From Allostella vacuolata (GTDB lineage: Bacteria; Pseudomonadota; Alphaproteobacteria; ATCC43930; Allostellaceae): a stretch of 64,000 nt of DNA. The DNA is taken from positions 1 through 64,000 of the forward strand of contig AP019702.1 of NCBI GenBank assembly GCA_006739055.1, given 5' to 3'. How positions within the stretch are numbered: the first letter of the stretch is position 1; each line of letters opens with the position of its first letter. This document shows, in pieces, positions 1-64,000 of this stretch. A program made the position numbers and the translations under genes. The notes under the pieces are model-generated. The model was not told where the DNA came from. It did not search any database and worked only from the letters and a program-made list of their open reading frames with translations.

Positions 1-100
1 GTTGCCGACGGATTCGAAGGTCCCCCGGACGCGGAGCGGCATCGCGGCCGAATCGCGGGGTGGAAGGCGGCTGGCCTGCCCTGGGTCCAGGAGTAGCTCC

Positions 101-1516
101 ATGCTCGATCGCGACGACAGCGCCGTCCAGGCGCAATGGGCTCGCGTTCGCGGGCGTCTGCGAGAAGAGTTCGGCGAGGCCGCGTTCCGGACCTGGTTGA
201 AGCCGTTGACGCTGAAGGAGCTGAATTCGGGCGTGGTGCGCCTGGCGGTTCCCACCCGGTTCATGCGCGACTGGGTGGCGTCGAACTATCTCGACCGGCT
301 GCGGGTCCTGTGGTCGGGCGAGAATGGCAGCGTCCGGGCGATCGAAATCGCGATCGAGAGTGCGCTCGCACGCGCCGCCTCGGCCGAGCCGGCGGCCGTC
401 GAGCCGCCCGATGGCGGGCCCGCTTCCGTGGACGCGGCGGAAGCCGTCGAGGCCGCCGAGCCGGGCGACGAACTGCCGGCCGATCGGGGCGACTTCGCCG
501 GCCGGCTCGATCCCCGCTTCACGTTCGAGAATTTCGTCGTCGGCAAGCCGAACGAACTGGCCCACGCCGCTGCCCGCCGGGTGGCGGAGGCCTCGGCCGT
601 GCCCTTCAACCCGCTCTTCCTCTATGGCGGAGTCGGCCTCGGCAAGACCCACCTGATGCACGCGATCGCCTGGCACGTGCGCCGGCGCGAACCGCAGAAG
701 CGGGTCATCTACCTGTCCGCCGAGAAGTTCATGTTCCAGTTCGTGAAGGCCGTCCGCTACAAGGACACCATGGCCTTCAAGGAGCAGTTCCGCTCCGTCG
801 ACCTGCTCATGATCGACGACGTCCAGTTCCTGTGCGGCAAGGATTCGACCCAGGAAGAGTTCTTCTACACCTTCAACGCCCTGGTCGATCAGAACCGGCA
901 GATCGTGATCTCGGCCGACAAGTCGCCCTCCGACCTGGAGGGGCTGGAAGAGCGGATGCGCTCCCGCCTTGGCTGGGGCCTGGTTGCCGACATCCATCCG
1001 ACCACCTACGAACTGCGCCTCGGCATCCTCCAGACCAAGGCCGAGCAGCTCGGCATCTCGGTGCCGATCAAGGTCATCGAGTTCCTGGCGCACAAGATCA
1101 CCTCGAACGTCCGCGAGCTCGAGGGCGCGCTCAATCGCATCTCGGCCCATGCCTCCCTGGTCGGCCGGCCGGTGACGATCGACACCGCCCAGGAAGTGCT
1201 GCACGACCTGCTGCGGGCCAACGACCGCCGGATCACCATCGAGGAGATCCAGAAACGGGTGGCCGAGCATTTCAGCATCCGCATGGCGGACATGCATTCC
1301 GCCCGCCGGGCGCGGGCCGTCGCCCGTCCCCGCCAGGTGGCGATGTACCTGTGCAAGCAGCTGACCCCGCGTTCCCTGCCGGAGATCGGCCGCAAGTTCG
1401 GCGGCCGCGACCACACGACCGTCATGCATGCGGTGCGCAAGATCGAGGAGCTGCGGGCCAGCGATCCGAACCTGTCCGAGGATATCGAGCTGCTGCGCCG
1501 GATGCTGGAAACCTGA
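101..1516 (+). CDS. dnaA: Chromosomal replication initiator DnaA
   Basis: DnaA binds oriC boxes, oligomerises with ATP and opens the origin. The 471-residue protein shows an N-terminal helical domain I, a low-complexity Ala/Glu-rich linker (about residues 90-130), an AAA+ domain with Walker A GGVGLGKT (176-183) and Walker B LLMIDDVQF (Asp239/Asp240), and the C-terminal DNA-binding signature GGRDHTTVMHAV near residue 434. I chose the ATG at 101 because AGGAG lies 8 bases upstream and the protein then begins like other DnaAs. The reading frame stays open to a TTG at position 2, but that extension looks non-native. No dnaN follows and no cluster of DnaA boxes is visible nearby, so this is not obviously the origin. 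Family assignment is certain; only the start is inferred. Confidence 0.97.
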   Translation: MLDRDDSAVQAQWARVRGRLREEFGEAAFRTWLKPLTLKELNSGVVRLAVPTRFMRDWVASNYLDRLRVLWSGENGSVRAIEIAIESALARAASAEPAAVEPPDGGPASVDAAEAVEAAEPGDELPADRGDFAGRLDPRFTFENFVVGKPNELAHAAARRVAEASAVPFNPLFLYGGVGLGKTHLMHAIAWHVRRREPQKRVIYLSAEKFMFQFVKAVRYKDTMAFKEQFRSVDLLMIDDVQFLCGKDSTQEEFFYTFNALVDQNRQIVISADKSPSDLEGLEERMRSRLGWGLVADIHPTTYELRLGILQTKAEQLGISVPIKVIEFLAHKITSNVRELEGALNRISAHASLVGRPVTIDTAQEVLHDLLRANDRRITIEEIQKRVAEHFSIRMADMHSARRARAVARPRQVAMYLCKQLTPRSLPEIGRKFGGRDHTTVMHAVRKIEELRASDPNLSEDIELLRRMLET

Positions 1517-1630
1517 TCGGGCCATCGGTTGCCGTGAAGCGGCCATGATCGCGCACTACGTTGCGCGCGGGCGGAACCGACGGCCGCGATCGCCGTTGTC
1601 GAGCGGACAACCCGCCAGGAGGAAGTCGGC

Positions 1631-2296
1631 ATGGTGAAATGGCTTGTTTCGACCCTTGCGGTCCTGGTCCTGTGGACCGGCACCGCGGTTGCCCAGTCCG
1701 AGGAGCAGGAGGTCGTCGACCGCGCCCGGATCACCGCCAGCTCGATGCTCTCCAGCCCCGACTACCGGGAAGCGCGCGCCCAGATGCGCAAGGCCAAGGG
1801 GGTGATCATCATTCCCTCGCTGGTCAAGGGCGGCTTCATCCTGGGCGGCGAGGGCGGTTCCGGCGTGCTGATGGTGCGCGGCCGTGACGGCAGCTGGAGC
1901 AATCCCAGCTTCGTCACCATGGCGGCCGGCTCGATCGGCCTGCAGATCGGCGTGCAGACCGCCGAGGTCCTGTTCCTGATCATGACCGACAAGGGCCTGC
2001 AGTCGGTGATGCAGGACGAGTTCAAGCTCGGCGCCGATGCATCGGTCGCGGTCGGTCCGATCGGGGCGGGCGTCGAAGCCGGCACGACGGCCAATTTCCG
2101 GGCCGACATCCTGTCCTTCTCGCGCACCCAGGGCCTGTTCGGCGGCGTCAGCTTCGAAGGCTCGCTGATCAAGCCGCGCCTGTCGTGGAACGAGCGCTAT
2201 TACGGCCGCCCCGTCTCCGTCCGGGAGGTGGTGATCGACCGCCGCGTGTCGGCACCCGGCGCCGAGGCGCTGCGCCGCGCGGTCGTCGTCAACTGA
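1631..2296 (+). CDS. Secreted SYLF/Ysc84-domain lipid-binding protein
   Basis: A 221-residue protein with a clear signal peptide (residues 1-21, ending AVAQ) followed by a full SYLF (Ysc84/DUF500) domain. Recognisable segments are the stretch after [12 protein letters not shown], the hydrophobic [20 protein letters not shown], and the Gly-rich [21 protein letters not shown] domains bind phosphoinositides in eukaryotes; the bacterial role is not established, but an envelope-associated lipid-binding function is usual to propose. A strong AGGAGGAAG ribosome site sits just before the ATG. It lies alone between dnaA and cobQ. The family call is firm; the function is inferred. Confidence 0.9.
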
Positions 2297-2343
2297 CGCG
2301 GCGCGAACCGCCGATCGAGGAATCACCGCCGACCCGTGCCCTG

Positions 2344-3795
2344 ATGCTTCAGGGCACGGGGTCGGACGTCGGCAAGTCCGTGCTGGTGGCCGGCCTCGGC
2401 CGCGCCTATGTCCGGCGCGGCCTTCGCGTGCGGCCGTTCAAGCCGCAGAACATGGCGAACAACGCGGCCGTGACCGCCGATGGCGGAGAGATCGGTCGTG
2501 CCCAGTTCCTCCAGGCCCGGGCCTGCCGCGTACCGGCCATCCGCGACATGAATCCGGTGCTGCTGAAGCCCGAGGCCGATCGCCGTGCCCAGGTGATCGT
2601 GCGCGGCGACGTCGCCGGCGGGTACGATGCCGGCGGCTATCACCGGTTGAAGCCCGACCTGCTGCCGGTCGTGCGGGAGAGTTTCGCCCGCCTGTCGGCC
2701 GGCGCCGACCTGGTGCTGGTGGAAGGGGCGGGCAGCCCGGCCGAGGTCAACCTGCGCCGGGGCGACATCGCCAACATGGGCTTTGCGCTGGCCGAGCGGG
2801 TACCGGTGGTGCTGGTGGCCGACATCGATCGCGGCGGCATGCTGGCCTCGGTCGTCGGCACCATGGCCTTGCTGCCGGCCGAGGAGCGGGCGCTGATCCG
2901 CGGCTACCTGGTGAACAAGTTCCGCGGCGACCCGGCGCTGCTGGCGCCGGCCTTCCCGATCATCGCCCGCCATTGCGGCCTGCCGTGGCTCGGCACCGTG
3001 CCGTGGCTGGCCGCCGCCCGCTCCCTGCCGGCCGAGGACGCGGTCTCGGCCGAGAACGATCCCGGCGACGGCGGGACGGGGTTCGTCGTCGCCGTCCCGA
3101 TGCTGCCGCGAATCGCCAACTTCGACGATCTCGACCCGCTCAAGGCGGAAGATGGCGTAACGGTCGTCTTCGTGCCTCCCGGCCGCCCCCTGCCCATGGC
3201 AGACCTCGTCGTCATCCCGGGCAGCAAGGCGACCCGCGCGGACATGGCGTTCCTGCGCGAACAGGGCTGGGACATCGATGTCCACGCCCATGTGCGGCGC
3301 GGCGGCGCGGTCCTGGGGATCTGCGGCGGCTACCAGATGCTGGGCCGTCGCGTCGCCGATCCCGACGGCATCGAGGGCCCGGCGGGGGAAGGCCCCGGCC
3401 TCGGCCTGCTCGACCTCTCCACCACCATGGCCGGAGCCAAGCGGCTGGCCCCCGTCGCGGCGGTCGACCCGCTCAGCGGGGCTCCGGTGCAGGGCTACGA
3501 GATGCATATGGGGGTGACCGACGGCCCGGGACGGTCGCGGCCGTTCCTGCGCGTCGACGGCCGGCCGGAGGGCGCGCGATCGGTCGACGGCCGGGTGATG
3601 GGCACCTACCTGCACGGGCTCTTCGCGGCCGACGGGTTCCGGCGGGCGTTCCTCGGCCGACTCGGGCTGCCGGCGCGGCGGCAGGTGCAGTACGAGGCGA
3701 CCGTGGACGCCGCGCTCGATGCGATCGCCGACCTGCTCGAGGCGAACCTCGATCTCGACGCGTTGCTGGACCTTTCCGTCCGCCCGTCACCATAG
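2344..3795 (+). CDS. cobQ: Adenosylcobyric acid synthase CobQ
   Basis: CobQ/CbiP amidates adenosylcobyrinic acid a,c-diamide at four side chains using glutamine and ATP, in late cobalamin synthesis. The 483-residue protein starts with the P-loop-like GTGSDVGKS (residues 4-12) and RPFKPQNM. It carries a class I glutaminase domain with nucleophile Cys327 in [10 protein letters not shown] and His424 in GTYLHGLF. I chose the ATG at 2344 because it gives the family's usual N-terminus and length. The only earlier in-frame ATG (2185) lies inside the SYLF gene and would add about 50 non-conserved Arg-rich residues. No good Shine-Dalgarno sits close to 2344, so the start is the weak point. The 3' end overlaps convergent cbiB by 9 bases. 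Confidence 0.94.
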
Positions 3796-4779
3796 CCACA
3801 GGAGGAAGGCCGCCGCGCCGATCCCGACGATCAGCGCGGCGCAGGCGCGGACATAGACGACGAGGGCACGGGCTATGTCGCCGGCATTCGCCCGTGCCCG
3901 CCCGTCGCCGATCCAGGCCGCATCCACGATCAGGCCCGGATAGCGCCGCGGGCCGCACAGGGCGATGCCGAGCGCACCGGCCATGGCCGCCTCCGGCCAC
4001 CCGGCGTTGGGTGAGCGGTGCTTGCGGGCGTCGCGGAGCATGGTGACGAAGGCCGGCCAGGGCCGCGCGTCCGGCGAGACGGCGGCGCCGGCCACGACCA
4101 GCAGCCCGGCCAGGCGCGCCGGCACCAGATTCAGGAGATCGTCCAGGCGTGCGGCCGCCCAGCCGAAGGCCCGGTACTGCGGCGTGCGGTGGCCGATCAT
4201 GCTGTCCATCGTGTTGACCGCCTTGTAGACGCAAAGGCCGGGCAGGCCGAACAGCAGGGTCCAGAAGACGGGCGCGACCACCCCGTCGGAAAAGTTCTCG
4301 GCCAAGCTCTCGACCGCGGCCCGGGCGACGCCATGCTCGTCGAGCGCCTCCGGGCTGCGGCCCACGATGTGGGACACTGCCTGGCGACCGGCCTCGACTC
4401 CGCCGCGATCGAGGGCGAGCCCGACCGCGAGGACATGGTCGTAGAGGCTGCGCTGGGCGATCAGGACGGCCATGGCGAGGATTTCGATCGCCGGGCCGAC
4501 CCGCAGCCGCGCCGCCGCCTCGGCCAGGATGCCCCCGGCGATGGCAGCAGCGGCCACGACGGCCAGGACCGTGAAGATGCCCCGCAGGCGCCGCGCCCAC
4601 GCGCCGCGCTCGGCCCGGTTGAGGCGGCGGTCGAAGAAGGCTATGAGCCGTCCGACGAGGACGACCGGATGGGGCAGGATCCGCCACAGCAGCGGCGGGT
4701 CGCCGACGGCGGCGTCGAGCAGCAGCGCCAGGAACAGATGGACCAGCGGGGCGACGCTACCAGGGTCGGCGAAGAGCAT
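3787..4779 (-). CDS. cbiB: Adenosylcobinamide-phosphate synthase CbiB/CobD
   Basis: This integral membrane protein attaches the aminopropanol arm to cobyric acid, the step right after CobQ. The 330 residues contain the family landmarks: an early [19 protein letters not shown], the central [34 protein letters not shown], and [31 protein letters not shown], between several hydrophobic segments. It is convergent with cobQ rather than in an operon with it. Other cobalamin genes must lie elsewhere. The gene is often named cobD in alphaproteobacteria, which should not be confused with the Salmonella decarboxylase CobD. Confidence 0.94.
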
Positions 4780-4841
4780 CGCCAGACAATCGTCCGGGCA
4801 CGCGGCGCGGTCAACGCGTCGCTCGGCCGGGTCCGCCCGCG

Positions 4842-6482
4842 ATGAGCCGGCTGCTCGAGCGATGGTCGCAGGGCTGGCGCCCGTGGACCGCGCTGCTGCT
4901 GCTGTGCCTGGCCCTCTATCTGCCCGGCATGGCGGCGCTGCCGCCCTTCGACCGCGACGAGGCGCGCTTCGTGCAGGCCACCCGGCAGATGCTCGAGACC
5001 GGGGACTTCGTCCAGATCCGCTTCCAGGACGAGGCGCGCAACAAGAAGCCGGTCGGCATCCACTGGCTGCAGGCCGCCGCCGTCGGCATCTTGTCCGAGC
5101 CCGGCTCGACGGCGCTCTGGCCCTACCGGCTGGTGTCGGCGGCGGCGGCGACGGCGGCCGTGCTCTTCACCTTTGCGCTGGGGGCGCTGCTGTTCGGCCG
5201 GCCCGCCGCGCTGCTGGGGGCCGCGGCCATGGCCGGCACGCTGGTGCTGGTGGCCGAGGCCCACCTGGCCAAGACCGACGCGGCGCTGCTCGCCTCCGCG
5301 ATGGCGGTGCAGTTGGGGCTGGCCCGCATCTACCTCGCGCACCGGTCCGGGGCGCGCGCCGGGCCCGGGCCGGCCCTGCTGTTCTGGGTCGGCATCGGCA
5401 TCGCGGGCCTGGTGAAGGGGCCGGTGGTCCCGGCGCTGGCGCTGCTCGCCGCGGGCGCGCTGGCGATCATGGACCGGCGCGCCGCCTGGCTGGCCGACCT
5501 GCGGCCGGCCTGGGGCATCCCGCTGGCGATCGCCATCGTCGCCCCCTGGCTCGTCCTGGTTTCCAGCGCGACCGAGGGTGCCTTCCTGGGCGAGGCGATC
5601 CGCTCCGACCTGCTGCCCAAGCTGATCGGCGGCCAGGAATCGCACGGCGCGCCGCCCGGCTACTATGCGGCGCTCCTGGCGGTCACCGCCTGGCCGGCAT
5701 CGCTCTTCATCCCGCTCGGGATCGTGGCGGCCTGGATCGGATGGCGGACACCCGCCTTCCGGTTTGCGCTCGCCTGGGTCGTGCCCGGCTGGCTGATGTT
5801 CGAACTGGTGCCGACCAAGCTGCCCCATTATGTGATGCCGCTCTATCCGACGCTGGTCCTGCTGGCGGCCCATGCCGCATGGACGGGGCTGGCCGCCCGG
5901 GGGGCCTGGCGCTGGGCCATGGGGGCATGGGTCGCCCTGTGGGCGGCGGTCGGGCTGGTCCTGGGCGGGCTCGGCATCGCGGCCGGGATCGCCTTCGCCG
6001 ACGGTCCCTCGGCGCCGGCGGCGCTCGCGGCCGTGGCGGCCGCCGCCATGGTGGCCATGACCCTGGTCGCGCTCCGCCGCGACCGGACGGGCGCGATGAC
6101 CCTGCCGATCGCCGGCGCGGTGCTCGTCTTCGGGCTGCTGTTCGCCCTGGTCCTGCCGCGTCTCGACGGGCTGTGGCTCGGCCGTTCGACCGCGGACCTG
6201 CTGGCGCGCGAAGGCGTGCCGGCCGGGCGCGCGGTCACGGTCGGCTACAGCGAGCCCAGCCTCGTGTTCCTGGCCGGCGCGGCAATCGGGTTCACGGACG
6301 CGGCCGGCGCCGCGCGGCACCTGGCGGCCGGGCCGGGCCGGGCGGCGCTGATCGGCGACCGGGACCGCACCCGGTTCGCCGCGGCCGCGTCCGGCCTCGA
6401 CCTGGTCGAGGGGCCCTCGGTCCGCGGCTTCAACTATTCCCGCGGCCGCTGGACCGAGCTGACGCTCTTCCGTTCCCGCTGA
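4842..6482 (+). CDS. ArnT/PMT-like family 39 membrane glycosyltransferase
   Basis: A 546-residue polytopic membrane protein of the PMT_2/ArnT type, which uses polyprenyl-phosphate sugars to glycosylate lipid A or other envelope molecules. The first transmembrane helix (about 16-34) is followed by the diagnostic acidic loop PPFDRDEARFVQATRQM (Asp39/Glu40) and the substrate-loop motif RNKKPVGIHWLQ. Roughly a dozen hydrophobic helices follow, with a smaller C-terminal periplasmic part. The acceptor cannot be told from sequence. It is divergent from cbiB by 62 bases and ends 7 bases from the convergent dehydratase gene, so it looks monocistronic. Confidence 0.87.
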   Translation: MSRLLERWSQGWRPWTALLLLCLALYLPGMAALPPFDRDEARFVQATRQMLETGDFVQIRFQDEARNKKPVGIHWLQAAAVGILSEPGSTALWPYRLVSAAAATAAVLFTFALGALLFGRPAALLGAAAMAGTLVLVAEAHLAKTDAALLASAMAVQLGLARIYLAHRSGARAGPGPALLFWVGIGIAGLVKGPVVPALALLAAGALAIMDRRAAWLADLRPAWGIPLAIAIVAPWLVLVSSATEGAFLGEAIRSDLLPKLIGGQESHGAPPGYYAALLAVTAWPASLFIPLGIVAAWIGWRTPAFRFALAWVVPGWLMFELVPTKLPHYVMPLYPTLVLLAAHAAWTGLAARGAWRWAMGAWVALWAAVGLVLGGLGIAAGIAFADGPSAPAALAAVAAAAMVAMTLVALRRDRTGAMTLPIAGAVLVFGLLFALVLPRLDGLWLGRSTADLLAREGVPAGRAVTVGYSEPSLVFLAGAAIGFTDAAGAARHLAAGPGRAALIGDRDRTRFAAAASGLDLVEGPSVRGFNYSRGRWTELTLFRSR

Positions 6483-6489
6483 GCGGGCT

Positions 6490-7662
6490 TCAGAGGTCCT
6501 CGACCAGGGTGCGCATCAGGGCGTGCAGGTTGGCCTTGGTCTCGAAGCCGACGCCCGGCACGTCCGGCAGGCGGACCCGGCCGTCCTCGACCGCGATGCC
6601 GTCGGCGAACCCGCCGAACGGCTGGAAGACGTCGGGATAGGATTCGTTGCCGCCCAGGTGCAGGCCGGCGGCGATGTTGAGCGACATCTGGTGCCCGCCA
6701 TGGGGCACGACCCGGCGCGACGACCAGCCGAGCGCCTCGATGGCCTCCAGGGTCCGCAGGTATTCGACCAGCCCATAGGACAAGGCACAGTCGAACTGCA
6801 GGTAGTCGCGGTCGGGGCGCATCCCGCCATAGCGCACCAGGTTGCGCGCGTCCTGGTGCGAGAACAGGTTCTCGCCGGTCGCCAGCGCTCCCGGATAGGC
6901 CGCCGCCAGCTCCGCCTGCAAGGCGTAGTCGAGCGGGTCGCCGGCCTCTTCGTACCAGTAGAGCCCATAGGGCTCGAGCGCCCGGCCGTAGGCGAGTGCG
7001 GTGGCCAGGTCGAAGCGGCCGTTGGCGTCTACCGCCAGGTTGGCGCCGTCGCCGACGATCTCCAGCACCGCCTCGATCCGCCGCCGGTCGTCGTCGAGCG
7101 AGGCGCCGCCGATCTTCATCTTCACGACCCGGTAGCCGCGGTCGCGATAGCTGCGCATCTCGTCCTGGAGCTGGCGGTTGTCCTTGCCGGGATAGTAGTA
7201 GCCGCCGGCCGCGTAGACCCAGACGGTCTCGTCGGCGACGCCGCCGCGGTAGCGGTCGGCGAGGAGCCGCCAGAGCGGCTGCCCGGCGATCTTCGCCACG
7301 GCGTCCCAGACCGCCATGTCGATGGTCCCGACCGCGACCGAGCGGTCGCCATGGCCGCCCGGCTTCTCATTGGTCATCATCGCCTGCCAGATGGCGAAGG
7401 GGTCGAGGTTGGCGTTGGCCTCGTCCACCAGGGTCTCCGGCCGGGCTTCCATCACCCGCGGAATGAAGCGCTCGCGCATCAGCGCGCCCTGGCCATACCG
7501 CCCGTTGGAGTTGAAGCCGAAGCCGACCACCGGCCGGCCGTCGCGCACCACGTCGGTGACCACGGCGACGACCGACGCCGTCATCTTCGAGAAGTCGATA
7601 TAGGCATTGGCGATCGGCGAGGCGATCGACGCGGTCTTTTCCCGAATCTCCAGAATGCGCAC
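6490..7662 (-). CDS. tarD: D(-)-tartrate dehydratase-like enolase-superfamily enzyme
   Basis: The protein resembles the characterised Bradyrhizobium japonicum D-tartrate dehydratase along its length. It should dehydrate D-tartrate, or a close aldarate, to oxaloacetate via an Mg-stabilised enediolate. Visible active-site residues are Lys181/Lys183 in VVKMKIGGA, metal ligands Asp212 (DANGRF), Glu238 (YWYEEAGDP) and Glu264 (GENLFSHQD), and the general acid His321 in PHGGHQ. These sit one residue off the known numbering (K184, D213, E239, E265, H322). Translation starts at GTG 7662 behind GGGGGAGAG. No tartrate transporter adjoins it. The substrate assignment is by similarity; a related sugar diacid is possible. 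Confidence 0.87.
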   Translation of the reverse strand: MRILEIREKTASIASPIANAYIDFSKMTASVVAVVTDVVRDGRPVVGFGFNSNGRYGQGALMRERFIPRVMEARPETLVDEANANLDPFAIWQAMMTNEKPGGHGDRSVAVGTIDMAVWDAVAKIAGQPLWRLLADRYRGGVADETVWVYAAGGYYYPGKDNRQLQDEMRSYRDRGYRVVKMKIGGASLDDDRRRIEAVLEIVGDGANLAVDANGRFDLATALAYGRALEPYGLYWYEEAGDPLDYALQAELAAAYPGALATGENLFSHQDARNLVRYGGMRPDRDYLQFDCALSYGLVEYLRTLEAIEALGWSSRRVVPHGGHQMSLNIAAGLHLGGNESYPDVFQPFGGFADGIAVEDGRVRLPDVPGVGFETKANLHALMRTLVEDL

Positions 7663-7752
7663 GGCGTCTCTCCCCCAAGGCGTGCGGTCCGATCCGCCGC
7701 CGCCGGACCTTGTAGCTGACCCGCCCGGCGGTTTGTATCGGGAAGGCGGCGG

Positions 7753-8346
7753 TTAGCTGCCGGCGCGCCGCAGCACGTCGACGACCCGGCGCTGGTTCGC
7801 ACGCTCCGCCCAGTCCATGGCGGAGAACCCCGAATAGTCCTGCCGCCTGGCGTCGGCACCGCCCTTCAGCAGCACCCGCGCCACCTCCACCCGCCCGGAC
7901 CCGGCCGCCTGCATCAGCGGGGTGACGCCTTGGCGGTTCTCCGCGTCGACCTTGGCGCCGCGCTGCAGCAGCAATCCCGCCACGTCGGCCCGGCCGCGGT
8001 CGGCCGCCAGCATCAGGGCGGTATTGCCGAACCGGTCCCGCAGCTCGATCCACGCGCCGCGGTCCAGGAGCAGCCGTACGATCTCGGTGTTGCCGGCGCC
8101 GGCGGCATACATCAGGGCGGTCCGCCCTTCGGTGTCGACGCTGTTCGGGCTGGCCCCACTGGTCAGCTGGGCCCGCACCGCATCGATATCCTGATTGTAG
8201 GCAGCGAACAGCAGCTCGTCGCGCGGCGCCAGCAGGCTGATCTCGGCCCTGGCCGGCGTGACGGCAAGGGCGACCATGACTGCCAGGAACAGCCAGCGGC
8301 CGCCCCGCGAGGCCCCGGTCGCCCGGGTTCGGAAGCGTCCCATCAT
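7753..8346 (-). CDS. Secreted ankyrin-repeat protein
   Basis: A 197-residue protein with an N-terminal signal peptide (hydrophobic core WLFLAVMVALAV, cleavage after ARA) followed by four or five ankyrin repeats. The repeat core is seen in GRTALMYAAGAGNTEIVRLLLDRGA, FGNTALMLAADRGRADVAGLLLQRGA and GVTPLMQAAGSGRVEVARVLLKGGA. It probably acts as a periplasmic protein-interaction module with an unknown partner. I chose the ATG-ATG at 8346 because AGGTGG lies close upstream; an ATG 30 bases earlier is possible. It lies downstream of the amidohydrolase on the same strand with an 82-base gap. Confidence 0.85.
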   Translation of the reverse strand: MMGRFRTRATGASRGGRWLFLAVMVALAVTPARAEISLLAPRDELLFAAYNQDIDAVRAQLTSGASPNSVDTEGRTALMYAAGAGNTEIVRLLLDRGAWIELRDRFGNTALMLAADRGRADVAGLLLQRGAKVDAENRQGVTPLMQAAGSGRVEVARVLLKGGADARRQDYSGFSAMDWAERANQRRVVDVLRRAGS

Positions 8347-8428
8347 TCCACCTGCTTGGTGCAACACGCCGCCCACCTTGCGGGCGGCCGGCCCCCGGCG
8401 TCAACCGCGAGAGGGCCGGCGTCGCCGG

Positions 8429-9799
8429 CTACTCCGCGGCGGCGAGGCTGCCCCGGGTGTGGCCGTGCAGCTCGGCCACGCGCTCCTGGGTGTAGAGGTC
8501 GGTCCAGTTCGTCCAGGCGAAGTCGGTCACCTTGCGCGGATCGTAGCCGCGCGCCGGGATGCGCATCTCCTTGCCATCGATATAGACGTGCAGGATGCGC
8601 TTCTTGTCGAGCAGGATGGAGACGTTCTGCAGGGGCGAGCCGTCGACGACGATGAAGTCGGCCGCCATGCCGGGCGCCAGCACGCCGGTGCGGGCGCCAT
8701 CGGCCATGAAGCCGGCGGTCACCTGGGTCGCCGCGCGCAGGGCCTCGGCCGGGGTGAAGCCCAGGTGCTGGACGAAGATCTCGAGCTCGCGGGCGTGCCA
8801 TTCGCCGTAGGGCGTGACGGCGAAGCCCGAGTCGGTGCCGGTCATCATCGGCACGCCGGCCTGCTTGGCCCGCCGCAGGTTCTGGCAGGCGACCTCGAAC
8901 TCGCGCTGGGTGTCGTCGATCCGCCCCTTCAGGTGCGCGGGCTCGTGGGGCTGGGTGAAGTCGACGATGTTGCGCGGGAAGGTCAGGGTCGGGCCGATGG
9001 CGCTGCCCGACTTCACGAGCGCGTCCAGGCATTCATCGTCGAGATAGTAGGCGTGGAAGATCAGGTCGACGCCGGCGCGGGCCGAATAGAGGGTCGCCTC
9101 GCGGCCGCGGGCATGGACGACGACCTTCTTGCCCAGGCGCTGCGCCTCCTGGACCATCACGGTGGTCTCGTCCTGGGTGAAGGCCGCGACCAGCTCGCCG
9201 TTGGCGCGGCGGTGGAAGCCGTCCATCGCCAGCTTGATACAGTCGACCCCGTTCTTCACCTGGACGCGGATCTCCTCGACCGCTTCGTCCTTGCTGGCCA
9301 CCAGCCGGCCGATCGAGGTCTCGGGGGCGCCGATCCAGCTCGGATACCAGTCGGTCAGCCCCTGCCGGGTCGTCAGGTAGCGGCCGGCTGCCGTCACCCG
9401 GGGTCCGTCGAACAGGCCGGCGCGGATGGCGTTGCGCACCGACAGGCTGATCTGGCCGGCATCGCCCGGCGCGCAGATCGAGGTATAGCCGGCGGCGATG
9501 CACTTCTGCGCGAAGAAGAGGCCGCGCAGCGCCCGGAACTCCAGCGGTGCGTAGAGGTCGATGTCCTCTTCGGTCTTGGCGTTGCCGTAGGCGAGATGGG
9601 TGTGGACGTCGTGCAGCCCCGGCATGACGAAGCGGTCGGAATGGTCGATCACGCTGTCGCCGCGGGCGGGGGGCGGGGCCTCGGCGGTCGGTCCGACGTG
9701 GGTGATGCGGCCATCGTCGCCGATGACGACGGTCTGGTCGGTCTCGGCGGAATCCTGCGCGCCGGTGAACAGGGTACCGCACCGCACATGCTTGCTCAT
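8429..9799 (-). CDS. Metal-dependent amidohydrolase (imidazolonepropionase-like)
   Basis: A 456-residue cytosolic hydrolase of the amidohydrolase superfamily. It has the small beta-sandwich strands at both ends and a TIM barrel with the first metal motif VMPGLHDVHTHLAYG. A further candidate ligand lies in KKVVVHARGREA, and the catalytic Asp in MMTGTDSGFAVTPYGEW. The C-terminus closes with the typical GVLAPGMAADFIVVDGSPLQNVSIL. Related enzymes hydrolyse Xaa-Pro dipeptides, organophosphates or cyclic amides, so the substrate is open. A strong GGGAGG precedes the ATG. It is divergent from a GntR regulator whose likely operator lies between them, which suggests an inducible catabolic enzyme. Confidence 0.88.
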   Translation of the reverse strand: MSKHVRCGTLFTGAQDSAETDQTVVIGDDGRITHVGPTAEAPPPARGDSVIDHSDRFVMPGLHDVHTHLAYGNAKTEEDIDLYAPLEFRALRGLFFAQKCIAAGYTSICAPGDAGQISLSVRNAIRAGLFDGPRVTAAGRYLTTRQGLTDWYPSWIGAPETSIGRLVASKDEAVEEIRVQVKNGVDCIKLAMDGFHRRANGELVAAFTQDETTVMVQEAQRLGKKVVVHARGREATLYSARAGVDLIFHAYYLDDECLDALVKSGSAIGPTLTFPRNIVDFTQPHEPAHLKGRIDDTQREFEVACQNLRRAKQAGVPMMTGTDSGFAVTPYGEWHARELEIFVQHLGFTPAEALRAATQVTAGFMADGARTGVLAPGMAADFIVVDGSPLQNVSILLDKKRILHVYIDGKEMRIPARGYDPRKVTDFAWTNWTDLYTQERVAELHGHTRGSLAAAE

Positions 9800-9897
9800 A
9801 CTAGGGGGCCTCCCGCGATCCGCTGCCGGATGTCAGTCTAGGGTCTCTGCCGTGCCGGCGCCATCTGCCGGCTCCATGGTGGCCAATGGGATGCCGT

Positions 9898-9907
9898 TGG
9901 TATACCA
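9898..9907. promoter_or_regulatory. Palindrome TGGTATACCA, candidate GntR operator
   Basis: A perfect 10-base palindrome built around GTATAC lies in the 237-base divergent region between the amidohydrolase (start 9799) and the FCD-type GntR gene (start 10037). FCD/FadR-like regulators commonly bind short palindromes with a GTATAC-like core, and divergent placement is the usual arrangement. The rest of this interval shows no other clear signal. The assignment to this regulator is inferred. Confidence 0.45.
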
Positions 9908-10036
9908 CATGGCGGGCGGCGTTGCACCCGGGCTTGGCCCGGCTTGTCGCGTCCCCTGGCCCGGCGCGAACATCCCATGCGATGATCGTGCCTCCCGCTC
10001 GCAGCAGGCCGCGAGCGCTGATCAGGATGAAAGCCC

Positions 10037-10771
10037 TTGGCGCCGGCACCGACCGCACTCCCCATCGTCCCGACGACCCCGATCCCCGGCGCCTCGCCGC
10101 CCGCCAGCGACGAGGCCGCGGGCAAGAGCCTGGGCGACCGCGCCTACGACCAGCTTCTCGACCGGATGCTGGAGGGCACCTTCGCCGCGGGCACCCTGCT
10201 CCAGGAACGGTCCCTGGCCGAGATGCTGGGCATTTCGCGCACGCCCGTACGCGAGGCGCTCGCCAAGCTCGAATCGGAAGGGTTCGTCACCCGCCATGTC
10301 GGCCGCCTCCTCGTGGTGCGCGAGGTGCCGATGCGCGAGCTGATGGAGATCCTGCATGTCCGCACGATCCTGGAGACCGAGGCGGCCGGCATCGCCGCCG
10401 GCCGGGTCGCTCGGACCGATCTGCGGGCGATGCGCCAGCTCTTCGAGGCCCAGCTCGAGGGGCCGTTGCCCGATGGCGGCGACTTCTGGGCGGCCGACGA
10501 CCGGCTGCACGGCCTGCTCGTCGACGCCGCCGGCAATGCGGTGCTGGCCGACACGGTGCGCAGCCTCCGCCGTCGCACGCGGATGTTCAACCTGAAGCGC
10601 CTGCCGGAGCGATTCGTGCCGGGGTGCCTGGAGCATCTGGCGATCGTGACGGCGCTGGAGCAGGGCGACGCCGCGGCCGCGCGCGCGGCCGTGGCAACCC
10701 ATCTCGACAACACCCGGCGCAGCATCCTGGCCAAGCTCGAACCATTGTCGGGGGTTCGTCCGGGCGGCTGA
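10037..10771 (+). CDS. GntR-family (FCD) transcriptional regulator
   Basis: A 244-residue regulator. The N-terminal winged helix is evident in LGDRAYDQLLDRMLEGTFAAGTLLQERSLAEMLGISRTPVREALAKLESEGFVTRHVGRLLVV. It is followed by an all-helical FCD ligand domain with the Asp/His-type metal or acid pocket residues (DRLHGLLVDAAGN, CLEHLAIVTALEQGD). Such proteins sense small organic acids. The start is TTG at 10037, with AGGA about 10 bases upstream; no in-frame ATG occurs before the HTH. It probably controls the divergent amidohydrolase and itself through the palindrome at 9898. Confidence 0.88.
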   Translation: MAPAPTALPIVPTTPIPGASPPASDEAAGKSLGDRAYDQLLDRMLEGTFAAGTLLQERSLAEMLGISRTPVREALAKLESEGFVTRHVGRLLVVREVPMRELMEILHVRTILETEAAGIAAGRVARTDLRAMRQLFEAQLEGPLPDGGDFWAADDRLHGLLVDAAGNAVLADTVRSLRRRTRMFNLKRLPERFVPGCLEHLAIVTALEQGDAAAARAAVATHLDNTRRSILAKLEPLSGVRPGG

Positions 10772-12215
<1,444 letters not shown>

Positions 12216-12290
12216 CAACCGGACCCCGCTCGCCGTCGGATCAGTCGCCGCCGGCCGGGGTATCCTTGCGCGGAGGAGGAAGGCCTTAGG

Positions 12291-13175
12291 ATGCGCGGAC
12301 TGTCGCCGGTGCGGCTCGTGCCGATCAGGGCATGGATGCAGCGCTTCGCGCTTCTGCTGCTGATTCTGGCGGCTTTCGGGCTGATCGTGCTGGGCAAGGC
12401 CGACACCGTCGTGGTCGAGCGCCTGCGGACCGGGCTGGCCGACACCGTGGCCCCGCTCCTCGACCTCATTTCCCGCCCGGCCGCCAGCTTCGGCCGGATG
12501 AGCGAGGAGGTGCGGGAGATCAGCGCGCTCCGTCTTGAGAACGAGCGTCTGCGCGAGGCCAATGGCCGGCTGCTGCAGTGGCAGGAGGTGGCCCGGCGCC
12601 TGGAGGCCGAGAACCTGCAGCTCCGCGGCCTGATGAACGTCACGCCGGAACCCAGCCTGAGTTACGTTTCGGGCCGGATCATCGCCGACTCCGGCGGCGC
12701 CTTCGTGCGCAGCGTGCTGGTCCATGCCGGCGGCCGCAGCGGGGCGGCGAAGGGCCAGGCGGCGATCGCCGAGCGCGGGCTGGTCGGCCGGGTGGTCGAG
12801 GTCGGCGAGCGATCGTCCCGGGTGCTGCTGCTGACCGACCTCAACTCGCGCATCCCCGTCCTGCTCGAGAACTCGCGCGAGCGCGCCGTGATGGCCGGCG
12901 ACAACGGGCCGCGCCCGCGCCTCCTCTACCTGCCGTCGCGGCGCGAGGCAGCCCAGCCGGGCGAGCGGGTCGTCACCTCCGGCCAGGGCGGCGTCTTCCC
13001 GCCCGGGCTGCCGATCGGCGAGACGGTGCTGGGCGAGGACGGACTGGTCCGGGTGTCGCTGTTCGCGGACTTCGACCGGCTCGAATATCTGCGCCTGGTG
13101 GATACGGGGCTGGCTCATACCTTGACCGAGCCGATTCCCGGCCCGCAGCGGGTGCGCCAGCGCGGGCGGCCATGA
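12291..13175 (+). CDS. mreC: Rod-shape-determining protein MreC
   Basis: MreC is a bitopic inner-membrane protein that links MreB to PBP2 in the periplasm. The 294 residues include a transmembrane helix (about 18-36, FALLLLILAAFGLIVLG), a coiled coil (about 70-110, EEVREISALRLENERLREANGRLLQWQEVARRLE contains the heptads), and two beta-barrel domains with the family signature GLVGRVVEVGERSSRVLLLTDLNSRIPV. Its stop overlaps the mreD start (ATGA), so the two are translationally coupled. AGGAGGAAGG lies just before the ATG. Confidence 0.95.
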   Translation: MRGLSPVRLVPIRAWMQRFALLLLILAAFGLIVLGKADTVVVERLRTGLADTVAPLLDLISRPAASFGRMSEEVREISALRLENERLREANGRLLQWQEVARRLEAENLQLRGLMNVTPEPSLSYVSGRIIADSGGAFVRSVLVHAGGRSGAAKGQAAIAERGLVGRVVEVGERSSRVLLLTDLNSRIPVLLENSRERAVMAGDNGPRPRLLYLPSRREAAQPGERVVTSGQGGVFPPGLPIGETVLGEDGLVRVSLFADFDRLEYLRLVDTGLAHTLTEPIPGPQRVRQRGRP

Positions 13176-13687
13176 CCGCGGGCTTCCTCCACCGCCTCGA
13201 CGGCTGGGCACGCGACCTTCTGCCGACCTTGACGACGGTCGTCTTCCTCATCCTCTCGACGGTGCGCGTCCCGGTCGCGGGCTTCCGCACCGTCGCCCCG
13301 GCTGTGGTCCTCATCGCGGTGTATCACTGGGCGGTGCACCGGCCGCTCCTGCTGCCGCCCTCGATCATCTTCGCGGTCGGCTTCGTGCAGGATCTTATGT
13401 CGGGCAGCCCGGTCGGCACGGGCTCGCTGACCCTGCTCGCGGTCTACCTCGCGGTGCTGTCCCAGCGCCGCTTCCTGGCGGGCAAGCCCTTCCCGATGGT
13501 GTGGTGGGGCTTCGGCCTGGTGGCGACCGCGACCTTCCTGGCGGTCTGGGCCGTGGTCAGCGCGTTGTCCGGGGTCCTGCTCGACCCGCGCGAGACCGCC
13601 TTCCGCGGCCTGGTCACGATCGCCAGCTATCCACTGTTCGCGGGCCTGCTGCTCGCGGTCCAGCGCGCCTTCATGGGCAAGACCTAG
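13172..13687 (+). CDS. mreD: Rod-shape-determining protein MreD
   Basis: A 171-residue polytopic inner-membrane protein with about five hydrophobic helices. The MreD family feature FAVGFVQDLMSGSPVGTGSLTLLAVYL is present. It works with MreC in controlling PBP2/RodA activity. The start ATG overlaps the mreC stop by four bases. The open frame continues upstream to 12578, but that part is a shadow of mreC. The gene ends 36 bases before mrdA. Confidence 0.93.
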   Translation: MTAGFLHRLDGWARDLLPTLTTVVFLILSTVRVPVAGFRTVAPAVVLIAVYHWAVHRPLLLPPSIIFAVGFVQDLMSGSPVGTGSLTLLAVYLAVLSQRRFLAGKPFPMVWWGFGLVATATFLAVWAVVSALSGVLLDPRETAFRGLVTIASYPLFAGLLLAVQRAFMGKT

Positions 13688-13723
13688 CCATGGGCAGGAC
13701 CTAGTCATGGTTGGGGGCTAGCC

Positions 13724-15607
13724 ATGCGGCAGGAACGCAACCAGGCGCGGACCTTCACCCGGCGCGCCCTGCTGCTGGGCGGTGGCCAGGCCGTGCTGTT
13801 CGCGGCGCTGGGCGCGCGGCTCTACTATCTGCAGGTGGTCGAGGCCACACGCTACACGATGCTGGCCGACGAGAACCGCATCAACGTACGCCTGCTGCCG
13901 CCGCCGCGCGGCCAGGTGTTCGACCGCTTCGGCGAGCCGTTGGCGGTGAACAACGAAAACTATCGTCTGATTCTCGTGCCGGAGCAGATCGGCGACCTGG
14001 AGAAGGCGCTCGCCATCATCGACCGCATCGTGCCCCTGGGCGAGGCCGATCGCCGGAGGGTCCTGCGCGAGGCGCGGCGCAAGCGGGGCTTCGTGCCGAT
14101 CCTGGTGCGCGGCAATCTCTCCTGGGACGAGGTCGCGCGGGTCGAGGTGAATGCCGCCGACCTGCCCGGCATCGCCATCGACCCGGGGCTGACCCGCCAC
14201 TATCCGCAGGGTGCGGCGATGGCCCATGTGGTCGGCTACGTGTCGGCGGTGGCCGAACACGAGCTGACCGGGGACCCGGTGCTGGAGCTGCCGGATTTCC
14301 GTATCGGCAAGGACGGCGTGGAGCGGTTTCGCGAGATGGCACTGCGCGGCACCGCGGGGGCGAGCGAGGTGGAAGTCAACGCCTATGGGCGGGTCATCCG
14401 CGAGCTCGGCCGGCAGCCGGGCCAGCCCGGCCAGGAGGTGGTGCTGTCGGTGGATCTCGCCCTGCAGCGCTATGTCATGCACCGCCTGGCGCAGGAACAG
14501 AGCGCGGCCGCCGTCGCGATGGACGTGCATACGGGCGAGGTGGTGGCGCTCGTCTCCAGCCCCGGGTTCGATCCCAACCTGTTCGCCACCGGGATAGGCA
14601 TCCAGCAGTGGAATGCGCTGCGCCAGGACCCGCGCGGGCCGCTCGGCAACAAGGCGGTGGCGGGGCAGTATGCGCCGGGCTCCACCTTCAAGATGATGGT
14701 GGCGGTCGCGGCGCTGGAGTCCCGGGTGATCACGCCGGACCAGCAGATCGTCTGCCCCGGGCATTACGACATCGGCGAGCAGCGCTACCATTGCTGGAAG
14801 CGCGGCGGCCACGGCCCCATGAACCTGCACGAGGCGCTGAAGCAGTCGTGCGACGTCTATTTCTATGAACTGGCGCGGCGGGTCGGCATCGATCGGCTGG
14901 CGCCGATGTGCCGCCGTTTCGGCCTGGGCGAGCCGACCGGGGTCGAGCTGCCGGGCGAGCGGGGCGGCCTCATCCCGAGCCGCGACTGGAAGCGCGCGGC
15001 CCGCAAGACGCCCTGGCTGCATGGCGACACGGTGCTGACGGGCATCGGGCAGGGCTTCGTCCTGACCACGCCCCTGCAACTGGCGCTCATGACCGCGCGC
15101 CTGGTCAATGGCGGCCGTGCGGTGGTGCCGCGGCTGACCCGGCCCGCCATCATGCGCGACAGCGTGTCCGGCGCGCGGCGCGAGCTCTTTCCGTCCCTCG
15201 GCATCTCGGTCCAGACGCTGAACGCGGTGCGCGACGGCATGGCCGCGGTGGTGAACGAGCAGGGCGGGACCGCCTATGCCATGCGCCTGCGCGAGCCGGA
15301 CGTGTCGATGGCGGGCAAGACCGGCACCGCCCAGGTCCGGCGCATCAGCCAGGCCGAGCGGCTGCGTGGCGTGCGCCGGAACGAGGAGCTGCCCTGGCGC
15401 GAGCGGGACCATGCGCTGTTCGTCGGCTATGGCCCGGTGATCGCGCCGCGCTATGCCGTGGCCGTCGTGGTGGAGCATGGCGGCGGCGGGTCCAGCATCG
15501 CCGCACCGATCGCCCGCGACATCCTGGTGGAGACGCTGCGCCGCGACCCGTCGCGGCAGGTGCCGCCCAGCCGCATCGTCGCCGACCGCCCGGAGGGCCG
15601 GACATGA
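13724..15607 (+). CDS. mrdA: Penicillin-binding protein 2 (elongasome transpeptidase)
   Basis: PBP2 cross-links peptidoglycan during side-wall growth and activates RodA. The 627 residues start with an N-terminal membrane anchor (about 18-38), then the dimerisation/pedestal domain (MLADENRINVRLLPPPRGQVFDRFGEPLAVN), then the transpeptidase domain. Its catalytic motifs are SxxK at Ser320-Lys323 (GSTFKMM), SxD at Ser375-Asp377 (QSCDVYFYE) and KTG at 532-534 (AGKTGTAQ). The length is normal for the family. The stop overlaps the rodA start, so translation is coupled. Confidence 0.97.
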   Translation: MRQERNQARTFTRRALLLGGGQAVLFAALGARLYYLQVVEATRYTMLADENRINVRLLPPPRGQVFDRFGEPLAVNNENYRLILVPEQIGDLEKALAIIDRIVPLGEADRRRVLREARRKRGFVPILVRGNLSWDEVARVEVNAADLPGIAIDPGLTRHYPQGAAMAHVVGYVSAVAEHELTGDPVLELPDFRIGKDGVERFREMALRGTAGASEVEVNAYGRVIRELGRQPGQPGQEVVLSVDLALQRYVMHRLAQEQSAAAVAMDVHTGEVVALVSSPGFDPNLFATGIGIQQWNALRQDPRGPLGNKAVAGQYAPGSTFKMMVAVAALESRVITPDQQIVCPGHYDIGEQRYHCWKRGGHGPMNLHEALKQSCDVYFYELARRVGIDRLAPMCRRFGLGEPTGVELPGERGGLIPSRDWKRAARKTPWLHGDTVLTGIGQGFVLTTPLQLALMTARLVNGGRAVVPRLTRPAIMRDSVSGARRELFPSLGISVQTLNAVRDGMAAVVNEQGGTAYAMRLREPDVSMAGKTGTAQVRRISQAERLRGVRRNEELPWRERDHALFVGYGPVIAPRYAVAVVVEHGGGGSSIAAPIARDILVETLRRDPSRQVPPSRIVADRPEGRT

Positions 15608-16758
15608 GCATGCTGGAAGGCCAGCCCAGGGCCGTCACCCCCCTCCTGCTGGACCGGATCTGGCAGATCAACTGGCTGCTGGTGCTGCTGCTGACTGCCA
15701 TCGCCGGCGTCGGCTTCGCGATGCTCTACTCGGCCGCGGGCGGCAGCTTCCAGCCCTGGGCGGAGAAGCAGATGCTGCGCTTCGCCTTCGGCCTCACCGG
15801 CATGATCCTGGTGGCGCTGGTCGACCTGCGCGTCTGGCTGCGGCTCGCCTACATCATCTATGCTCTGGCCCTGGCGCTCCTGCTGGCGGTGGAGATCCGC
15901 GGCGAGATCGGCATGGGCGCGCAGCGCTGGATCGACTTCGGCTTCATCCAGATCCAGCCCTCGGAGATCATGAAGATCGCCCTGGTCCTGGCGCTCGCCC
16001 GCTATTTCCATTCGCTCGACATGGAGGATATCGGCCGCCCGCTGCTGCTGCTGCTGCCGACCGCGCTGGTGTTCGCGCCGGCCATCCTGGTGCTGAAGCA
16101 GCCCGACCTCGGCACGGCGATCATGCTGATCGCCGGCGGCGGGGTGCTGTTCTTCATCGCCGGCGTCCGGCTGTGGAAGTTCGCGGCCGTGCTGGGAGTG
16201 GTGATCGCCAGCATTCCAATCGCCTGGGAGCTGTTGCGCGACTACCAGAAGAAGCGCGTCTACACCTTCCTCAATCCCGAGGCCGATCCGCTCGGCGCCG
16301 GCTACCACATCATCCAGTCGAAGATCGCGCTCGGCTCCGGCGGCGTCTTCGGCAAGGGCTTCCTCCTCGGCAGCCAGTCGCATCTCAGTTTCCTGCCCGA
16401 GAAGCAGACCGACTTCATCTTCACCATGCTGGCCGAGGAATGGGGCCTGGTGGGCGGCCTCACCCTGATCGGCCTCTATGCCCTGGTGATCCTCTACGGC
16501 TTCCTGATCGCGCTCCGCAGCCACAACCAGTTCGGCCGCCTGCTGGCGCTCGGCATCACCTCGACGCTGTTCCTCTACGCCTTCATCAACTGCGGCATGG
16601 TCATGGGGCTCATCCCGGTGGTGGGCGTGCCGCTGGCGCTGGTGTCCTTCGGCGGCACCGCCATGCTGACCGTGCTCTTCGGCATGGGGCTGGTCATGGG
16701 CGTCTATGTCCACCGCGATCTGGAGATCAACCGCCAGGGCGAGGTCGGAACCGACTGA
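15604..16758 (+). CDS. rodA: SEDS peptidoglycan glycosyltransferase RodA
   Basis: RodA polymerises lipid II into glycan strands and pairs with PBP2. The 384-residue protein has about ten transmembrane helices. SEDS landmarks include GAQRWIDFGFIQIQPSEIMKIALVLALARYF, the LKQPDLGTAIML segment carrying the catalytic Asp of the family, and the C-terminal EKQTDFIFTMLAEEWGLVGG and GVPLALVSFGGTAML. The ATG at 15604 overlaps the mrdA stop as ATGA. It ends the mre operon; tRNA-Lys follows after 68 bases. Confidence 0.96.
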   Translation: MSMLEGQPRAVTPLLLDRIWQINWLLVLLLTAIAGVGFAMLYSAAGGSFQPWAEKQMLRFAFGLTGMILVALVDLRVWLRLAYIIYALALALLLAVEIRGEIGMGAQRWIDFGFIQIQPSEIMKIALVLALARYFHSLDMEDIGRPLLLLLPTALVFAPAILVLKQPDLGTAIMLIAGGGVLFFIAGVRLWKFAAVLGVVIASIPIAWELLRDYQKKRVYTFLNPEADPLGAGYHIIQSKIALGSGGVFGKGFLLGSQSHLSFLPEKQTDFIFTMLAEEWGLVGGLTLIGLYALVILYGFLIALRSHNQFGRLLALGITSTLFLYAFINCGMVMGLIPVVGVPLALVSFGGTAMLTVLFGMGLVMGVYVHRDLEINRQGEVGTD

Positions 16759-16785
16759 CCTCGACGCTTTATCGCACCCGGCCTA

Positions 16786-16814
16786 TCGACAAGCCCGATT
16801 CCCTTTGCTATACG
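16786..16814 (+). promoter_or_regulatory. Sigma-70-type promoter for tRNA-Lys
   Basis: TCGACA at 16786-16791 and TATACG at 16809-16814 are separated by exactly 17 bases and lie just upstream of the tRNA. Transcription would begin around 16821, a few bases before the mature 5' end. Both boxes deviate only slightly from consensus. This is read directly from sequence; activity is inferred. Confidence 0.6.
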
Positions 16815-16826
16815 GCGCCCCCCGGC

Positions 16827-16902
<76 letters not shown>

Positions 16903-17100
16903 TTCCTTCCGCCCCGGCATCGACCCCCGCTTCGGCATTTGCCGAAGTGCGGCTGGTGGCGTCGCCCTGCCCCCACCCCGGCGCAGGGCGGGCAAGGCCC
17001 GCTGCAGCGCTCCCGGCAGGAACCAATCCCGATCGTGGACATTGACGCTCGTGACCCCGCGCTTGCGCGGCCGAGACCCCACCACGAAAGGAACTCTGTC

Positions 17101-17316
17101 ATGGGCAGCACGACCGACAAGATCAAGGGCACCGCCAACGAAGCCGCCGGCAACGTGAAGCAGGGCGTCGGCAAGATGGTCGGATCGGAGAAGATGCAGG
17201 CGGAAGGCAAGGTCCAGGAGCTGAAGGGCGAAGGCCAGCAGGCGTTGGGCAAGGCCAAGGACGCGGTCAAGGATGCCGCCGACAAGGCCAACGACGCCGT
17301 TCACCGCAAGATCTGA
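17101..17316 (+). CDS. CsbD-family stress protein
   Basis: A 71-residue, highly charged, Lys/Ala-rich protein without Trp, Tyr or Cys, and with repeated amphipathic segments (TDKIKGTANEAAGNVKQGVGKMVGS, then KVQELKGEGQQALGKAKDAVKDAADKAND). This is the CsbD-like composition and spacing; members are general-stress proteins of unknown biochemistry. I chose the ATG at 17101 because GAAAGGAAC precedes it and the upstream open frame is not conserved-looking. A strong hairpin follows 14 bases after the stop. Confidence 0.88.
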   Translation: MGSTTDKIKGTANEAAGNVKQGVGKMVGSEKMQAEGKVQELKGEGQQALGKAKDAVKDAADKANDAVHRKI

Positions 17317-17329
17317 TCGCCACGCTGCC

Positions 17330-17357
17330 GCGGGCCGTTCCGCTTGGAACGGCCCGC
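17330..17357. terminator. Hairpin terminator between convergent genes
   Basis: A perfect 12-base-pair stem GCGGGCCGTTCC / GGAACGGCCCGC with a GCTT loop lies between the CsbD gene (plus) and the MFS gene (minus). No T-run follows on either side. It can serve both directions. Confidence 0.75.
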
Positions 17358-17373
17358 GTCTGCGAGCCGGAGC

Positions 17374-18597
17374 TCAGGCCGGCGCGGTAGCCGGCGGCCG
17401 CCTGCGCGGCAGGGCGAACAGCATCTGCAGCACGCCGGCGGTCAGGCCCATGGCGACCGCCAGACGCCAGGCGAGGTCGTAGGAGCCGAGCGCATCGAAG
17501 ATGACGCCGCCGCCGAAGGCGCCGAGGAAGCTGCCGACCTGGTGGCTCATGAAGGCGAGGCCCTGGATCATGGCCTGCCAGCGCAGGCCGAACATCTCGG
17601 CCACTGCCCCGGCGATCAGCGGTGCTACCCCCAGCCAGAGGAAGCCCATGACGGCGGCGAAGACGAGCGTCGCGGCCGGCGTCGGCGGCACCGCGAAGTA
17701 GAACGCCAGCGCCACGGAGCGCAGGGTGTAGATGAGGCCGAGCAGGCCCTCCTTCGACCAGCGGCCGCCGGCCCAGCCGAAGAACAGGCTGCCCATCATG
17801 TTGAAGGCACCGATGACGCCCAGCGCCTGGGCGCTCAGCATCGGGTCCAGGCCGCAGAGTGCCAGGTAGGATGGCAGGTGCGTCGTCAGGAAGACCAGCT
17901 GCAGCCCGCAGACGAAGTAGGCCGCGGCCATCACCAGGAAGGCGGGACGGGAGAGCGCGGCCCGCAGGGCCACGCCGAAACTGGTGTCTCCCAGCTGCGG
18001 CCCGCCTGCGCCCGGCTGCGGCAGCCGGTCGACCCGGCCGGCGAGCCAGGCCGCCGGCAGCAGTGCCAGGCACAGCACGCAGAAGGCGGCGACCCCGGCG
18101 CGCCAGCCGAACTCGACGGACATCGTCTGGCCGAGCGGAGCGGCGAGGAACGAGCCGAGCGACCCGGCGGCGCTGACGATGCCGAGGATGGCGCTCCGCC
18201 GCTCCGCCGGCACCGCCTTGGAGGCGACCGACAGGGCCATGGCGGCGGCGATGCAGGCAAGCGCGGCGCCGATCATCACACCGGCGCCCAGCATGAGCGT
18301 GAAGACGCCCTGGGCCACGGCCATCGTCGCGAGGCCGCCCGCGAACAGCACCGATCCGGCCAGCAGGATGGGGCGGAACCCGGTCCGGACCGCGAGCGCG
18401 CCCGTCACCGGCTGCAGGAAGCCCCAGACCAGGTTCTGGACGGCGATCGCCAGGGTGAAGTCGGAGACGCTGATGGCGATATCTCGGGTCAGCGGCGTCA
18501 TGAAGAGGCCGAGACTCTGGCGGACCCCCATGCTGAGGGTCATCAGGACCGATGCGCCGATCAGGATCGGCAGCACCGGGCGCAGGCTGGGCGGCAT
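17374..18597 (-). CDS. MFS transporter
   Basis: A 407-residue major facilitator with twelve predicted membrane helices. The N-half contains VLMTLSMGVRQSLGLFMTPLTRDIAISVSDFTLAIAVQNLVWGFLQPVTGALAVRTGFRP, a pattern common in the oxalate/formate-antiporter-like and monocarboxylate branch. The loop 2-3 motif is replaced by GALAVRTGFRP. Substrate and direction are unknown. It is convergent with the CsbD gene and divergent from tctC, 239 bases away; I see no clear regulatory site in that gap. Confidence 0.85.
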   Translation of the reverse strand: MPPSLRPVLPILIGASVLMTLSMGVRQSLGLFMTPLTRDIAISVSDFTLAIAVQNLVWGFLQPVTGALAVRTGFRPILLAGSVLFAGGLATMAVAQGVFTLMLGAGVMIGAALACIAAAMALSVASKAVPAERRSAILGIVSAAGSLGSFLAAPLGQTMSVEFGWRAGVAAFCVLCLALLPAAWLAGRVDRLPQPGAGGPQLGDTSFGVALRAALSRPAFLVMAAAYFVCGLQLVFLTTHLPSYLALCGLDPMLSAQALGVIGAFNMMGSLFFGWAGGRWSKEGLLGLIYTLRSVALAFYFAVPPTPAATLVFAAVMGFLWLGVAPLIAGAVAEMFGLRWQAMIQGLAFMSHQVGSFLGAFGGGVIFDALGSYDLAWRLAVAMGLTAGVLQMLFALPRRRPPATAPA

Positions 18598-18836
18598 GTG
18601 GGAGTACCGTTCGGGACGAGGTCCGATCAGATGACGGGAACCCCGCCGGTGCGGTCAAGCCCCAAGGATGGCGTCGATCCACGACAGCGATGGGACGGGC
18701 GCCAGCCGCGGCCGATCAGGCGGCTGGAATCTCTAGCCAAGCGCGTGCTTCCCATGGTTCCTTGTCGCCATATGCCGTGGCGCGCGACATCCCGGGCAGC
18801 GGGCTGCCGCCCGCGGCTGGCAAGGGGGGAACGGGG

Positions 18837-19775
18837 ATGAAGGCGCTCGCCTGGGGGATCGCGTTTCTGTCGCTGGCCGGTGCCGCGCAAGCGGCCTTTC
18901 CCGAGCGTCCCGTGAAGTTGATCGTGCCATGGGCAGCCGGCGGCGACACCGACAACATCTTCCGCCCGTTCGGCCAGGCGTTCCAGAAGCACCTGGGCCA
19001 GACCGTGGTGATCGCCAACATCGGCGGCGCGTCCGGGACGGTCGGTGCGCGCGAGGCCAAGGCCGCACCCGCCGACGGCTATACCCTGTTCGCCGTCCAC
19101 GACTTCATCCACCTGACCTACTATACGGGCGTCGCCGACACGTCCTATTCGGACTTCAGGCCGGTCTGTTCCGTGGCCTCGACCCCCTCGGTCCTGACCG
19201 CCAGCCCGAAGACGAAGTGGCAGTCGATCCCTGAGCTGATCGCCGACGCCAAGGCGCGGCCGGGTGCGGTGACGGTGGGCGCCACCCTCGGCTCGACCAG
19301 CCATTTCTTCCCCGCCATCGTCGAGAAGGCGGCCGGCATCAAGCTGAAATACGTCTCCTATGACGGCCTCGCCCAGCGCATGAACGCCATTCTCGGCGGC
19401 CATATCGACCTGACCGACGGCAACCTGACGCAGAAGGGCAAGGTGGACGCGGGCCAGCTGCGCTTCCTCGCCATCGCCACGGAAAAGCGCAACGCCGAGA
19501 TCCCGAACGTGCCGACCTTCCGGGAACTCGGGCTCGACGTCGTCTATTCGGTCACCCGCGGCCTCCTGGCCCCGAAGAATACGCCCGACGCCGTCCTGGC
19601 GACGCTGGAGGGCGCCTGTATCAAGGCGCTGGCCGAGGAGTCCTTCGCCCGGTCGATGAAGGCCCAGGGCACCGAGGTCCTGCCGCTCGACCGCAAGGGA
19701 TATGGCGCGTTCCTCGACCGCGTCGACGGCGAGAACAAGGCCCTGGCGCAGGAGGTCGGGCTGCTCCGTCGCTGA
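18837..19775 (+). CDS. tctC: Tripartite tricarboxylate transporter binding protein (TctC family)
   Basis: A periplasmic receptor of 312 residues: signal peptide 1-20 (ending AGAAQA), then the typical FPERPVKLIVPWAAGGDTDNIFRPFGQ and NIGGASGTVGAREAKAAPADGYTLF. These receptors bind carboxylates such as citrate, tartrate or terephthalate and hand them to TctAB. I chose the ATG at 18837 because it starts the signal peptide and follows a GGGGGGAACGGGG purine tract. It is the first gene of tctC-tctB-tctA-SDR. The ligand cannot be predicted; these receptors are often amplified and diversified in alphaproteobacteria. Confidence 0.92.
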   Translation: MKALAWGIAFLSLAGAAQAAFPERPVKLIVPWAAGGDTDNIFRPFGQAFQKHLGQTVVIANIGGASGTVGAREAKAAPADGYTLFAVHDFIHLTYYTGVADTSYSDFRPVCSVASTPSVLTASPKTKWQSIPELIADAKARPGAVTVGATLGSTSHFFPAIVEKAAGIKLKYVSYDGLAQRMNAILGGHIDLTDGNLTQKGKVDAGQLRFLAIATEKRNAEIPNVPTFRELGLDVVYSVTRGLLAPKNTPDAVLATLEGACIKALAEESFARSMKAQGTEVLPLDRKGYGAFLDRVDGENKALAQEVGLLRR

Positions 19776-19786
19776 GGCCGCGGGCG

Positions 19787-20257
19787 ATGCGGCCGACCCG
19801 GGACACGGTCGCCGGACTGCTCGGACTGGGGCTCAGCATCTGGCTCTTCGCGCTGACCTGGGGATTGCCGAAATCCCCCTTCGTGCCGATTGGGCCGGAC
19901 TTCTACCCCCGCATCGTACTGGCGGTGACGGCAATCCTCAGCCTCGCGCTGATCGCCGGCGACAGGCTGGCCCGGCGGCGGCGCCAGCCGGCGGCACCGG
20001 TGGCGCGCAACTACCGGCTGGTCGCCCTCACCTTCCTGGTCTTCGGCGTCTATGTCCTGGCGCTTCCGGCGCTGGGCTTCCGGCTGGCGACCCTGCTGTT
20101 CCTGGCCGGGCTCCAGGTGCTGCTGGAGCCGCCCCGCAGCCGCGGCCGCTGGCTGACGGTGGCGGCGGTCGCCATCGTCGCCAGCTTCGGCATCTTCGCG
20201 GTGTTCGAGCACTACCTGTCGGTGCTGCTGCCCCGCGGCGCCTGGACCGGGTTCTAG
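19787..20257 (+). CDS. tctB: Tripartite tricarboxylate transporter small subunit TctB
   Basis: A 156-residue membrane protein with four hydrophobic helices, in the usual TctB position between receptor and large permease. The N-terminal segment (LLGLGLSIWLFALTWGLPKSPFVPIGPDFYPRIVLAVTAILSLALI) contains the G-P-x-FYPR motif common in DUF1468/TctB. It starts 11 bases after tctC and ends 10 bases before tctA. Confidence 0.9.
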   Translation: MRPTRDTVAGLLGLGLSIWLFALTWGLPKSPFVPIGPDFYPRIVLAVTAILSLALIAGDRLARRRRQPAAPVARNYRLVALTFLVFGVYVLALPALGFRLATLLFLAGLQVLLEPPRSRGRWLTVAAVAIVASFGIFAVFEHYLSVLLPRGAWTGF

Positions 20258-20267
20258 GGGCGCCAGC

Positions 20268-21788
20268 ATGTTCGAACTCCTGGCCGACGGGCTGCTGAAC
20301 GTCATCCAGCTCAAGTACCTGATCCCGCTGGCGATCGGCACGCTGATCGGGGTCGTCGGCGGGGCCCTGCCCGGGATCACCATCACCATGACCGTGATCA
20401 TGGTGCTGCCCTTCACCTTCGGGCTGGAGCCGCTCCAGGGCCTGGCGGCGATGATCGGGGTCTATGTCGGCGGCGAATCGGGCGGGCTGATCACGGCGAC
20501 GCTGATCGGCATTCCCGGCAAGCCGTCGTCGATCTCGACCACCTTCGACGGCTTCCCGATGGCCCGCAAGGGCGAGCCCGGCCGTGCGGTCTGGCTCGGC
20601 ATCTGGGCTTCCTTCTTCGGCGGGCTGCTGGGCGGGGTGTTCCTGATCGGCGCGACCGGCTGGCTGGCCGACATCGCGCTCCGCTTCGGCCCGTGGGAGT
20701 TCTTCGCGCTCTTCATCTTCGCGCTGTCCATGGTCGCGGGGCTGACCGAGGAATCGCTGGCCAAGGGGCTTCTGGCGGGCGCCTTCGGCCTCATCATCAC
20801 GACCTTCGGGTCGGACCCGATCATGAGCGTGCCGCGCTTCACCATGGGCAGCCAGTTCCTGGTCGGCGGCTTTCCCTTCCTGCCGGTGCTGATCGGCATC
20901 TTCGCCTTCGCCCAGCTGATGACCGACATCGAGCGGGCCCGGTCGCTGGCCGGCAGCGATGCGTCCGCCGGCCAGCTGGTCAATCTCGCGGTTTCCCAGA
21001 CCCGGGTGGTGGGCGAGATCCTGGCGCGCCCCTTCCTGCTGCTGTGGTCGACCTTCATCGGCATCCTGATCGGCGTGCTGCCGGCGATCGGCGGCAGTGC
21101 CGCCAGTGTCATGGCCTACGACCAGGCGAAGAAGCTGTCCCGTCATCCGGAGCGGTTCGGCACCGGCACGCCCGAGGGCATCATCGCCTCCGAGGCGTCC
21201 AACAACGCCAATGTCGGCGGCTCGCTCGTCACCATCATGGCCTTCGGCATCCCGGGCGACGCGGTGACGGCGGTGATGCTGGGGGCCATGACCATCCATG
21301 GCATCCAGTCGGGCCCGCTCTTCATGAGCCAGGAGACGACGCTCGCCTACGGCATCTTCGCCGCCTACCTGCTGGCCCACCCGATCATGCTGGCGATCAT
21401 GGCGGTCGGCGCGCGCTGGTTCCTGCGCATCGTCACCATCCCGAAGTCGATCCTGATCCCGATGGTGCTGGTGCTGTGCGTGGTCGGTGCCTATGCGCTG
21501 AACAACACCATGGACAGCGTCTGGGTGCTGGGGCTGTTCGGGCTGGTCGGCTACGGTTTGGTGAAGCTGGGCTTCCCCCTGGCGCCGCTGATCCTCGGCC
21601 TCATCCTCGGCGACCAGATCGAGGTCAACCTCGTCCGGGCCCTGATGACCGACAGTGACCTCTGGCTCTTCGTCACCCGGCCGATCTCCGCCTTCCTGCT
21701 CGCGCTGTCGGTGCTGTCGGTCGTCCTCGCCCTGTGGCAGCGTCGCCGCCAGCGGCGCGGGCCGACAGAGCCGGACGTCGATTTCTGA
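20268..21788 (+). CDS. tctA: Tripartite tricarboxylate transporter large permease TctA
   Basis: A 506-residue polytopic permease of the TctA family that drives secondary, ion-coupled uptake of carboxylates. Family landmarks are GTLIGVVGGALPGITITMTVIMVLPFTFGL near the N-terminus, GGESGGLITATLIGIPGKPSSISTTFDGFPMARKG, and in the second half GVLPAIGGSAASVMAYDQAKK and EGIIASEASNNANVGGSLVTIMAFGIPGDAVTAVMLGAM. Both GxxxP repeats of the inverted-repeat fold are intact. It lies in one unit with tctC, tctB and the SDR gene. Confidence 0.95.
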   Translation: MFELLADGLLNVIQLKYLIPLAIGTLIGVVGGALPGITITMTVIMVLPFTFGLEPLQGLAAMIGVYVGGESGGLITATLIGIPGKPSSISTTFDGFPMARKGEPGRAVWLGIWASFFGGLLGGVFLIGATGWLADIALRFGPWEFFALFIFALSMVAGLTEESLAKGLLAGAFGLIITTFGSDPIMSVPRFTMGSQFLVGGFPFLPVLIGIFAFAQLMTDIERARSLAGSDASAGQLVNLAVSQTRVVGEILARPFLLLWSTFIGILIGVLPAIGGSAASVMAYDQAKKLSRHPERFGTGTPEGIIASEASNNANVGGSLVTIMAFGIPGDAVTAVMLGAMTIHGIQSGPLFMSQETTLAYGIFAAYLLAHPIMLAIMAVGARWFLRIVTIPKSILIPMVLVLCVVGAYALNNTMDSVWVLGLFGLVGYGLVKLGFPLAPLILGLILGDQIEVNLVRALMTDSDLWLFVTRPISAFLLALSVLSVVLALWQRRRQRRGPTEPDVDF

Positions 21789-21823
21789 GCGAACCCACAA
21801 TTCTGAGCAGAGGGAGCGTGCGC

Positions 21824-22591
21824 ATGAAGATGTTCGACCTTTCGGGCAAGGTCGCGGTGGTCACCGGCGGCAATGGCGGCATCGGCCTCGGCATGGCGGG
21901 CGGCCTGGCGGAGGCCGGGGCGGCCGTCGTCGTCGCCGGCCGCAACGCCGAGAAGAACGCCGCCGCGGTGGCCGAGCTGGAGGCCAAGGGCGGCCGGGCG
22001 ATCGCCATCGCCGTCGACGTCACCGACGAGGCGTCGGTCAAGGCGCTGATGGCCGGGGCGGAGCAGGCGCTGGGCCGGATCGACATCCTGGTCAACAATG
22101 CCGGCATCAACATCCGCAAGCGGCCGGAGGAGTATGTCCTGTCGGAGTGGATGGAGGTGATCCAGACCAACCTGACCAGTGCGTTCCTGTGCAGCCACGC
22201 CGTCCACCCGGCGATGAAGCGCGCAGGCGCCGGCAAGATCGTCAATATCGGCTCGATGATGTCGATCTTCGGCGCGCCCTTCACCTCGGCCTACGCGGCC
22301 AGCAAGGGTGGCATCGTCCAGTTCAGCCGCGCGCTCGCCACCGCCTGGGCGGCCGACAACATCCAGGTGAACGCGATCCTGCCGGGCTGGATCGACACCG
22401 CCCTGACCCGGCGCGCCCGCGAGCAGATCGCCGGCATGCACGAGCGCATCCTGTCGCGCACGCCGGCCGGCCGCTGGGGCACGCCCGAGGACCATGCCGG
22501 CATCGCGGTCTTCCTGGCGAGCCCGGCCTCCGACTTCGTCACCGGCACCGCCATCCCGGTCGACGGCGGCTATTCGGTGCAGGGCGTCTGA
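21824..22591 (+). CDS. Short-chain dehydrogenase/reductase
   Basis: A classical 255-residue NAD(P)-dependent oxidoreductase. It has the Rossmann motif TGGNGGIG (14-21), VNNAGIN, catalytic Tyr157 and Lys161 in SAYAASKGGIV, and the C-terminal VTGTAIPVDGGYSV. The profile resembles 2-deoxy-D-gluconate or gluconate 5-dehydrogenases, so a hydroxyacid or sugar-acid substrate imported by the TctCBA system is a reasonable guess. I chose the ATG at 21824 because AGAGGGAG is 8 bases upstream; a GTG two codons earlier is too close to it. Confidence 0.9.
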   Translation: MKMFDLSGKVAVVTGGNGGIGLGMAGGLAEAGAAVVVAGRNAEKNAAAVAELEAKGGRAIAIAVDVTDEASVKALMAGAEQALGRIDILVNNAGINIRKRPEEYVLSEWMEVIQTNLTSAFLCSHAVHPAMKRAGAGKIVNIGSMMSIFGAPFTSAYAASKGGIVQFSRALATAWAADNIQVNAILPGWIDTALTRRAREQIAGMHERILSRTPAGRWGTPEDHAGIAVFLASPASDFVTGTAIPVDGGYSVQGV

Positions 22592-22626
22592 CGCTCCCGG
22601 CCGCCCGTCGCCCGATCGGATGGTCC

Positions 22627-23196
22627 CTATCCGTGGTGGCGGCGGGCGTAGGCCGAGAAGGCCTCGAGCTGGGCCTTGATGAAGCCGCGCGTGGTCTCGT
22701 CGGTCAGCGTGTCCGCGGCCGCGTCGACCTTGGTGTGCACCGCGCCGATGATGACCTCGGGCTTGTTGAGGATGCGCGCGTCCAGGAACACCAGCGCCTG
22801 GCGCAGGTGGTACTGGCAGCGCACCCCGCCGAGCGGGCTCATGGATGCCGTCTGCAGGGCCACGGGCTTGCCGGCGAAGGGCTGGTTCGGCAGGCGCGAC
22901 AGCCAGTCGATGGCGTTCTTGAGGCCGCCCGGGATGGAGTAGTTGTACTCGGGCGAGACGAGGATCACCCCGTCGGCGGCCCTCACCGCGTCGGCCATGG
23001 CGGTCACCTCGGCCGGGAAACCGTCCGCCTGGATGTCCGCGTCATAGATCGGCAGCGCGCCGACCGAGCCCAGCATGCGGATGGTCACGCCGTCCGGGGC
23101 CAGCCCCTGGAGCGAGCGGGCGACGATCCCGTTGAACGACGCCTTGCGCAGGCTCCCCAGCATCACCGCGAAGCTGATCGGTCCGTCCTTGGTCAT
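22627..23196 (-). CDS. NADPH-dependent FMN reductase / quinone reductase
   Basis: A 189-residue flavodoxin-like protein of the ChrR/AzoR/SsuE superfamily. It has the FMN-phosphate loop GSLRKASFNGIVARSL near the N-terminus, and VILVSPEYNYSIPGGLKNAIDWLSR, the hallmark of NADPH-dependent FMN reductases. It probably reduces quinones or FMN in the cytosol. It is the last gene of the amino-acid ABC operon, 23 bases after the second permease. The ATG at 23196 has AGGAGA immediately upstream. The reason for its linkage with the transporter is not visible. Confidence 0.88.
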   Translation of the reverse strand: MTKDGPISFAVMLGSLRKASFNGIVARSLQGLAPDGVTIRMLGSVGALPIYDADIQADGFPAEVTAMADAVRAADGVILVSPEYNYSIPGGLKNAIDWLSRLPNQPFAGKPVALQTASMSPLGGVRCQYHLRQALVFLDARILNKPEVIIGAVHTKVDAAADTLTDETTRGFIKAQLEAFSAYARRHHG

Positions 23197-23219
23197 TTCA
23201 TCTCCTAGAGGGGGGCCGT

Positions 23220-23891
23220 TCAGCGCGCGGCCAGCATCCGGTGCTCGAGGCGGGACAGCAGCCGCACGAACGGCCACAACAGCACGAAGTAGATGACGGC
23301 CGCCAGCACGATCGGCGACGGGTTGTAGGTCAGCGACTGGGCCTGGCGGGCCGCGAACAGCAGTTCCGGCAGGGCGACGACCGAGGCGAGCGAGGTCAGC
23401 TTCACCACCTCCAGCGTGTTGCCGACCAGGTCCGGCAGGACGTTGCGGACCGCTTGCGGCAGGATCACCCAGGCCATCGCCCGGCCGGCCGACAGGCCGG
23501 TGGAGCGGGCGGCCTCCATCTGGCCGCGCGGCACGCTCTCGATGCCGGCGCGCAGCACCTCGCCGTAATAGGCCGAGGTGTTGAGGAAGAAGCCGATGGC
23601 GACCGCGGTGAAGGCGCCGATCTCCAGCCCCGCGAAGGGCAGGCCGGCATAGAGGAAGATCAGCAGCACCAGGGGCGGGAAGGCGCGGAAGAAGTCGACA
23701 TAGAGGATGAGCGGCCAGCGCACCCGCCGCCGCGGGCTGCGGTAGAGCAGCGCCACCGCGAGCCCGCCGGCGATGCCGAGCGGCACCACCAGGGCGACCA
23801 GCAGCAACGTCGTCCACAGCCCCTGCAGCAGGTAGGGCAGGGCCGCCTGCATGATGGCGAGGTTGAGGAAGGTCTCGGCGAATCCCGGCAT
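23220..23891 (-). CDS. Polar amino-acid ABC transporter permease
   Basis: A 223-residue inner-membrane permease of the HisMQ type with five helices. The EAA loop is seen in SVPRGQMEAARSTGLSAGRAMAWVILPQAVRNVLPDLVGN. It pairs with the upstream permease to form the channel. I chose the ATG at 23891, which gives the usual length and N-terminus (PGFAETFLNLAIMQAALPYLLQGLWTTLL). Only 17 bases separate it from the preceding permease gene. Confidence 0.92.
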   Translation of the reverse strand: MPGFAETFLNLAIMQAALPYLLQGLWTTLLLVALVVPLGIAGGLAVALLYRSPRRRVRWPLILYVDFFRAFPPLVLLIFLYAGLPFAGLEIGAFTAVAIGFFLNTSAYYGEVLRAGIESVPRGQMEAARSTGLSAGRAMAWVILPQAVRNVLPDLVGNTLEVVKLTSLASVVALPELLFAARQAQSLTYNPSPIVLAAVIYFVLLWPFVRLLSRLEHRMLAAR

Positions 23892-23908
23892 CCGGCGCCC
23901 CCCGTCCC

Positions 23909-24598
23909 TCAGCGCTTCCAGGCGAAGCGCGTCTCGACCCAGCGCCCGAACAGGACGACCGGGAAGAACAGCACGATGTAGGCGGCCGCGCCCAGCATCA
24001 GCGGCGACGGGTTGAACGAGAACGACACCGCCGTCTGCGCGGATGCCAGGATCTCCGACACCGCGACCACCGACCCCAGCGCCGTGCCCTTGGTGATGGC
24101 GATGGTGCGGTTGGTGAGCGGCGGGATGGTGACGCGGACCGCCTGCGGCAGCACCACCCAGCCGAGCGTCGCCGCGAAACCGAGCCCGGTCGAGCGCGCG
24201 GCCTCCCACTGCCCCTTCGGCACCGCCAGGATGCCGGCCCAGAAGATCTCTTCCGCGAAGGCCGAAAGCACCAGCGTCAGGGCGAGCCAGGTGGCGACGA
24301 AGCCGGACGGGCTCCAGCCGGCGTTGGGCATGGCGAAATAGAGCAGGACGATGATGACCAGGGGCGGCAAGGCGCGGAACAGGTCGACATAGAGGACGAT
24401 CAGCGCGTTCAGCGGCCGGACCCGCAGGCTGCGCACCAGCGCCAGCGCCAGCCCGAGCGCGAGGCCCGCCAGGAACACCAGGACCGCCAGCCAGACGGTC
24501 ACGAAGAAGCCGGCGACGATGTCCGGCAGGTAGCGGGCCATCACCGCGCCGTTGAAGAAGGTCTCGGCGAACCGGTCCCACTGGCTCATGCCGATCAC
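23909..24598 (-). CDS. Polar amino-acid ABC transporter permease
   Basis: The second HisMQ-type permease, 229 residues, with five helices and the EAA loop AVPKGQWEAARSTGLGFAATLGWVVLPQAVRVTIPPLTN. It has similar architecture to the neighbouring permease (LPDIVAGFFVTVWLAVLVFLAGLALG). The start could be ATG 24598 or the one three codons later. It lies 13 bases after the ATPase gene in the same transcription unit. Confidence 0.92.
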   Translation of the reverse strand: MIGMSQWDRFAETFFNGAVMARYLPDIVAGFFVTVWLAVLVFLAGLALGLALALVRSLRVRPLNALIVLYVDLFRALPPLVIIVLLYFAMPNAGWSPSGFVATWLALTLVLSAFAEEIFWAGILAVPKGQWEAARSTGLGFAATLGWVVLPQAVRVTIPPLTNRTIAITKGTALGSVVAVSEILASAQTAVSFSFNPSPLMLGAAAYIVLFFPVVLFGRWVETRFAWKR

Positions 24599-24611
24599 GT
24601 GCCCCGGTCGC

Positions 24612-25358
24612 TCAATGGCGCACGATCTGTTCGACGAAGGCGCGGGTGCGGGCGTGCCGTGGTGCGCCGAAGACGGTGTCGGGCGGGCCCTGCTCGACGA
24701 TCTCGCCCTGGTCCATGAAGACGACCCGGTCGGCGGCGGCGCGCGCGAAGCCCATCTCGTGGCTGACCACGACCATGGTCATGCCGGCCTGGCGCAGGTC
24801 GCGCATCACCTGCAGCACGCTGCCCACCAGTTCGGGATCGAGCGCCGAGGTCGGCTCGTCGAACAGGACCGCCTTCGGCTCCAGAGCGAGCGCCCGGGCG
24901 ATGGCGACCCGCTGCTGCTGGCCGCCCGACAGCTCGTTGGGGTAGGCGCCGCGCTTGTCGGCCAGCCCGACCCGGGCCAGCGCCTCGCCGGCGATCGCCT
25001 CGGCCTCGCGGCGATCCTTCTTCAGCACCTGGCGCAGGGCCAGCATCACGTTCCCCGCCGCCGTCATGTGCGGGTAGAGGTTGAAGTTCTGGAAGACCAT
25101 GCCGATCCGCCGCCGCACCGCGTTGATGTCGGTGCGCGGCGACAGGATGTCGGTGCCGTCGAAATGGATCGAGCCGTTGCTCGGCTCCTCCAGCCGGTTG
25201 CAGCAGCGCAGCAGCGTGCTCTTGCCGGAGCCGGAGGGGCCGATGACGAAGACCAGTTCGCGCGGCTGGACGTCGAGGTCGATGCCGCGCAGCACCTCGA
25301 CCGCGCCGAACGACTTGCGCAGGCCGCGGATCGACAGCACGGGCGGCTCGCGCGTCAT
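24612..25358 (-). CDS. Polar amino-acid ABC transporter ATPase
   Basis: A 248-residue ABC ATPase of the GlnQ/HisP type. It has Walker A GPSGSGKST, Q-loop VFQNFNLYPHMT, signature LSGGQQQRVAIARAL, Walker B AVLFDEPTSALD and the switch His in VVSHEMGFA. It energises the two adjacent permeases. I chose the ATG at 25358 because the protein then starts as usual (PVLSIRGLRKSFGAVEVLRGIDLD); the longer open frame upstream is a shadow of the binding-protein gene. Confidence 0.94.
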   Translation of the reverse strand: MTREPPVLSIRGLRKSFGAVEVLRGIDLDVQPRELVFVIGPSGSGKSTLLRCCNRLEEPSNGSIHFDGTDILSPRTDINAVRRRIGMVFQNFNLYPHMTAAGNVMLALRQVLKKDRREAEAIAGEALARVGLADKRGAYPNELSGGQQQRVAIARALALEPKAVLFDEPTSALDPELVGSVLQVMRDLRQAGMTMVVVSHEMGFARAAADRVVFMDQGEIVEQGPPDTVFGAPRHARTRAFVEQIVRH

Positions 25359-25387
25359 GCCCTTCTGCGCGGCAGACGGGTCCGGGA

Positions 25388-26230
25388 TCAGCCGCAGCGC
25401 GGCGTGTGCGGCGTCGCGTCGTGGCCGGGCAAGTCCGGTACCCCGAAGCCGGGGAACACCACCCGCTCGGCGGCGTCCGCGGCGGGCGCCACGCCGAACC
25501 ACTTCTCCGACAGGCGGGCGACGGTGCCGTCCAGTTTCATGCACTCCAGCGCCTCCTCGACCTGGTTGCGCAGCTCGACGCTGGCCTTGGGGAAGGGGGC
25601 GCCCCAATGGGCCCGGGTCTCGGTCAGCGCCAGCCCCAGCTCGACCTGCGGGTTGCGCTTGGCGGCCCAGGCCAGGACGGTGTTGCCCGCCAGGTTGGCG
25701 TAGGCGCGGCCGGCGATCACCGCCTGGATGGCGTCGGTGTTGGTGTCGAAGGACTGCACCTCGAAGCCGTACTTCGCGGCATTGGCCCGGGCCCAGGAAT
25801 CATAGGCGGAGCCCTTGTTCACGCTCACGACCTTGCCCTTCAGCTCCTCCAGCTTCGCCACCTGCGGGCTGCCCTTGCGGATCAGCAGCTGGTACTGGGT
25901 GTAGAGGTAGCCCTCGGTGAAGAGCAGGCTGTCGGCCCGCTCCCGGGTCACCGTCACCGGGGCCGCCAGGAAGTCGTAGCGCCCGGCGTTCATGGCCGGG
26001 ATCAGGCCGGAGAACGAGGCGGAATCGATCTGGATCTCGCGCTTCATGCGCCGCGCGACCTCGGTGAAGAGGTCGATGTTGAAGCCTTCGACCCCGCCGC
26101 CCATCTTCGGCATCGCATGCGGTGCGAAGGTACCGTCGACGGCGGCCCGGAGCGGGGGTTGCTGCGCGCCCGCGGGCGCGGCCAGCCCCAGCGCCACCAG
26201 CGCCGCGGCAAAGATCGACATCCTCGTCAT
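25388..26230 (-). CDS. Amino-acid ABC transporter substrate-binding protein
   Basis: A 280-residue family-3 solute-binding protein with a signal peptide (1-22, ending APAGA). The conserved domain runs through LRAAVDGTFAPHAMPKMGGGVEGFNIDLFTEVARRM, VTVTRERADSLLFTEGYLY and KVVSVNKGSAYDSWARANAAKYGFEVQSFDTNTDAIQAVIAGRAYANLAGN. The usual ligand-binding Arg lies in VTRERAD. It is the first gene of the ABC operon (binding protein, ATPase, two permeases, FMN reductase). The specific amino acid is not predictable. Confidence 0.92.
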   Translation of the reverse strand: MTRMSIFAAALVALGLAAPAGAQQPPLRAAVDGTFAPHAMPKMGGGVEGFNIDLFTEVARRMKREIQIDSASFSGLIPAMNAGRYDFLAAPVTVTRERADSLLFTEGYLYTQYQLLIRKGSPQVAKLEELKGKVVSVNKGSAYDSWARANAAKYGFEVQSFDTNTDAIQAVIAGRAYANLAGNTVLAWAAKRNPQVELGLALTETRAHWGAPFPKASVELRNQVEEALECMKLDGTVARLSEKWFGVAPAADAAERVVFPGFGVPDLPGHDATPHTPRCG

Positions 26231-26320
26231 CGCTTGTTCCCCCTCGTCCTGTGACGCGCTCGTCGGTCGTGCGGGCGAGGCAAGCGACGTGCCAAGGACG
26301 GCCGTCGCCGTCGCCCGGCC

Positions 26321-27082
26321 TCAGGTGCGCTTGCCGCCCCTGGCCGGCGCTTTCCGCACGGGCTTCGCCGCCGCCGCGCGCTCCTTTTCATGCTCGGCAA
26401 CCGCCGCCTCGATCACCTTCCAGTCGGTGACACCGGCGGGATTGGCGCGCGAGGCCGTGAATCGGCGCATCACCGCATAGCGGCCCTCGGCCACCTGGTA
26501 GAGCCGCCGCAGCTCGATCAGCGGATCGGGATGGTCGTCGACCCTGAGGTCGATCTGGGCATATTCCTCGCCGGCGAAGATCAGCAGCGCGGCCGACTGG
26601 CGGCCACGCTTGTCGCCGCCGGCGGCCTGGCCGGCATCGAGCGCGCGCAGCAGCCGTTCGGCCAGCGGCAGGCGGCGGCCGGCGCGATAGACGCGCATCG
26701 TCTCCGCCACAACCTCCGGCCCGGCCAGCATGTTGCCGGCGATCGAAACGTTCTCGGCGGTCTCGTGACCGCACCAGGGGATGCAGGAGGAACCGGTCCA
26801 GGCGGCGGTGCCGCCCTCCCGGTCGACGACATGGACCTGCCGGTGGTCGCGGCCCGTGTCGGCGTCGGTCAGCAGCCGCACCACGTCGGGCGCCGGTACG
26901 CCCGCCTGCAGCAGGGCCAGGCCGCGGCGGCCATAGAGCGGGTTGGACAGGGCCTGGGTCGAAAGCGCGCCGACGTCGCTCATGACGAAGGGACAGCGCG
27001 CGCCGACGGCAAAGGCGCGGGTGGTGACGGCGACGGCGAAGGCACCGGCCTTGGGGTCGCGGGCGACGATGGACCATGTCAT
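26321..27082 (-). CDS. DUF1028 family Ntn-hydrolase-like protein
   Basis: A 253-residue protein with the DUF1028 signature MTWSIVARDPKAGAFAVAVTTRAFAVGARCPF followed by GALSTQALSNPLYGRRGLALL and NVSIAGNMLAG. The fold is related to N-terminal-nucleophile hydrolases (proteasome-like), but no activity is established. A Lys/Arg-rich tail (KPVRKAPARGGKRT) follows the domain. I chose the ATG at 27082 because it starts the conserved domain. It follows the transporter on the same strand, 90 bases upstream of the binding-protein gene, and could be co-transcribed. Confidence 0.87.
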   Translation of the reverse strand: MTWSIVARDPKAGAFAVAVTTRAFAVGARCPFVMSDVGALSTQALSNPLYGRRGLALLQAGVPAPDVVRLLTDADTGRDHRQVHVVDREGGTAAWTGSSCIPWCGHETAENVSIAGNMLAGPEVVAETMRVYRAGRRLPLAERLLRALDAGQAAGGDKRGRQSAALLIFAGEEYAQIDLRVDDHPDPLIELRRLYQVAEGRYAVMRRFTASRANPAGVTDWKVIEAAVAEHEKERAAAAKPVRKAPARGGKRT

Positions 27083-27177
27083 GGGGCGAGCATAACCGAC
27101 CCGGCTTCTCCCGCCCATCGGCTTCGAGCGGTAGCGACCGGTTTGCGGTGGAGCCCAAGGGGTGGTATCGGATTCCC

Positions 27178-27684
27178 ATGCGTGTGCCGATTCCCCCCGC
27201 GGCACTGGCGGCGATCCTGCTGGCGGCGCTCTGCGTCTTCGGCGCCCTTCCCGCGATGGCGGAAGGCGAGATCCAGTTGGCCGCGGTGTCGAGAAAGAGT
27301 CCGGAGCGAGCAGTGGCGCCGCGGTCGAAGCCGGTCCGGATGGACGCGGCCCGGCCCTGCGGCGGCGGCAAGCTCCTGCCCTACCGCCAGTCCGGCCGGG
27401 CCCACTACTACGGCTCCCGGCACCAGGGCCAGCGCACCGCCAACGGCGAGCCGTTCGACATGCACGGACTGACAGCGGCCCACCTGTCGTTGCCGTTCGG
27501 CACCAGGGTCCGGGTCACCAACCTGGCGAACGGCCGCTCGGTGGTGGTGCGCATCAACGACCGCCACGCCCGGCGCACGGCCAAGATCATCGACCTGAGC
27601 CGCGGTGCTGCGGAGAGCCTCGGCTTCCGGCGGCGCGGCGTGACCACCGTCCGCCTCGCCGCCGTCTGCGGGCGCGCCGGCTGA
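27178..27684 (+). CDS. RlpA-like septal/double-psi beta-barrel protein
   Basis: A 168-residue secreted protein. It has a signal peptide (1-28, ending AMAEG), a basic linker, then a double-psi beta-barrel domain with the RlpA core GRAHYYGSRHQGQRTANGEPFDMHGLTAAHLSLPFGTRVRVTNLANGRSVVVRINDR. The catalytic-type Asp and His of RlpA lytic transglycosylases are recognisable. There is no lipobox Cys and no SPOR domain, so it is shorter than classical RlpA and likely a soluble periplasmic form. It is divergent from the DUF1028 gene and convergent with the hydantoinase gene, 4 bases apart. Confidence 0.87.
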   Translation: MRVPIPPAALAAILLAALCVFGALPAMAEGEIQLAAVSRKSPERAVAPRSKPVRMDAARPCGGGKLLPYRQSGRAHYYGSRHQGQRTANGEPFDMHGLTAAHLSLPFGTRVRVTNLANGRSVVVRINDRHARRTAKIIDLSRGAAESLGFRRRGVTTVRLAAVCGRAG

Positions 27685-27688
27685 TCGC

Positions 27689-29230
27689 CTAGCCGGCGGC
27701 GGCGATGTCGCCCACCACCCGCACCCGGACCCGGAGCGCGTTGCCCGGCAGGTAGGCGAGCGGGATATCCTCGACCTCGATCGTCTGCAGGGTGCCGGCG
27801 TCGGCACCGGCCGCCACGGCGCGCTCCTGGGCCAGGGTGGTGGCCGCCGCCACCGCGTCTGCCCGGGGCAGGCCCTGGAAGACCTGGTCGATCTCGCCCG
27901 ACACCTGGGCGATGGCAGCACCCACCGCGTTGGCGCAGTCGCCGTGCGGCACGCGCACCACCCGGCTCACGCCCGCCACCGTCTCCGGGATCAGGAAGGC
28001 GCCGCCGCCGACCGCGATCAGCGGCAAGGGTGCGGCGTCGGTCTTCATCCGGTCGACATTCTCCTCGACCATGGCATGGGCGCGGGCGAGCGCGCGGGCT
28101 ACCAGGTCCGGGTCGAGGGACGCGACGCGCGCGGGATCGCCGAGCTTGAGCAGCCCGGCCGCCACCGCCACGTCGCTGGTCGTCAGGCGGTCGCCGCCGA
28201 ACACCAGCGCCTCCGTCGTCAGCCGGTGCCCGACGCTGAGCGGCCCGACCGTCGCCCCGCCGTCCTCGACATGGCTGCCGCCGCCGAGGCCGATCGACAG
28301 CAGGTCGGGCATGCGGAAGAGGGTGCGCACCCCGCCGATCTCGACCACGCCGTTGGCCTCCCGCGGGAAGCCGTGGCGCAGCTGGCCGATGTCGGTGGTG
28401 GTGCCGCCGACATCGACCACCATCGCGTCGGCGATGCCGGACAGGAAGGCCGCCCCGCGCATCGAGTTGGTGGCGCCGGACGCGAAGCTCAGCACCGGCT
28501 GGCGCATGGCGTGGGCGGCCAGCATGACCGTGCCGTCGTTCTGGGTGATGTAGAGCGGCGCGCGGAGGCCGCTGTCGGCGATCGCCCGTTCGAAGGCGGC
28601 GATCGTGTCGCGCGCCAGCTCGGCGAGTGCCGCGTTCATCAGGGCCGCGTTCTCGCGTTCCAGCAGGCCGATCCGCCCCAGCTCGTGCGAGCAGGTGATG
28701 GCGGCGTCGGGGATCGCCTCGCGCACGATTGCCGCTGCCTCGGTCTCGCAGGAGGGATCGATCGGCGAGAAGACCGAACTGATGGCGACCGCCTTCAGCC
28801 CGCGTTCGGCGAAGCGCCCGGCCGCCGCCGCGATCGCCCGGCGGTCGAGCGGCATGAAGGGGCGGCCGTCATAGTCGTGGCCGCCCTCGACCATCGCCAC
28901 CTCGCCCAGCACCAGCCGGGCCAGGGCCGGCGGCCAGTCGCAGAAGGGCGGCAGGCTGGCGCCCGCCGGCAGCCCGATGCGCAGCGCGCCGACCCGGTTC
29001 AGCGACCGTCCCTGGATGACCGCGTTGATGAAGTGGGTGGTGCCGATCATCACCGCGTCGACCGGCTGCGCGGTCACCTCGGGAAAGCGCGACAGCGCGG
29101 TCAGCGCCGCCAGGATGCCGCCGTTCACGTCGGCGGTGGTGGCGGTCTTGACCGAGCGCACCACCCTGTTGCCGGCGATCAGCACCGCATCGGTGTTGGT
29201 GCCGCCGACATCGATTCCGATCCGTCGCAT
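27689..29230 (-). CDS. Hydantoinase/oxoprolinase family protein (HyuA-like)
   Basis: A 513-residue ASKHA-fold protein. It carries the ATPase motifs IGIDVGGTNTDAVLIAGN at the start and DAMVVDVGGTTTDIG centrally, with SFASGATNSMRGAAFLSG and LLSIGLGGGSHVEDG. Such proteins act on hydantoins, oxoproline or related cyclic amides with ATP, or activate partner enzymes. I chose the ATG at 29230 because GGAG lies 8 bases before it; an ATG at 29254 overlapping the DUF917 stop as ATGA is an alternative. It is the third gene of AroM-DUF917-hydantoinase. Confidence 0.9.
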   Translation of the reverse strand: MRRIGIDVGGTNTDAVLIAGNRVVRSVKTATTADVNGGILAALTALSRFPEVTAQPVDAVMIGTTHFINAVIQGRSLNRVGALRIGLPAGASLPPFCDWPPALARLVLGEVAMVEGGHDYDGRPFMPLDRRAIAAAAGRFAERGLKAVAISSVFSPIDPSCETEAAAIVREAIPDAAITCSHELGRIGLLERENAALMNAALAELARDTIAAFERAIADSGLRAPLYITQNDGTVMLAAHAMRQPVLSFASGATNSMRGAAFLSGIADAMVVDVGGTTTDIGQLRHGFPREANGVVEIGGVRTLFRMPDLLSIGLGGGSHVEDGGATVGPLSVGHRLTTEALVFGGDRLTTSDVAVAAGLLKLGDPARVASLDPDLVARALARAHAMVEENVDRMKTDAAPLPLIAVGGGAFLIPETVAGVSRVVRVPHGDCANAVGAAIAQVSGEIDQVFQGLPRADAVAAATTLAQERAVAAGADAGTLQTIEVEDIPLAYLPGNALRVRVRVVGDIAAAG

Positions 29231-29250
29231 GCCCGTCACTCCGCCGCCCG

Positions 29251-30348
29251 TCATTCCGACACCGGTGCGAACACCGAGCGGAACTCGATGTCGTATCCGA
29301 AGGCCCGCGGGCCGACATGGTCCAGCCCCTTGGGCGTCATCAGCACCGGCGGCGCCGGCAGCGCGATCACCGCGACGCGCTGGCCGTAGCGCAGGGTCTC
29401 GGTGCCGATCGCCTCGCCGGTCACCGCGTTCAGCACGCAGATCAGGTCGGGCGTGGTCACCGCTGGCACCCCGTCGCGCCAGGCGACCGCCCATTCGTTC
29501 TGGAAGGCGATCTCCATCCGGGACCCGCGCTCGCCGTCCAGGCCCTCGATGGTGGCGGTGCCGCGCAGGAAGCCCTCGGTCGTTCGCCTGGCCACGTCGG
29601 ACACCTTGCCCGCGAAGATGCGCAGGCCCCCCTCGGCCTCCAGGATCGCGGCGATCGGGTCGGCGTGCCGGCGCTGCGCCTCACGCACCGCCTGGCCGAG
29701 GCGGATCGCCTTGGTGGTGGTGTGATGGATGCCCCAGCGCTTGACCTCGGCGCCGGTGCGCGGCGCCTTGCAGGTGGAAGCGACCGAGCCCAGCTCGACG
29801 CAGGCCTTGCGGCTCAGCCGCTCCATCCACTTCCAGCTCGTCACCCGGGCGACGATCGCCTCCTGCCCGCGGCAGTCGGCCATGGAGAGCGGCCAGGGCT
29901 GCAGGTCGCCGATGGCGAAGCTGGTCATCTGCGCCTCGGGGAAGGCGCGGCCCATGCAGTCGGCGTCGACCACCGGGATGCCCAGGTGGGCGGCCGCCAT
30001 CAGCGGCTGTATGGCATTGCCGCCGCCGATCTCCAGCGACATGACGGCGTGGAAGGGCCGGCCCTGGTAGCGCGCCATGATCTCGACCGCGCGCGCGACG
30101 GTGCGGCTGTCGGTCAGCCGCTCCTGGCCGACCAGCGGCGCGCCCATGTTGGACACCACGGCCACGTCGGCATCGTCGGCCAGGTCGAACGGGTCCATCA
30201 GCGACACCGTGCGGCCCTCGGCATAGAGGGCCCGCATGTTGAGCAGGCCGAGATAGGGGCTGCCGCCGCCGCCGGTGCCGAGGATCCAGGCGCCGACCGA
30301 CAGCGATTCGATGTCGTCGAGAGAGATGGGGGTGGTGGGGTAGCTCAA
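29251..30348 (-). CDS. DUF917 family protein
   Basis: A 365-residue protein with the DUF917 N-terminus LDDIESLSVGAWILGTGGGGSPYLG, followed by SLEIGGGNAIQPLMAAAHLGIPVVDADCMGRAFPEAQMTSF. The family commonly neighbours hydantoinase-type genes; its activity is not established. Translation appears to start at TTG 30348, which overlaps the AroM stop as TTGA, with GGAGA about 8 bases upstream. The next gene begins within a few bases of its stop, so the three genes form a tightly coupled operon. Confidence 0.88.
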   Translation of the reverse strand: MSYPTTPISLDDIESLSVGAWILGTGGGGSPYLGLLNMRALYAEGRTVSLMDPFDLADDADVAVVSNMGAPLVGQERLTDSRTVARAVEIMARYQGRPFHAVMSLEIGGGNAIQPLMAAAHLGIPVVDADCMGRAFPEAQMTSFAIGDLQPWPLSMADCRGQEAIVARVTSWKWMERLSRKACVELGSVASTCKAPRTGAEVKRWGIHHTTTKAIRLGQAVREAQRRHADPIAAILEAEGGLRIFAGKVSDVARRTTEGFLRGTATIEGLDGERGSRMEIAFQNEWAVAWRDGVPAVTTPDLICVLNAVTGEAIGTETLRYGQRVAVIALPAPPVLMTPKGLDHVGPRAFGYDIEFRSVFAPVSE

Positions 30349-31019
30349 GGGAACATCTCCCGCAGGACCGCGGCGGTCGTGCTGACGGCCAGAAGAACAG
30401 GGCAGGACAGGCGGCGCCGCACGGCCGCCTGCTGCGCCGGCGTGTAGCTGATGCAGTCCATCACCACCAGGTCCGGCTGCCGGTCCGCCAGGCGCCCGGC
30501 CGCTTCCATGGCCTCGGCCGCGTCGGCCAGCGGCAGCAGGGCCTCGGCCGTCACCTCCAGCCCGGGTCGCTCCCACTTGCGGGCCAGTCCCCGGACCTGG
30601 GCCGGGAGCGGCACGAACAGGCCGAGACGCCCTGTCGGCAGCAGCCCCTGGGCGAGCCCGGACAGGACCGCGGACGGGAAGACCACGACGCCCGACGGCC
30701 GCAGGCCGGGGAAGGCCCCGGTGCAGCACATCACCGTCGCCCCCACGCCCTCGGCCGCGAACCGGTCGACCAGGGCCTGGGCCCGGCCGGTCACCGCGCG
30801 CTTCGAGATGATGGCGCCGCTGCCGTCGGGCAGGCGGGTGAACAGCGTGTCGGCCTCGTCGACCGGGGGCAGGGCGTCCACTTCCGCCCGTGACAGCCCG
30901 TCGAGGCAGCCGACCAGCCGTACGCGGGTGCCGGTGCCCACGGCATCCTGCAGAAGGGCCTCGACATCCGGCCGTGGCGACTGGCCGATGACGATGGCCC
31001 CCAGCGTCCTTGCGCTCAT
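30345..31019 (-). CDS. AroM family protein
   Basis: A 224-residue AroM-like protein. It contains MSARTLGAIVIGQSPRPDVEALLQD, the central ATVMCCTGAFPGLR and the late LVVMDCISYTPAQQAAVRRRLSCPVLLA. AroM folds like Asp/Glu/hydantoin racemases, and the two Cys (in MCCTG and MDCIS) sit where the racemase catalytic Cys pair would be. In Escherichia coli the gene neighbours aroL but has no known function. Here it heads an operon with DUF917 and hydantoinase-like genes, which suggests a hydantoin- or amide-related racemase or isomerase role (inference). Confidence 0.87.
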   Translation of the reverse strand: MSARTLGAIVIGQSPRPDVEALLQDAVGTGTRVRLVGCLDGLSRAEVDALPPVDEADTLFTRLPDGSGAIISKRAVTGRAQALVDRFAAEGVGATVMCCTGAFPGLRPSGVVVFPSAVLSGLAQGLLPTGRLGLFVPLPAQVRGLARKWERPGLEVTAEALLPLADAAEAMEAAGRLADRQPDLVVMDCISYTPAQQAAVRRRLSCPVLLAVSTTAAVLREMFP

Positions 31020-31138
31020 CCGATCCGGCCTCCCGCTCCCCGTGTCCCTGCCGATTGCCGGCGGCGGACGGTAGCACGCTCCGTGCCGTCGGCGACGCGG
31101 CTTGCCGATCCCCGCCCGCCATTCCTATCCTGCCGTCC

Positions 31139-31630
31139 ATGACCCAGCCCCACCCCGCACCCTGGCGGATCGTTCCGCTCGCCGACCGTCCCGATCTGGT
31201 CGCCCCGCTCGCGGACGCGCTGTGGGCATTCTGGGGCGAGACCTTCCCCGAGAAGACGGTCGCGGTGCGCACCGCCAGCCTGCGGGCCCGGATGAACCGC
31301 GACCGGCTGCCGGTCGCGGTGGTCGCGGTGGCGCCCGACGGCGGGCTGCTCGGCACCGCCAGCATCCTGTTCGACGACATGGAGACGCGGCCCGACCTCA
31401 ACCCGTGGCTCGCCACCGTCTTCGTCCTGCCCGGGCAGCGCCGCCGCGGCCTGGGGGCCGCGCTCTGTGCCGCCGCGGAGACGGAGGCCTGGCGCCTCGG
31501 CGTGCCGCGGCTCTACCTCTTCACCTTCGACAAGCGCGGCTACTATGCCGGCCTCGGCTGGCGCGACCTGGAGACGGTCGCCCATGCGGGCCACCCGACG
31601 GCCATCATGGTGAAGGACGCACCCGGCTGA
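31139..31630 (+). CDS. GNAT family N-acetyltransferase
   Basis: A 163-residue acetyltransferase. The acetyl-CoA loop is visible in VFVLPGQRRRGLGAALCAAAETEAWRLG (R/Q-x-x-G-x-G/A), followed by LYLFTFDKRGYYAGLGWRDLE. The substrate is unknown. I chose the ATG at 31139, since the upstream open frame lies in the divergent promoter region with aroM. It is followed after 62 bases by an ABC ATPase gene on the same strand. Confidence 0.86.
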   Translation: MTQPHPAPWRIVPLADRPDLVAPLADALWAFWGETFPEKTVAVRTASLRARMNRDRLPVAVVAVAPDGGLLGTASILFDDMETRPDLNPWLATVFVLPGQRRRGLGAALCAAAETEAWRLGVPRLYLFTFDKRGYYAGLGWRDLETVAHAGHPTAIMVKDAPG

Positions 31631-31692
31631 GCCGCGCTTGTTCGCCCCTGGCGCCGGACCTATCCTCGCAGCCAAATCGAAGGGGAGGAACC

Positions 31693-32520
31693 GTGAGCCA
31701 GGCCGCAAGCCCGACCGAAGACCATGCCGTCATCCAGGGGGTGACGAGGGTCTATCCGGCGAACGCCGGCAATCCGCCCGTGCACGCGCTGGGGCCGATC
31801 GACATGGTGCTGCACCGGGGCGAGTTCGTGGCCGTGGTCGGCCCGTCCGGCTGCGGCAAGTCGACCCTGCTCGACGTCCTGGCCGGCCTGTCGGCACCGT
31901 CCGACGGCCGGATCCTGTTCGAGGGCAAGGAGGTGCGCGGCGAGGTGCCGGACGGGGTCGGCGTCGTCTTCCAGGAGGACGCGTCCTTCCCCTGGCTGAC
32001 GGTGTGGGACAACGCCGCGTTCGGGCTGCGGCGGGCCGGCATGGACGGCGAGGAGGTGCGGCGCCGGGTCGACGACGCCATCGCCTTCATGGGGCTGAAG
32101 GATTTCGCGCGAGCCTATCCGGCCCAGCTTTCCGGCGGCATGCGGCAGCGCGTGTGCATCGCCCGCACGCTCGTCATGCAGCCGCGCCTGATCCTGCTGG
32201 ACGAGCCGTTCGGCGCGCTCGACCAGCAGACGCGCCTGCTCATGGGCGACGAGCTGCTCAACCTGTGGCGCCGCACCGGGGCGACGGTGATGCTGATCAC
32301 CCACGCGCTCGACGAGGCGGCGATGCTGTCCGACCGGGTCGGCGTGATGTCGTCCCGGCCGGGACGCTTCATCGACATGGTGGAGACCGGCTGGCCGCGC
32401 GACCGCGACAGCCGCATCGTGTCCGAGGAGGCGTTCGGCCGGGTGACGGCGCGCCTGTGGTCGCAGTTGCGCGGCGAATCGATGAAGGCGCTCGGCATGA
32501 CCGGCACGGGTGCCCGCTGA
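31693..32520 (+). CDS. Nitrate/taurine-type ABC transporter ATPase, no partner genes beside it
   Basis: A 275-residue ATPase of the SsuB/TauB/NrtD group. It has Walker A GPSGCGKST, the Q-loop VVFQEDASFPWLTVWDNAAFG, signature LSGGMRQRVCIARTL, Walker B LILLDEPFGALD and the switch His in LITHALDEA. It starts at GTG 31693 behind a very strong AGGGGAGGAA. No permease or binding protein lies next to it; rmuC follows after 2 bases. It may serve a transporter encoded elsewhere. A complete set with its own ATPase lies at 36106-38777. Confidence 0.9.
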   Translation: MSQAASPTEDHAVIQGVTRVYPANAGNPPVHALGPIDMVLHRGEFVAVVGPSGCGKSTLLDVLAGLSAPSDGRILFEGKEVRGEVPDGVGVVFQEDASFPWLTVWDNAAFGLRRAGMDGEEVRRRVDDAIAFMGLKDFARAYPAQLSGGMRQRVCIARTLVMQPRLILLDEPFGALDQQTRLLMGDELLNLWRRTGATVMLITHALDEAAMLSDRVGVMSSRPGRFIDMVETGWPRDRDSRIVSEEAFGRVTARLWSQLRGESMKALGMTGTGAR

Positions 32521-32522
32521 GC

Positions 32523-33653
32523 ATGGATCCGATCATCGTCGCGGCCCTGGTGGTCGCCGTCGCCGCGATCGTCGTCGCGGTCGTGCTGGCCCGCCGGTCG
32601 TCCGGGCCGGCCGGGGGGCTGCAGGAGCTGGGCGAGCGCCTCGCCGACAGCCAGGCCGAACTGGCCGGCCGGCTGGCGCAGATGGCCGAGCAGGCGGTCG
32701 CCGCCCAGGCCGCCACCGCCGAGCGGCTGACGGCGCAGGAACGGCACATCGCCGAGGCGGTGGAGCGCCGCCTCGGCCGGCTCAGCCAGGTCGTCGGCGA
32801 ATCGCTGGAGCGCAACGCCCAGTCGGCCGCGACCACCCTGGGCGACCTCAAGGCACGGCTCGCCGTCATCGACGCCGCCCAGACCAAGATCACCGAGCTG
32901 TCGACCCAGGTGGTGCAGCTGCAGGACATCCTGTCCAACAAGCAGGCGCGCGGCGCCTTCGGCGAAGTCCAGCTCGAGGCGCTGGTGTCGGGCATCCTGC
33001 CGCCGTCGGCCTATGCCTTCCAGGCGCCGATCGGCGACGGTCGCCGGGTCGACTGCCTGCTGCAGCTGCCGAACCCGCCCGGCGTCATCGCCATCGATGC
33101 CAAGTTCCCCCTGGAAAGCTGGCATGCGTTGCGCGCCGCCCGCGACGACGCGGCCCGGATCATCGCCGCCCGGGCATTCGCGGCCGCCATCCTGCTGCAT
33201 GTCCGCGCCATCGCCGACAAGTACATCATCCCCGGCGAGACGGCGGAGAGCGCGCTCATGTTCATCCCGGCCGAGGCCGTCTATGCCGAGCTGCACGCGA
33301 ACTTCCCCGAGGTGGTGGAGAAATCCTACCTCTCGCGGGTCTGGATCGTGTCGCCGACCACGCTGATGGCGACCCTCAACACCGTGCGGGCGGTGCTGAA
33401 GGACGTGCGCATGCGCGAGCAGGCGGGGCTGGTTCAGAAGGAGGTGCGCCTGCTGGTGGAGGATGTCGGCCGTCTCGACGACCGGGTCGGCAAGCTGCAG
33501 CGGCATTTCGACCAGACGACCGAGGATGTCCGGCAGATCCGCATCTCGACCGACAAGGTGACCAAGCGCGGCGAGCGCATCGGCGAGCTGGAGGTGGAGG
33601 ACGCCGCCACGATCGGCCTGCGCGACGCGGCCCTCCTGGCGCGAGGCGAGTGA
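32523..33653 (+). CDS. rmuC: RmuC family DNA recombination protein
   Basis: A 376-residue RmuC homologue. It has an N-terminal membrane helix (3-23), a long coiled coil rich in Ala/Glu/Gln (about 30-140), then the conserved nuclease-like core NKQARGAFGEVQLEALVSGILPPSAYAFQAPIGDGRRVDCLLQLP, DAKFPLESW, and PAEAVYAELHANFPEVVEKSYLSRVWIVSPTTLMATLNTVRAVL. In Escherichia coli RmuC limits recombination at inverted repeats. It starts 2 bases after the upstream ATPase stop, so it is likely co-transcribed. Confidence 0.93.
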   Translation: MDPIIVAALVVAVAAIVVAVVLARRSSGPAGGLQELGERLADSQAELAGRLAQMAEQAVAAQAATAERLTAQERHIAEAVERRLGRLSQVVGESLERNAQSAATTLGDLKARLAVIDAAQTKITELSTQVVQLQDILSNKQARGAFGEVQLEALVSGILPPSAYAFQAPIGDGRRVDCLLQLPNPPGVIAIDAKFPLESWHALRAARDDAARIIAARAFAAAILLHVRAIADKYIIPGETAESALMFIPAEAVYAELHANFPEVVEKSYLSRVWIVSPTTLMATLNTVRAVLKDVRMREQAGLVQKEVRLLVEDVGRLDDRVGKLQRHFDQTTEDVRQIRISTDKVTKRGERIGELEVEDAATIGLRDAALLARGE

Positions 33654-33666
33654 CGGCGGCTCGCCG

Positions 33667-34923
33667 ATGACCTTGGCGGTCCAGAGCCTGTTCGGCGTCT
33701 TCGCGCTGGCCGGGCTGGCCTGGCTCCTGGGGGAGGACCGGCGGCGTGCCTGCCTGGCGCCGGCCCTGGCCGGCATCGCGCTGCAGTTCGCCCTGGCGGC
33801 CCTCCTGCTGTGGGTGCCCGGGGCGCGGCTCGCCTTCGCCTGGATCGCCGACGGGGTGCTGGCGGTGCAGGCCGCGACCCGCGCCGGGACCAGCCTGGTC
33901 TTCGGCTTCCTGGGCGGCGGGCCGCTGCCCTATGCGGAGACCGCGCCGGGCGCCACCTTCACCCTGGCCTTCCAGGCGCTGCCCATCGTCCTGGTGTTCA
34001 GCGCGCTCTCGGCGCTCCTCTTCCACTGGGGCGTGCTCCCCGCCGTGGTCCGCGCCTTCTCCCGCCTGCTCGGGCGTGCACTCGGCATCGGCGGCGCGGT
34101 GTCGGTGGCAACCGCCGCCAACATCTTCGTCGGCATGGTCGAGGCGCCGCTCCTGATCCGTCCCTACCTGCTGCGGATGGGCCGTGCCGAGCTGTTCATG
34201 GTCATGGTGGGCGGCATGGCGACGATTGCCGGCACCGTCTTCGGCCTCTACGGCGCGATCCTCGCCCCCTCCATGCCGGATGCCTTCGGCCATCTGCTGG
34301 TGGCCTCGGTCATCAGCGCGCCCGCGGCCATCACCGTCGCCCGGCTGATGATCCCGGACAGCGGCCCGCCCGCGCCGGGCGAGCTCGATGCCGGCGGCGC
34401 GGATTCCGGCGCCTTCGAGGCCCTGGTGCGCGGCACCGCCGACGGCGTGGTCCTGCTGCTGCACATCGTCGCCATGCTGATCGTCATGGTCGCCCTGGTC
34501 GCGCTGGCCAACCAGATCGCCGGTCTCCTGCCCGATCTGGCGGGTCGTGCGATCACCCTGGAGCGGGTCGCCGGCTGGCTCTTCGCCCCGCTCGCCTGGC
34601 TGATGGGCATTCCCTGGGGCGAGGCGATGCTGGCGGGGGAACTGCTGGGGATCAAGACGGTGCTCAACGAGTTCCTGGCCTATCTCCGCCTGGCGGCCGT
34701 GCCGGCCGACGCGCTGTCCGAACGGTCCCGGCGCATCCTCGTCTATGCGCTGTGCGGCTTCGCCAATTTCGCCAGCCTCGGGATCATGGTGGGTGGGCTG
34801 GTCGCGATCGCGCCGGAGCGCCGCCGCGACATCGTCGGTCTCGGCTTCCGGTCGATCCTGGCCGGCCTCCTCGCCACCTGCATGACCGGGGCGGTGGTCG
34901 GGGCCCTGACGTCGGGCGGCTGA
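33667..34923 (+). CDS. Concentrative nucleoside transporter (NupC/CNT family)
   Basis: A 418-residue CNT-family permease that imports nucleosides with protons or Na+. The family core is clear in SVATAANIFVGMVEAPLLIRPYLLRMGRAELFMVMVGGMATIAGTVFGLYG, and the second half has GIPWGEAMLAGELLGIKTVLNEFLAYLRL and RILVYALCGFANFASLGIMVGGL. About eleven hydrophobic segments are present. It starts 13 bases after rmuC and ends 163 bases before the oxygenase gene. Specificity is not predictable. Confidence 0.92.
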   Translation: MTLAVQSLFGVFALAGLAWLLGEDRRRACLAPALAGIALQFALAALLLWVPGARLAFAWIADGVLAVQAATRAGTSLVFGFLGGGPLPYAETAPGATFTLAFQALPIVLVFSALSALLFHWGVLPAVVRAFSRLLGRALGIGGAVSVATAANIFVGMVEAPLLIRPYLLRMGRAELFMVMVGGMATIAGTVFGLYGAILAPSMPDAFGHLLVASVISAPAAITVARLMIPDSGPPAPGELDAGGADSGAFEALVRGTADGVVLLLHIVAMLIVMVALVALANQIAGLLPDLAGRAITLERVAGWLFAPLAWLMGIPWGEAMLAGELLGIKTVLNEFLAYLRLAAVPADALSERSRRILVYALCGFANFASLGIMVGGLVAIAPERRRDIVGLGFRSILAGLLATCMTGAVVGALTSGG

Positions 34924-35086
34924 TCGCCCGATAGGTTTGGCGTCTCGCGCATGCGAAAAAACGGGATACGGTCGCCAATCCCCGATGGCGCGCTGGTATT
35001 CTCTCGGTATACCATTTCTCCACGCGGTGTGCCCCGCCGGCGGATGTCCGGTTCGGGGCCGGCTCGATGGCGACAGGAGTGCCGAA

Positions 35087-36109
35087 ATGCTTCCCCAGGC
35101 GCGTGCCCCCCACCCGGGCGAGATTGCGATCATCGACCTCTCCGACATCGACAGCCCCGACCCGGCCCGGCGCGCGCGCCTGGCCCAGGAGGTCGCCCGG
35201 GCGTCGAAGGAGGTCGGCTTCTTCTACATCGTCAACCACGGCATCGAGGCCGCCTCGGTGCAGCGCATGTTCGACGTGGCGAAGGATTTCTTCGACCTGC
35301 CGGAAGCGGACAAGATGGAGGTGGCGATCGCCCGGTCGCCGCTCTTCCGCGGCTACATCCCCTCGAACCATATCGGCGTCGACCAGAAGCTGAAGGCGAA
35401 CCTGCAGGAGGCCTTCCAGATCCATCTCGACCTGCCGGCGAACGATCCCGACGTGCTGGCCGGCAAGCCGATGCACGGGCCGAACCCCTGGCCGAGCGCC
35501 ATGCCGTCGCTGAAGCCGGACATGACCGCCTATCAGCAGCAGCTGTGGGCGCTCGGGCAGAAGATGCTGCCCCTGTTCGCGCTGGGGCTCGGCCTGCCGG
35601 AGAACGCCTTCTCCCCCTACTTCACCAAGCCGATGATCATGCTGCGGGTCCTGCACTACCCGCCGCAGGCGCCCGACGATTCGACCGAGAGCATCGGGAC
35701 CCGCGCCCATACCGACACCGGGGTCTTCACTATCCTGGCCCAGGACGAGGTCGGCGGGCTGGAGATCCTGACCAAGGGCGGCGAGTGGATCACGGTGCCG
35801 CCGATCCCCGGCAGCTACGTCGTGAACATCGGCGAGATGATGAAGGCCTGGTCGGACGCGATCTTCTCGTCCACGCCGCACCGGGTGGTGAACCGCTACG
35901 GCCTGGAGCGCTACTCGGTGCCCTTCTTCGTCAACCCCGACTACGACACCATCTTCCGGCCGCTGGTGCAGAACCCGGAGCCGACCGACCTGCCGCAGTT
36001 CCACAGCTCGCTCGACCGCACCAAGAACATCAAGATCGGCGAGTGGATGGTCGAGCTGTATTCGCGGATCTATCCGTCGCCCTACAAGACCGCCGCAGCG
36101 GCCCAATGA
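35087..36109 (+). CDS. Isopenicillin-N-synthase-like 2-oxoglutarate/Fe(II) oxygenase
   Basis: A 340-residue non-haem iron oxygenase with N-terminal DIOX_N (VGFFYIVNHGIEAASVQRMFDVAKDFFDLP) and C-terminal 2OG-FeII domains. The facial triad is His208-x-Asp210 (RAHTDTGVFTIL) and His265 (STPHRVVN), with the 2-oxoglutarate-binding Arg275-x-Ser277 (ERYSVPFF). Substrates of the family range from amino acids to pesticides. I chose the ATG at 35087 because ACAGGAGTG precedes it. Its stop overlaps the following ABC ATPase start by four bases, so it probably acts on the compound that transporter imports. Confidence 0.92.
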   Translation: MLPQARAPHPGEIAIIDLSDIDSPDPARRARLAQEVARASKEVGFFYIVNHGIEAASVQRMFDVAKDFFDLPEADKMEVAIARSPLFRGYIPSNHIGVDQKLKANLQEAFQIHLDLPANDPDVLAGKPMHGPNPWPSAMPSLKPDMTAYQQQLWALGQKMLPLFALGLGLPENAFSPYFTKPMIMLRVLHYPPQAPDDSTESIGTRAHTDTGVFTILAQDEVGGLEILTKGGEWITVPPIPGSYVVNIGEMMKAWSDAIFSSTPHRVVNRYGLERYSVPFFVNPDYDTIFRPLVQNPEPTDLPQFHSSLDRTKNIKIGEWMVELYSRIYPSPYKTAAAAQ

Positions 36110-36957
36110 GCCGCGGCGGGGGGCAGGCGGCGGTCCGGGTGGTTCCGGCCGGCACGACGGACGCGCCCGCCCCGGTGGCGGGCCCGGTCCGGGTCCGGAT
36201 CTCCGACCTGTCGAAATCCTACGAATCCGACCGCGGCCCGGTGCAGGCGCTGTCGGGCATCTCGCTCGACATCCATGACAGCGAGTTCCTGACGGTGCTG
36301 GGGCCGAGCGGCTGCGGCAAGAGCACGCTGCTGAAATGCGTGGCCGGGCTGGAGCCGGTGACGGGCGGCCGCATCCTGATCGACGGCAAGCCGGTGACCC
36401 GGCCGCCGCCCGACCTCGGCATCGTCTTCCAGCGCGACCTGCTGCTCGACTGGCGCACCAACCTCGACAACGTCCTGATCAGCGTCGAGTTTCTCGGACT
36501 GCGGAAGAGGGACTTCGTCGACCGCGCCCGCCAACTGCTCGACCTGTTCGGGCTGGCCGGCTACGAGGACCGCTACCCGTGGGAGCTGTCGGGCGGGATG
36601 CGCCAGCGGGTCGCGATCTGCCGCGCGCTGGTCGACAATCCCGGCTTCCTGCTGATGGACGAGCCGTTCGGCGCGCTCGACGCGATGACGCGCGACGACC
36701 TCAACCTCGAGCTGCAGCGCATCTGGCTGCGCGACAAGAAGACCGCGCTGTTCATCACCCACAGCGTGCCGGAGGCGGTGTTCCTGTCCGACCGGATCAT
36801 CGTCATGGACCGCAACCCGGGCCGGATCGCGGCCGAGTTCGTGGTCGACCTGCCGCGGCCGCGCACCCTGTCCGACCGGGAGACCGCGCCCTTCATCCGC
36901 TACAGCGCGGAAATCCGGGCGACCATCACCGGGATGGGGATCCTGCGCAATGAGTAG
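36106..36957 (+). CDS. Nitrate/sulfonate/taurine-type ABC transporter ATPase
   Basis: A 283-residue SsuB/TauB-like ATPase. It has an extended N-terminus, Walker A GPSGCGKST, Q-loop VFQRDLLLDWRTNLDNVL, signature LSGGMRQRVAICRAL, Walker B LLMDEPFGALD and the switch His in FITHSVPEA. The start ATG overlaps the oxygenase stop (ATGA), and its 3' end overlaps the permease start by 8 bases, so translation of the three is coupled. Confidence 0.93.
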   Translation: MSRGGGQAAVRVVPAGTTDAPAPVAGPVRVRISDLSKSYESDRGPVQALSGISLDIHDSEFLTVLGPSGCGKSTLLKCVAGLEPVTGGRILIDGKPVTRPPPDLGIVFQRDLLLDWRTNLDNVLISVEFLGLRKRDFVDRARQLLDLFGLAGYEDRYPWELSGGMRQRVAICRALVDNPGFLLMDEPFGALDAMTRDDLNLELQRIWLRDKKTALFITHSVPEAVFLSDRIIVMDRNPGRIAAEFVVDLPRPRTLSDRETAPFIRYSAEIRATITGMGILRNE

Positions 36958-37750
36958 CCTCGCGGCCGGCCGCCGGCGCAGCCGCTTCGCGACCGACATC
37001 CTGCCGGTCATCCTGGTCCTGGGCGGGGTCGTCGCCGCCTGGCAGGCGACGGTGATGGCGTTCCGCATCCCGACCTTCCTGCTGCCCTCGCCGGTGGCGG
37101 TGGTGACGGAGTTCCTGTCCGCGCCCGCCTTCTACCTGTCGAACACCGGCTTCACGCTGACGACGACGGTCGCGGGCTTCCTGTTCGCGCTCGTCATCGG
37201 CGTGGCACTGGCGCTCCTCATCGTCTCGTCGCGGATCTTCGACCGGGTCCTGTTCACCTTGCTGTCGGCCCTGCACAGCGTGCCCAAGGTGGCGCTGGCG
37301 CCGCTCCTCGTCATCTATCTCGGCACCGGGATGACCCAGAAGGTCGTCATCGCGGCGATGATCGCGGTCTTCACCATCGTCATCAACACGGTGGTGGGCC
37401 TGCGCTCGGTCGACCCCGAAGTGCTGAACATGGCCCATTCCAAGCAGGCGAGCCGTCTCAAGATCCTTCTCAAGGTGCAGCTGCCCCATGCCCTGCCCAA
37501 CCTGTTCGGAGCCTTGAAGGCGGCCACCACCTTCACGCTGATCGGCGCCATCGTCGGCGAGTTCGTCGCCGGCGAGCAGGGGCTGGGCTACGTCATCCTG
37601 ACCGCGCAGGGCGCCTTCGACACGCCGCGGGCCTTCGTGGCGGTGGTCATCCTGGGGCTGGTGGGAACTTCGCTGTTCCACCTGCTGGCCTTCATCGAGC
37701 GCAAGGTCATTCCCTGGCACGTCTCGATCCGCTCCGAACGCCGCCGCTGA
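36950..37750 (+). CDS. Nitrate/sulfonate/taurine-type ABC transporter permease
   Basis: A 266-residue SsuC/TauC-like permease with six hydrophobic helices. The EAA loop is visible in VDPEVLNMAHSKQASRLKILLKVQLPHALPNLFGALKAATTFTLIGAIVGEFV. The start overlaps the ATPase gene by 8 bases. It completes the importer with the downstream binding protein (28-base gap). Confidence 0.93.
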   Translation: MSSLAAGRRRSRFATDILPVILVLGGVVAAWQATVMAFRIPTFLLPSPVAVVTEFLSAPAFYLSNTGFTLTTTVAGFLFALVIGVALALLIVSSRIFDRVLFTLLSALHSVPKVALAPLLVIYLGTGMTQKVVIAAMIAVFTIVINTVVGLRSVDPEVLNMAHSKQASRLKILLKVQLPHALPNLFGALKAATTFTLIGAIVGEFVAGEQGLGYVILTAQGAFDTPRAFVAVVILGLVGTSLFHLLAFIERKVIPWHVSIRSERRR

Positions 37751-37778
37751 TGCCGACATCGACCAAGGGAGAACAGGG

Positions 37779-38777
37779 ATGAGGACTCTGGCCAGGCGCC
37801 TCGCCGCGCCGCTGGCAATTCTGGCGACCGTCCTGCTGGCCGCCGCCACCGGGGCCCAGGCCCAGGCGCTGCAGAAGGTGACGATCCAGCTCGCGCTGGC
37901 GCCGGCCGGTACGACGGCCGCGCTGTTCCTGGCCGAGGCCAAGGGCTGGAACCGCGAGGCCGGCATCGAGGCCGAGATCCGCGACGGCCGTGGCAGCATG
38001 GCCAGCATCCAGCTGGTCGCCGCCGGCCAGGTCGATATCGGCACCGGCGGGCTGGGCGCCATGGCGGTCGCCAAGAGCAGGGGCGCGCCGCTCATGTCCA
38101 TCGCCGGGCTGTCGCGGCGCACCGACCTCGGCGTGCTGGTCGATGCCGCCGGGCCGATCAGGACGGTGGCCGACCTGCGCGGCAAGCGCCTGCTGCTGTT
38201 CGCCGCCAGCCCCTGGGTCCCCTATCTCGACAGCTTCCTCAAGAGCGGCGGGCTGACGCGCAACGACCTCACCATCGTCTTCCTCGACGCGGGCGCCTTC
38301 AATGCCGCCTATGCGGCGGGCCAGGCCGACGGCGTCATGAGCATCGGCCCCTACGTCCTGCCGATCATCGGCGACCGCCGCCCCTCGCGCGTCATCGACG
38401 CCGCCGACTACGGCGTGTCCTCGCCTGGCACCGGCCTCTATGTCCGCGAGGAGCTGGTCCAGACGTCGCCGCAGATGCTGGATCGCTTCGTCAAGAACCA
38501 GATCCGGGCCTGGAACCACATCTTTGCCGGCCATGCCGACGAGGCCGTGGCCGCGATCGTCGCGGCCAGGCCGAACGCGAAGCTGAACCCGGAGATCCTG
38601 AAGGGCCAGATCGCCGCCTACCGGCCCTATTTCGACACGCCCAACACCAAGGGCAAGCCGATCGGCTGGCAGTCCGAAGAGGACTGGAAGGAAACGATCC
38701 GCTCGGGCGAGGCGGCCGGGCTGCTGAAGCCCGGCTACAAGCCGTCCGATTTCTTCACCAACCAGTTCGTCGAATAG
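37779..38777 (+). CDS. NMT1/TauA-type ABC substrate-binding protein
   Basis: A 332-residue periplasmic receptor. It has a signal peptide (about 1-29, ending GAQAQA), then the NMT1/THI5-like fold: TIQLALAPAGTTAALFLAEAKGWNREAGIEAEIRDGRGSMASIQLVAAGQVDIGTGG. Ligands in this group are sulfonates, thiamine precursors, nitrate or aromatic acids; nothing singles out one here. GGGAGAACAGGG precedes the ATG. It ends the oxygenase-ABC operon; a hairpin follows 11 bases after the stop. Confidence 0.92.
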   Translation: MRTLARRLAAPLAILATVLLAAATGAQAQALQKVTIQLALAPAGTTAALFLAEAKGWNREAGIEAEIRDGRGSMASIQLVAAGQVDIGTGGLGAMAVAKSRGAPLMSIAGLSRRTDLGVLVDAAGPIRTVADLRGKRLLLFAASPWVPYLDSFLKSGGLTRNDLTIVFLDAGAFNAAYAAGQADGVMSIGPYVLPIIGDRRPSRVIDAADYGVSSPGTGLYVREELVQTSPQMLDRFVKNQIRAWNHIFAGHADEAVAAIVAARPNAKLNPEILKGQIAAYRPYFDTPNTKGKPIGWQSEEDWKETIRSGEAAGLLKPGYKPSDFFTNQFVE

Positions 38778-38788
38778 ACCCTGCGACC

Positions 38789-38820
38789 GGCCGCCCCGGC
38801 ATCGCATCGCCGGGGCGGCC
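38789..38820 (+). terminator. Hairpin terminator after the oxygenase-ABC operon
   Basis: A perfect 12-base-pair stem GGCCGCCCCGGC / GCCGGGGCGGCC with an 8-base loop starts 11 bases after the binding-protein stop. No T-run follows, as is common in high-GC genomes. The next gene begins at 38889. Confidence 0.7.
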
Positions 38821-38888
38821 GAATCCTCCGCCCTGCCGTCCCCGCGTTCGGGTAGACTGCGCCGTCGGCAACGGTTGGGGGCAGGGGC

Positions 38889-39833
<945 letters not shown>

Positions 39834-39867
39834 CGCCATCACCACGGAAGGCATCGGCGGCATTGCC

Positions 39868-40293
39868 ATGGAATTCTGGCACTGGCTCAGCCTGGGCGGG
39901 CTCCTCGTCGCCGTCGAGATCCTTGCTCCCGGCGTCTATTTCCTGTGGCTCGGCATCGCCGCGATCCTCACCGGCGGGGTTGCCTGGCTGTGGCCGGACC
40001 TGCACTGGCAGATCCAGGTGCTGCTGTTCGCGCTCTTCTGCGTGGGCGACGTCGTCCTGTCGCGGCGCTGGATGCGCGCCCGCCCGGCGGTGACCGACCA
40101 GCCGCACCTCAACCGCCGCGGCGAGCACTATGTCGGGCGCCTGCTCACCCTGGACCAGCCGATCGTCGACGGGGTCGGCCGTGCCCATGTCGAGGACACG
40201 ATGTGGCGCATCGCCGGCCCCGACCTGCCGGCCGGCTCCCGCGTCCGCGTGATCGGCGTCGAGGGTGCGACCCTGCGGGTCGAACGGGCATAG
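39868..40293 (+). CDS. NfeD-like membrane protein
   Basis: A 141-residue NfeD1-type protein. It has two or three membrane helices (FWHWLSLGGLLVAVEILAPGVYFLWLGIAAILTGGVAWL, then a short one) and a C-terminal OB-fold domain (VGRLLTLDQPIVDGVGRAHVEDTMWRIAGPDLPAGSRVRVIGVEGATLRVE). It partners the upstream SPFH protein in membrane organisation. No protease domain is present. Confidence 0.92.
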   Translation: MEFWHWLSLGGLLVAVEILAPGVYFLWLGIAAILTGGVAWLWPDLHWQIQVLLFALFCVGDVVLSRRWMRARPAVTDQPHLNRRGEHYVGRLLTLDQPIVDGVGRAHVEDTMWRIAGPDLPAGSRVRVIGVEGATLRVERA

Positions 40294-40306
40294 CCGCCCG
40301 CCACGG

Positions 40307-40948
40307 TCAGGGCGGGCCTGCGTCCCCGGCCGGTTGCCGCCGGCGATAGTGGCGGCGGGCCTTGGCCCGGTTGCCGCAGTCGGCCATGGAGCACCAGCGC
40401 CGGCCGCGGCCCCGGGCGGGGTCGATGAACATCCAGCCGCAGCGCGCATCGCCGCAGCACCGCACCCGCGCCGCCCGCCCGGAAACCAGCAGTTCGGCCG
40501 CGTCGCGGGCGATCGCCGCCAACGGCGCCGCCAGCGGGTCGGCGGGATCGTCCGACCAGGCGATCCCGGCCGGCGTGCGCTGCAGCCGGGCCGGGCCACC
40601 CGCCAGCGCCAGCATCCGGTTGAGGAGCGTCAGGTCGCCGCCCGGGGGCGCGGCATCCGGGTCGAGCAGGCGGGCAATCGCCTGCCGCAGATCGATCGCC
40701 GCATCCAGCCACCGGGCGGCGTCCGCCGGCCGCGCCGCCGCTTCCGCCAGCAGGGCGGCGCTTCCCGCCGCCGGCAGGGCGCCGGCATGGCCGGACCAAA
40801 GCGCGAGCTCGCGATAGCTGGTCAGGCGCTCGCCCGCCGCGGCCGGGTCCCCCCGCCATTCCACCGTGTTGACGAAATCGAGCGCGAGCGCGCCGCCCAC
40901 CAGCTTGGGCGGGGTCTCGGCGTAGGACGGAAGCGGGGGCGACAGCAT
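40307..40948 (-). CDS. CGNR zinc-finger transcriptional regulator (ABATE domain)
   Basis: A 213-residue protein. The N-terminal ABATE-like domain (GGALALDFVNTVEWRG) is followed by a helical middle and a C-terminal CGNR zinc ribbon, RCCGDARCGWMFIDPARGRGRRWCSMADCGNRAKARRHYRRR, whose Cys pairs are intact. CGNR proteins are thought to bind DNA, and stress-response roles are proposed. I chose the ATG at 40948 because the conserved part begins soon after it. It is divergent from azlC, with a 16-base near-palindrome 4 bases upstream of its start, which suggests autoregulation and control of azlCD. Confidence 0.87.
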   Translation of the reverse strand: MLSPPLPSYAETPPKLVGGALALDFVNTVEWRGDPAAAGERLTSYRELALWSGHAGALPAAGSAALLAEAAARPADAARWLDAAIDLRQAIARLLDPDAAPPGGDLTLLNRMLALAGGPARLQRTPAGIAWSDDPADPLAAPLAAIARDAAELLVSGRAARVRCCGDARCGWMFIDPARGRGRRWCSMADCGNRAKARRHYRRRQPAGDAGPP

Positions 40949-40952
40949 GGCT

Positions 40953-40968
40953 AACCATCTAGACGGTT
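40953..40968. promoter_or_regulatory. Near-perfect palindrome, candidate CGNR operator
   Basis: AACCATCTAGACGGTT is a 16-base inverted repeat with a single mismatched symmetric pair, centred on CTAG. It sits just before the CGNR gene start (40948) in the 75-base gap facing azlC (41024). It overlaps a TTGACA hexamer (40967-40972) pointing towards azlC. In the other direction TTGCCG-N17-TAGATG could drive an almost leaderless CGNR transcript. Binding by the CGNR protein is inferred from position only. Confidence 0.45.
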
Positions 40969-41023
40969 GACATCGGGCCGGCAACCATCGAGCCTGAATA
41001 ACTGTTTAAAAGGTTACCATGCG

Positions 41024-41731
41024 ATGACGGTTTCCTTCACCCGGCACGGGCTGCGGCATGGCATGCGGCGAAGCTGGCCGCTGGCGGTGGGCTCCTTCGC
41101 CTACGGGATCGGCTTCGGCGCGATGGCCGACCAGGCCGGCCTCGCCTGGTCGGAGGCGGTGGCGATGAGCGCCCTGGTCTATGCCGGTGCCGCGCAGATC
41201 GTGGCGCTCGGCATCTGGTCCGATCCGATCCCCCTGCTGGCCGTGTGGCTCGGGGTCTTCGCGGTCAATGCCCGCTATGTGCTGCTGGGGGCGACCTTGC
41301 GGCCGTGGCTGGCCGGCCTGGCCGCGCATCGCAGCTACGCGACGCTGGGCCTGATCAGCGACGGGACCTGGGCGATGGCGCTCCGCGAGCGTACGGCAGG
41401 GCGCGACGACGCCGCGTTCCTGGTCGGCAGCGGCCTGGCGCTGTGGGTCGCCTGGGTCTCGTCCACCGGCGTCGGCCACGCGCTGGGTGCGGTGGTGGGC
41501 GAGCCGCGCCGCCTCGGCCTGGACTTCCTGTTGCCCGCCTTCTGCGCGGTGATGGCCGTGGCGCTGTGGCGCGGCCGCCGCGACGCGGCGCCGGTGCTGG
41601 CCGGGGCCGGTGCCGCGGCGCTGGTCGCGCACCTGGCCGCCGGGCCCTGGCACGTCGTCGCGGGCGTGCTCGCCGGCGGTGCCATCGCGGCGGTCCGGGC
41701 GCCGAACGGGAGCGGCACCCATGGCGCCTGA
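41024..41731 (+). CDS. azlC: Branched-chain amino acid exporter large subunit AzlC
   Basis: A 235-residue AzlC-family membrane protein with about six helices. It contains GLRHGMRRSWPLAVGSFAYGIGFGAMADQAGLAWSEAVAMSALVYAGAAQIVALG, the hallmark of LIV-E exporters. With AzlD it exports leucine, isoleucine, valine or analogues. I chose the ATG at 41024 because AAAAGG precedes it. Its 3' end overlaps azlD by 11 bases. Confidence 0.93.
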   Translation: MTVSFTRHGLRHGMRRSWPLAVGSFAYGIGFGAMADQAGLAWSEAVAMSALVYAGAAQIVALGIWSDPIPLLAVWLGVFAVNARYVLLGATLRPWLAGLAAHRSYATLGLISDGTWAMALRERTAGRDDAAFLVGSGLALWVAWVSSTGVGHALGAVVGEPRRLGLDFLLPAFCAVMAVALWRGRRDAAPVLAGAGAAALVAHLAAGPWHVVAGVLAGGAIAAVRAPNGSGTHGA

Positions 41732-42020
41732 GGTCCTCCTCGCCATCCTTGGAATGGCCGTCGCCTCCTATCTCTGCCGGGCCGGGGGCTACTGGGCGAT
41801 GGGCTTCGTTCCCATCACCCCGCGTCTGCGGGCGGTCCTCGATGCGGTGCCGATCGCGGTCATGGCGGCGATCCTGGCGCCGATCGCCACCACGGCCGGC
41901 CCTGCGGAAGCCGCGGGCCTGGTCGTGGCGCTGGCGGCGATGCGCCTCGCCGGCAATGACCTGGTGGCGGTCATCGGCGGCGTTGCGGCGGTGGCGCTGG
42001 TCCGTGCAGTCGCGGCATGA
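41721..42020 (+). CDS. azlD: Branched-chain amino acid exporter small subunit AzlD
   Basis: A 99-residue AzlD-family membrane protein with about three helices (LLAILGMAVASYLCRAGGYWAMGFVPITPRLRAVLDAVPIAVMAAILAPIA). It overlaps azlC by 11 bases and is the obligate partner of AzlC. The ATG at 41721 gives the usual short N-terminus. Confidence 0.92.
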   Translation: MAPEVLLAILGMAVASYLCRAGGYWAMGFVPITPRLRAVLDAVPIAVMAAILAPIATTAGPAEAAGLVVALAAMRLAGNDLVAVIGGVAAVALVRAVAA

Positions 42021-42047
42021 TCGCGGTTCGCGAACGGAGGTGCGGCG

Positions 42048-43259
42048 ATTCCCAAGGACAAACTATCGGCGGCCGAAGCGCGGCGCATCGCACTGGCGGC
42101 CCAGGGCTTCGCCGACGCCCGGCCGTCCGCGCCGGTCGATGCGCGCCACGTCCGCCGGGTGCTGGACCGGGTCGGCCTGTTGCAGATCGATTCGGTCAAT
42201 GTCCTGGTGCGTTCGCACTACCTGCCGCTGCATGCCCGGCTCGGCGGCTACCCGACCGGCCTGCTCGACCGTCTGGCCTACGACCGCAAGCGCAGCCTGT
42301 TCGAGTATTGGGGGCACGAAGCCTCGCTGATGCCGCTTGCCCTGCAGCCGCTGATGCGCTGGCGGATGGAGCGCGCCTGGCGCGGCGAGGGGCTCTATGG
42401 CGGCCTGGCCCGCTTCGGGCTGGAGAAGGCCGACTATGTCCGTCGGGTGCTGGACGAGATCACCGACCGCGGGCCTCTGGCCGCGGGCGAGCTGTCGGAC
42501 GGCAGCCGTGGCGAGGGCGGCTGGTGGGGCTGGAGCGACGGCAAGCGGGCGCTGGAGTTCCTGTTCTGGGCCGGCCGGGTGACCACCGCCGGGCGCCGCC
42601 ACTTCGAGCGCATCTACGACCTGCCGGAGCGGGTGCTGCCGGCGGCCGTCCTGGCGGCCGAGACGCCGGCGGTGGATGCCGCGCAGCGCGACCTGCTGCG
42701 GATCTCGGCCACGGCGCTCGGCGTCGCGACCGAGCGTGACCTGCGCGACTATTTCCGCCTGCCGGTCGCCGATGCGCGTGCCCGGCTCGAGGAGCTGGTC
42801 GAGGCGGGCGAGCTCCTGCCGGTGGCGGTCGAGGGCTGGGAGAAGCCCGGGTTCCTCCATCGCGAGGCCCGCCTGCCCCGGCAGATCCGCGCGGCCGCCC
42901 TGCTGTCTCCGTTCGATTCCCTGATCTGGGAACGGGACCGGACGGAGCGGCTGTTCGATTTCCACTATCGCCTGGCCTTCTACACCCCGGCCGAGCGGCG
43001 GACCCATGGCTACTATGTCCTGCCGTTCCTGCTCGGCGACCGCCTGGTCGCCCGGGTCGACCTGAAGGCCGACCGGGCCGGAAGCCGCCTGCTGGTGCTG
43101 GCCGCCCACGGGGAGGCCAGCATCGACCCCGCCATGGTGGCTCCGGCGCTGCACGCCGAACTCGGTTCGCTGGCCGGATGGCTCGGCCTCGGCAGCGTCT
43201 CGATCGCGCCCCAGGGCGAACTCGCCCCGGCCCTGGCCCGGATGCAGGGAGCGGCCTGA
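42048..43259 (+). CDS. YcaQ-like winged-helix DNA glycosylase family protein, apparent ATT start
   Basis: The protein matches the HTH_42/YcaQ (AlkX) family, whose studied members unhook DNA interstrand crosslinks. Visible features are the N-terminal LSAAEARRIALAAQGFADARP, the QID-type motif GLLQIDSVNVLVRSHYLPLHARLG, YWGHEASLMP, and late SPFDSLIWERDRTERLFDF and LVARVDLKADR. The conserved region begins before the first in-frame ATG (42159). From the in-frame stop at 42018 to the domain there is no ATG, GTG or TTG. ATT at 42048 has ACGGAGG 8 bases upstream, so I propose it as the start (403 residues). A sequencing error is the alternative. Confidence 0.85.
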   Translation: MPKDKLSAAEARRIALAAQGFADARPSAPVDARHVRRVLDRVGLLQIDSVNVLVRSHYLPLHARLGGYPTGLLDRLAYDRKRSLFEYWGHEASLMPLALQPLMRWRMERAWRGEGLYGGLARFGLEKADYVRRVLDEITDRGPLAAGELSDGSRGEGGWWGWSDGKRALEFLFWAGRVTTAGRRHFERIYDLPERVLPAAVLAAETPAVDAAQRDLLRISATALGVATERDLRDYFRLPVADARARLEELVEAGELLPVAVEGWEKPGFLHREARLPRQIRAAALLSPFDSLIWERDRTERLFDFHYRLAFYTPAERRTHGYYVLPFLLGDRLVARVDLKADRAGSRLLVLAAHGEASIDPAMVAPALHAELGSLAGWLGLGSVSIAPQGELAPALARMQGAA

Positions 43260-43708
43260 TGGGAAATGCGCTCGTGCCGGAACTGTACTGCACCGACATC
43301 GCCCGGAGCCTGGCGTTCTATGTCGGCGTGCTGGGATTCCAGGTGCGCTATGCGCGTCCGGAGGAGGGCTTCGCCTACCTGGAACGGGACGGCGCGGAGC
43401 TGATGCTGGACGCCCTGGCGCAGGCGCCGGAATCGGGCAGCCGGACCTGGCTGGCGGGGCCGGTCGCGCATCCGTTCGGGCGCGGCATCAACCTGCAGAT
43501 CCGGGCCGTGGACGTCGACGCCCTCCAGGAGGCTGCGATCGCCGCCGGCGCCCGGATCTTCCTGGCGATGGAGGAACGCTGGTACCGGGCCGGCGACCGG
43601 GAGGTCGGCAACCGTCAGTTCATCGTCCTCGATCCGGACGGCTACCTGCTCCGCTTCTACCAGGACCTGGGCGAGCGTCCCATGCCCGCGGCTGCGACGA
43701 CCGGCTAG
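43259..43708 (+). CDS. Glyoxalase/bleomycin-resistance fold protein
   Basis: A 149-residue VOC-superfamily protein: ALVPELYCTDIARSLAFYVGVLGFQVRYARPEEGFAYLERDGAELMLD and, at the end, RQFIVLDPDGYLLRFYQDLG. The arrangement resembles bleomycin-binding proteins more than glyoxalase I. Its ATG overlaps the YcaQ-like stop by one base (TGATG). If both genes are expressed together, protection from bleomycin-like or alkylating agents is a plausible shared theme, but this is inference. The 3' end overlaps the convergent DUF1223 gene by 4 bases. Confidence 0.87.
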   Translation: MGNALVPELYCTDIARSLAFYVGVLGFQVRYARPEEGFAYLERDGAELMLDALAQAPESGSRTWLAGPVAHPFGRGINLQIRAVDVDALQEAAIAAGARIFLAMEERWYRAGDREVGNRQFIVLDPDGYLLRFYQDLGERPMPAAATTG

Positions 43709-44439
43709 CTGGTCGGCGGCCGGATCATGGCGGCGCCGAGGATCGGCCCGAAACCCTTCTTCTGGACGATCACGGCGGCGCCCCGGTCCGCGTTCAGGAC
43801 ATCCGAGACGTAGGTGAGGCGGACGGCCTCCCCCATCCATTCGCCGATCGGCACGATGGAGCGGACGACATGGGTGTTGACGATCGACCGGCCGGAATTC
43901 TCGCCCTTGTCGACCACGGTCTTCCGCGTCCGCTCGAAGATGGCCAGCCAGACGACGGCGGGGGTGGCGGCATCGCCGGCGGGCAGGTCGGCGATGATGG
44001 TCGTACCATCCTGGTTCAGCGCAATCGGCAGGTGCGGCTTGATCGTGGCTTCGCGGATCAGCCGCTCCACCGCCTCGCGATCGGTGCCGACCGCCTGGGC
44101 TCGGCCATCGACCACCATCTGCGGGGTATAGACGTAGCGCAGGCCCATCGCCGCCTTGTAGCCGCGCTGCCGGGCCGAGTTCTCCGAGCGGCTGAACGGA
44201 TCGACCCAGCCCATGTAGTTCCAGTAGTCCACGTGCAGGGACAGCGCGATGACGTCGCCGCGGCCGGACAGCTCATGCAGGAACTTGTCGGCGGCCGGGC
44301 ACGACGAGCAGCCCTGGGAGGTGAACAGTTCCACCACGACCGGGCTCCGCTCGCCGGCGATGCCGGCCAGCGGCAGACCGCCAGCGGCGAGTGCCGCAGT
44401 CGCGGTGACGGAGCGGAGGAAGTGGCGACGGGTGACCAT
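43705..44439 (-). CDS. DUF1223 thioredoxin-like protein with Tat-type signal
   Basis: A 244-residue DUF1223 protein. The N-terminus has a twin-arginine pattern (TRRHFLRSVTATAALAAGG), then the thioredoxin-like core VVVELFTSQGCSSCPAADKFL with a CSSC motif at Cys44/Cys47, and the conserved LSLHVDYWNYMGWVDPFSRSENSARQRGY and YTPQMVVDGR. It probably acts in the periplasm as a thiol-disulfide protein with an unknown target. It lies downstream of acnA on the same strand but is separated from it by a strong hairpin. Confidence 0.88.
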   Translation of the reverse strand: MVTRRHFLRSVTATAALAAGGLPLAGIAGERSPVVVELFTSQGCSSCPAADKFLHELSGRGDVIALSLHVDYWNYMGWVDPFSRSENSARQRGYKAAMGLRYVYTPQMVVDGRAQAVGTDREAVERLIREATIKPHLPIALNQDGTTIIADLPAGDAATPAVVWLAIFERTRKTVVDKGENSGRSIVNTHVVRSIVPIGEWMGEAVRLTYVSDVLNADRGAAVIVQKKGFGPILGAAMIRPPTS

Positions 44440-44511
44440 GACGGCACCTTACGCCGGTCGGGCCCGGCTAGCGATTCAACCTGGCATCACGTCCGCGTGA
44501 CGCTCGCGTGT

Positions 44512-44544
44512 ACCGGCCGTCCGGATGGGGTCCGGACGGCCGGT
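44512..44544 (-). terminator. Strong hairpin terminator after acnA
   Basis: A perfect 14-base-pair stem ACCGGCCGTCCGGA / TCCGGACGGCCGGT with a 5-base loop starts 7 bases beyond the acnA stop. No T-run follows. It should separate acnA from the DUF1223 gene. Confidence 0.75.
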
Positions 44545-44551
44545 CACCCGA

Positions 44552-47238
<2,687 letters not shown>

Positions 47239-47245
<7 letters not shown>

Positions 47246-47303
47246 GTTATCTTTGTTTGCGTTCTACTCTCACGCTTATGGCGGTGTTTCTGGTTTTTTG
47301 ATT
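47239..47303. other. Possible decayed inverted adapter copy at an assembly join
   Basis: This AT-rich 65-base block is unlike the rest of the window. Its beginning aligns loosely with the reverse complement of the Tn5 mosaic end plus adapter (CTGTCTCTTATACACATCT): CGGGCACG then TTAT, with several T-to-G-like changes. Its end (TTTTGATT) mirrors the start of the adjoining P5 sequence. The length is close to the 70 bases of a full adapter. I read it as a low-quality inverted copy placed head to head with the clear adapter. If it is instead native, it is the acnA leader. Confidence 0.5.
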
Positions 47304-47373
47304 AACGCTACGGCGACCACCGAGATCTACACTATCCTCTTCGTCGGCAGCGTCAGATGGGTATAAGCGACAG
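47304..47373 (+). other. Illumina Nextera i5 adapter embedded in the assembly
   Basis: The 70 bases are P5 (47304-47332, with CGGCGACCACCGAGATCTAC intact), the 8-base i5 index TATCCTCT (47333-47340), the Nextera read-1 segment TCGTCGGCAGCGTC (47341-47354) and the Tn5 mosaic end (47355-47373). Only four substitutions separate it from the known oligonucleotide: two in P5 and two in the mosaic end. The order and length are exact. It is library-preparation sequence, not genome, and marks a false join or an untrimmed contig end. Confidence 0.97.
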
Positions 47374-47387
47374 AGCCCGGGCCGGGG

Positions 47388-47411
47388 CTGGCCGGCCCTC
47401 AGGCCGGCCAG
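47388..47411 (-). terminator. Hairpin after the small secreted-protein gene
   Basis: A perfect 10-base-pair stem CTGGCCGGCC / GGCCGGCCAG with a CTCA loop lies 17-40 bases beyond the stop of the 103-residue secreted-protein gene. The last genomic sequence before the adapter (47374-47389) holds another short GC inverted repeat. Confidence 0.6.
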
Positions 47412-47427
47412 AAGTGATCGAAAGGGC

Positions 47428-47739
47428 TCAGTAGCCGTTCCAGTCGCGCTTTTCGCGGTTGATGCGGTGGCTCTGGCGATTCTGCGCGTCGCGGATGCGC
47501 TGCCGCTCCCATCGGCTCACATGGCCGTCGGCCTTGGCCCGTCGCTCCATGCGGTGGACGCGGCGCTGGCCCTGGTCGAGCTTCCAGGCCTCCTGTGCCG
47601 ACAGGGTGCCCGAGCGGTAGCCCTGCTCGATCCGGCGGTCCTGGATCGCCTGGCGGCGATCGATGCCGGGCGTGCCCGACTGGGCGAAGGCCGGCGCGGC
47701 GATGGCGGTCAAGAGGACCGCCGCAAGAATCGAACGCAT
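47428..47739 (-). CDS. Small secreted Arg/Gln-rich protein of unknown function
   Basis: A 103-residue protein with a signal peptide (MRSILAAVLLTAIAAPAFAQ) and a very basic, Arg- and Gln-rich mature part (IDRRQAIQDRRIEQGYRSGTLSAQEAWKLDQGQRRVHRMERRAKADGHVSRWERQRIRDAQNRQSHRINREKRDWNGY). I chose the ATG at 47739 because AGAGGAGCC precedes it. Similar small exported proteins occur in alphaproteobacteria without known function; the TLSAQEAWKLDQGQRRV segment suggests helical repeats. No cysteine or enzymatic motif is visible. I see nothing convincing in the 179 bases between it and the Rieske gene. Confidence 0.78.
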   Translation of the reverse strand: MRSILAAVLLTAIAAPAFAQSGTPGIDRRQAIQDRRIEQGYRSGTLSAQEAWKLDQGQRRVHRMERRAKADGHVSRWERQRIRDAQNRQSHRINREKRDWNGY

Positions 47740-47918
47740 TTCTGGCTCCTCTGAAAGAGACGGATGCGATGCACCTCTCATTCTCAATCAACGGAGCGGT
47801 GGTTCGGTTCCTGGGTCCCCATCCGAGCTCCTGCGCGGCGGCCCGCCGGCAGGCTGTCGAAGAACGCGCCGGCCCCTGGGGGATGCAGCTTGTTCTCAAG
47901 GCCGTCCGCGAAACCCCT

Positions 47919-48326
47919 TCAACAGCCTGCCGGGCCGGCCGGCTCCCCGACGGGCAGCAGCAGGATTTCCTCGCCCTCCTCGATCACCGGGACCGCCTCC
48001 AGTGCCAGGCCGCGGCAGGGTCCGCGCAGGCACATGCCGTCCTCGACCTCGAACAGCGCGCCATGCGTCGCGCAGATCAGGAAGCGGCCGTCGTTGGTGA
48101 AGAAGCGGTCCGGCATCCAGTCGAGCGGGGTGCCGGCATGGGGGCAGGAGTTGACGTAGCCATAGATCCGCCCCTCCTTGCGCACGACGAACACCTCGCG
48201 CTTCTGCCGGCCCTCGCCCAGGACGAAGCCCTTGCCGGCCGCCTCGGCAATGTCTGCCGCCCGGCAGAGCACCTGCCGCCCGGTGTCGGCGGCGATTTCC
48301 TGGTTCATCCCCTGGTCGTCGCTCAT
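47919..48326 (-). CDS. Rieske [2Fe-2S] ferredoxin-like protein
   Basis: A 135-residue small Rieske protein. Cluster ligands are Cys61-x-His63 (SCPHAGTPLDW) and Cys85-x2-His88 (ICATHGALFE). It resembles the ferredoxin components of dioxygenases or NirD-like proteins and would carry electrons in the cytosol. The ATG at 48326 overlaps the EVE gene stop by four bases; a second ATG lies six codons later. No partner oxygenase adjoins it, although a PhyH oxygenase lies two genes upstream. Confidence 0.9.
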   Translation of the reverse strand: MSDDQGMNQEIAADTGRQVLCRAADIAEAAGKGFVLGEGRQKREVFVVRKEGRIYGYVNSCPHAGTPLDWMPDRFFTNDGRFLICATHGALFEVEDGMCLRGPCRGLALEAVPVIEEGEEILLLPVGEPAGPAGC

Positions 48327-48736
48327 GCCCGGATGCCCGCCATCTTGCAGATTACCTTCCATTCCTGGTCGCCGACCGGCACCACCGACAGTCGGGACTG
48401 GCGCACCAGCGCCAGCTCGGCCAGTTCCGGGTTGGCCTTGATCTCGGCCAGGGTCACCGGGGTCTTGACCGGCTTCAACGGGGCCACGTCGACCATGACG
48501 AAGCGCCCGGCCTCGTCGCTCGGGTCGGGGTAGGCCTCGCGCACGATCTCGACCACGCCGACGATCGCGAGCCCCTCGTTCGAATGATAGAAGAAGGCCC
48601 GGTCGCCCTTCTTCATGGCCTTCAGGTTGTTCGCCGCCTGGTGGTTGCGCACCCCGTTCCAGTGGGTGCGGCCGTCGGCGACCATCTGGTCCCAGGAGTA
48701 CTTGAACGGCTCGGATTTCAGCAGCCAGTGGGCCAT
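48323..48736 (-). CDS. EVE (PUA-like) domain protein
   Basis: A 137-residue EVE domain: AHWLLKSEPFKYSWDQMVADGRTHWNGVRNHQAANNLKAMKKGDRAFFYHSNEGLAIVGVVEIVREAYPDPS. The EVE fold is related to PUA and YTH and binds modified bases in nucleic acids. Here it is stand-alone, the thymocyte-nuclear-protein-1 type found widely in bacteria. It overlaps the Rieske gene by four bases, so expression is coupled, with no known functional reason. Confidence 0.93.
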   Translation of the reverse strand: MAHWLLKSEPFKYSWDQMVADGRTHWNGVRNHQAANNLKAMKKGDRAFFYHSNEGLAIVGVVEIVREAYPDPSDEAGRFVMVDVAPLKPVKTPVTLAEIKANPELAELALVRQSRLSVVPVGDQEWKVICKMAGIRA

Positions 48737-48814
48737 CTGGGGCGACCTTCGGGCAGGGATACGGGTGGCCGACGGTAGCGCAACCCGATCGCCGCTGCCT
48801 ACCCCGATGCCCCG

Positions 48815-49621
48815 CTACAGCGCCGCCTGCAGCGCGCGCCGTCGCCGCCGGAACTCCGCATGCAGATCGCGGGCGGCTTCGGAATAGTCGGCCGCCGGCG
48901 CCGGCTCCAGGTCGAAATGGCCGAAGCGATCCTGGCCCTGCACCAGGAAGGCGCTGTCGCGGCTCGGCGACTTCTGGCGGACCGCGGTGGAGAAGTACCG
49001 CGCGGCGAAGCCGATCCGCCGATCGTTCGACCGGTTGCGGTCCGAGCCGTGGACGATGCGGACGTGGTGCAGCGACATCTCGCCGGGGGAGAGGACGATG
49101 TCGGCCCATTCGCCCTCCTGCACCTCGACCGCAATCTCCTGCCCGCGCGACAGCAGGTTGTCCGGGTCGTAGGTGTCGCGGTGGGGGGCGAGGTCGCGGC
49201 GGTGGGATCCGGGCACGACCCGCATGCAGCCGCTCTCGACCGTGCTCGGCGACAGGGCGAGCCAGGCGGTCACCACCTGGTCGCCCGGCTCCAGCCCCCA
49301 GTAGGTCAGGTCCTGGTGCCAGGAAATGAACTCCTGCCCGCCCGGCTCCTTGGTGAACAGCACCGTCTCCCAGCACAGGATGTCGGGGCCGACCAGGGGC
49401 TCGACCTGCCGCAGGATGGCCGGATGCCGGGCCAGCTCGGCCGCCCAGCCGAACAGGATATGCGGCTTGGTGCGCTCCTCGCGCGTCAGCGGCCGGCCGA
49501 TCGCCGCCTCCGAGGCCTCCAGGCAGGCCCGGTAGCGGTGGGCCTCTGCGGCCGGCAACACCGGGATCGGCGCGCAGTAGCCTTGCTCGCGATAGGTCTC
49601 GCCCGAGATGGATCCGTCCAT
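48815..49621 (-). CDS. Phytanoyl-CoA dioxygenase family protein
   Basis: A 268-residue PhyH-type Fe(II)/2-oxoglutarate oxygenase. The iron-binding H-x-D is in EFISWHQDLTYWGLEPGDQVVTAWLAL, followed by GCMRVVPGSHRRD and the distal His plus Arg in MSLHHVRIVHGSDRNRSNDRRIGFAARYFS. Substrates in bacterial members are varied (for example quorum molecules, phosphonates, mugineic acids). GGAGGAGAC precedes the ATG. It lies 87 bases downstream of the flavoreductase operon and may or may not belong to it. Confidence 0.9.
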   Translation of the reverse strand: MDGSISGETYREQGYCAPIPVLPAAEAHRYRACLEASEAAIGRPLTREERTKPHILFGWAAELARHPAILRQVEPLVGPDILCWETVLFTKEPGGQEFISWHQDLTYWGLEPGDQVVTAWLALSPSTVESGCMRVVPGSHRRDLAPHRDTYDPDNLLSRGQEIAVEVQEGEWADIVLSPGEMSLHHVRIVHGSDRNRSNDRRIGFAARYFSTAVRQKSPSRDSAFLVQGQDRFGHFDLEPAPAADYSEAARDLHAEFRRRRRALQAAL

Positions 49622-49708
49622 GTCTCCTCCGTCGGATTGTATCTCCGTTCGCGCGAAGGATAGTCCCGGTCCGGCGCAGGGCGCAGCGGCAATCGCTGCC
49701 GCCCCGGT

Positions 49709-51097
49709 TCAATAGACGTCGCGGCGGTAGCGTCCATCCTCGGCCAGCCGCTCCAGCGGCTCGGCGCCCAGCACGTCGCTCAACACGGCATGGACAGCCG
49801 GCGCCATGCCGTCGGCGCTGCCGCAGACGAGAATGGCGGCGCCGTCGGCCACCCAGCGCGTCAGGTCGGCGGCGGCGGCGCGCAGGCGATGCTGGACGTA
49901 GATGCGCTCGTCCTGGTCGCGGGAGAAGGCGAGGTCGAGCCGGGCGATGACGCCCGAACGCCGCCAGCCCTCGATCTCCTCGCGATGGAAATAGTCGCTG
50001 GACCGGCTGCGCTCGCCGAACAGCAACCAGTTGCGGTCGAGGCCGTGGGCGGCGCGCGCCTTCAGGTGCGCCCGCAACCCGGCGAGACCGGTCCCGTTGC
50101 CGATGAGGATCAGCGGCCGCGCGCCGTCGGGCGCATGGAAGCCGGCGTTGCGGCGGACCTGCAGCAGGGCCGTGCCGCCGATCGCCAGCTGCTGGGTCAG
50201 CCAGCCGGAGCCGAGGCCGGCGGTGCCGTCGGGGCGGCGCGCCAGGCGGACCAGCAGCTCGAGCCGGCCGTCGGCCGGGATCGAGGCGATCGAATAGTCG
50301 CGATGGGGCGTCCGTCCGTCGGCGTCCGCGGCGGCGATGGCGATCCGGGCGAGATCGCCTGCAACCCAGTCGGTCGTGCCGTCCTGCGGTTGGAAGGCGA
50401 GATGGAAGGCGGGGTGTCCGGCGTTGCCGGGGTTGAGCAGGCGGCGTTCGACGAGGCGCCAGGGCCGGTACGGCGCCTCTTCCACCCATGGAGCCGGCTG
50501 GTCGGAAACGACGCCGATCATGGCCAGGGCGGCCTGCCAGCGTTCCAGCGCCGCCGGGTCGCCGTCGTCGACCTCGATCGTGGGGAACAGGGGAACGGCA
50601 CCCTGGCGGCCGAGCCAGTCGTCGACCGCCAGGCCGAAGGCGCAGAAGCGGCGATAGCTGCGGTCGCCCAGCGCCAGCAGGCCGTAGCGAAGCCGCCCCA
50701 GGTCGGCAGGCCGGTCCAGCACGCGGCGGGCGAAGCCGGCGGCAGGGTCGGGGGCATCGCCCTCGCCGGTGGTGCTGAGGATGAAGAGGGCCCGGCCCGC
50801 AGCGGCCAGCGTCGCCGCGTCCAGCGCCGACACCGGCATCAGGCGGGTTGCGATGCCGGCCGCGGCCACCCTTTCGGCGGTTCGGCGGGCGAGCTCTTCG
50901 GCGAACCCGGTCTGGCTGGCATGGACGACGAGCAGGGTGCCGGCATCGGGCGGTCCGGCGCCGGACGGATCGGCCGCTCGCCTGTGCCGCCGATGGCCCA
51001 GGACAGCGTTGCCGCACAGGCCGATATAGCCCGCGGCGACCGCGATCGCGGTCAGGATGCGGGTGCTGTCCGGGGGCAGCAGCTCGGCCAGCGGCAT
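49709..51097 (-). CDS. Membrane-anchored flavodoxin/NADPH reductase (CysJ-like flavoprotein)
   Basis: A 462-residue diflavin-type protein. It has one N-terminal membrane helix (about 13-33), a flavodoxin domain with LLVVHASQTGFAEELARRTAE and ILSTTGEGDAPD, then an FAD/NADPH module with RDYSIASIPADG (R-x-Y-S), PLILIGNGTGLAGLRAHLKAR and a terminal YRRDVY-type end. It should move electrons from cytosolic NADPH to FMN and onwards at the membrane. It is the last gene of the PepSY-DUF2271-DUF4198-ApbE cluster, 3 bases after apbE. The target could be a flavinylated envelope protein or ferric iron (inference). Confidence 0.88.
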   Translation of the reverse strand: MPLAELLPPDSTRILTAIAVAAGYIGLCGNAVLGHRRHRRAADPSGAGPPDAGTLLVVHASQTGFAEELARRTAERVAAAGIATRLMPVSALDAATLAAAGRALFILSTTGEGDAPDPAAGFARRVLDRPADLGRLRYGLLALGDRSYRRFCAFGLAVDDWLGRQGAVPLFPTIEVDDGDPAALERWQAALAMIGVVSDQPAPWVEEAPYRPWRLVERRLLNPGNAGHPAFHLAFQPQDGTTDWVAGDLARIAIAAADADGRTPHRDYSIASIPADGRLELLVRLARRPDGTAGLGSGWLTQQLAIGGTALLQVRRNAGFHAPDGARPLILIGNGTGLAGLRAHLKARAAHGLDRNWLLFGERSRSSDYFHREEIEGWRRSGVIARLDLAFSRDQDERIYVQHRLRAAAADLTRWVADGAAILVCGSADGMAPAVHAVLSDVLGAEPLERLAEDGRYRRDVY

Positions 51098-51100
51098 CGG

Positions 51101-52075
51101 CTAGTCCAGCATCGCCGCCAGGGCCGGGCTCGCCCGCTCGCCGCCGCGCAGGACGAAGAGGGCGGCGATGCCGTGGCGGCGGGCGTGATCCATCCCGGCC
51201 TCCGGCCCGAGCACGGTGAGCGCGGTCGCCAGGGCGTCGGCGACCATGCAGCTCGGGTGCAGCACGGACACGGCCAGCGGGGCGTCGGCCACCGGCCAGC
51301 CGGTGCGCGGGTCGATGGTATGGGCGAAGCGGCGGCCGTCGGCCTCGAAGAAGCGGCGATAGTCGCCCGAGGTGGCGATCGACAGTCCGTGCAGGGCGAC
51401 CAGCGTCTCCGGCCCGGTGCCGCCGGGCGGCTGCTCCAGCAGGACCCACCAGGGCTGTCCGTCCGGCTTGGTTCCCGTGCCGCGCAGCTCGCCGCCGACC
51501 TCCACCAGATGGCTGGCGACGCCGATCGCGCTCAGGGCCTCGCTCGCCAAGTCGACGGCCCAGCCCTTGGCGATGCCGGACAGGTCGAGGGCGAGGCCGC
51601 CCGGCTGCAGCGCCGCCCGCCGGTCCGGGTCGAGCAGCAGGCGCTGCCAGCCGACCCGGGCGCGGGCCGTGGCGATCGCGGCTGCGTCCGGCGGATCCGA
51701 CCGCGGCCCGGCCGGGCCGAAGCCCCACAGGTCGACGAGCGGTCCCACGGTGGGGTCGCACGCCCCGTCGCTGTCCCGGGCGAGCTCGACCGCGTAGCGC
51801 AGGACGGAGAACAGGCCGACCGGCAACGGCTGGACCGTCCCGGCATCGGCGCGATTGAAGCGGCACAGGGCCGAACAGGGCTCCCAGCCGCTGGCTTCCG
51901 CGATGACGCGGGCGAACACCGCCTCGACCGCCTGGCGGACGACACCGGGATGGGTGTCGGCGCCGGCGACGAAGCGCACCTGCCAGCCGGTGCCCATGGT
52001 CTGCCCGCCGATCGCCATCACCCGGGCGCTCGCGACCGGCGCCGGGCCAGGCGTGAGGGCGCCCGGGATCAGCAC
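51101..52075 (-). CDS. apbE: ApbE family FAD:protein FMN transferase
   Basis: ApbE covalently attaches FMN to Thr/Ser of exported flavoproteins. The 324-residue protein has MGTGWQVRF, GACDPTVGPLVDLWGFG, LDLSGIAKGWAVDLASE, HTIDPRTGWPVADAPLAVSVLHPSCMVADALATALTVLGP, covering the FAD and Mg sites. No classical signal peptide is evident with the GTG start at 52075, so a missed or atypical N-terminus is possible. It sits between DUF4198 and the flavoreductase, 3 bases apart from the latter. Confidence 0.92.
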   Translation of the reverse strand: MLIPGALTPGPAPVASARVMAIGGQTMGTGWQVRFVAGADTHPGVVRQAVEAVFARVIAEASGWEPCSALCRFNRADAGTVQPLPVGLFSVLRYAVELARDSDGACDPTVGPLVDLWGFGPAGPRSDPPDAAAIATARARVGWQRLLLDPDRRAALQPGGLALDLSGIAKGWAVDLASEALSAIGVASHLVEVGGELRGTGTKPDGQPWWVLLEQPPGGTGPETLVALHGLSIATSGDYRRFFEADGRRFAHTIDPRTGWPVADAPLAVSVLHPSCMVADALATALTVLGPEAGMDHARRHGIAALFVLRGGERASPALAAMLD

Positions 52076-52113
52076 CCGGCGGTCGGCCGCCGGGCGGTGG
52101 GCGACGGCGGCGG

Positions 52114-52926
52114 TCAGGGCAGGACTTCCACGGTGGTGTTGTAGCTGGCGCGCCGTTCCGTGGCGCCCGCCATCGACGGCTTCCCGCCGCGGGTGGCCGC
52201 CTCGATCCAGTACATGCCGGGCTCCTTCCAGGTGACGGCGAAGCCGCCGTCGGCGCCCGTGGTCACGGTCGTCTCTTCCAGCTTGTCGCGGTAGCGGATG
52301 CCGCCGCGGATGATCGTCACCTTCAGGTCGGGGGCCGGCTGGCCGTCCATCAGGAAGACGAACCGGGCCTCGCTGCCGACCACCAGGTCGTTCGGGTGGG
52401 TGACCGGCGCCAGTTCCAGCCCCTGGCCGGTCGGCTTCAGGGTGGTCTCGGTCGGCTTGCCGGAGGTGACGAAGACCTCGATCCGGCTGTTGAACTGCGT
52501 CACCCGCAGGTCCTGCGCGTCCTTCGGCACTTCGGCCGCCAGGCGCTCCGGCGTGCCCCGCCAGCGCTTGTTCTGGCCGTTCTCCTTCCAGGCGGCGAAC
52601 AGGCCGGCATTGACCACGGCCAGCTTGTAGGTCCCCGGCTGGGCGAGCTTCACGTCGAAGGTGCTGCGATAGCGGCCGGTCGCCTGGTTCTCCGCAGTGG
52701 CGGCGGAGCCGTCCGGCGCGGCCACCTGCAGGCCGTTGAGCCGCAAGGGCTGGTGCTCGAAGAAGAACAGGTCGTTCGAGACCGCGGCATCGACGGTGAC
52801 CCAGACATCCTTGCCGGACAGCACGGTGGCCGACGGCAGCAGCCAGGCGCGGTGCGCTTCGGCGGCGATGGGCATCGAGGCGGCGAGAACGGCCGCGGCG
52901 GCGGCGAGCTTCAGTGGAAGGCGCAT
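52114..52926 (-). CDS. DUF4198 periplasmic protein
   Basis: A 270-residue secreted protein. It has a signal peptide (1-24, ending IAAEAH), then HRAWLLPSATVLSGKDVWVTVDAAVSNDLFFFEHQPL and late beta-strand repeats (GGFAVTWKEPGMYWIEAAT). DUF4198 proteins resemble NikM/CbiK-like domains and are repeatedly linked to nickel, cobalt or iron uptake gene clusters. The mature protein begins with His, and His residues occur early, which would fit metal binding. AGGAGC lies before the ATG. It follows the DUF2271 gene by 20 bases. Confidence 0.88.
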   Translation of the reverse strand: MRLPLKLAAAAAVLAASMPIAAEAHRAWLLPSATVLSGKDVWVTVDAAVSNDLFFFEHQPLRLNGLQVAAPDGSAATAENQATGRYRSTFDVKLAQPGTYKLAVVNAGLFAAWKENGQNKRWRGTPERLAAEVPKDAQDLRVTQFNSRIEVFVTSGKPTETTLKPTGQGLELAPVTHPNDLVVGSEARFVFLMDGQPAPDLKVTIIRGGIRYRDKLEETTVTTGADGGFAVTWKEPGMYWIEAATRGGKPSMAGATERRASYNTTVEVLP

Positions 52927-52946
52927 GGCATTGCTCCTGGCAGGGG

Positions 52947-53459
52947 TCACGGCTTCACGGCGAGCGACAGGGCGCCCAGTTCATGCTCGCCCTTGGCCGT
53001 CTGGGCGGTGGCCTCCTTGGGGGGCCACTGGAAGGGGATGCGCAGCATCTCGCGACCGCCGACCTCGCGCGCGGCCTCGACCGCCAGCCGGTACTCCCCC
53101 GGCGGCAGGGTGGCGAGCGGGCCCTTGTCGGCGGCGAAGGTCAGCTGGTGCTCGCCCGGCGCCCGGGTCGGGCTCGACAGGCCGTCGGCCGGCATGGTCA
53201 GCTCGCGGCCGGACTTGCGCCACCATTGGCGCATGTCCTTCAGCCACTTGGTGCCCTCGTTGTTCTTGAGCTTGACGTCGTACCAGACGGCCAGGTTGGC
53301 CGCGACGCTCTGGTCCGGCCGCTCGATCCAGATGGCGACATAGGGCCGGTGGTATTCGGCCACCGTCAGCCGCGGGATCTCGACCTTGACGGCGATCTCG
53401 GCCGCCGTGGCCGGAAGGGCGAGGAACGCGGTGGCCATCGCGGGATAGAAGGCGCGCAT
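52947..53459 (-). CDS. DUF2271 periplasmic protein, candidate flavinylated electron carrier
   Basis: A 170-residue secreted protein. It has a signal peptide (1-20, MRAFYPAMATAFLALPATAAE), then VKVEIPRLTVAEYHRPYVAIWIERPDQSVAANLAVWYDVKLKNNEGTKWLKDMRQWWRKSGRE. DUF2271 has an immunoglobulin-like fold and is found next to PepSY and ApbE genes. I did not see a certain ApbE target motif (D-x-x-T-x-A-T/S), though a Thr/Ser-containing stretch (ADGLSSPTRAPGEHQ) exists. The gene lies 11 bases after the PepSY gene. Confidence 0.86.
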   Translation of the reverse strand: MRAFYPAMATAFLALPATAAEIAVKVEIPRLTVAEYHRPYVAIWIERPDQSVAANLAVWYDVKLKNNEGTKWLKDMRQWWRKSGRELTMPADGLSSPTRAPGEHQLTFAADKGPLATLPPGEYRLAVEAAREVGGREMLRIPFQWPPKEATAQTAKGEHELGALSLAVKP

Positions 53460-53470
53460 AGAGGGCCTCG

Positions 53471-54115
53471 TCAGTGGATGAAGAGAAGGGCGAGCAGCAT
53501 GGGCGCCACCAGGCCGAAGCCGACGACCGGCCAAGTGGCGGGGCGCCCGCCGGCATGGAGCTTCAGCAGGAACAGGCCGGTGATGCAGAAGACGAGGCAG
53601 GCCGCGGCGAACAGGTCGAGGAACCAGCTCCAGACCGTGCCGGCGTTGCGGCCCTTGTGCAGGTCGTTGAGGTAGGAGATCCAGCCGCGGTCGGTCACCT
53701 CGTGGCGCACCGTGCCGTCGCCGAGGTCGATCGACACCCAGCCGTCGCCGCCCGGCCGCGGCAGGGCGAGGTAGATCTCGTCGGCAGACCATTCCGCCTC
53801 GCGGGCGCCGGGGCGCACCGACAGCTCGGCCGCCAGCCAGTCGCCGACGGCCGGCGGCAGCGGCGCGCGGTCGCGCTCGGGCCTGTCGGACAGGGCTTCG
53901 AGCAGGGCGGGCGGCAACGGCTTCTCGACGGTCGTCGTGCGCGGCTGGGCCTCGATCTCGCCCGCATGGTTGAGCGTGATGCCGGTCGCGGCGAACAGGA
54001 TCATCCCGACCAGGCACAGGGCGGCGCTGATCCAGTGCCAGCGATGCAGGTGCTTCAGCCAGAAGGACCGTCGGCGGTGGTCGGTGTCGGGTCTCGCTCG
54101 CGATGTCGCGGTCAT
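53471..54115 (-). CDS. PepSY-associated membrane protein
   Basis: A 214-residue PepSY-TM protein. It has an N-terminal helix in HRWHWISAALCLVGMILFAATGITLNHAGEI, a periplasmic PepSY-like domain (about 50-140, including WVSIDLGDGTVRHEVTDRGWISYLNDLHKGRNAG) and two C-terminal helices (LDLFAAACLVFCITGLFLLKL, VVGFGLVAPMLLALLFI). The membrane His residues (HRWHW, TLNH) could bind haem. Relatives act in ferric-siderophore reduction. I chose the ATG at 54115; the start is approximate, since the frame continues to 54199. It is the first gene of the operon, below a Fur-like box. Confidence 0.88.
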   Translation of the reverse strand: MTATSRARPDTDHRRRSFWLKHLHRWHWISAALCLVGMILFAATGITLNHAGEIEAQPRTTTVEKPLPPALLEALSDRPERDRAPLPPAVGDWLAAELSVRPGAREAEWSADEIYLALPRPGGDGWVSIDLGDGTVRHEVTDRGWISYLNDLHKGRNAGTVWSWFLDLFAAACLVFCITGLFLLKLHAGGRPATWPVVGFGLVAPMLLALLFIH

Positions 54116-54197
54116 CAGGAAGGGTCCATGGGGTACCGCTCCCCGGCGGGCCGAGGAACCCCGACGGTCACATTTCGGGTGCGACCGGGAAGTAATC

Positions 54198-54216
54198 ACA
54201 AACGATAATCACTTGC
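54198..54216. promoter_or_regulatory. Fur-like box upstream of the PepSY operon
   Basis: ACAAACGATAATCACTTGC has an intact GATAATC core and matches about 12 of 19 positions of the Fur consensus GATAATGATTATCATTATC. The surrounding 54191-54220 is AT-rich in an otherwise GC-rich window, and AATCAC occurs twice. It lies 80-100 bases upstream of the PepSY start. Iron-dependent repression is inferred. Confidence 0.45.
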
Positions 54217-54254
54217 AATACGGCTCTTTGTGCAGCGCGGGATGGCCCGGCCGC

Positions 54255-55358
54255 CTAGGCTTTCACCCCGGCGCCGATCGCCTTCGGCGCCGTCGGATCG
54301 AGCGGCCAGCGCGGCCGCGGCGCGAAGGCGAGGTCATCCCGCTGGCCGAGGCGGAAGCGCTCGATGCCGGCCCAGGCGATCATCGCGCCGTTGTCCGTGC
54401 ACAGCCGGTGGGGCGGGGCGATGAAGGGCATGCCGGCTGCCGCAGCGAGTCGTTCCAGCGCGGTGCGCAGGGCCGTATTGGCGGCGACGCCGCCGGCCAC
54501 CACCAGCGCGCCCCCTTCGGCATGGCGTTCGCGGAACAGGGCGATCGCGCGCCGGCAGCGGTCGGTCACGGCGGCGGCGACGGCGGCCTGGAAGGAGGCC
54601 GCCATGTCGGCGACGTCCTGCCCGGCCAGCGGTGCGGGCAGGGCGGCCACGGCATGGCGCACCGCGGTCTTGAGGCCGGAGAAGGAGAAGTCGCAGCCGG
54701 GCCGGCCGACCATCGGCCGCGGCAGGGCGAAGCGGCCAGGGTCGCCGGTGCCGGCCGCGCGCTCGATGGCGGGCCCGCCCGGATAGGGCAGGCCGAGCAG
54801 CTTGGCGGTCTTGTCGAACGCCTCGCCGGCCGCGTCGTCGATGGTGGTGCCGAGCCGGACATAGCGGCCGACCCCCTCCACCACCAGCAGCTGGGTGTGT
54901 CCGCCCGAGACCAGCAGCAGCAGGTAGGGGAAGTCCAGCCCGTGGGTCAGGCGCGGCGTCAGCGCGTGCCCTTCCAGATGGTTGACCGCCAGGAACGGCA
55001 GGCCGCGGGCGAGCGCGATGCCCTTGGCCGCCATCACCCCGACCATGACGCCGCCGATCAGCCCCGGCCCGCCCGTGGCTGCCACCGCGTCGATGTCGCC
55101 GAGGCCGAGTCCGGCTTCGTCGAGCGCCTCGCGGATCAGGCGGTCCAGATGGTCCAGATGGGCGCGGGCCGCGATCTCCGGCACGATGCCGCCATAGGGC
55201 TTGTGCACGCCGGTCTGGGACAGGACGCGGTCGGACAGGATGGTGCGGTCGCCGTCGACGACGGCGGCGGCGGTCTCGTCGCAGCTGGTCTCGATGCCGA
55301 GGACACGGAGCGGCCGGGCGGGTGCCGGGGACGCTGGAGGCAAGGGAGCGGGGGTCAT
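54255..55358 (-). CDS. tsaD: tRNA N6-adenosine threonylcarbamoyltransferase TsaD
   Basis: TsaD transfers the threonylcarbamoyl group to A37 of tRNAs that read ANN codons. The 367-residue protein has [19 protein letters not shown] at the start, the metal motif His127-x3-His131 (NHLEGHAL), [21 protein letters not shown], and the late [10 protein letters not shown]. The ATG at 55358 overlaps the MFS stop as ATGA. This gives a somewhat Pro-rich 15-residue N-terminal extension. It is co-transcribed with the MFS gene. Confidence 0.97.
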
Positions 55359-56569
55359 TCCCCCGCTATATGACGGCTCATGGCCCGGTTGAGAAGGACG
55401 GCGAGCGGCAGGGTGGCGAGCACCACCGCGGCCACCCCCAGCATGGCCTGGGTCACGCCGACCCAGTCGCTGAACAGGCCGTAGACGATGGGCGATACGG
55501 CGCCGGCGCCGATGGTGCCGGTATAGAAGATGCCGAAGGCCCGGGTCCGCCGGGATTCCGGCACCAGTTCCGGCACCGTGCCGTAGAGCACCGAGGAGGT
55601 GCCGTTGAGCGCCACCCCGATCAGCGGCAGCACCGCCAGCCCGGCCTCCAGCGGCAGGGGCAGCAGCGCCAGGATGCCGACCGCGGTCAGCCCCTCGGTC
55701 AGCAGCACGGTGCGCAGGACGCCGAGGCGCGCGCCGAGATGGGCGCAGGCCAGCTTGCCGGCGGCACCGCCGGCGAAGATCAGGGTCAGGGCCAGGCCGA
55801 TGGTCGGCAGCTCGGCCCCCTTGGCCGCCAGCAGGAACGGCAGGAAGGTGAGGAAGCCCGACCGGGTGGCGGTGTCGATCACGCCGATCGCCAGCAGCAG
55901 GCGGAAGCCGCCCTTGACCGGCGCCGGCGTGCCGGCGCGGGCCGCGGGCGCCTTCGCCGCCCGGGCGCCGCGGTCGGCGGCCGGGGTGGCGACCAGGATG
56001 GCGATGGCGGCCAGGACGCCGACGGCGAACAGGGCCCACATGGCGGTGCGCCAGGGCAGCAGGGTCAGCAGCAGGGCGGTTGCCGCCGGCAGCACCATCT
56101 TGCCGAGGTCGCCCGCGAAATTGTAGGTCCCGAGCGCGGTGCGCGAGCGCACCCCGTGATAGGCGCGGGCGACCACGGCGGATGCGACCGGATGCTGCAC
56201 GCTGGCCCCGACGCCGCCCACGAACAGCGCCAGCGCCAGGGGCAGGAAGCCGTGGCCCATCGCGGCGAGCGGAAAGGCCGCGGCCGCCAGCACGGTGCCG
56301 ATCGCCAGCACGAGCCCGGCCCCGAACCGGTCGCCGAGCGAGCCGGCGGGGATCTGGAACAGCGCCATGGCGCCGGAATAGAGGCTGCGCAGGGCGCCGA
56401 CCGCCGCATAGCCCAGCCCCAGCTCCGACTGCCACAGCGGCAGCATCACATAGAGGACATCGGTGTAGCCGTCATGGACCGCGTGGGCGCCGCAGGCGGT
56501 GCCCATCGCCCGGCGTTCCTGGTCCGTCGATCGCGGCCGTCCCGCCGCCCCTGCCAAGCCGTCTGCCAT
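55355..56569 (-). CDS. MFS transporter (Fsr-like)
   Basis: A 404-residue major facilitator with twelve helices: [55 protein letters not shown] near the N-terminus, a pattern seen in fosmidomycin-resistance (Fsr)-type exporters. Helices 6 and 7 are joined by a basic Ala-rich loop ([27 protein letters not shown]). Its stop overlaps the tsaD start by four bases. The physiological substrate is unknown. Confidence 0.88.
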
Positions 56570-56664
56570 GGGCGGACGATACGCCCGCGCCCGGTGGCGG
56601 CCCAGATGGATGACAATTTCATGTCATCCAGATGACGGCCGCACCGGTCCAGCGGCGGGGACGG

Positions 56665-57795
56665 TCAATGATCGAACATCACCAGCTGGCGGACCGTCTT
56701 GCCCGACGCCAGCCGGTCGAAGGCGGCGTTGATGTCGTCGAGGCGGATGCGGTCGCTCATCAGCCGGTCGACCGGCAGGCGGCCGCGGCGGTAGAGGTCG
56801 ATGTAGCGCGGCAGGTCGCGCGACGGCACGCAGGAGCCGATGTAGGAGCCCTTCACCGTGCGCTCCTCGGCCACCAGGTTGACATGCTGCAGCGGCCAGC
56901 GATGGTCGGGATGGGGCAGGCCGGCGGTGACGGTGGTGCCGCCGCGCCGCGTCACGCGATAGGCGAGCTCCATCGCCTTGACCGAGCCCGCGGTCTCCAC
57001 CGCCACGTCGACGCCGCCCCGGGTCAGGGCCTTCACCTGCTCGATCGCGTCGGGGGTGCCGGCATTGACCACGTCGGTGGCGCCCAGCTGCCGGGCCAGC
57101 TCCAGCTTCTCGTCCAGCATGTCGATCGCCACCACCTGGCGCGCGCCCGAGACGATCGCGCCCAGCATGGCGTTGAGGCCGACCCCGCCCAGCCCGACCA
57201 CGGCGACGGTGGAGCCGGCACGCACGTCGCCCGTGTTGACCACCGCACCCACCCCGGTCAGCACGCCGCAGCCGAACAGCGCCGCCTCGTCATGGGCGAG
57301 CGGGTCCGTGATCTTCACCAGCGAGCGGCGCGAGACGACGGTGTATTCGGCAAAGGCGGAGACGCCGACATGGTGGAAGATCGGCGACCCGCCCTGCGAC
57401 AGGCGGCGGTCGCCCGACAGCAGGGTGCCGGCGCCGTTGGCGGCGGCGGCCGGTTCGCACAGCGCCGGGCGGCCCTCCATGCACGGCCCGCACTGGCCGC
57501 AGCTCGGCACGAAGATCATCACCACATGGTCGCCTGGCGCCAGGTCGTCGACCCCCGGCCCGCACTCCGCGACGATGCCCGATGCCTCGTGGCCCAGCAC
57601 CATGGGAAGCGGCCGCGGCCGGTCGCCGTTCACCACCGACAGGTCGGAATGGCACAGGCTGGCGGCCTTGACCTGGACCAGCACCTCGCCGGCGCCGGGC
57701 GGGTCGAGCTCGACCTCCTCGACCGAGAGCGGGCGGCTTTCGGCATAGGGCTGGGTGGCCCCCATCTGCCGCAGGACGGCTGCCTTGATCTTCAT
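56665..57795 (-). CDS. Zinc-dependent alcohol dehydrogenase
   Basis: A 376-residue medium-chain dehydrogenase of the class III/benzyl-alcohol group. Catalytic zinc ligands lie in SLCHSDLSVV and LGHEASGIV. The structural zinc Cys cluster is SCGQCGPCMEGRPALC, and the NAD-binding motif is VVGLGGVGLNAMLGAIVSGARQVVAID. The closest functional types oxidise aromatic or long-chain alcohols. I chose the ATG at 57795 (MKIKAAVLRQMG). It is 31 bases after an SDR gene on the same strand, likely the same operon. Confidence 0.92.
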   Translation of the reverse strand: MKIKAAVLRQMGATQPYAESRPLSVEEVELDPPGAGEVLVQVKAASLCHSDLSVVNGDRPRPLPMVLGHEASGIVAECGPGVDDLAPGDHVVMIFVPSCGQCGPCMEGRPALCEPAAAANGAGTLLSGDRRLSQGGSPIFHHVGVSAFAEYTVVSRRSLVKITDPLAHDEAALFGCGVLTGVGAVVNTGDVRAGSTVAVVGLGGVGLNAMLGAIVSGARQVVAIDMLDEKLELARQLGATDVVNAGTPDAIEQVKALTRGGVDVAVETAGSVKAMELAYRVTRRGGTTVTAGLPHPDHRWPLQHVNLVAEERTVKGSYIGSCVPSRDLPRYIDLYRRGRLPVDRLMSDRIRLDDINAAFDRLASGKTVRQLVMFDH

Positions 57796-57826
57796 GATGG
57801 TCCGTTTCCTTCCCGTGCGGAGAATT

Positions 57827-58582
57827 CTAGATGCTGCGGCCGCCGTCGACTTCCATGGCGATGCCGGTGATGAATTCCGCCTCGTCGGAGGCAAGCCACA
57901 GCGCGGCGCCGGCGATGTCGGCGGGGGTGCTGAACCGGCCGAGCGGGATGGAGGCCAGGAACCGGGCCCGCGTCTCCGGGTCGTCGCGGCCCATGAAGGC
58001 GGGCAGGAGCGGGGTCTCGCCGGCGACCGGGCACAGGCAGTTGACGCGGATCTGGCCCGCCGCCAGCTCGACCGCCATCGACTTGGTCATGGTGATGACC
58101 GCGCCCTTGGTGGAGTTGTACCAGGTGAGGCCCGGGCGCGGCCGCAGGCCCGCGGTGGACGCGATGTTGATGAAGTTGCCGCCGCCCATCCGCCGGAACT
58201 GCGGCACGCAATGCACCGCGGAATGGTAGATCGCCTTCACGTTGACGGCGAAGATCCGGTCGAACTCGGCCTCGCTGACCTCGGTCAGGGGCTGGTTGCG
58301 GTGGGTGATGCCGGCATTGTTGACCATGCAGTCGAGCTGGCCGAAGGAGCGGATGGCGGTCTCGACCAGCACGCCGACGCCCTCGCTCTTCGACACGTCC
58401 GACTGCACGAAGACCGCGCGGCCGCCCGCCTGGACGATGCCGCCCGCGACCCGCCGCCCGCCGTCCGCGTCGATGTCGTTGACCACCACCGCCGCGCCCT
58501 CGGCGGCAAAGCGGGCAGCGATGCCCTCGCCGAAGCCCGATCCGCCGCCGGTGACGATCGCCACCTTGCCGTCCAGCCGCAT
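57827..58582 (-). CDS. Short-chain dehydrogenase/reductase
   Basis: A 251-residue classical SDR. It has TGGGSGFGEGIAARFAAEGA at residues 11 onward, DIDADGG (NAD preference by the acidic residue after beta-2), NNAGITHRN, catalytic Tyr and Lys in LTWYNSTKGAVITMTKSMA, and the end FITGIAMEVDGGRSI. The operon with a Zn-ADH suggests oxidation of an alcohol in catabolism. The substrate is unknown. Confidence 0.92.
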   Translation of the reverse strand: MRLDGKVAIVTGGGSGFGEGIAARFAAEGAAVVVNDIDADGGRRVAGGIVQAGGRAVFVQSDVSKSEGVGVLVETAIRSFGQLDCMVNNAGITHRNQPLTEVSEAEFDRIFAVNVKAIYHSAVHCVPQFRRMGGGNFINIASTAGLRPRPGLTWYNSTKGAVITMTKSMAVELAAGQIRVNCLCPVAGETPLLPAFMGRDDPETRARFLASIPLGRFSTPADIAGAALWLASDEAEFITGIAMEVDGGRSI

Positions 58583-58651
58583 CCCCGCCTGCTCCCCCGC
58601 GTGAGGCGGGGATAGTAGCCGCCGCCCGCAGCGGGCGTCGAGCCGGCCGGA

Positions 58652-61366
58652 TCAGGTCCCTTCGGGCAGATCGAGACGCACCCGTACCAGGGTCGGGTCG
58701 GCCGCGGACGCCTCGCAGCGGAAGCCGAGGTCGCGGGCCAGCTCCAGCATCGGCTGGTTCTCGCGCAGCACGTCGCCGACCACCCGCCGGATGCCGCGGC
58801 CCTTCGCATAGGCGATAATCCGGCTCATCAGCAGCCAGCCCAGGCCGCGCCCCTTGGCCTCGCTGCTGAGGCCGATGGCGAACTCGCCCTGCTGGCCATC
58901 TGGGTCGGCCAGCAGGCGCACCACGCCCATGCCCTCGCCTTCCCCGTCCGGGCCGGAGCCCGCGTCGCGGAAGGCGATCAGCGCCATCTCGCGGTCGTAG
59001 TCGATCTGCGTCAGGCGGGCGAGCAGCAACTCGGGCAGGCGGCGGATCGGCGCGAAGAAGCGCATGCGCAGGTCGTCGGGCGTCATCCGGGCGATGATCG
59101 ATTCGAGCGCGGGCGCGTCCTCGGGGCGGATCGGGCGCAGGCGGATGGCCGAGCCGTCGGGCAGCGTCTCCACCCCCTCCAGCTCCTGCGGATAGGGGCG
59201 GATCGCGAAGCGGCCGCTGCCCGGGCGGGTGGCCGGTGCGACGCGGATGCGGGCGTCGAGCGCGATCACGCCCTCGGCGTCGGCCAGGAGCGGGTTGATG
59301 TCCAGCTCCACCACCTCGGGATGGTCGGCCGCCAGGTTCGACAGGCGGACCAGGGCATGGACGACGCCGTCGATGTCGGCCGGCGGCCGGCCGCGGAACC
59401 CGGCCAGCAGGCGCGAGACGCGCGTGCGGCCGATCATCTCGCGCGCCAGCACCTCGTCCAGCGGCGGCAGGCCCAGCGCCTTGTCGTCCAGCACCTCGAC
59501 CGCGACCCCGCCCTGCCCGAACAGCAGGACCGGTCCGAAGGTGCCGTCGTCGACGATGCCCAGGATCAGCTCGAAGGCGCCCGGCCGGGCGATCATCGGC
59601 TGCACGGTGAATCCCTCGATGCGGGCCTCGGGCGCGTGCTGGGCGACGGTGCGCAGCATGCGCTCGGCCGCGGCCTTGACCGCCGGCGGATCGGCCAGGT
59701 CGAGCGCCACGCCGCCCACGTCGGTCTTGTGGGTGATGTCGGGCGACAGGATCTTGAGCGCGGCCGGCAGGCCGAGCCGGCCGGCGGTCGCCGCCGCCTC
59801 GTCGGGGGTGGCGGCAACCTCGGTCGGCACGATCGGGATGCCGTAGGCGCGCATCACCGCCTTGGCCTCCACCTCCGACAGCCAGTCGCGGCCCTCGGCC
59901 AGGGCCGTCTCGATGGGCGCGCGGGCGGCGGCCCGGTCGGGCCGGCCGCTGCCCACCACCAGGCGCGGCACCTGGCGCAGCAGCTCCTGGTTCCGGCGGT
60001 ACTGCACCAGGTGCATGAAGGCGCGCACCGCCTGGTCGGGCGTCTCGTAGGTCGGGATGCCGGCGCGGGCGAAGAGCGCCCGGGCCGGTGCGGCGGCGCC
60101 GGCGCCCAGCCAGTTGGTCAGCACCAGCCGGCGCCGGTCGCCGATGGTGTCGATCACCGCCTGGGCGGCCTCGGTCGGGTCGGCGATCGCGGTCGGGCAG
60201 TTGAGCACCAGCACCGCGTCGGCATTGGGGTCGGACAGGACGGCGTCGAGCGCGGCCCGGTAGCGGCCGGCCGGCGCGTCGCCGATGATGTCGATGGGGT
60301 TGCCGTGCGACCAGGTGGCGGGCAGGGCGGCATCCAGGGCGGCCATGGTCTCGGGCGCCAGGTCGGCGAGCGCGCCGCCGCGGTCGATCAGGGCGTCGGT
60401 CGCCAGCACCCCCGGGCCGCCGCCGTTGGTCAGGATCGCCAGCCGCTCGCCCGGCAGGTTGCCGCCGAGGCGGGCCGCCACCAGCGCCAGCGTCTCGACC
60501 GCGTCGAACAGCTCGGCCGTGTCGTGCACCCGCAGCATGCCGGCGCGGCGGAAGGCGGCATCGTAGACAGCGTCGGAGCCGGCCAGCGCCCCGGTGTGCG
60601 AGCGCGCGGCCTTCGCCCCCTCCGCCCGCCGGCCGGACTTCACCACCAGCACCGGCTTGGTGCGGGCGGCGGCGCGGGCGGCCGACATGAACTTGCGCGG
60701 GTTGGTCACCCCCTCGACATAGAGCAGAATCGCCCGCACCCCCGGATCCTGGCCCAGCTGGTCGAGCAGGTCGCCGAAATCGACGTCGGCCATGCCGCCC
60801 ATGGAGATGAGGTGCGAGAAGCCGATCCCGCGCGAGGCCGCCCAGTCGAGCAGCGCCGTGACGATCGCCCCGGACTGGGTCAGGAAGGCGAGGTCGCCCG
60901 GCTTGGCGCCGATATGCGCGAAGGAGGCGTTGAGGCCGATCGACGGCACCAGCAGCCCGACGCAGTTGGGGCCCAGCACGCGCAGCAGGTGCGGCCGCGC
61001 GGCGTCCAGCATCGCCTGCTGCAGCTGCACCCCGGCCGCCGCCCCGCCCTCGCCGAACCCGGCGGTCAGCACGACGGCCGCCCGGGTGCCGCGCGCGCCC
61101 AGCTCGGCGATCAGCCCGGGCACCGTATGGGGCGGGGTGGCGATGACCGCCAGGTCCGGGGCGATCGGCAGCGAGGCGACATCCGGATAGGCCAGCACGC
61201 CCTCGATCGCCGCGTGGCGCGGGTTGACCGGCAGGATCGGCCCCTTGAAGCCGCCCTGCAGCAGGTTCCGCGCCGTCACCTGGCCGACGGAGTGGGGCTG
61301 CGGCGAGGCGCCGATCAGTGCTACGGACGACGGGGCGAGCAGGCGGTCGAGGTTGCGGACGGTCAT
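58652..61366 (-). CDS. ADP-forming acyl-CoA synthetase fused to GNAT acetyltransferase
   Basis: A 904-residue protein combining a CoA-binding domain (about 8-130, SVALIGASPQPHSVGQV), a ligase domain with the phospho-histidine motif SHTGALAG (His257), an ATP-grasp domain (about 480-690, with AVMRAYGIPIVPTEVAATPDEAAATAGRLGLPAALKI) and a C-terminal GNAT domain (about 725-900, FAIGLSSEAKGRGLGWLLMSRIIAYAKGRG). This is the layout of PatZ/Pka-type lysine acetyltransferases, which acylate and switch off metabolic enzymes such as acetyl-CoA synthetase. The His is retained, so synthetase activity is possible. It is divergent from tRNA-Gly. Confidence 0.92.
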   Translation of the reverse strand: MTVRNLDRLLAPSSVALIGASPQPHSVGQVTARNLLQGGFKGPILPVNPRHAAIEGVLAYPDVASLPIAPDLAVIATPPHTVPGLIAELGARGTRAAVVLTAGFGEGGAAAGVQLQQAMLDAARPHLLRVLGPNCVGLLVPSIGLNASFAHIGAKPGDLAFLTQSGAIVTALLDWAASRGIGFSHLISMGGMADVDFGDLLDQLGQDPGVRAILLYVEGVTNPRKFMSAARAAARTKPVLVVKSGRRAEGAKAARSHTGALAGSDAVYDAAFRRAGMLRVHDTAELFDAVETLALVAARLGGNLPGERLAILTNGGGPGVLATDALIDRGGALADLAPETMAALDAALPATWSHGNPIDIIGDAPAGRYRAALDAVLSDPNADAVLVLNCPTAIADPTEAAQAVIDTIGDRRRLVLTNWLGAGAAAPARALFARAGIPTYETPDQAVRAFMHLVQYRRNQELLRQVPRLVVGSGRPDRAAARAPIETALAEGRDWLSEVEAKAVMRAYGIPIVPTEVAATPDEAAATAGRLGLPAALKILSPDITHKTDVGGVALDLADPPAVKAAAERMLRTVAQHAPEARIEGFTVQPMIARPGAFELILGIVDDGTFGPVLLFGQGGVAVEVLDDKALGLPPLDEVLAREMIGRTRVSRLLAGFRGRPPADIDGVVHALVRLSNLAADHPEVVELDINPLLADAEGVIALDARIRVAPATRPGSGRFAIRPYPQELEGVETLPDGSAIRLRPIRPEDAPALESIIARMTPDDLRMRFFAPIRRLPELLLARLTQIDYDREMALIAFRDAGSGPDGEGEGMGVVRLLADPDGQQGEFAIGLSSEAKGRGLGWLLMSRIIAYAKGRGIRRVVGDVLRENQPMLELARDLGFRCEASAADPTLVRVRLDLPEGT

Positions 61367-61477
61367 GGGCGATCGGCCTTCGGCATGGTTTACGCTCTCC
61401 ATGCAGGAATGCTGCAATGCAGCATAGATAGCGCGCCTTGATGATGATCCCAAGACGGCCCGGTGTCGCGCCCCCTC

Positions 61478-61506
61478 TTGAAGCCGAGGCCCGGCCCGGC
61501 TATTGA
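61478..61506 (+). promoter_or_regulatory. Possible promoter for tRNA-Gly
   Basis: TTGAAG (61478-61483) and TATTGA (61501-61506) are spaced by 17 bases, about 40 bases before the mature tRNA. The -10 match is weak (3 of 6), so this is tentative. Confidence 0.35.
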
Positions 61507-61548
61507 TTGGGCCTGTGTCGCGCGGCCCGCTCGATCGGCCGCCCCGGC

Positions 61549-61622
61549 GCGGGTGTAGCTCAATGGCAGAGCAGAAGCTTCCCAAGCTTACGACGAGGGT
61601 TCGATTCCCTTCACCCGCTCCA
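61549..61622 (+). tRNA. tRNA-Gly (anticodon CCC)
   Basis: A 74-base cloverleaf. Acceptor GCGGGTG pairs with CACCCGC. The D-arm is AGCTCAATGGCAGAGC. The anticodon stem GAAGC/GCTTA (end pair G-A mismatched, as in related tRNA-Gly) encloses loop TTCCCAA, giving anticodon CCC that reads GGG. The T-arm is GAGGG-TTCGATT-CCCTT, with discriminator T and an encoded CCA. Its last 35 bases lie antisense to the end of the methyltransferase gene. Confidence 0.96.
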
Positions 61623-62184
61623 CCCCCGCTGCCGGGGGCTTGCGCAGCACCATCGATAGCTCGTCGATGACGTTCCAGTAGGTTGCGACGGCAAAGCGCA
61701 GTTCGTCCTCCGACATGCCCTTTTGCATGCGCTGCTGCCATGGCGCCGCCAGGCGGCTGCTCATCTCCACGATCTCCAGGTCGATGTCGAGATAGTCGGC
61801 GAGCGGCGTGTTCGGCCAGCCGCGGGCCGCGAACATGCGGCAGTTCGCCTTGCTGAACAGGCTCATCACGGCGGAGTTGATCGGCCGCACATGCGTGGGA
61901 TCCCCCCAGTAGCCGTCCGACCGGTGGTGCGGTGCCGTGATGCGGATGACGCCGCCCGGTGCGAGCACGCGGTGCATTTCCTGGATGATCGACAGGAACG
62001 TCTCGGATCGCTCGCCCAGATGCTCCAGCACGTGTACCGCGCGGATCTCCGTCACCGATTCGTCTGCGAATGGCCACGGCACCTGCTCCAGGTTCCAGAG
62101 AAGGTCCGGCTCGGCCGCCGCGAATCGGTCGATATTGACGTATCCCTCGAGCCGGTTGCGTCCGCATCCCAGATTGAGCTTCAT
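61588..62184 (-). CDS. SAM-dependent methyltransferase, C-terminus running into tRNA-Gly
   Basis: A 198-residue class I methyltransferase-like protein: KLNLGCGRNRLEGYVNIDRF at the very start, VTEIRAVHVLEHLGERSETFLSIIQEMHRVLAPGGVIRITAPHHRSD, typical of methyltransferases acting on sugars or envelope precursors. I chose the ATG at 62184 because GAGGG lies 6 bases before it; ATG 62190 abuts that site. The last residues (ERVKGIEPSS) are encoded by the antisense of tRNA-Gly, so the natural end may differ. It is divergent from dinB by 156 bases. Confidence 0.85.
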   Translation of the reverse strand: MKLNLGCGRNRLEGYVNIDRFAAAEPDLLWNLEQVPWPFADESVTEIRAVHVLEHLGERSETFLSIIQEMHRVLAPGGVIRITAPHHRSDGYWGDPTHVRPINSAVMSLFSKANCRMFAARGWPNTPLADYLDIDLEIVEMSSRLAAPWQQRMQKGMSEDELRFAVATYWNVIDELSMVLRKPPAAGVERVKGIEPSS

Positions 62185-62301
62185 GCGCATCCCTCAATCA
62201 GCAGGGGCGAACAATAGCCCGCGTCGGGCGGGTTGAACATCGCGCCTCTGGTCCGGTCACCGGAAATCCCGCTCCAACCCCAGGCTCGGCCGATGTAGAA
62301 T

Positions 62302-62316
62302 GTTCTGCGTCCGTTC
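62302..62316 (+). promoter_or_regulatory. LexA (SOS) box upstream of dinB
   Basis: GTTCTGCGTCCGTTC fits GTTC-N7-GTTC, the LexA operator of alphaproteobacteria, exactly. It ends 24 bases before the dinB ATG and probably overlaps the promoter, predicting SOS control of DNA polymerase IV. It may also influence the divergent methyltransferase gene. Confidence 0.85.
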
Positions 62317-62340
62317 TGGTTGGACACTGGGATTCGAGCG

Positions 62341-63432
62341 ATGTCCGCCCTTCAAGCGTCCGATGCCGCAGCGCCCCGCAAGATCATCCATGTCGACATG
62401 GATGCCTTCTTCGCCTCGGTCGAGCAGCGCGACGACCCGGCGCTGCGCGGGCGACCGGTCGCGGTCGGCGGCTCGCGGGAGCGCGGGGTGGTGGCCGCGG
62501 CCAGCTACGAGGCGCGGCGGTTCGGCGTGCATTCGGCCATGCCGTCGGTCACCGCGCGGCGCAAATGCCCCGATCTCGTCTTCGTCAAGCCGCGGTTCGA
62601 GGTCTACAAGGCCATCTCGCAGCAGGTCCGCGCGGTCTTCGCCCGCTACACCGCGCTGATCGAGCCCCTGTCGCTCGACGAGGCCTATCTCGACGTGACC
62701 GATGCCGGGCCCTTGCCCGCGACCGAGATCGCGCAGCGCATCCGCGCCGACATCCGGGCGGAGACGGGGCTGACCGCGTCGGCCGGCGTCTCCTACAACA
62801 AGTTCCTGGCCAAGCTCGCGTCGGACCACCGCAAGCCGGACGGGCTGTTCGTGATCCGCCCGGAGGCGGGCCCCGCCTTCGTCGAGATCCTGCCGGTGCG
62901 CAAGTTCCACGGCGTCGGGCCGGCGACGGCGGCCAGGATGAACCGCCTCGGCATCGAGACCGGGGCCGACCTGCGGGCGCGGTCCCTGGAGTTCCTGCGG
63001 CAGCAGTTCGGCAAGGCGGGCCCCTACTACTACTGGATCGCCCGCGGCATCGACCACCGGCCGGTCCGGGTCGACCGCATCCGCAAGTCGGTCGGGGCGG
63101 AGAACACCTTCTTCCAGGACCTGTCGACGGTGGAGGCGGCGCGCGACGCCCTGCTGCCGATCGTCGACAAGGTCTGGCGCTACTGCGACCAGGCCGGGGT
63201 GCGCGGGCGCACGGTGACGCTGAAGGTCAAGTTCGCGGACTTCCGGCAGATCACGCGCAGCTGGACGGGGGCGGTGCCGGTCGCGACCGCGGGCGAGGTC
63301 AAGCGGCTGGCGGACGCCCTGCTGGAGCCGCTGTTCCCGGTCGAGCGGGGCATCCGCCTGCTCGGCGTCACCCTGTCGGCGCTCGACCAGGAAGCGGACG
63401 CGCCCGAGGACCAGCTGCGGCTGTCGCTCTGA
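62341..63432 (+). CDS. dinB: DNA polymerase IV (DinB)
   Basis: A Y-family translesion polymerase of 363 residues. Catalytic acidic residues are Asp19 (HVDMDAFFASVEQRDDP) and Asp113/Glu114 (LSLDEAYLDVTDAG). The helix-hairpin-helix region contains KFHGVGPATAARMNRLG. The C-terminus is QLRLSL, a beta-clamp-binding type (QLxLxL). I chose ATG 62341; a TTG 21 bases upstream is in frame but less likely. Expression is predicted to be SOS-inducible through the LexA box at 62302. Confidence 0.96.
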   Translation: MSALQASDAAAPRKIIHVDMDAFFASVEQRDDPALRGRPVAVGGSRERGVVAAASYEARRFGVHSAMPSVTARRKCPDLVFVKPRFEVYKAISQQVRAVFARYTALIEPLSLDEAYLDVTDAGPLPATEIAQRIRADIRAETGLTASAGVSYNKFLAKLASDHRKPDGLFVIRPEAGPAFVEILPVRKFHGVGPATAARMNRLGIETGADLRARSLEFLRQQFGKAGPYYYWIARGIDHRPVRVDRIRKSVGAENTFFQDLSTVEAARDALLPIVDKVWRYCDQAGVRGRTVTLKVKFADFRQITRSWTGAVPVATAGEVKRLADALLEPLFPVERGIRLLGVTLSALDQEADAPEDQLRLSL

Positions 63433-63448
63433 CGCGTCCGGGAAGTGC

Positions 63449-64000
63449 CTACTTCTTGGACCAGATCGGCTGGGCCAGCGCCAGGTCGAGCGGGAAGACG
63501 GTCTTCGGCACGCCGTCCTGCCACTGCACGATGGTCAGGCCCGCATTCACCCGCCGGCCCTTCTCGTCGAACTTGATCAGGCCGCCCGGATAGTACTTGG
63601 AGGGCCCGAGGTCGAGGGTGCGCAGGGCCTGGGTCACCGCCTCGCGGTCGGCCTTGCCCGACTTCTCCAGCGCGGCCGCGATCACCCACATGTCGGCATA
63701 GGTCGAGATCGCGTTCTGGGTCATCCACGGCTCGGCATACTTGGCCTTCAGCTCCGCCATCAGCGGCTCGTGGCCCTTGGAGCCCCAGCTGCCGACGCAG
63801 CTCATCACGCCCTGCAGCAGCTCCGGCGCCATCGTCTTCAGCATGTCCGGCTCGGCGATGGCGATGCCGAACGAGATGGTCGGGACGCGCGCCTGGCCCA
63901 GGCCGAACTCGTTCATCTTCTCCAGGATCAGCTTGCCGTCGGAGATCACGGTCGGCAGGAAGAACAGCAGGTCGGGCCGGGTGGCGCGCACCTTCTGCAC
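63449..64000 (-). CDS. Branched-chain amino-acid-type ABC binding protein (truncated by window edge)
   Basis: The last 183 residues of a LivK-like (family 5/6 periplasmic binding-fold) receptor; the start and signal peptide lie beyond the window. Visible parts are RPDLLFFLPTVISDGKLILEKMNEFGLG, SFGIAIAEPDMLKTM, SCVGSWGSKGHEPLMAELKAKY, and the C-terminal GPSKYYPGGLIKFDEKGRRVNAGLTIVQWQDG. Ligands of such receptors are branched amino acids, urea or aromatic acids. It is convergent with dinB, 16 bases apart. Other transporter genes would be expected outside the window. Confidence 0.87.
   Translation of the reverse strand: MQKVRATRPDLLFFLPTVISDGKLILEKMNEFGLGQARVPTISFGIAIAEPDMLKTMAPELLQGVMSCVGSWGSKGHEPLMAELKAKYAEPWMTQNAISTYADMWVIAAALEKSGKADREAVTQALRTLDLGPSKYYPGGLIKFDEKGRRVNAGLTIVQWQDGVPKTVFPLDLALAQPIWSKK

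Follow-up and report, generated by a model that had tools for sequence, protein, structure and literature searches.

An internal Illumina Nextera i5 adapter beside acnA in the chromosome record of Stella vacuolata

The region upstream of acnA

The stretch of DNA analysed here (the window) comprises the first 64,000 nucleotides of AP019702.1, the chromosome record of the star-shaped bacterium Stella vacuolata. Between the aconitase gene acnA and a gene for a small secreted protein, the window contains a block of 70 bases (47304-47373) in which the Illumina P5 oligo, an i5 index, the Nextera read-1 primer part and the Tn5 mosaic end (ME) follow one another in the right order and at full length (29+8+14+19 bases; Table 1). 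The ME is a Tn5-derived end used in the Nextera kit. The oligo names and sequences assigned to the 70 bases are those that we take to be the Nextera ones, and the index TATCCTCT is presumably S503/N503 of the Nextera XT set. These oligos were confirmed by sequence collections, the pattern of P5 end, index and primer part being present in at least 119 stretches of GTDB contigs. Only four of the 62 fixed bases are changed (58/62 match): two of the five outermost P5 bases and two ME bases. A complete Nextera i5 adapter with four substitutions had been reported here in a preliminary description of this DNA, and its coordinates, order and lengths are right.

Such a match is not expected by chance. 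The next-best place for the full adapter in the 64-kb window has 29 mismatches, and the window has a single ME with at most three mismatches, whereas none of 100 dinucleotide shuffles has one. Meanwhile, a uniform-base estimate gives about 3e-25 expected occurrences per window for at most four mismatches in 62. The block at 47304-47373 is a Nextera assembly artefact and not a biological feature.

Table 1. Features of the window between acnA and the small secreted-protein gene, with their coordinates
Feature	Coordinates	Strand	Remarks
acnA (aconitase)	44552..47245	-	coding sequence intact; GTG start 47243-47245
Read-end noise beyond P5	47247..47303	-	A-rich at read-strand start; has, with the adapter, taken the place of native intergenic DNA
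Illumina P5 oligo, 29 bases	47304..47332	+	2 substitutions, outer end
i5 index TATCCTCT	47333..47340	+	exact
Nextera read-1 primer part TCGTCGGCAGCGTC	47341..47354	+	exact
Tn5 mosaic end	47355..47373	+	2/19 bases substituted, at positions 6 and 14 (read-strand numbering, starting next to the clean DNA)
Native intergenic remainder, clean side	47374..47427	.	holds GC-rich hairpin
Small secreted-protein gene	47428..47739	-	103 aa from inner ATG; conserved in 3/3 congeners; 119 aa from 47787 in the ORF list

The foreign stretch is larger than the 70-base adapter and extends over 47247-47373 (127 bp). On the read (minus) strand, eight of the first ten bases past P5 are A, and a GC content as low as 38.6% is reached by just three of the 63,944 57-mers of the window, namely those starting at 47247-47249 (window mean 71.2%). 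According to the alignment with congeners, the native sequence on the left ends at about 47246, the base next to the intact start codon of acnA; this border had previously been put at about 47238, and the noise that begins at 47247 is foreign as well. A constant artefact length of 127, which is the largest k of the assembler, was considered and dropped, as the second site described below measures about 131 by its BLAST borders and the tail in a congener appears to be shorter. On the clean side of the block, a perfect 10-pair GC-rich hairpin (47388-47411; -18.2 kcal/mol as DNA, z -2.47, with one of 200 shuffles folding as well) is a likely site of short-read drop-out.

In all three congeners, a homologue of the secreted-protein gene lies directly upstream of acnA on the same strand. 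The homologues show identities of 85, 68 and 57% over 103, 82 and 101 residues, and the spacing between the two genes is 160, 146 and 143 bases, as against 182 in the window. Among the loci of the other 26 relatives, many of which hold little upstream sequence, one weak match to the secreted protein was obtained (E 0.26), and as far as the compared sequences go the pairing seems to be known for this genus only. For one of these congeners the assembly was made differently, with Canu and Pilon (PMC6687932). Because the adjacency is conserved in 3/3 congeners, the order of acnA and the secreted-protein gene can be trusted, and the earlier claim that their neighbourhood is unsupported is not upheld. 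The encoded secreted protein is small and basic, with a weak match to DUF533 that falls below the curated cut-off.

The block has changed the intergenic region itself. Fifty-five intergenic bases are native in the window, and the 127 foreign ones stand for about 88-105 native bases. A GGAG motif precedes the acnA start in 3/3 congeners and is missing from the window record; the acnA ribosome-binding site is among the native bases replaced. The artefact join is local, with foreign bases taking the place of native intergenic bases and no distant regions being linked.

Adapter copies in the Stella records and in other assemblies

The genomes of S. vacuolata ATCC 43931 (AP019702), Stella sp. ATCC 35155 (AP019701) and S. 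humosa ATCC 43930 (AP019700) originate from one study, in which Nextera XT libraries were sequenced as MiSeq 2x300 reads, a library type and a read length that allow read-through (PMC6687932). Unicycler hybrid assembly was used for S. vacuolata and Stella sp. ATCC 35155, and Canu and Pilon for S. humosa; all three genomes were polished with Pilon, the reads were deposited as DRA008500, and adapter trimming is not mentioned (PMC6687932).

The source genome (one contig of 5,834,761 bases) gave 23 matches to the adapter up to E 10, of which three are clear copies (E <=1.1e-13). The other 20 have E >=0.19, and the best of them, once aligned, lacks the ME. The second clear copy (near 2,398,033, minus strand) has 5/62 mismatches and the index TATCCTCT, and the third (4,425,344-4,425,407) has 15/62 mismatches and the index TACCCTCT, one base off TATCCTCT. 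Stella sp. ATCC 35155 (5,339,096 bases) carries one clear, one degraded and one partial copy (2,967,871; 3,586,083; 4,614,766). The clear copy has the exact index AGAGTAGA and three mismatches in all, and is preceded by ten T, which are ten A on the read strand. In the degraded copy 17/70 bases differ from the adapter with index AGAGTAGA, and the truncated one consists of the primer part and the ME only, with four ME errors and neither P5 nor an A-rich tail; the two degraded copies of this strain are compatible with index AGAGTAGA. In S. humosa (5,832,650 bases) no adapter was found at up to three mismatches, and its best BLAST match (E 0.0078), which lacks the ME and has a native-looking flank, is not an adapter. 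At up to three mismatches the pattern also hit three places in the draft genome G003 and, apart from two adapters, three in ATCC 35155; all three in G003 and two of the three in ATCC 35155 have at least 30 mismatches to the full adapter and were rejected.

The index is uniform within a genome and different between congeners, and thus follows the library, as a barcode does. Together with the anatomy of the adapter and the copies sharing one index, this bears out the view of the preliminary description that the segment is a library remnant and cannot be natural sequence. Only i5 adapters, and no i7 ones, are represented among the six Stella copies; at up to three mismatches, the source genome has no i7/P7 remnant. 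A longer i7 query gave one weak match in each of three genomes (E 0.001 to 0.6); these lack the ME and differ at 25-29 of the 58 fixed bases, and we took them as chance. Five Stella copies reach P5, and the first ten bases past it contain 8-10 A in four of them and six A in the degraded fifth.

At the second site of the source genome (2,398,033-2,398,163), both flanks match one continuous congener gene, 119-129 bases apart, and S. humosa has 119 native bases where the source record has 131. The intact gene encodes a CHASE2-guanylate cyclase (779 aa in S. humosa), of which relatives have intact copies. In the source record, two in-frame stops inside the artefact separate the CHASE2 portion of the gene from the cyclase portion, both still recognised by Pfam. 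At the third site the three congeners gave short matches only, and there is no alignable relative. The clear copy of ATCC 35155 may lie within a single RTX-like gene.

For comparison, we used 121 adapters from at least 119 stretches of GTDB contigs, many of which come from the same samples and are hence not independent. Among the matches listed, 20 different index words occur, with TATCCTCT in 16/121 and AGAGTAGA in 7/121; for 120 of the 121 adapters listed, the nearest contig end is at most 209 bases away and P5 faces it, and all 27 listed tails with at least 25 bases past P5 have 7-10 A in the first ten. The window copy resembles these draft contig-end remnants in the order of the oligos, the index set, the outward P5 and the A-run followed by noise. 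However, whereas 120/121 of the listed remnants sit at contig ends, that of the window is internal in a closed chromosome, bears ME errors and has replaced native bases. Another parallel is the 3.9-Mb record of Gordonibacter sp. Marseille-P2775 (LT827128.1), with an internal Nextera i5 adapter at about 480,024-480,054; this one differs from the window copy in its index (AAGGAGTA), its single ME mismatch and the lack of A-rich noise past P5. No adapter was found in the plasmid collection and the E. coli genomes searched. The same adapter is also present at bases 29-87 of a faecal phage record (MT836720.1), near the start of the record.

Origin of the block

Taken together, the published method, the conserved order of the genes, and the anatomy, copies and index pattern of the block make it almost certain that the block is an assembly artefact, produced by 3' read-through when a short Nextera XT fragment was sequenced on an Illumina MiSeq. 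The order of clean DNA, ME, primer part, index, P5 and A-rich sequence, taken with the control tails, is the signature of reading past the end of a short fragment. Which read was involved, how it escaped trimming and at which assembler step it was incorporated can be proposed as follows. A read would have left its insert (the clean DNA from 47374 rightwards) and continued into the ME, followed by the primer part (14 bases), the i5 index, P5 and finally A-rich noise. With this tail left untrimmed, a short-read contig may then have come to a dead end in it at the GC-rich hairpin, and Unicycler would have joined this dead-end contig to the acnA contig, leaving 127 foreign bases for about 88-105 native ones. 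We infer that two short-read contigs probably met at the block. In this respect the earlier suggestion that the flanks come from two different contigs may well stand, and the synteny speaks against its wider meaning, a link between distant regions. The further suggestion that an automated pipeline carried the artefact into a finished record is borne out by the copies in two Unicycler genomes (PMC6687932).

The presence of adapters in both Unicycler genomes and their absence from the one assembled with Canu and Pilon points to the assembly route without proving it, this being one contrast among three strains. The available sections of the Unicycler paper describe dead ends as problematic for bridging and give k as at most 127; they also state that long-read consensus is used as the bridge where there is no graph path. 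As judged from those sections, bridging by long-read consensus should have closed the gap with native bases, which counts against the proposed assembler step. Other observations count against read-through. There are no i7 copies, though i7 adapters are to be expected when the other mate reads through; all copies share an error at ME position 6 (see below); and the truncated copy of ATCC 35155 is without P5 and A-rich tail. In the titles and the opening parts of the abstracts of the literature on adapters left in assemblies, no account of the adapters of this genome was found.

The rewriting of local stretches is within the reach of Pilon. An origin of the artefact in Pilon polishing, and not in the short-read graph of Unicycler, would fit with the polishing of all three Stella genomes, but S. 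humosa was treated in the same way and has no adapter. S. humosa is one strain, whose reads were perhaps trimmed differently, and we consider a Pilon origin unlikely, if still deserving of some weight. A false join, in which the adapter would have linked two distant regions and made acnA and the secreted-protein gene neighbours in the record only, is very improbable. Adapter remnants are known to carry a risk of chimaeric joins, and a foreign block does separate the flanks here; however, both genes are adjacent in 3/3 congeners, with the same orientation and similar spacing, and the flanks of the second site (2,398,033) likewise match one continuous congener gene, 119-129 bases apart.

Still less probable, to an extreme degree, is that the block is real DNA of the culture, i.e. 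a construct, Nextera-tagged or engineered, that had integrated into the chromosome of the stock used for sequencing. The three sites do lie in a single closed contig, but their tails are low-complexity read noise that differs from site to site and replaces native DNA, the two stocks carry two different library indices, and errors rise towards the outer P5 end, as they do in late sequencing cycles. A natural repeat, such as a native transposon end of the Tn5 family, which the 19-base ME, derived from Tn5 ends, and the several copies in the genome might call to mind, is next to impossible, given that P5, index and primer part are man-made, that the index is constant within a genome and different between congeners, that S. 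humosa has no copy, that the window holds a single ME with acnA and the small secreted-protein gene as neighbours in place of paired inverted ends around a transposase, and that, where an insertion would have left the host DNA complete with a short target duplication and insertion-type flanks, native bases are missing without duplication (about 88-105 here, 119 at the second site).

Mosaic-end errors and effects on the records

Under the read-through explanation, the ME is the part of the adapter that is read first, though the six Stella copies have 2, 2, 3, 3, 5 and 4 errors in it. In the three cleanest copies the ME has 7/57 errors, as against 0/123 in the adjoining 41 bases (primer part, index and inner P5; Fisher p 2e-4). 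This contrast is missing in the noisy copies, of which the third copy of the source genome has 13 errors in the other 51 bases and the degraded congener copy has 12. Among the 120 control MEs in the matches listed, 99 are perfect, 12 have one error and nine have two or more. Two or more ME errors are thus seen in 6/6 Stella copies and in 9/120 of the listed controls, which are not independent (Fisher p 1e-6); like for like, with only copies that passed the same exact pattern, the comparison is 3/3 with 9/120 listed and again non-independent controls (p 7e-4). In addition, 6/6 Stella copies have G or C for T at ME position 6 (read strand), where 3/120 of the listed controls have an error; such sharing exceeds the prediction for independent errors (about 3e-4 for any shared position).

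The simplest reading of these data is survivorship, in that probably only error-bearing reads escaped trimming. The default adapter stringency of Illumina is 0.9, and a trimmer tolerating about one mismatch in 19 would have removed the reads with a good ME. We see an even chance that this extends to other genomes, namely that internal adapter scars of about 50-130 bases, standing in place of native DNA, are present in closed hybrid genomes for which the short reads were imperfectly trimmed. Such scars would be systematically degenerate because only reads with at least two ME errors escape trimming, exact-adapter screens would under-detect them, and in reference genomes they could fake gene breaks and erase promoters.

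The significance of the block lies in data hygiene. AP019702 is affected at three sites, with a foreign region upstream of acnA, a falsely split CHASE2-cyclase gene and a third damaged site, and AP019701 has three more such places, so that, with the window copy, the two sister records of the same study contain six copies in all. Work on acnA regulation or on pseudogenes of Stella that starts from these records would be misled. An open reading frame of 926 aa (44525-47305, plus strand), antisense to acnA, enters the noise with its 3' end and meets its stop at 47305; it is most likely a high-GC shadow frame.
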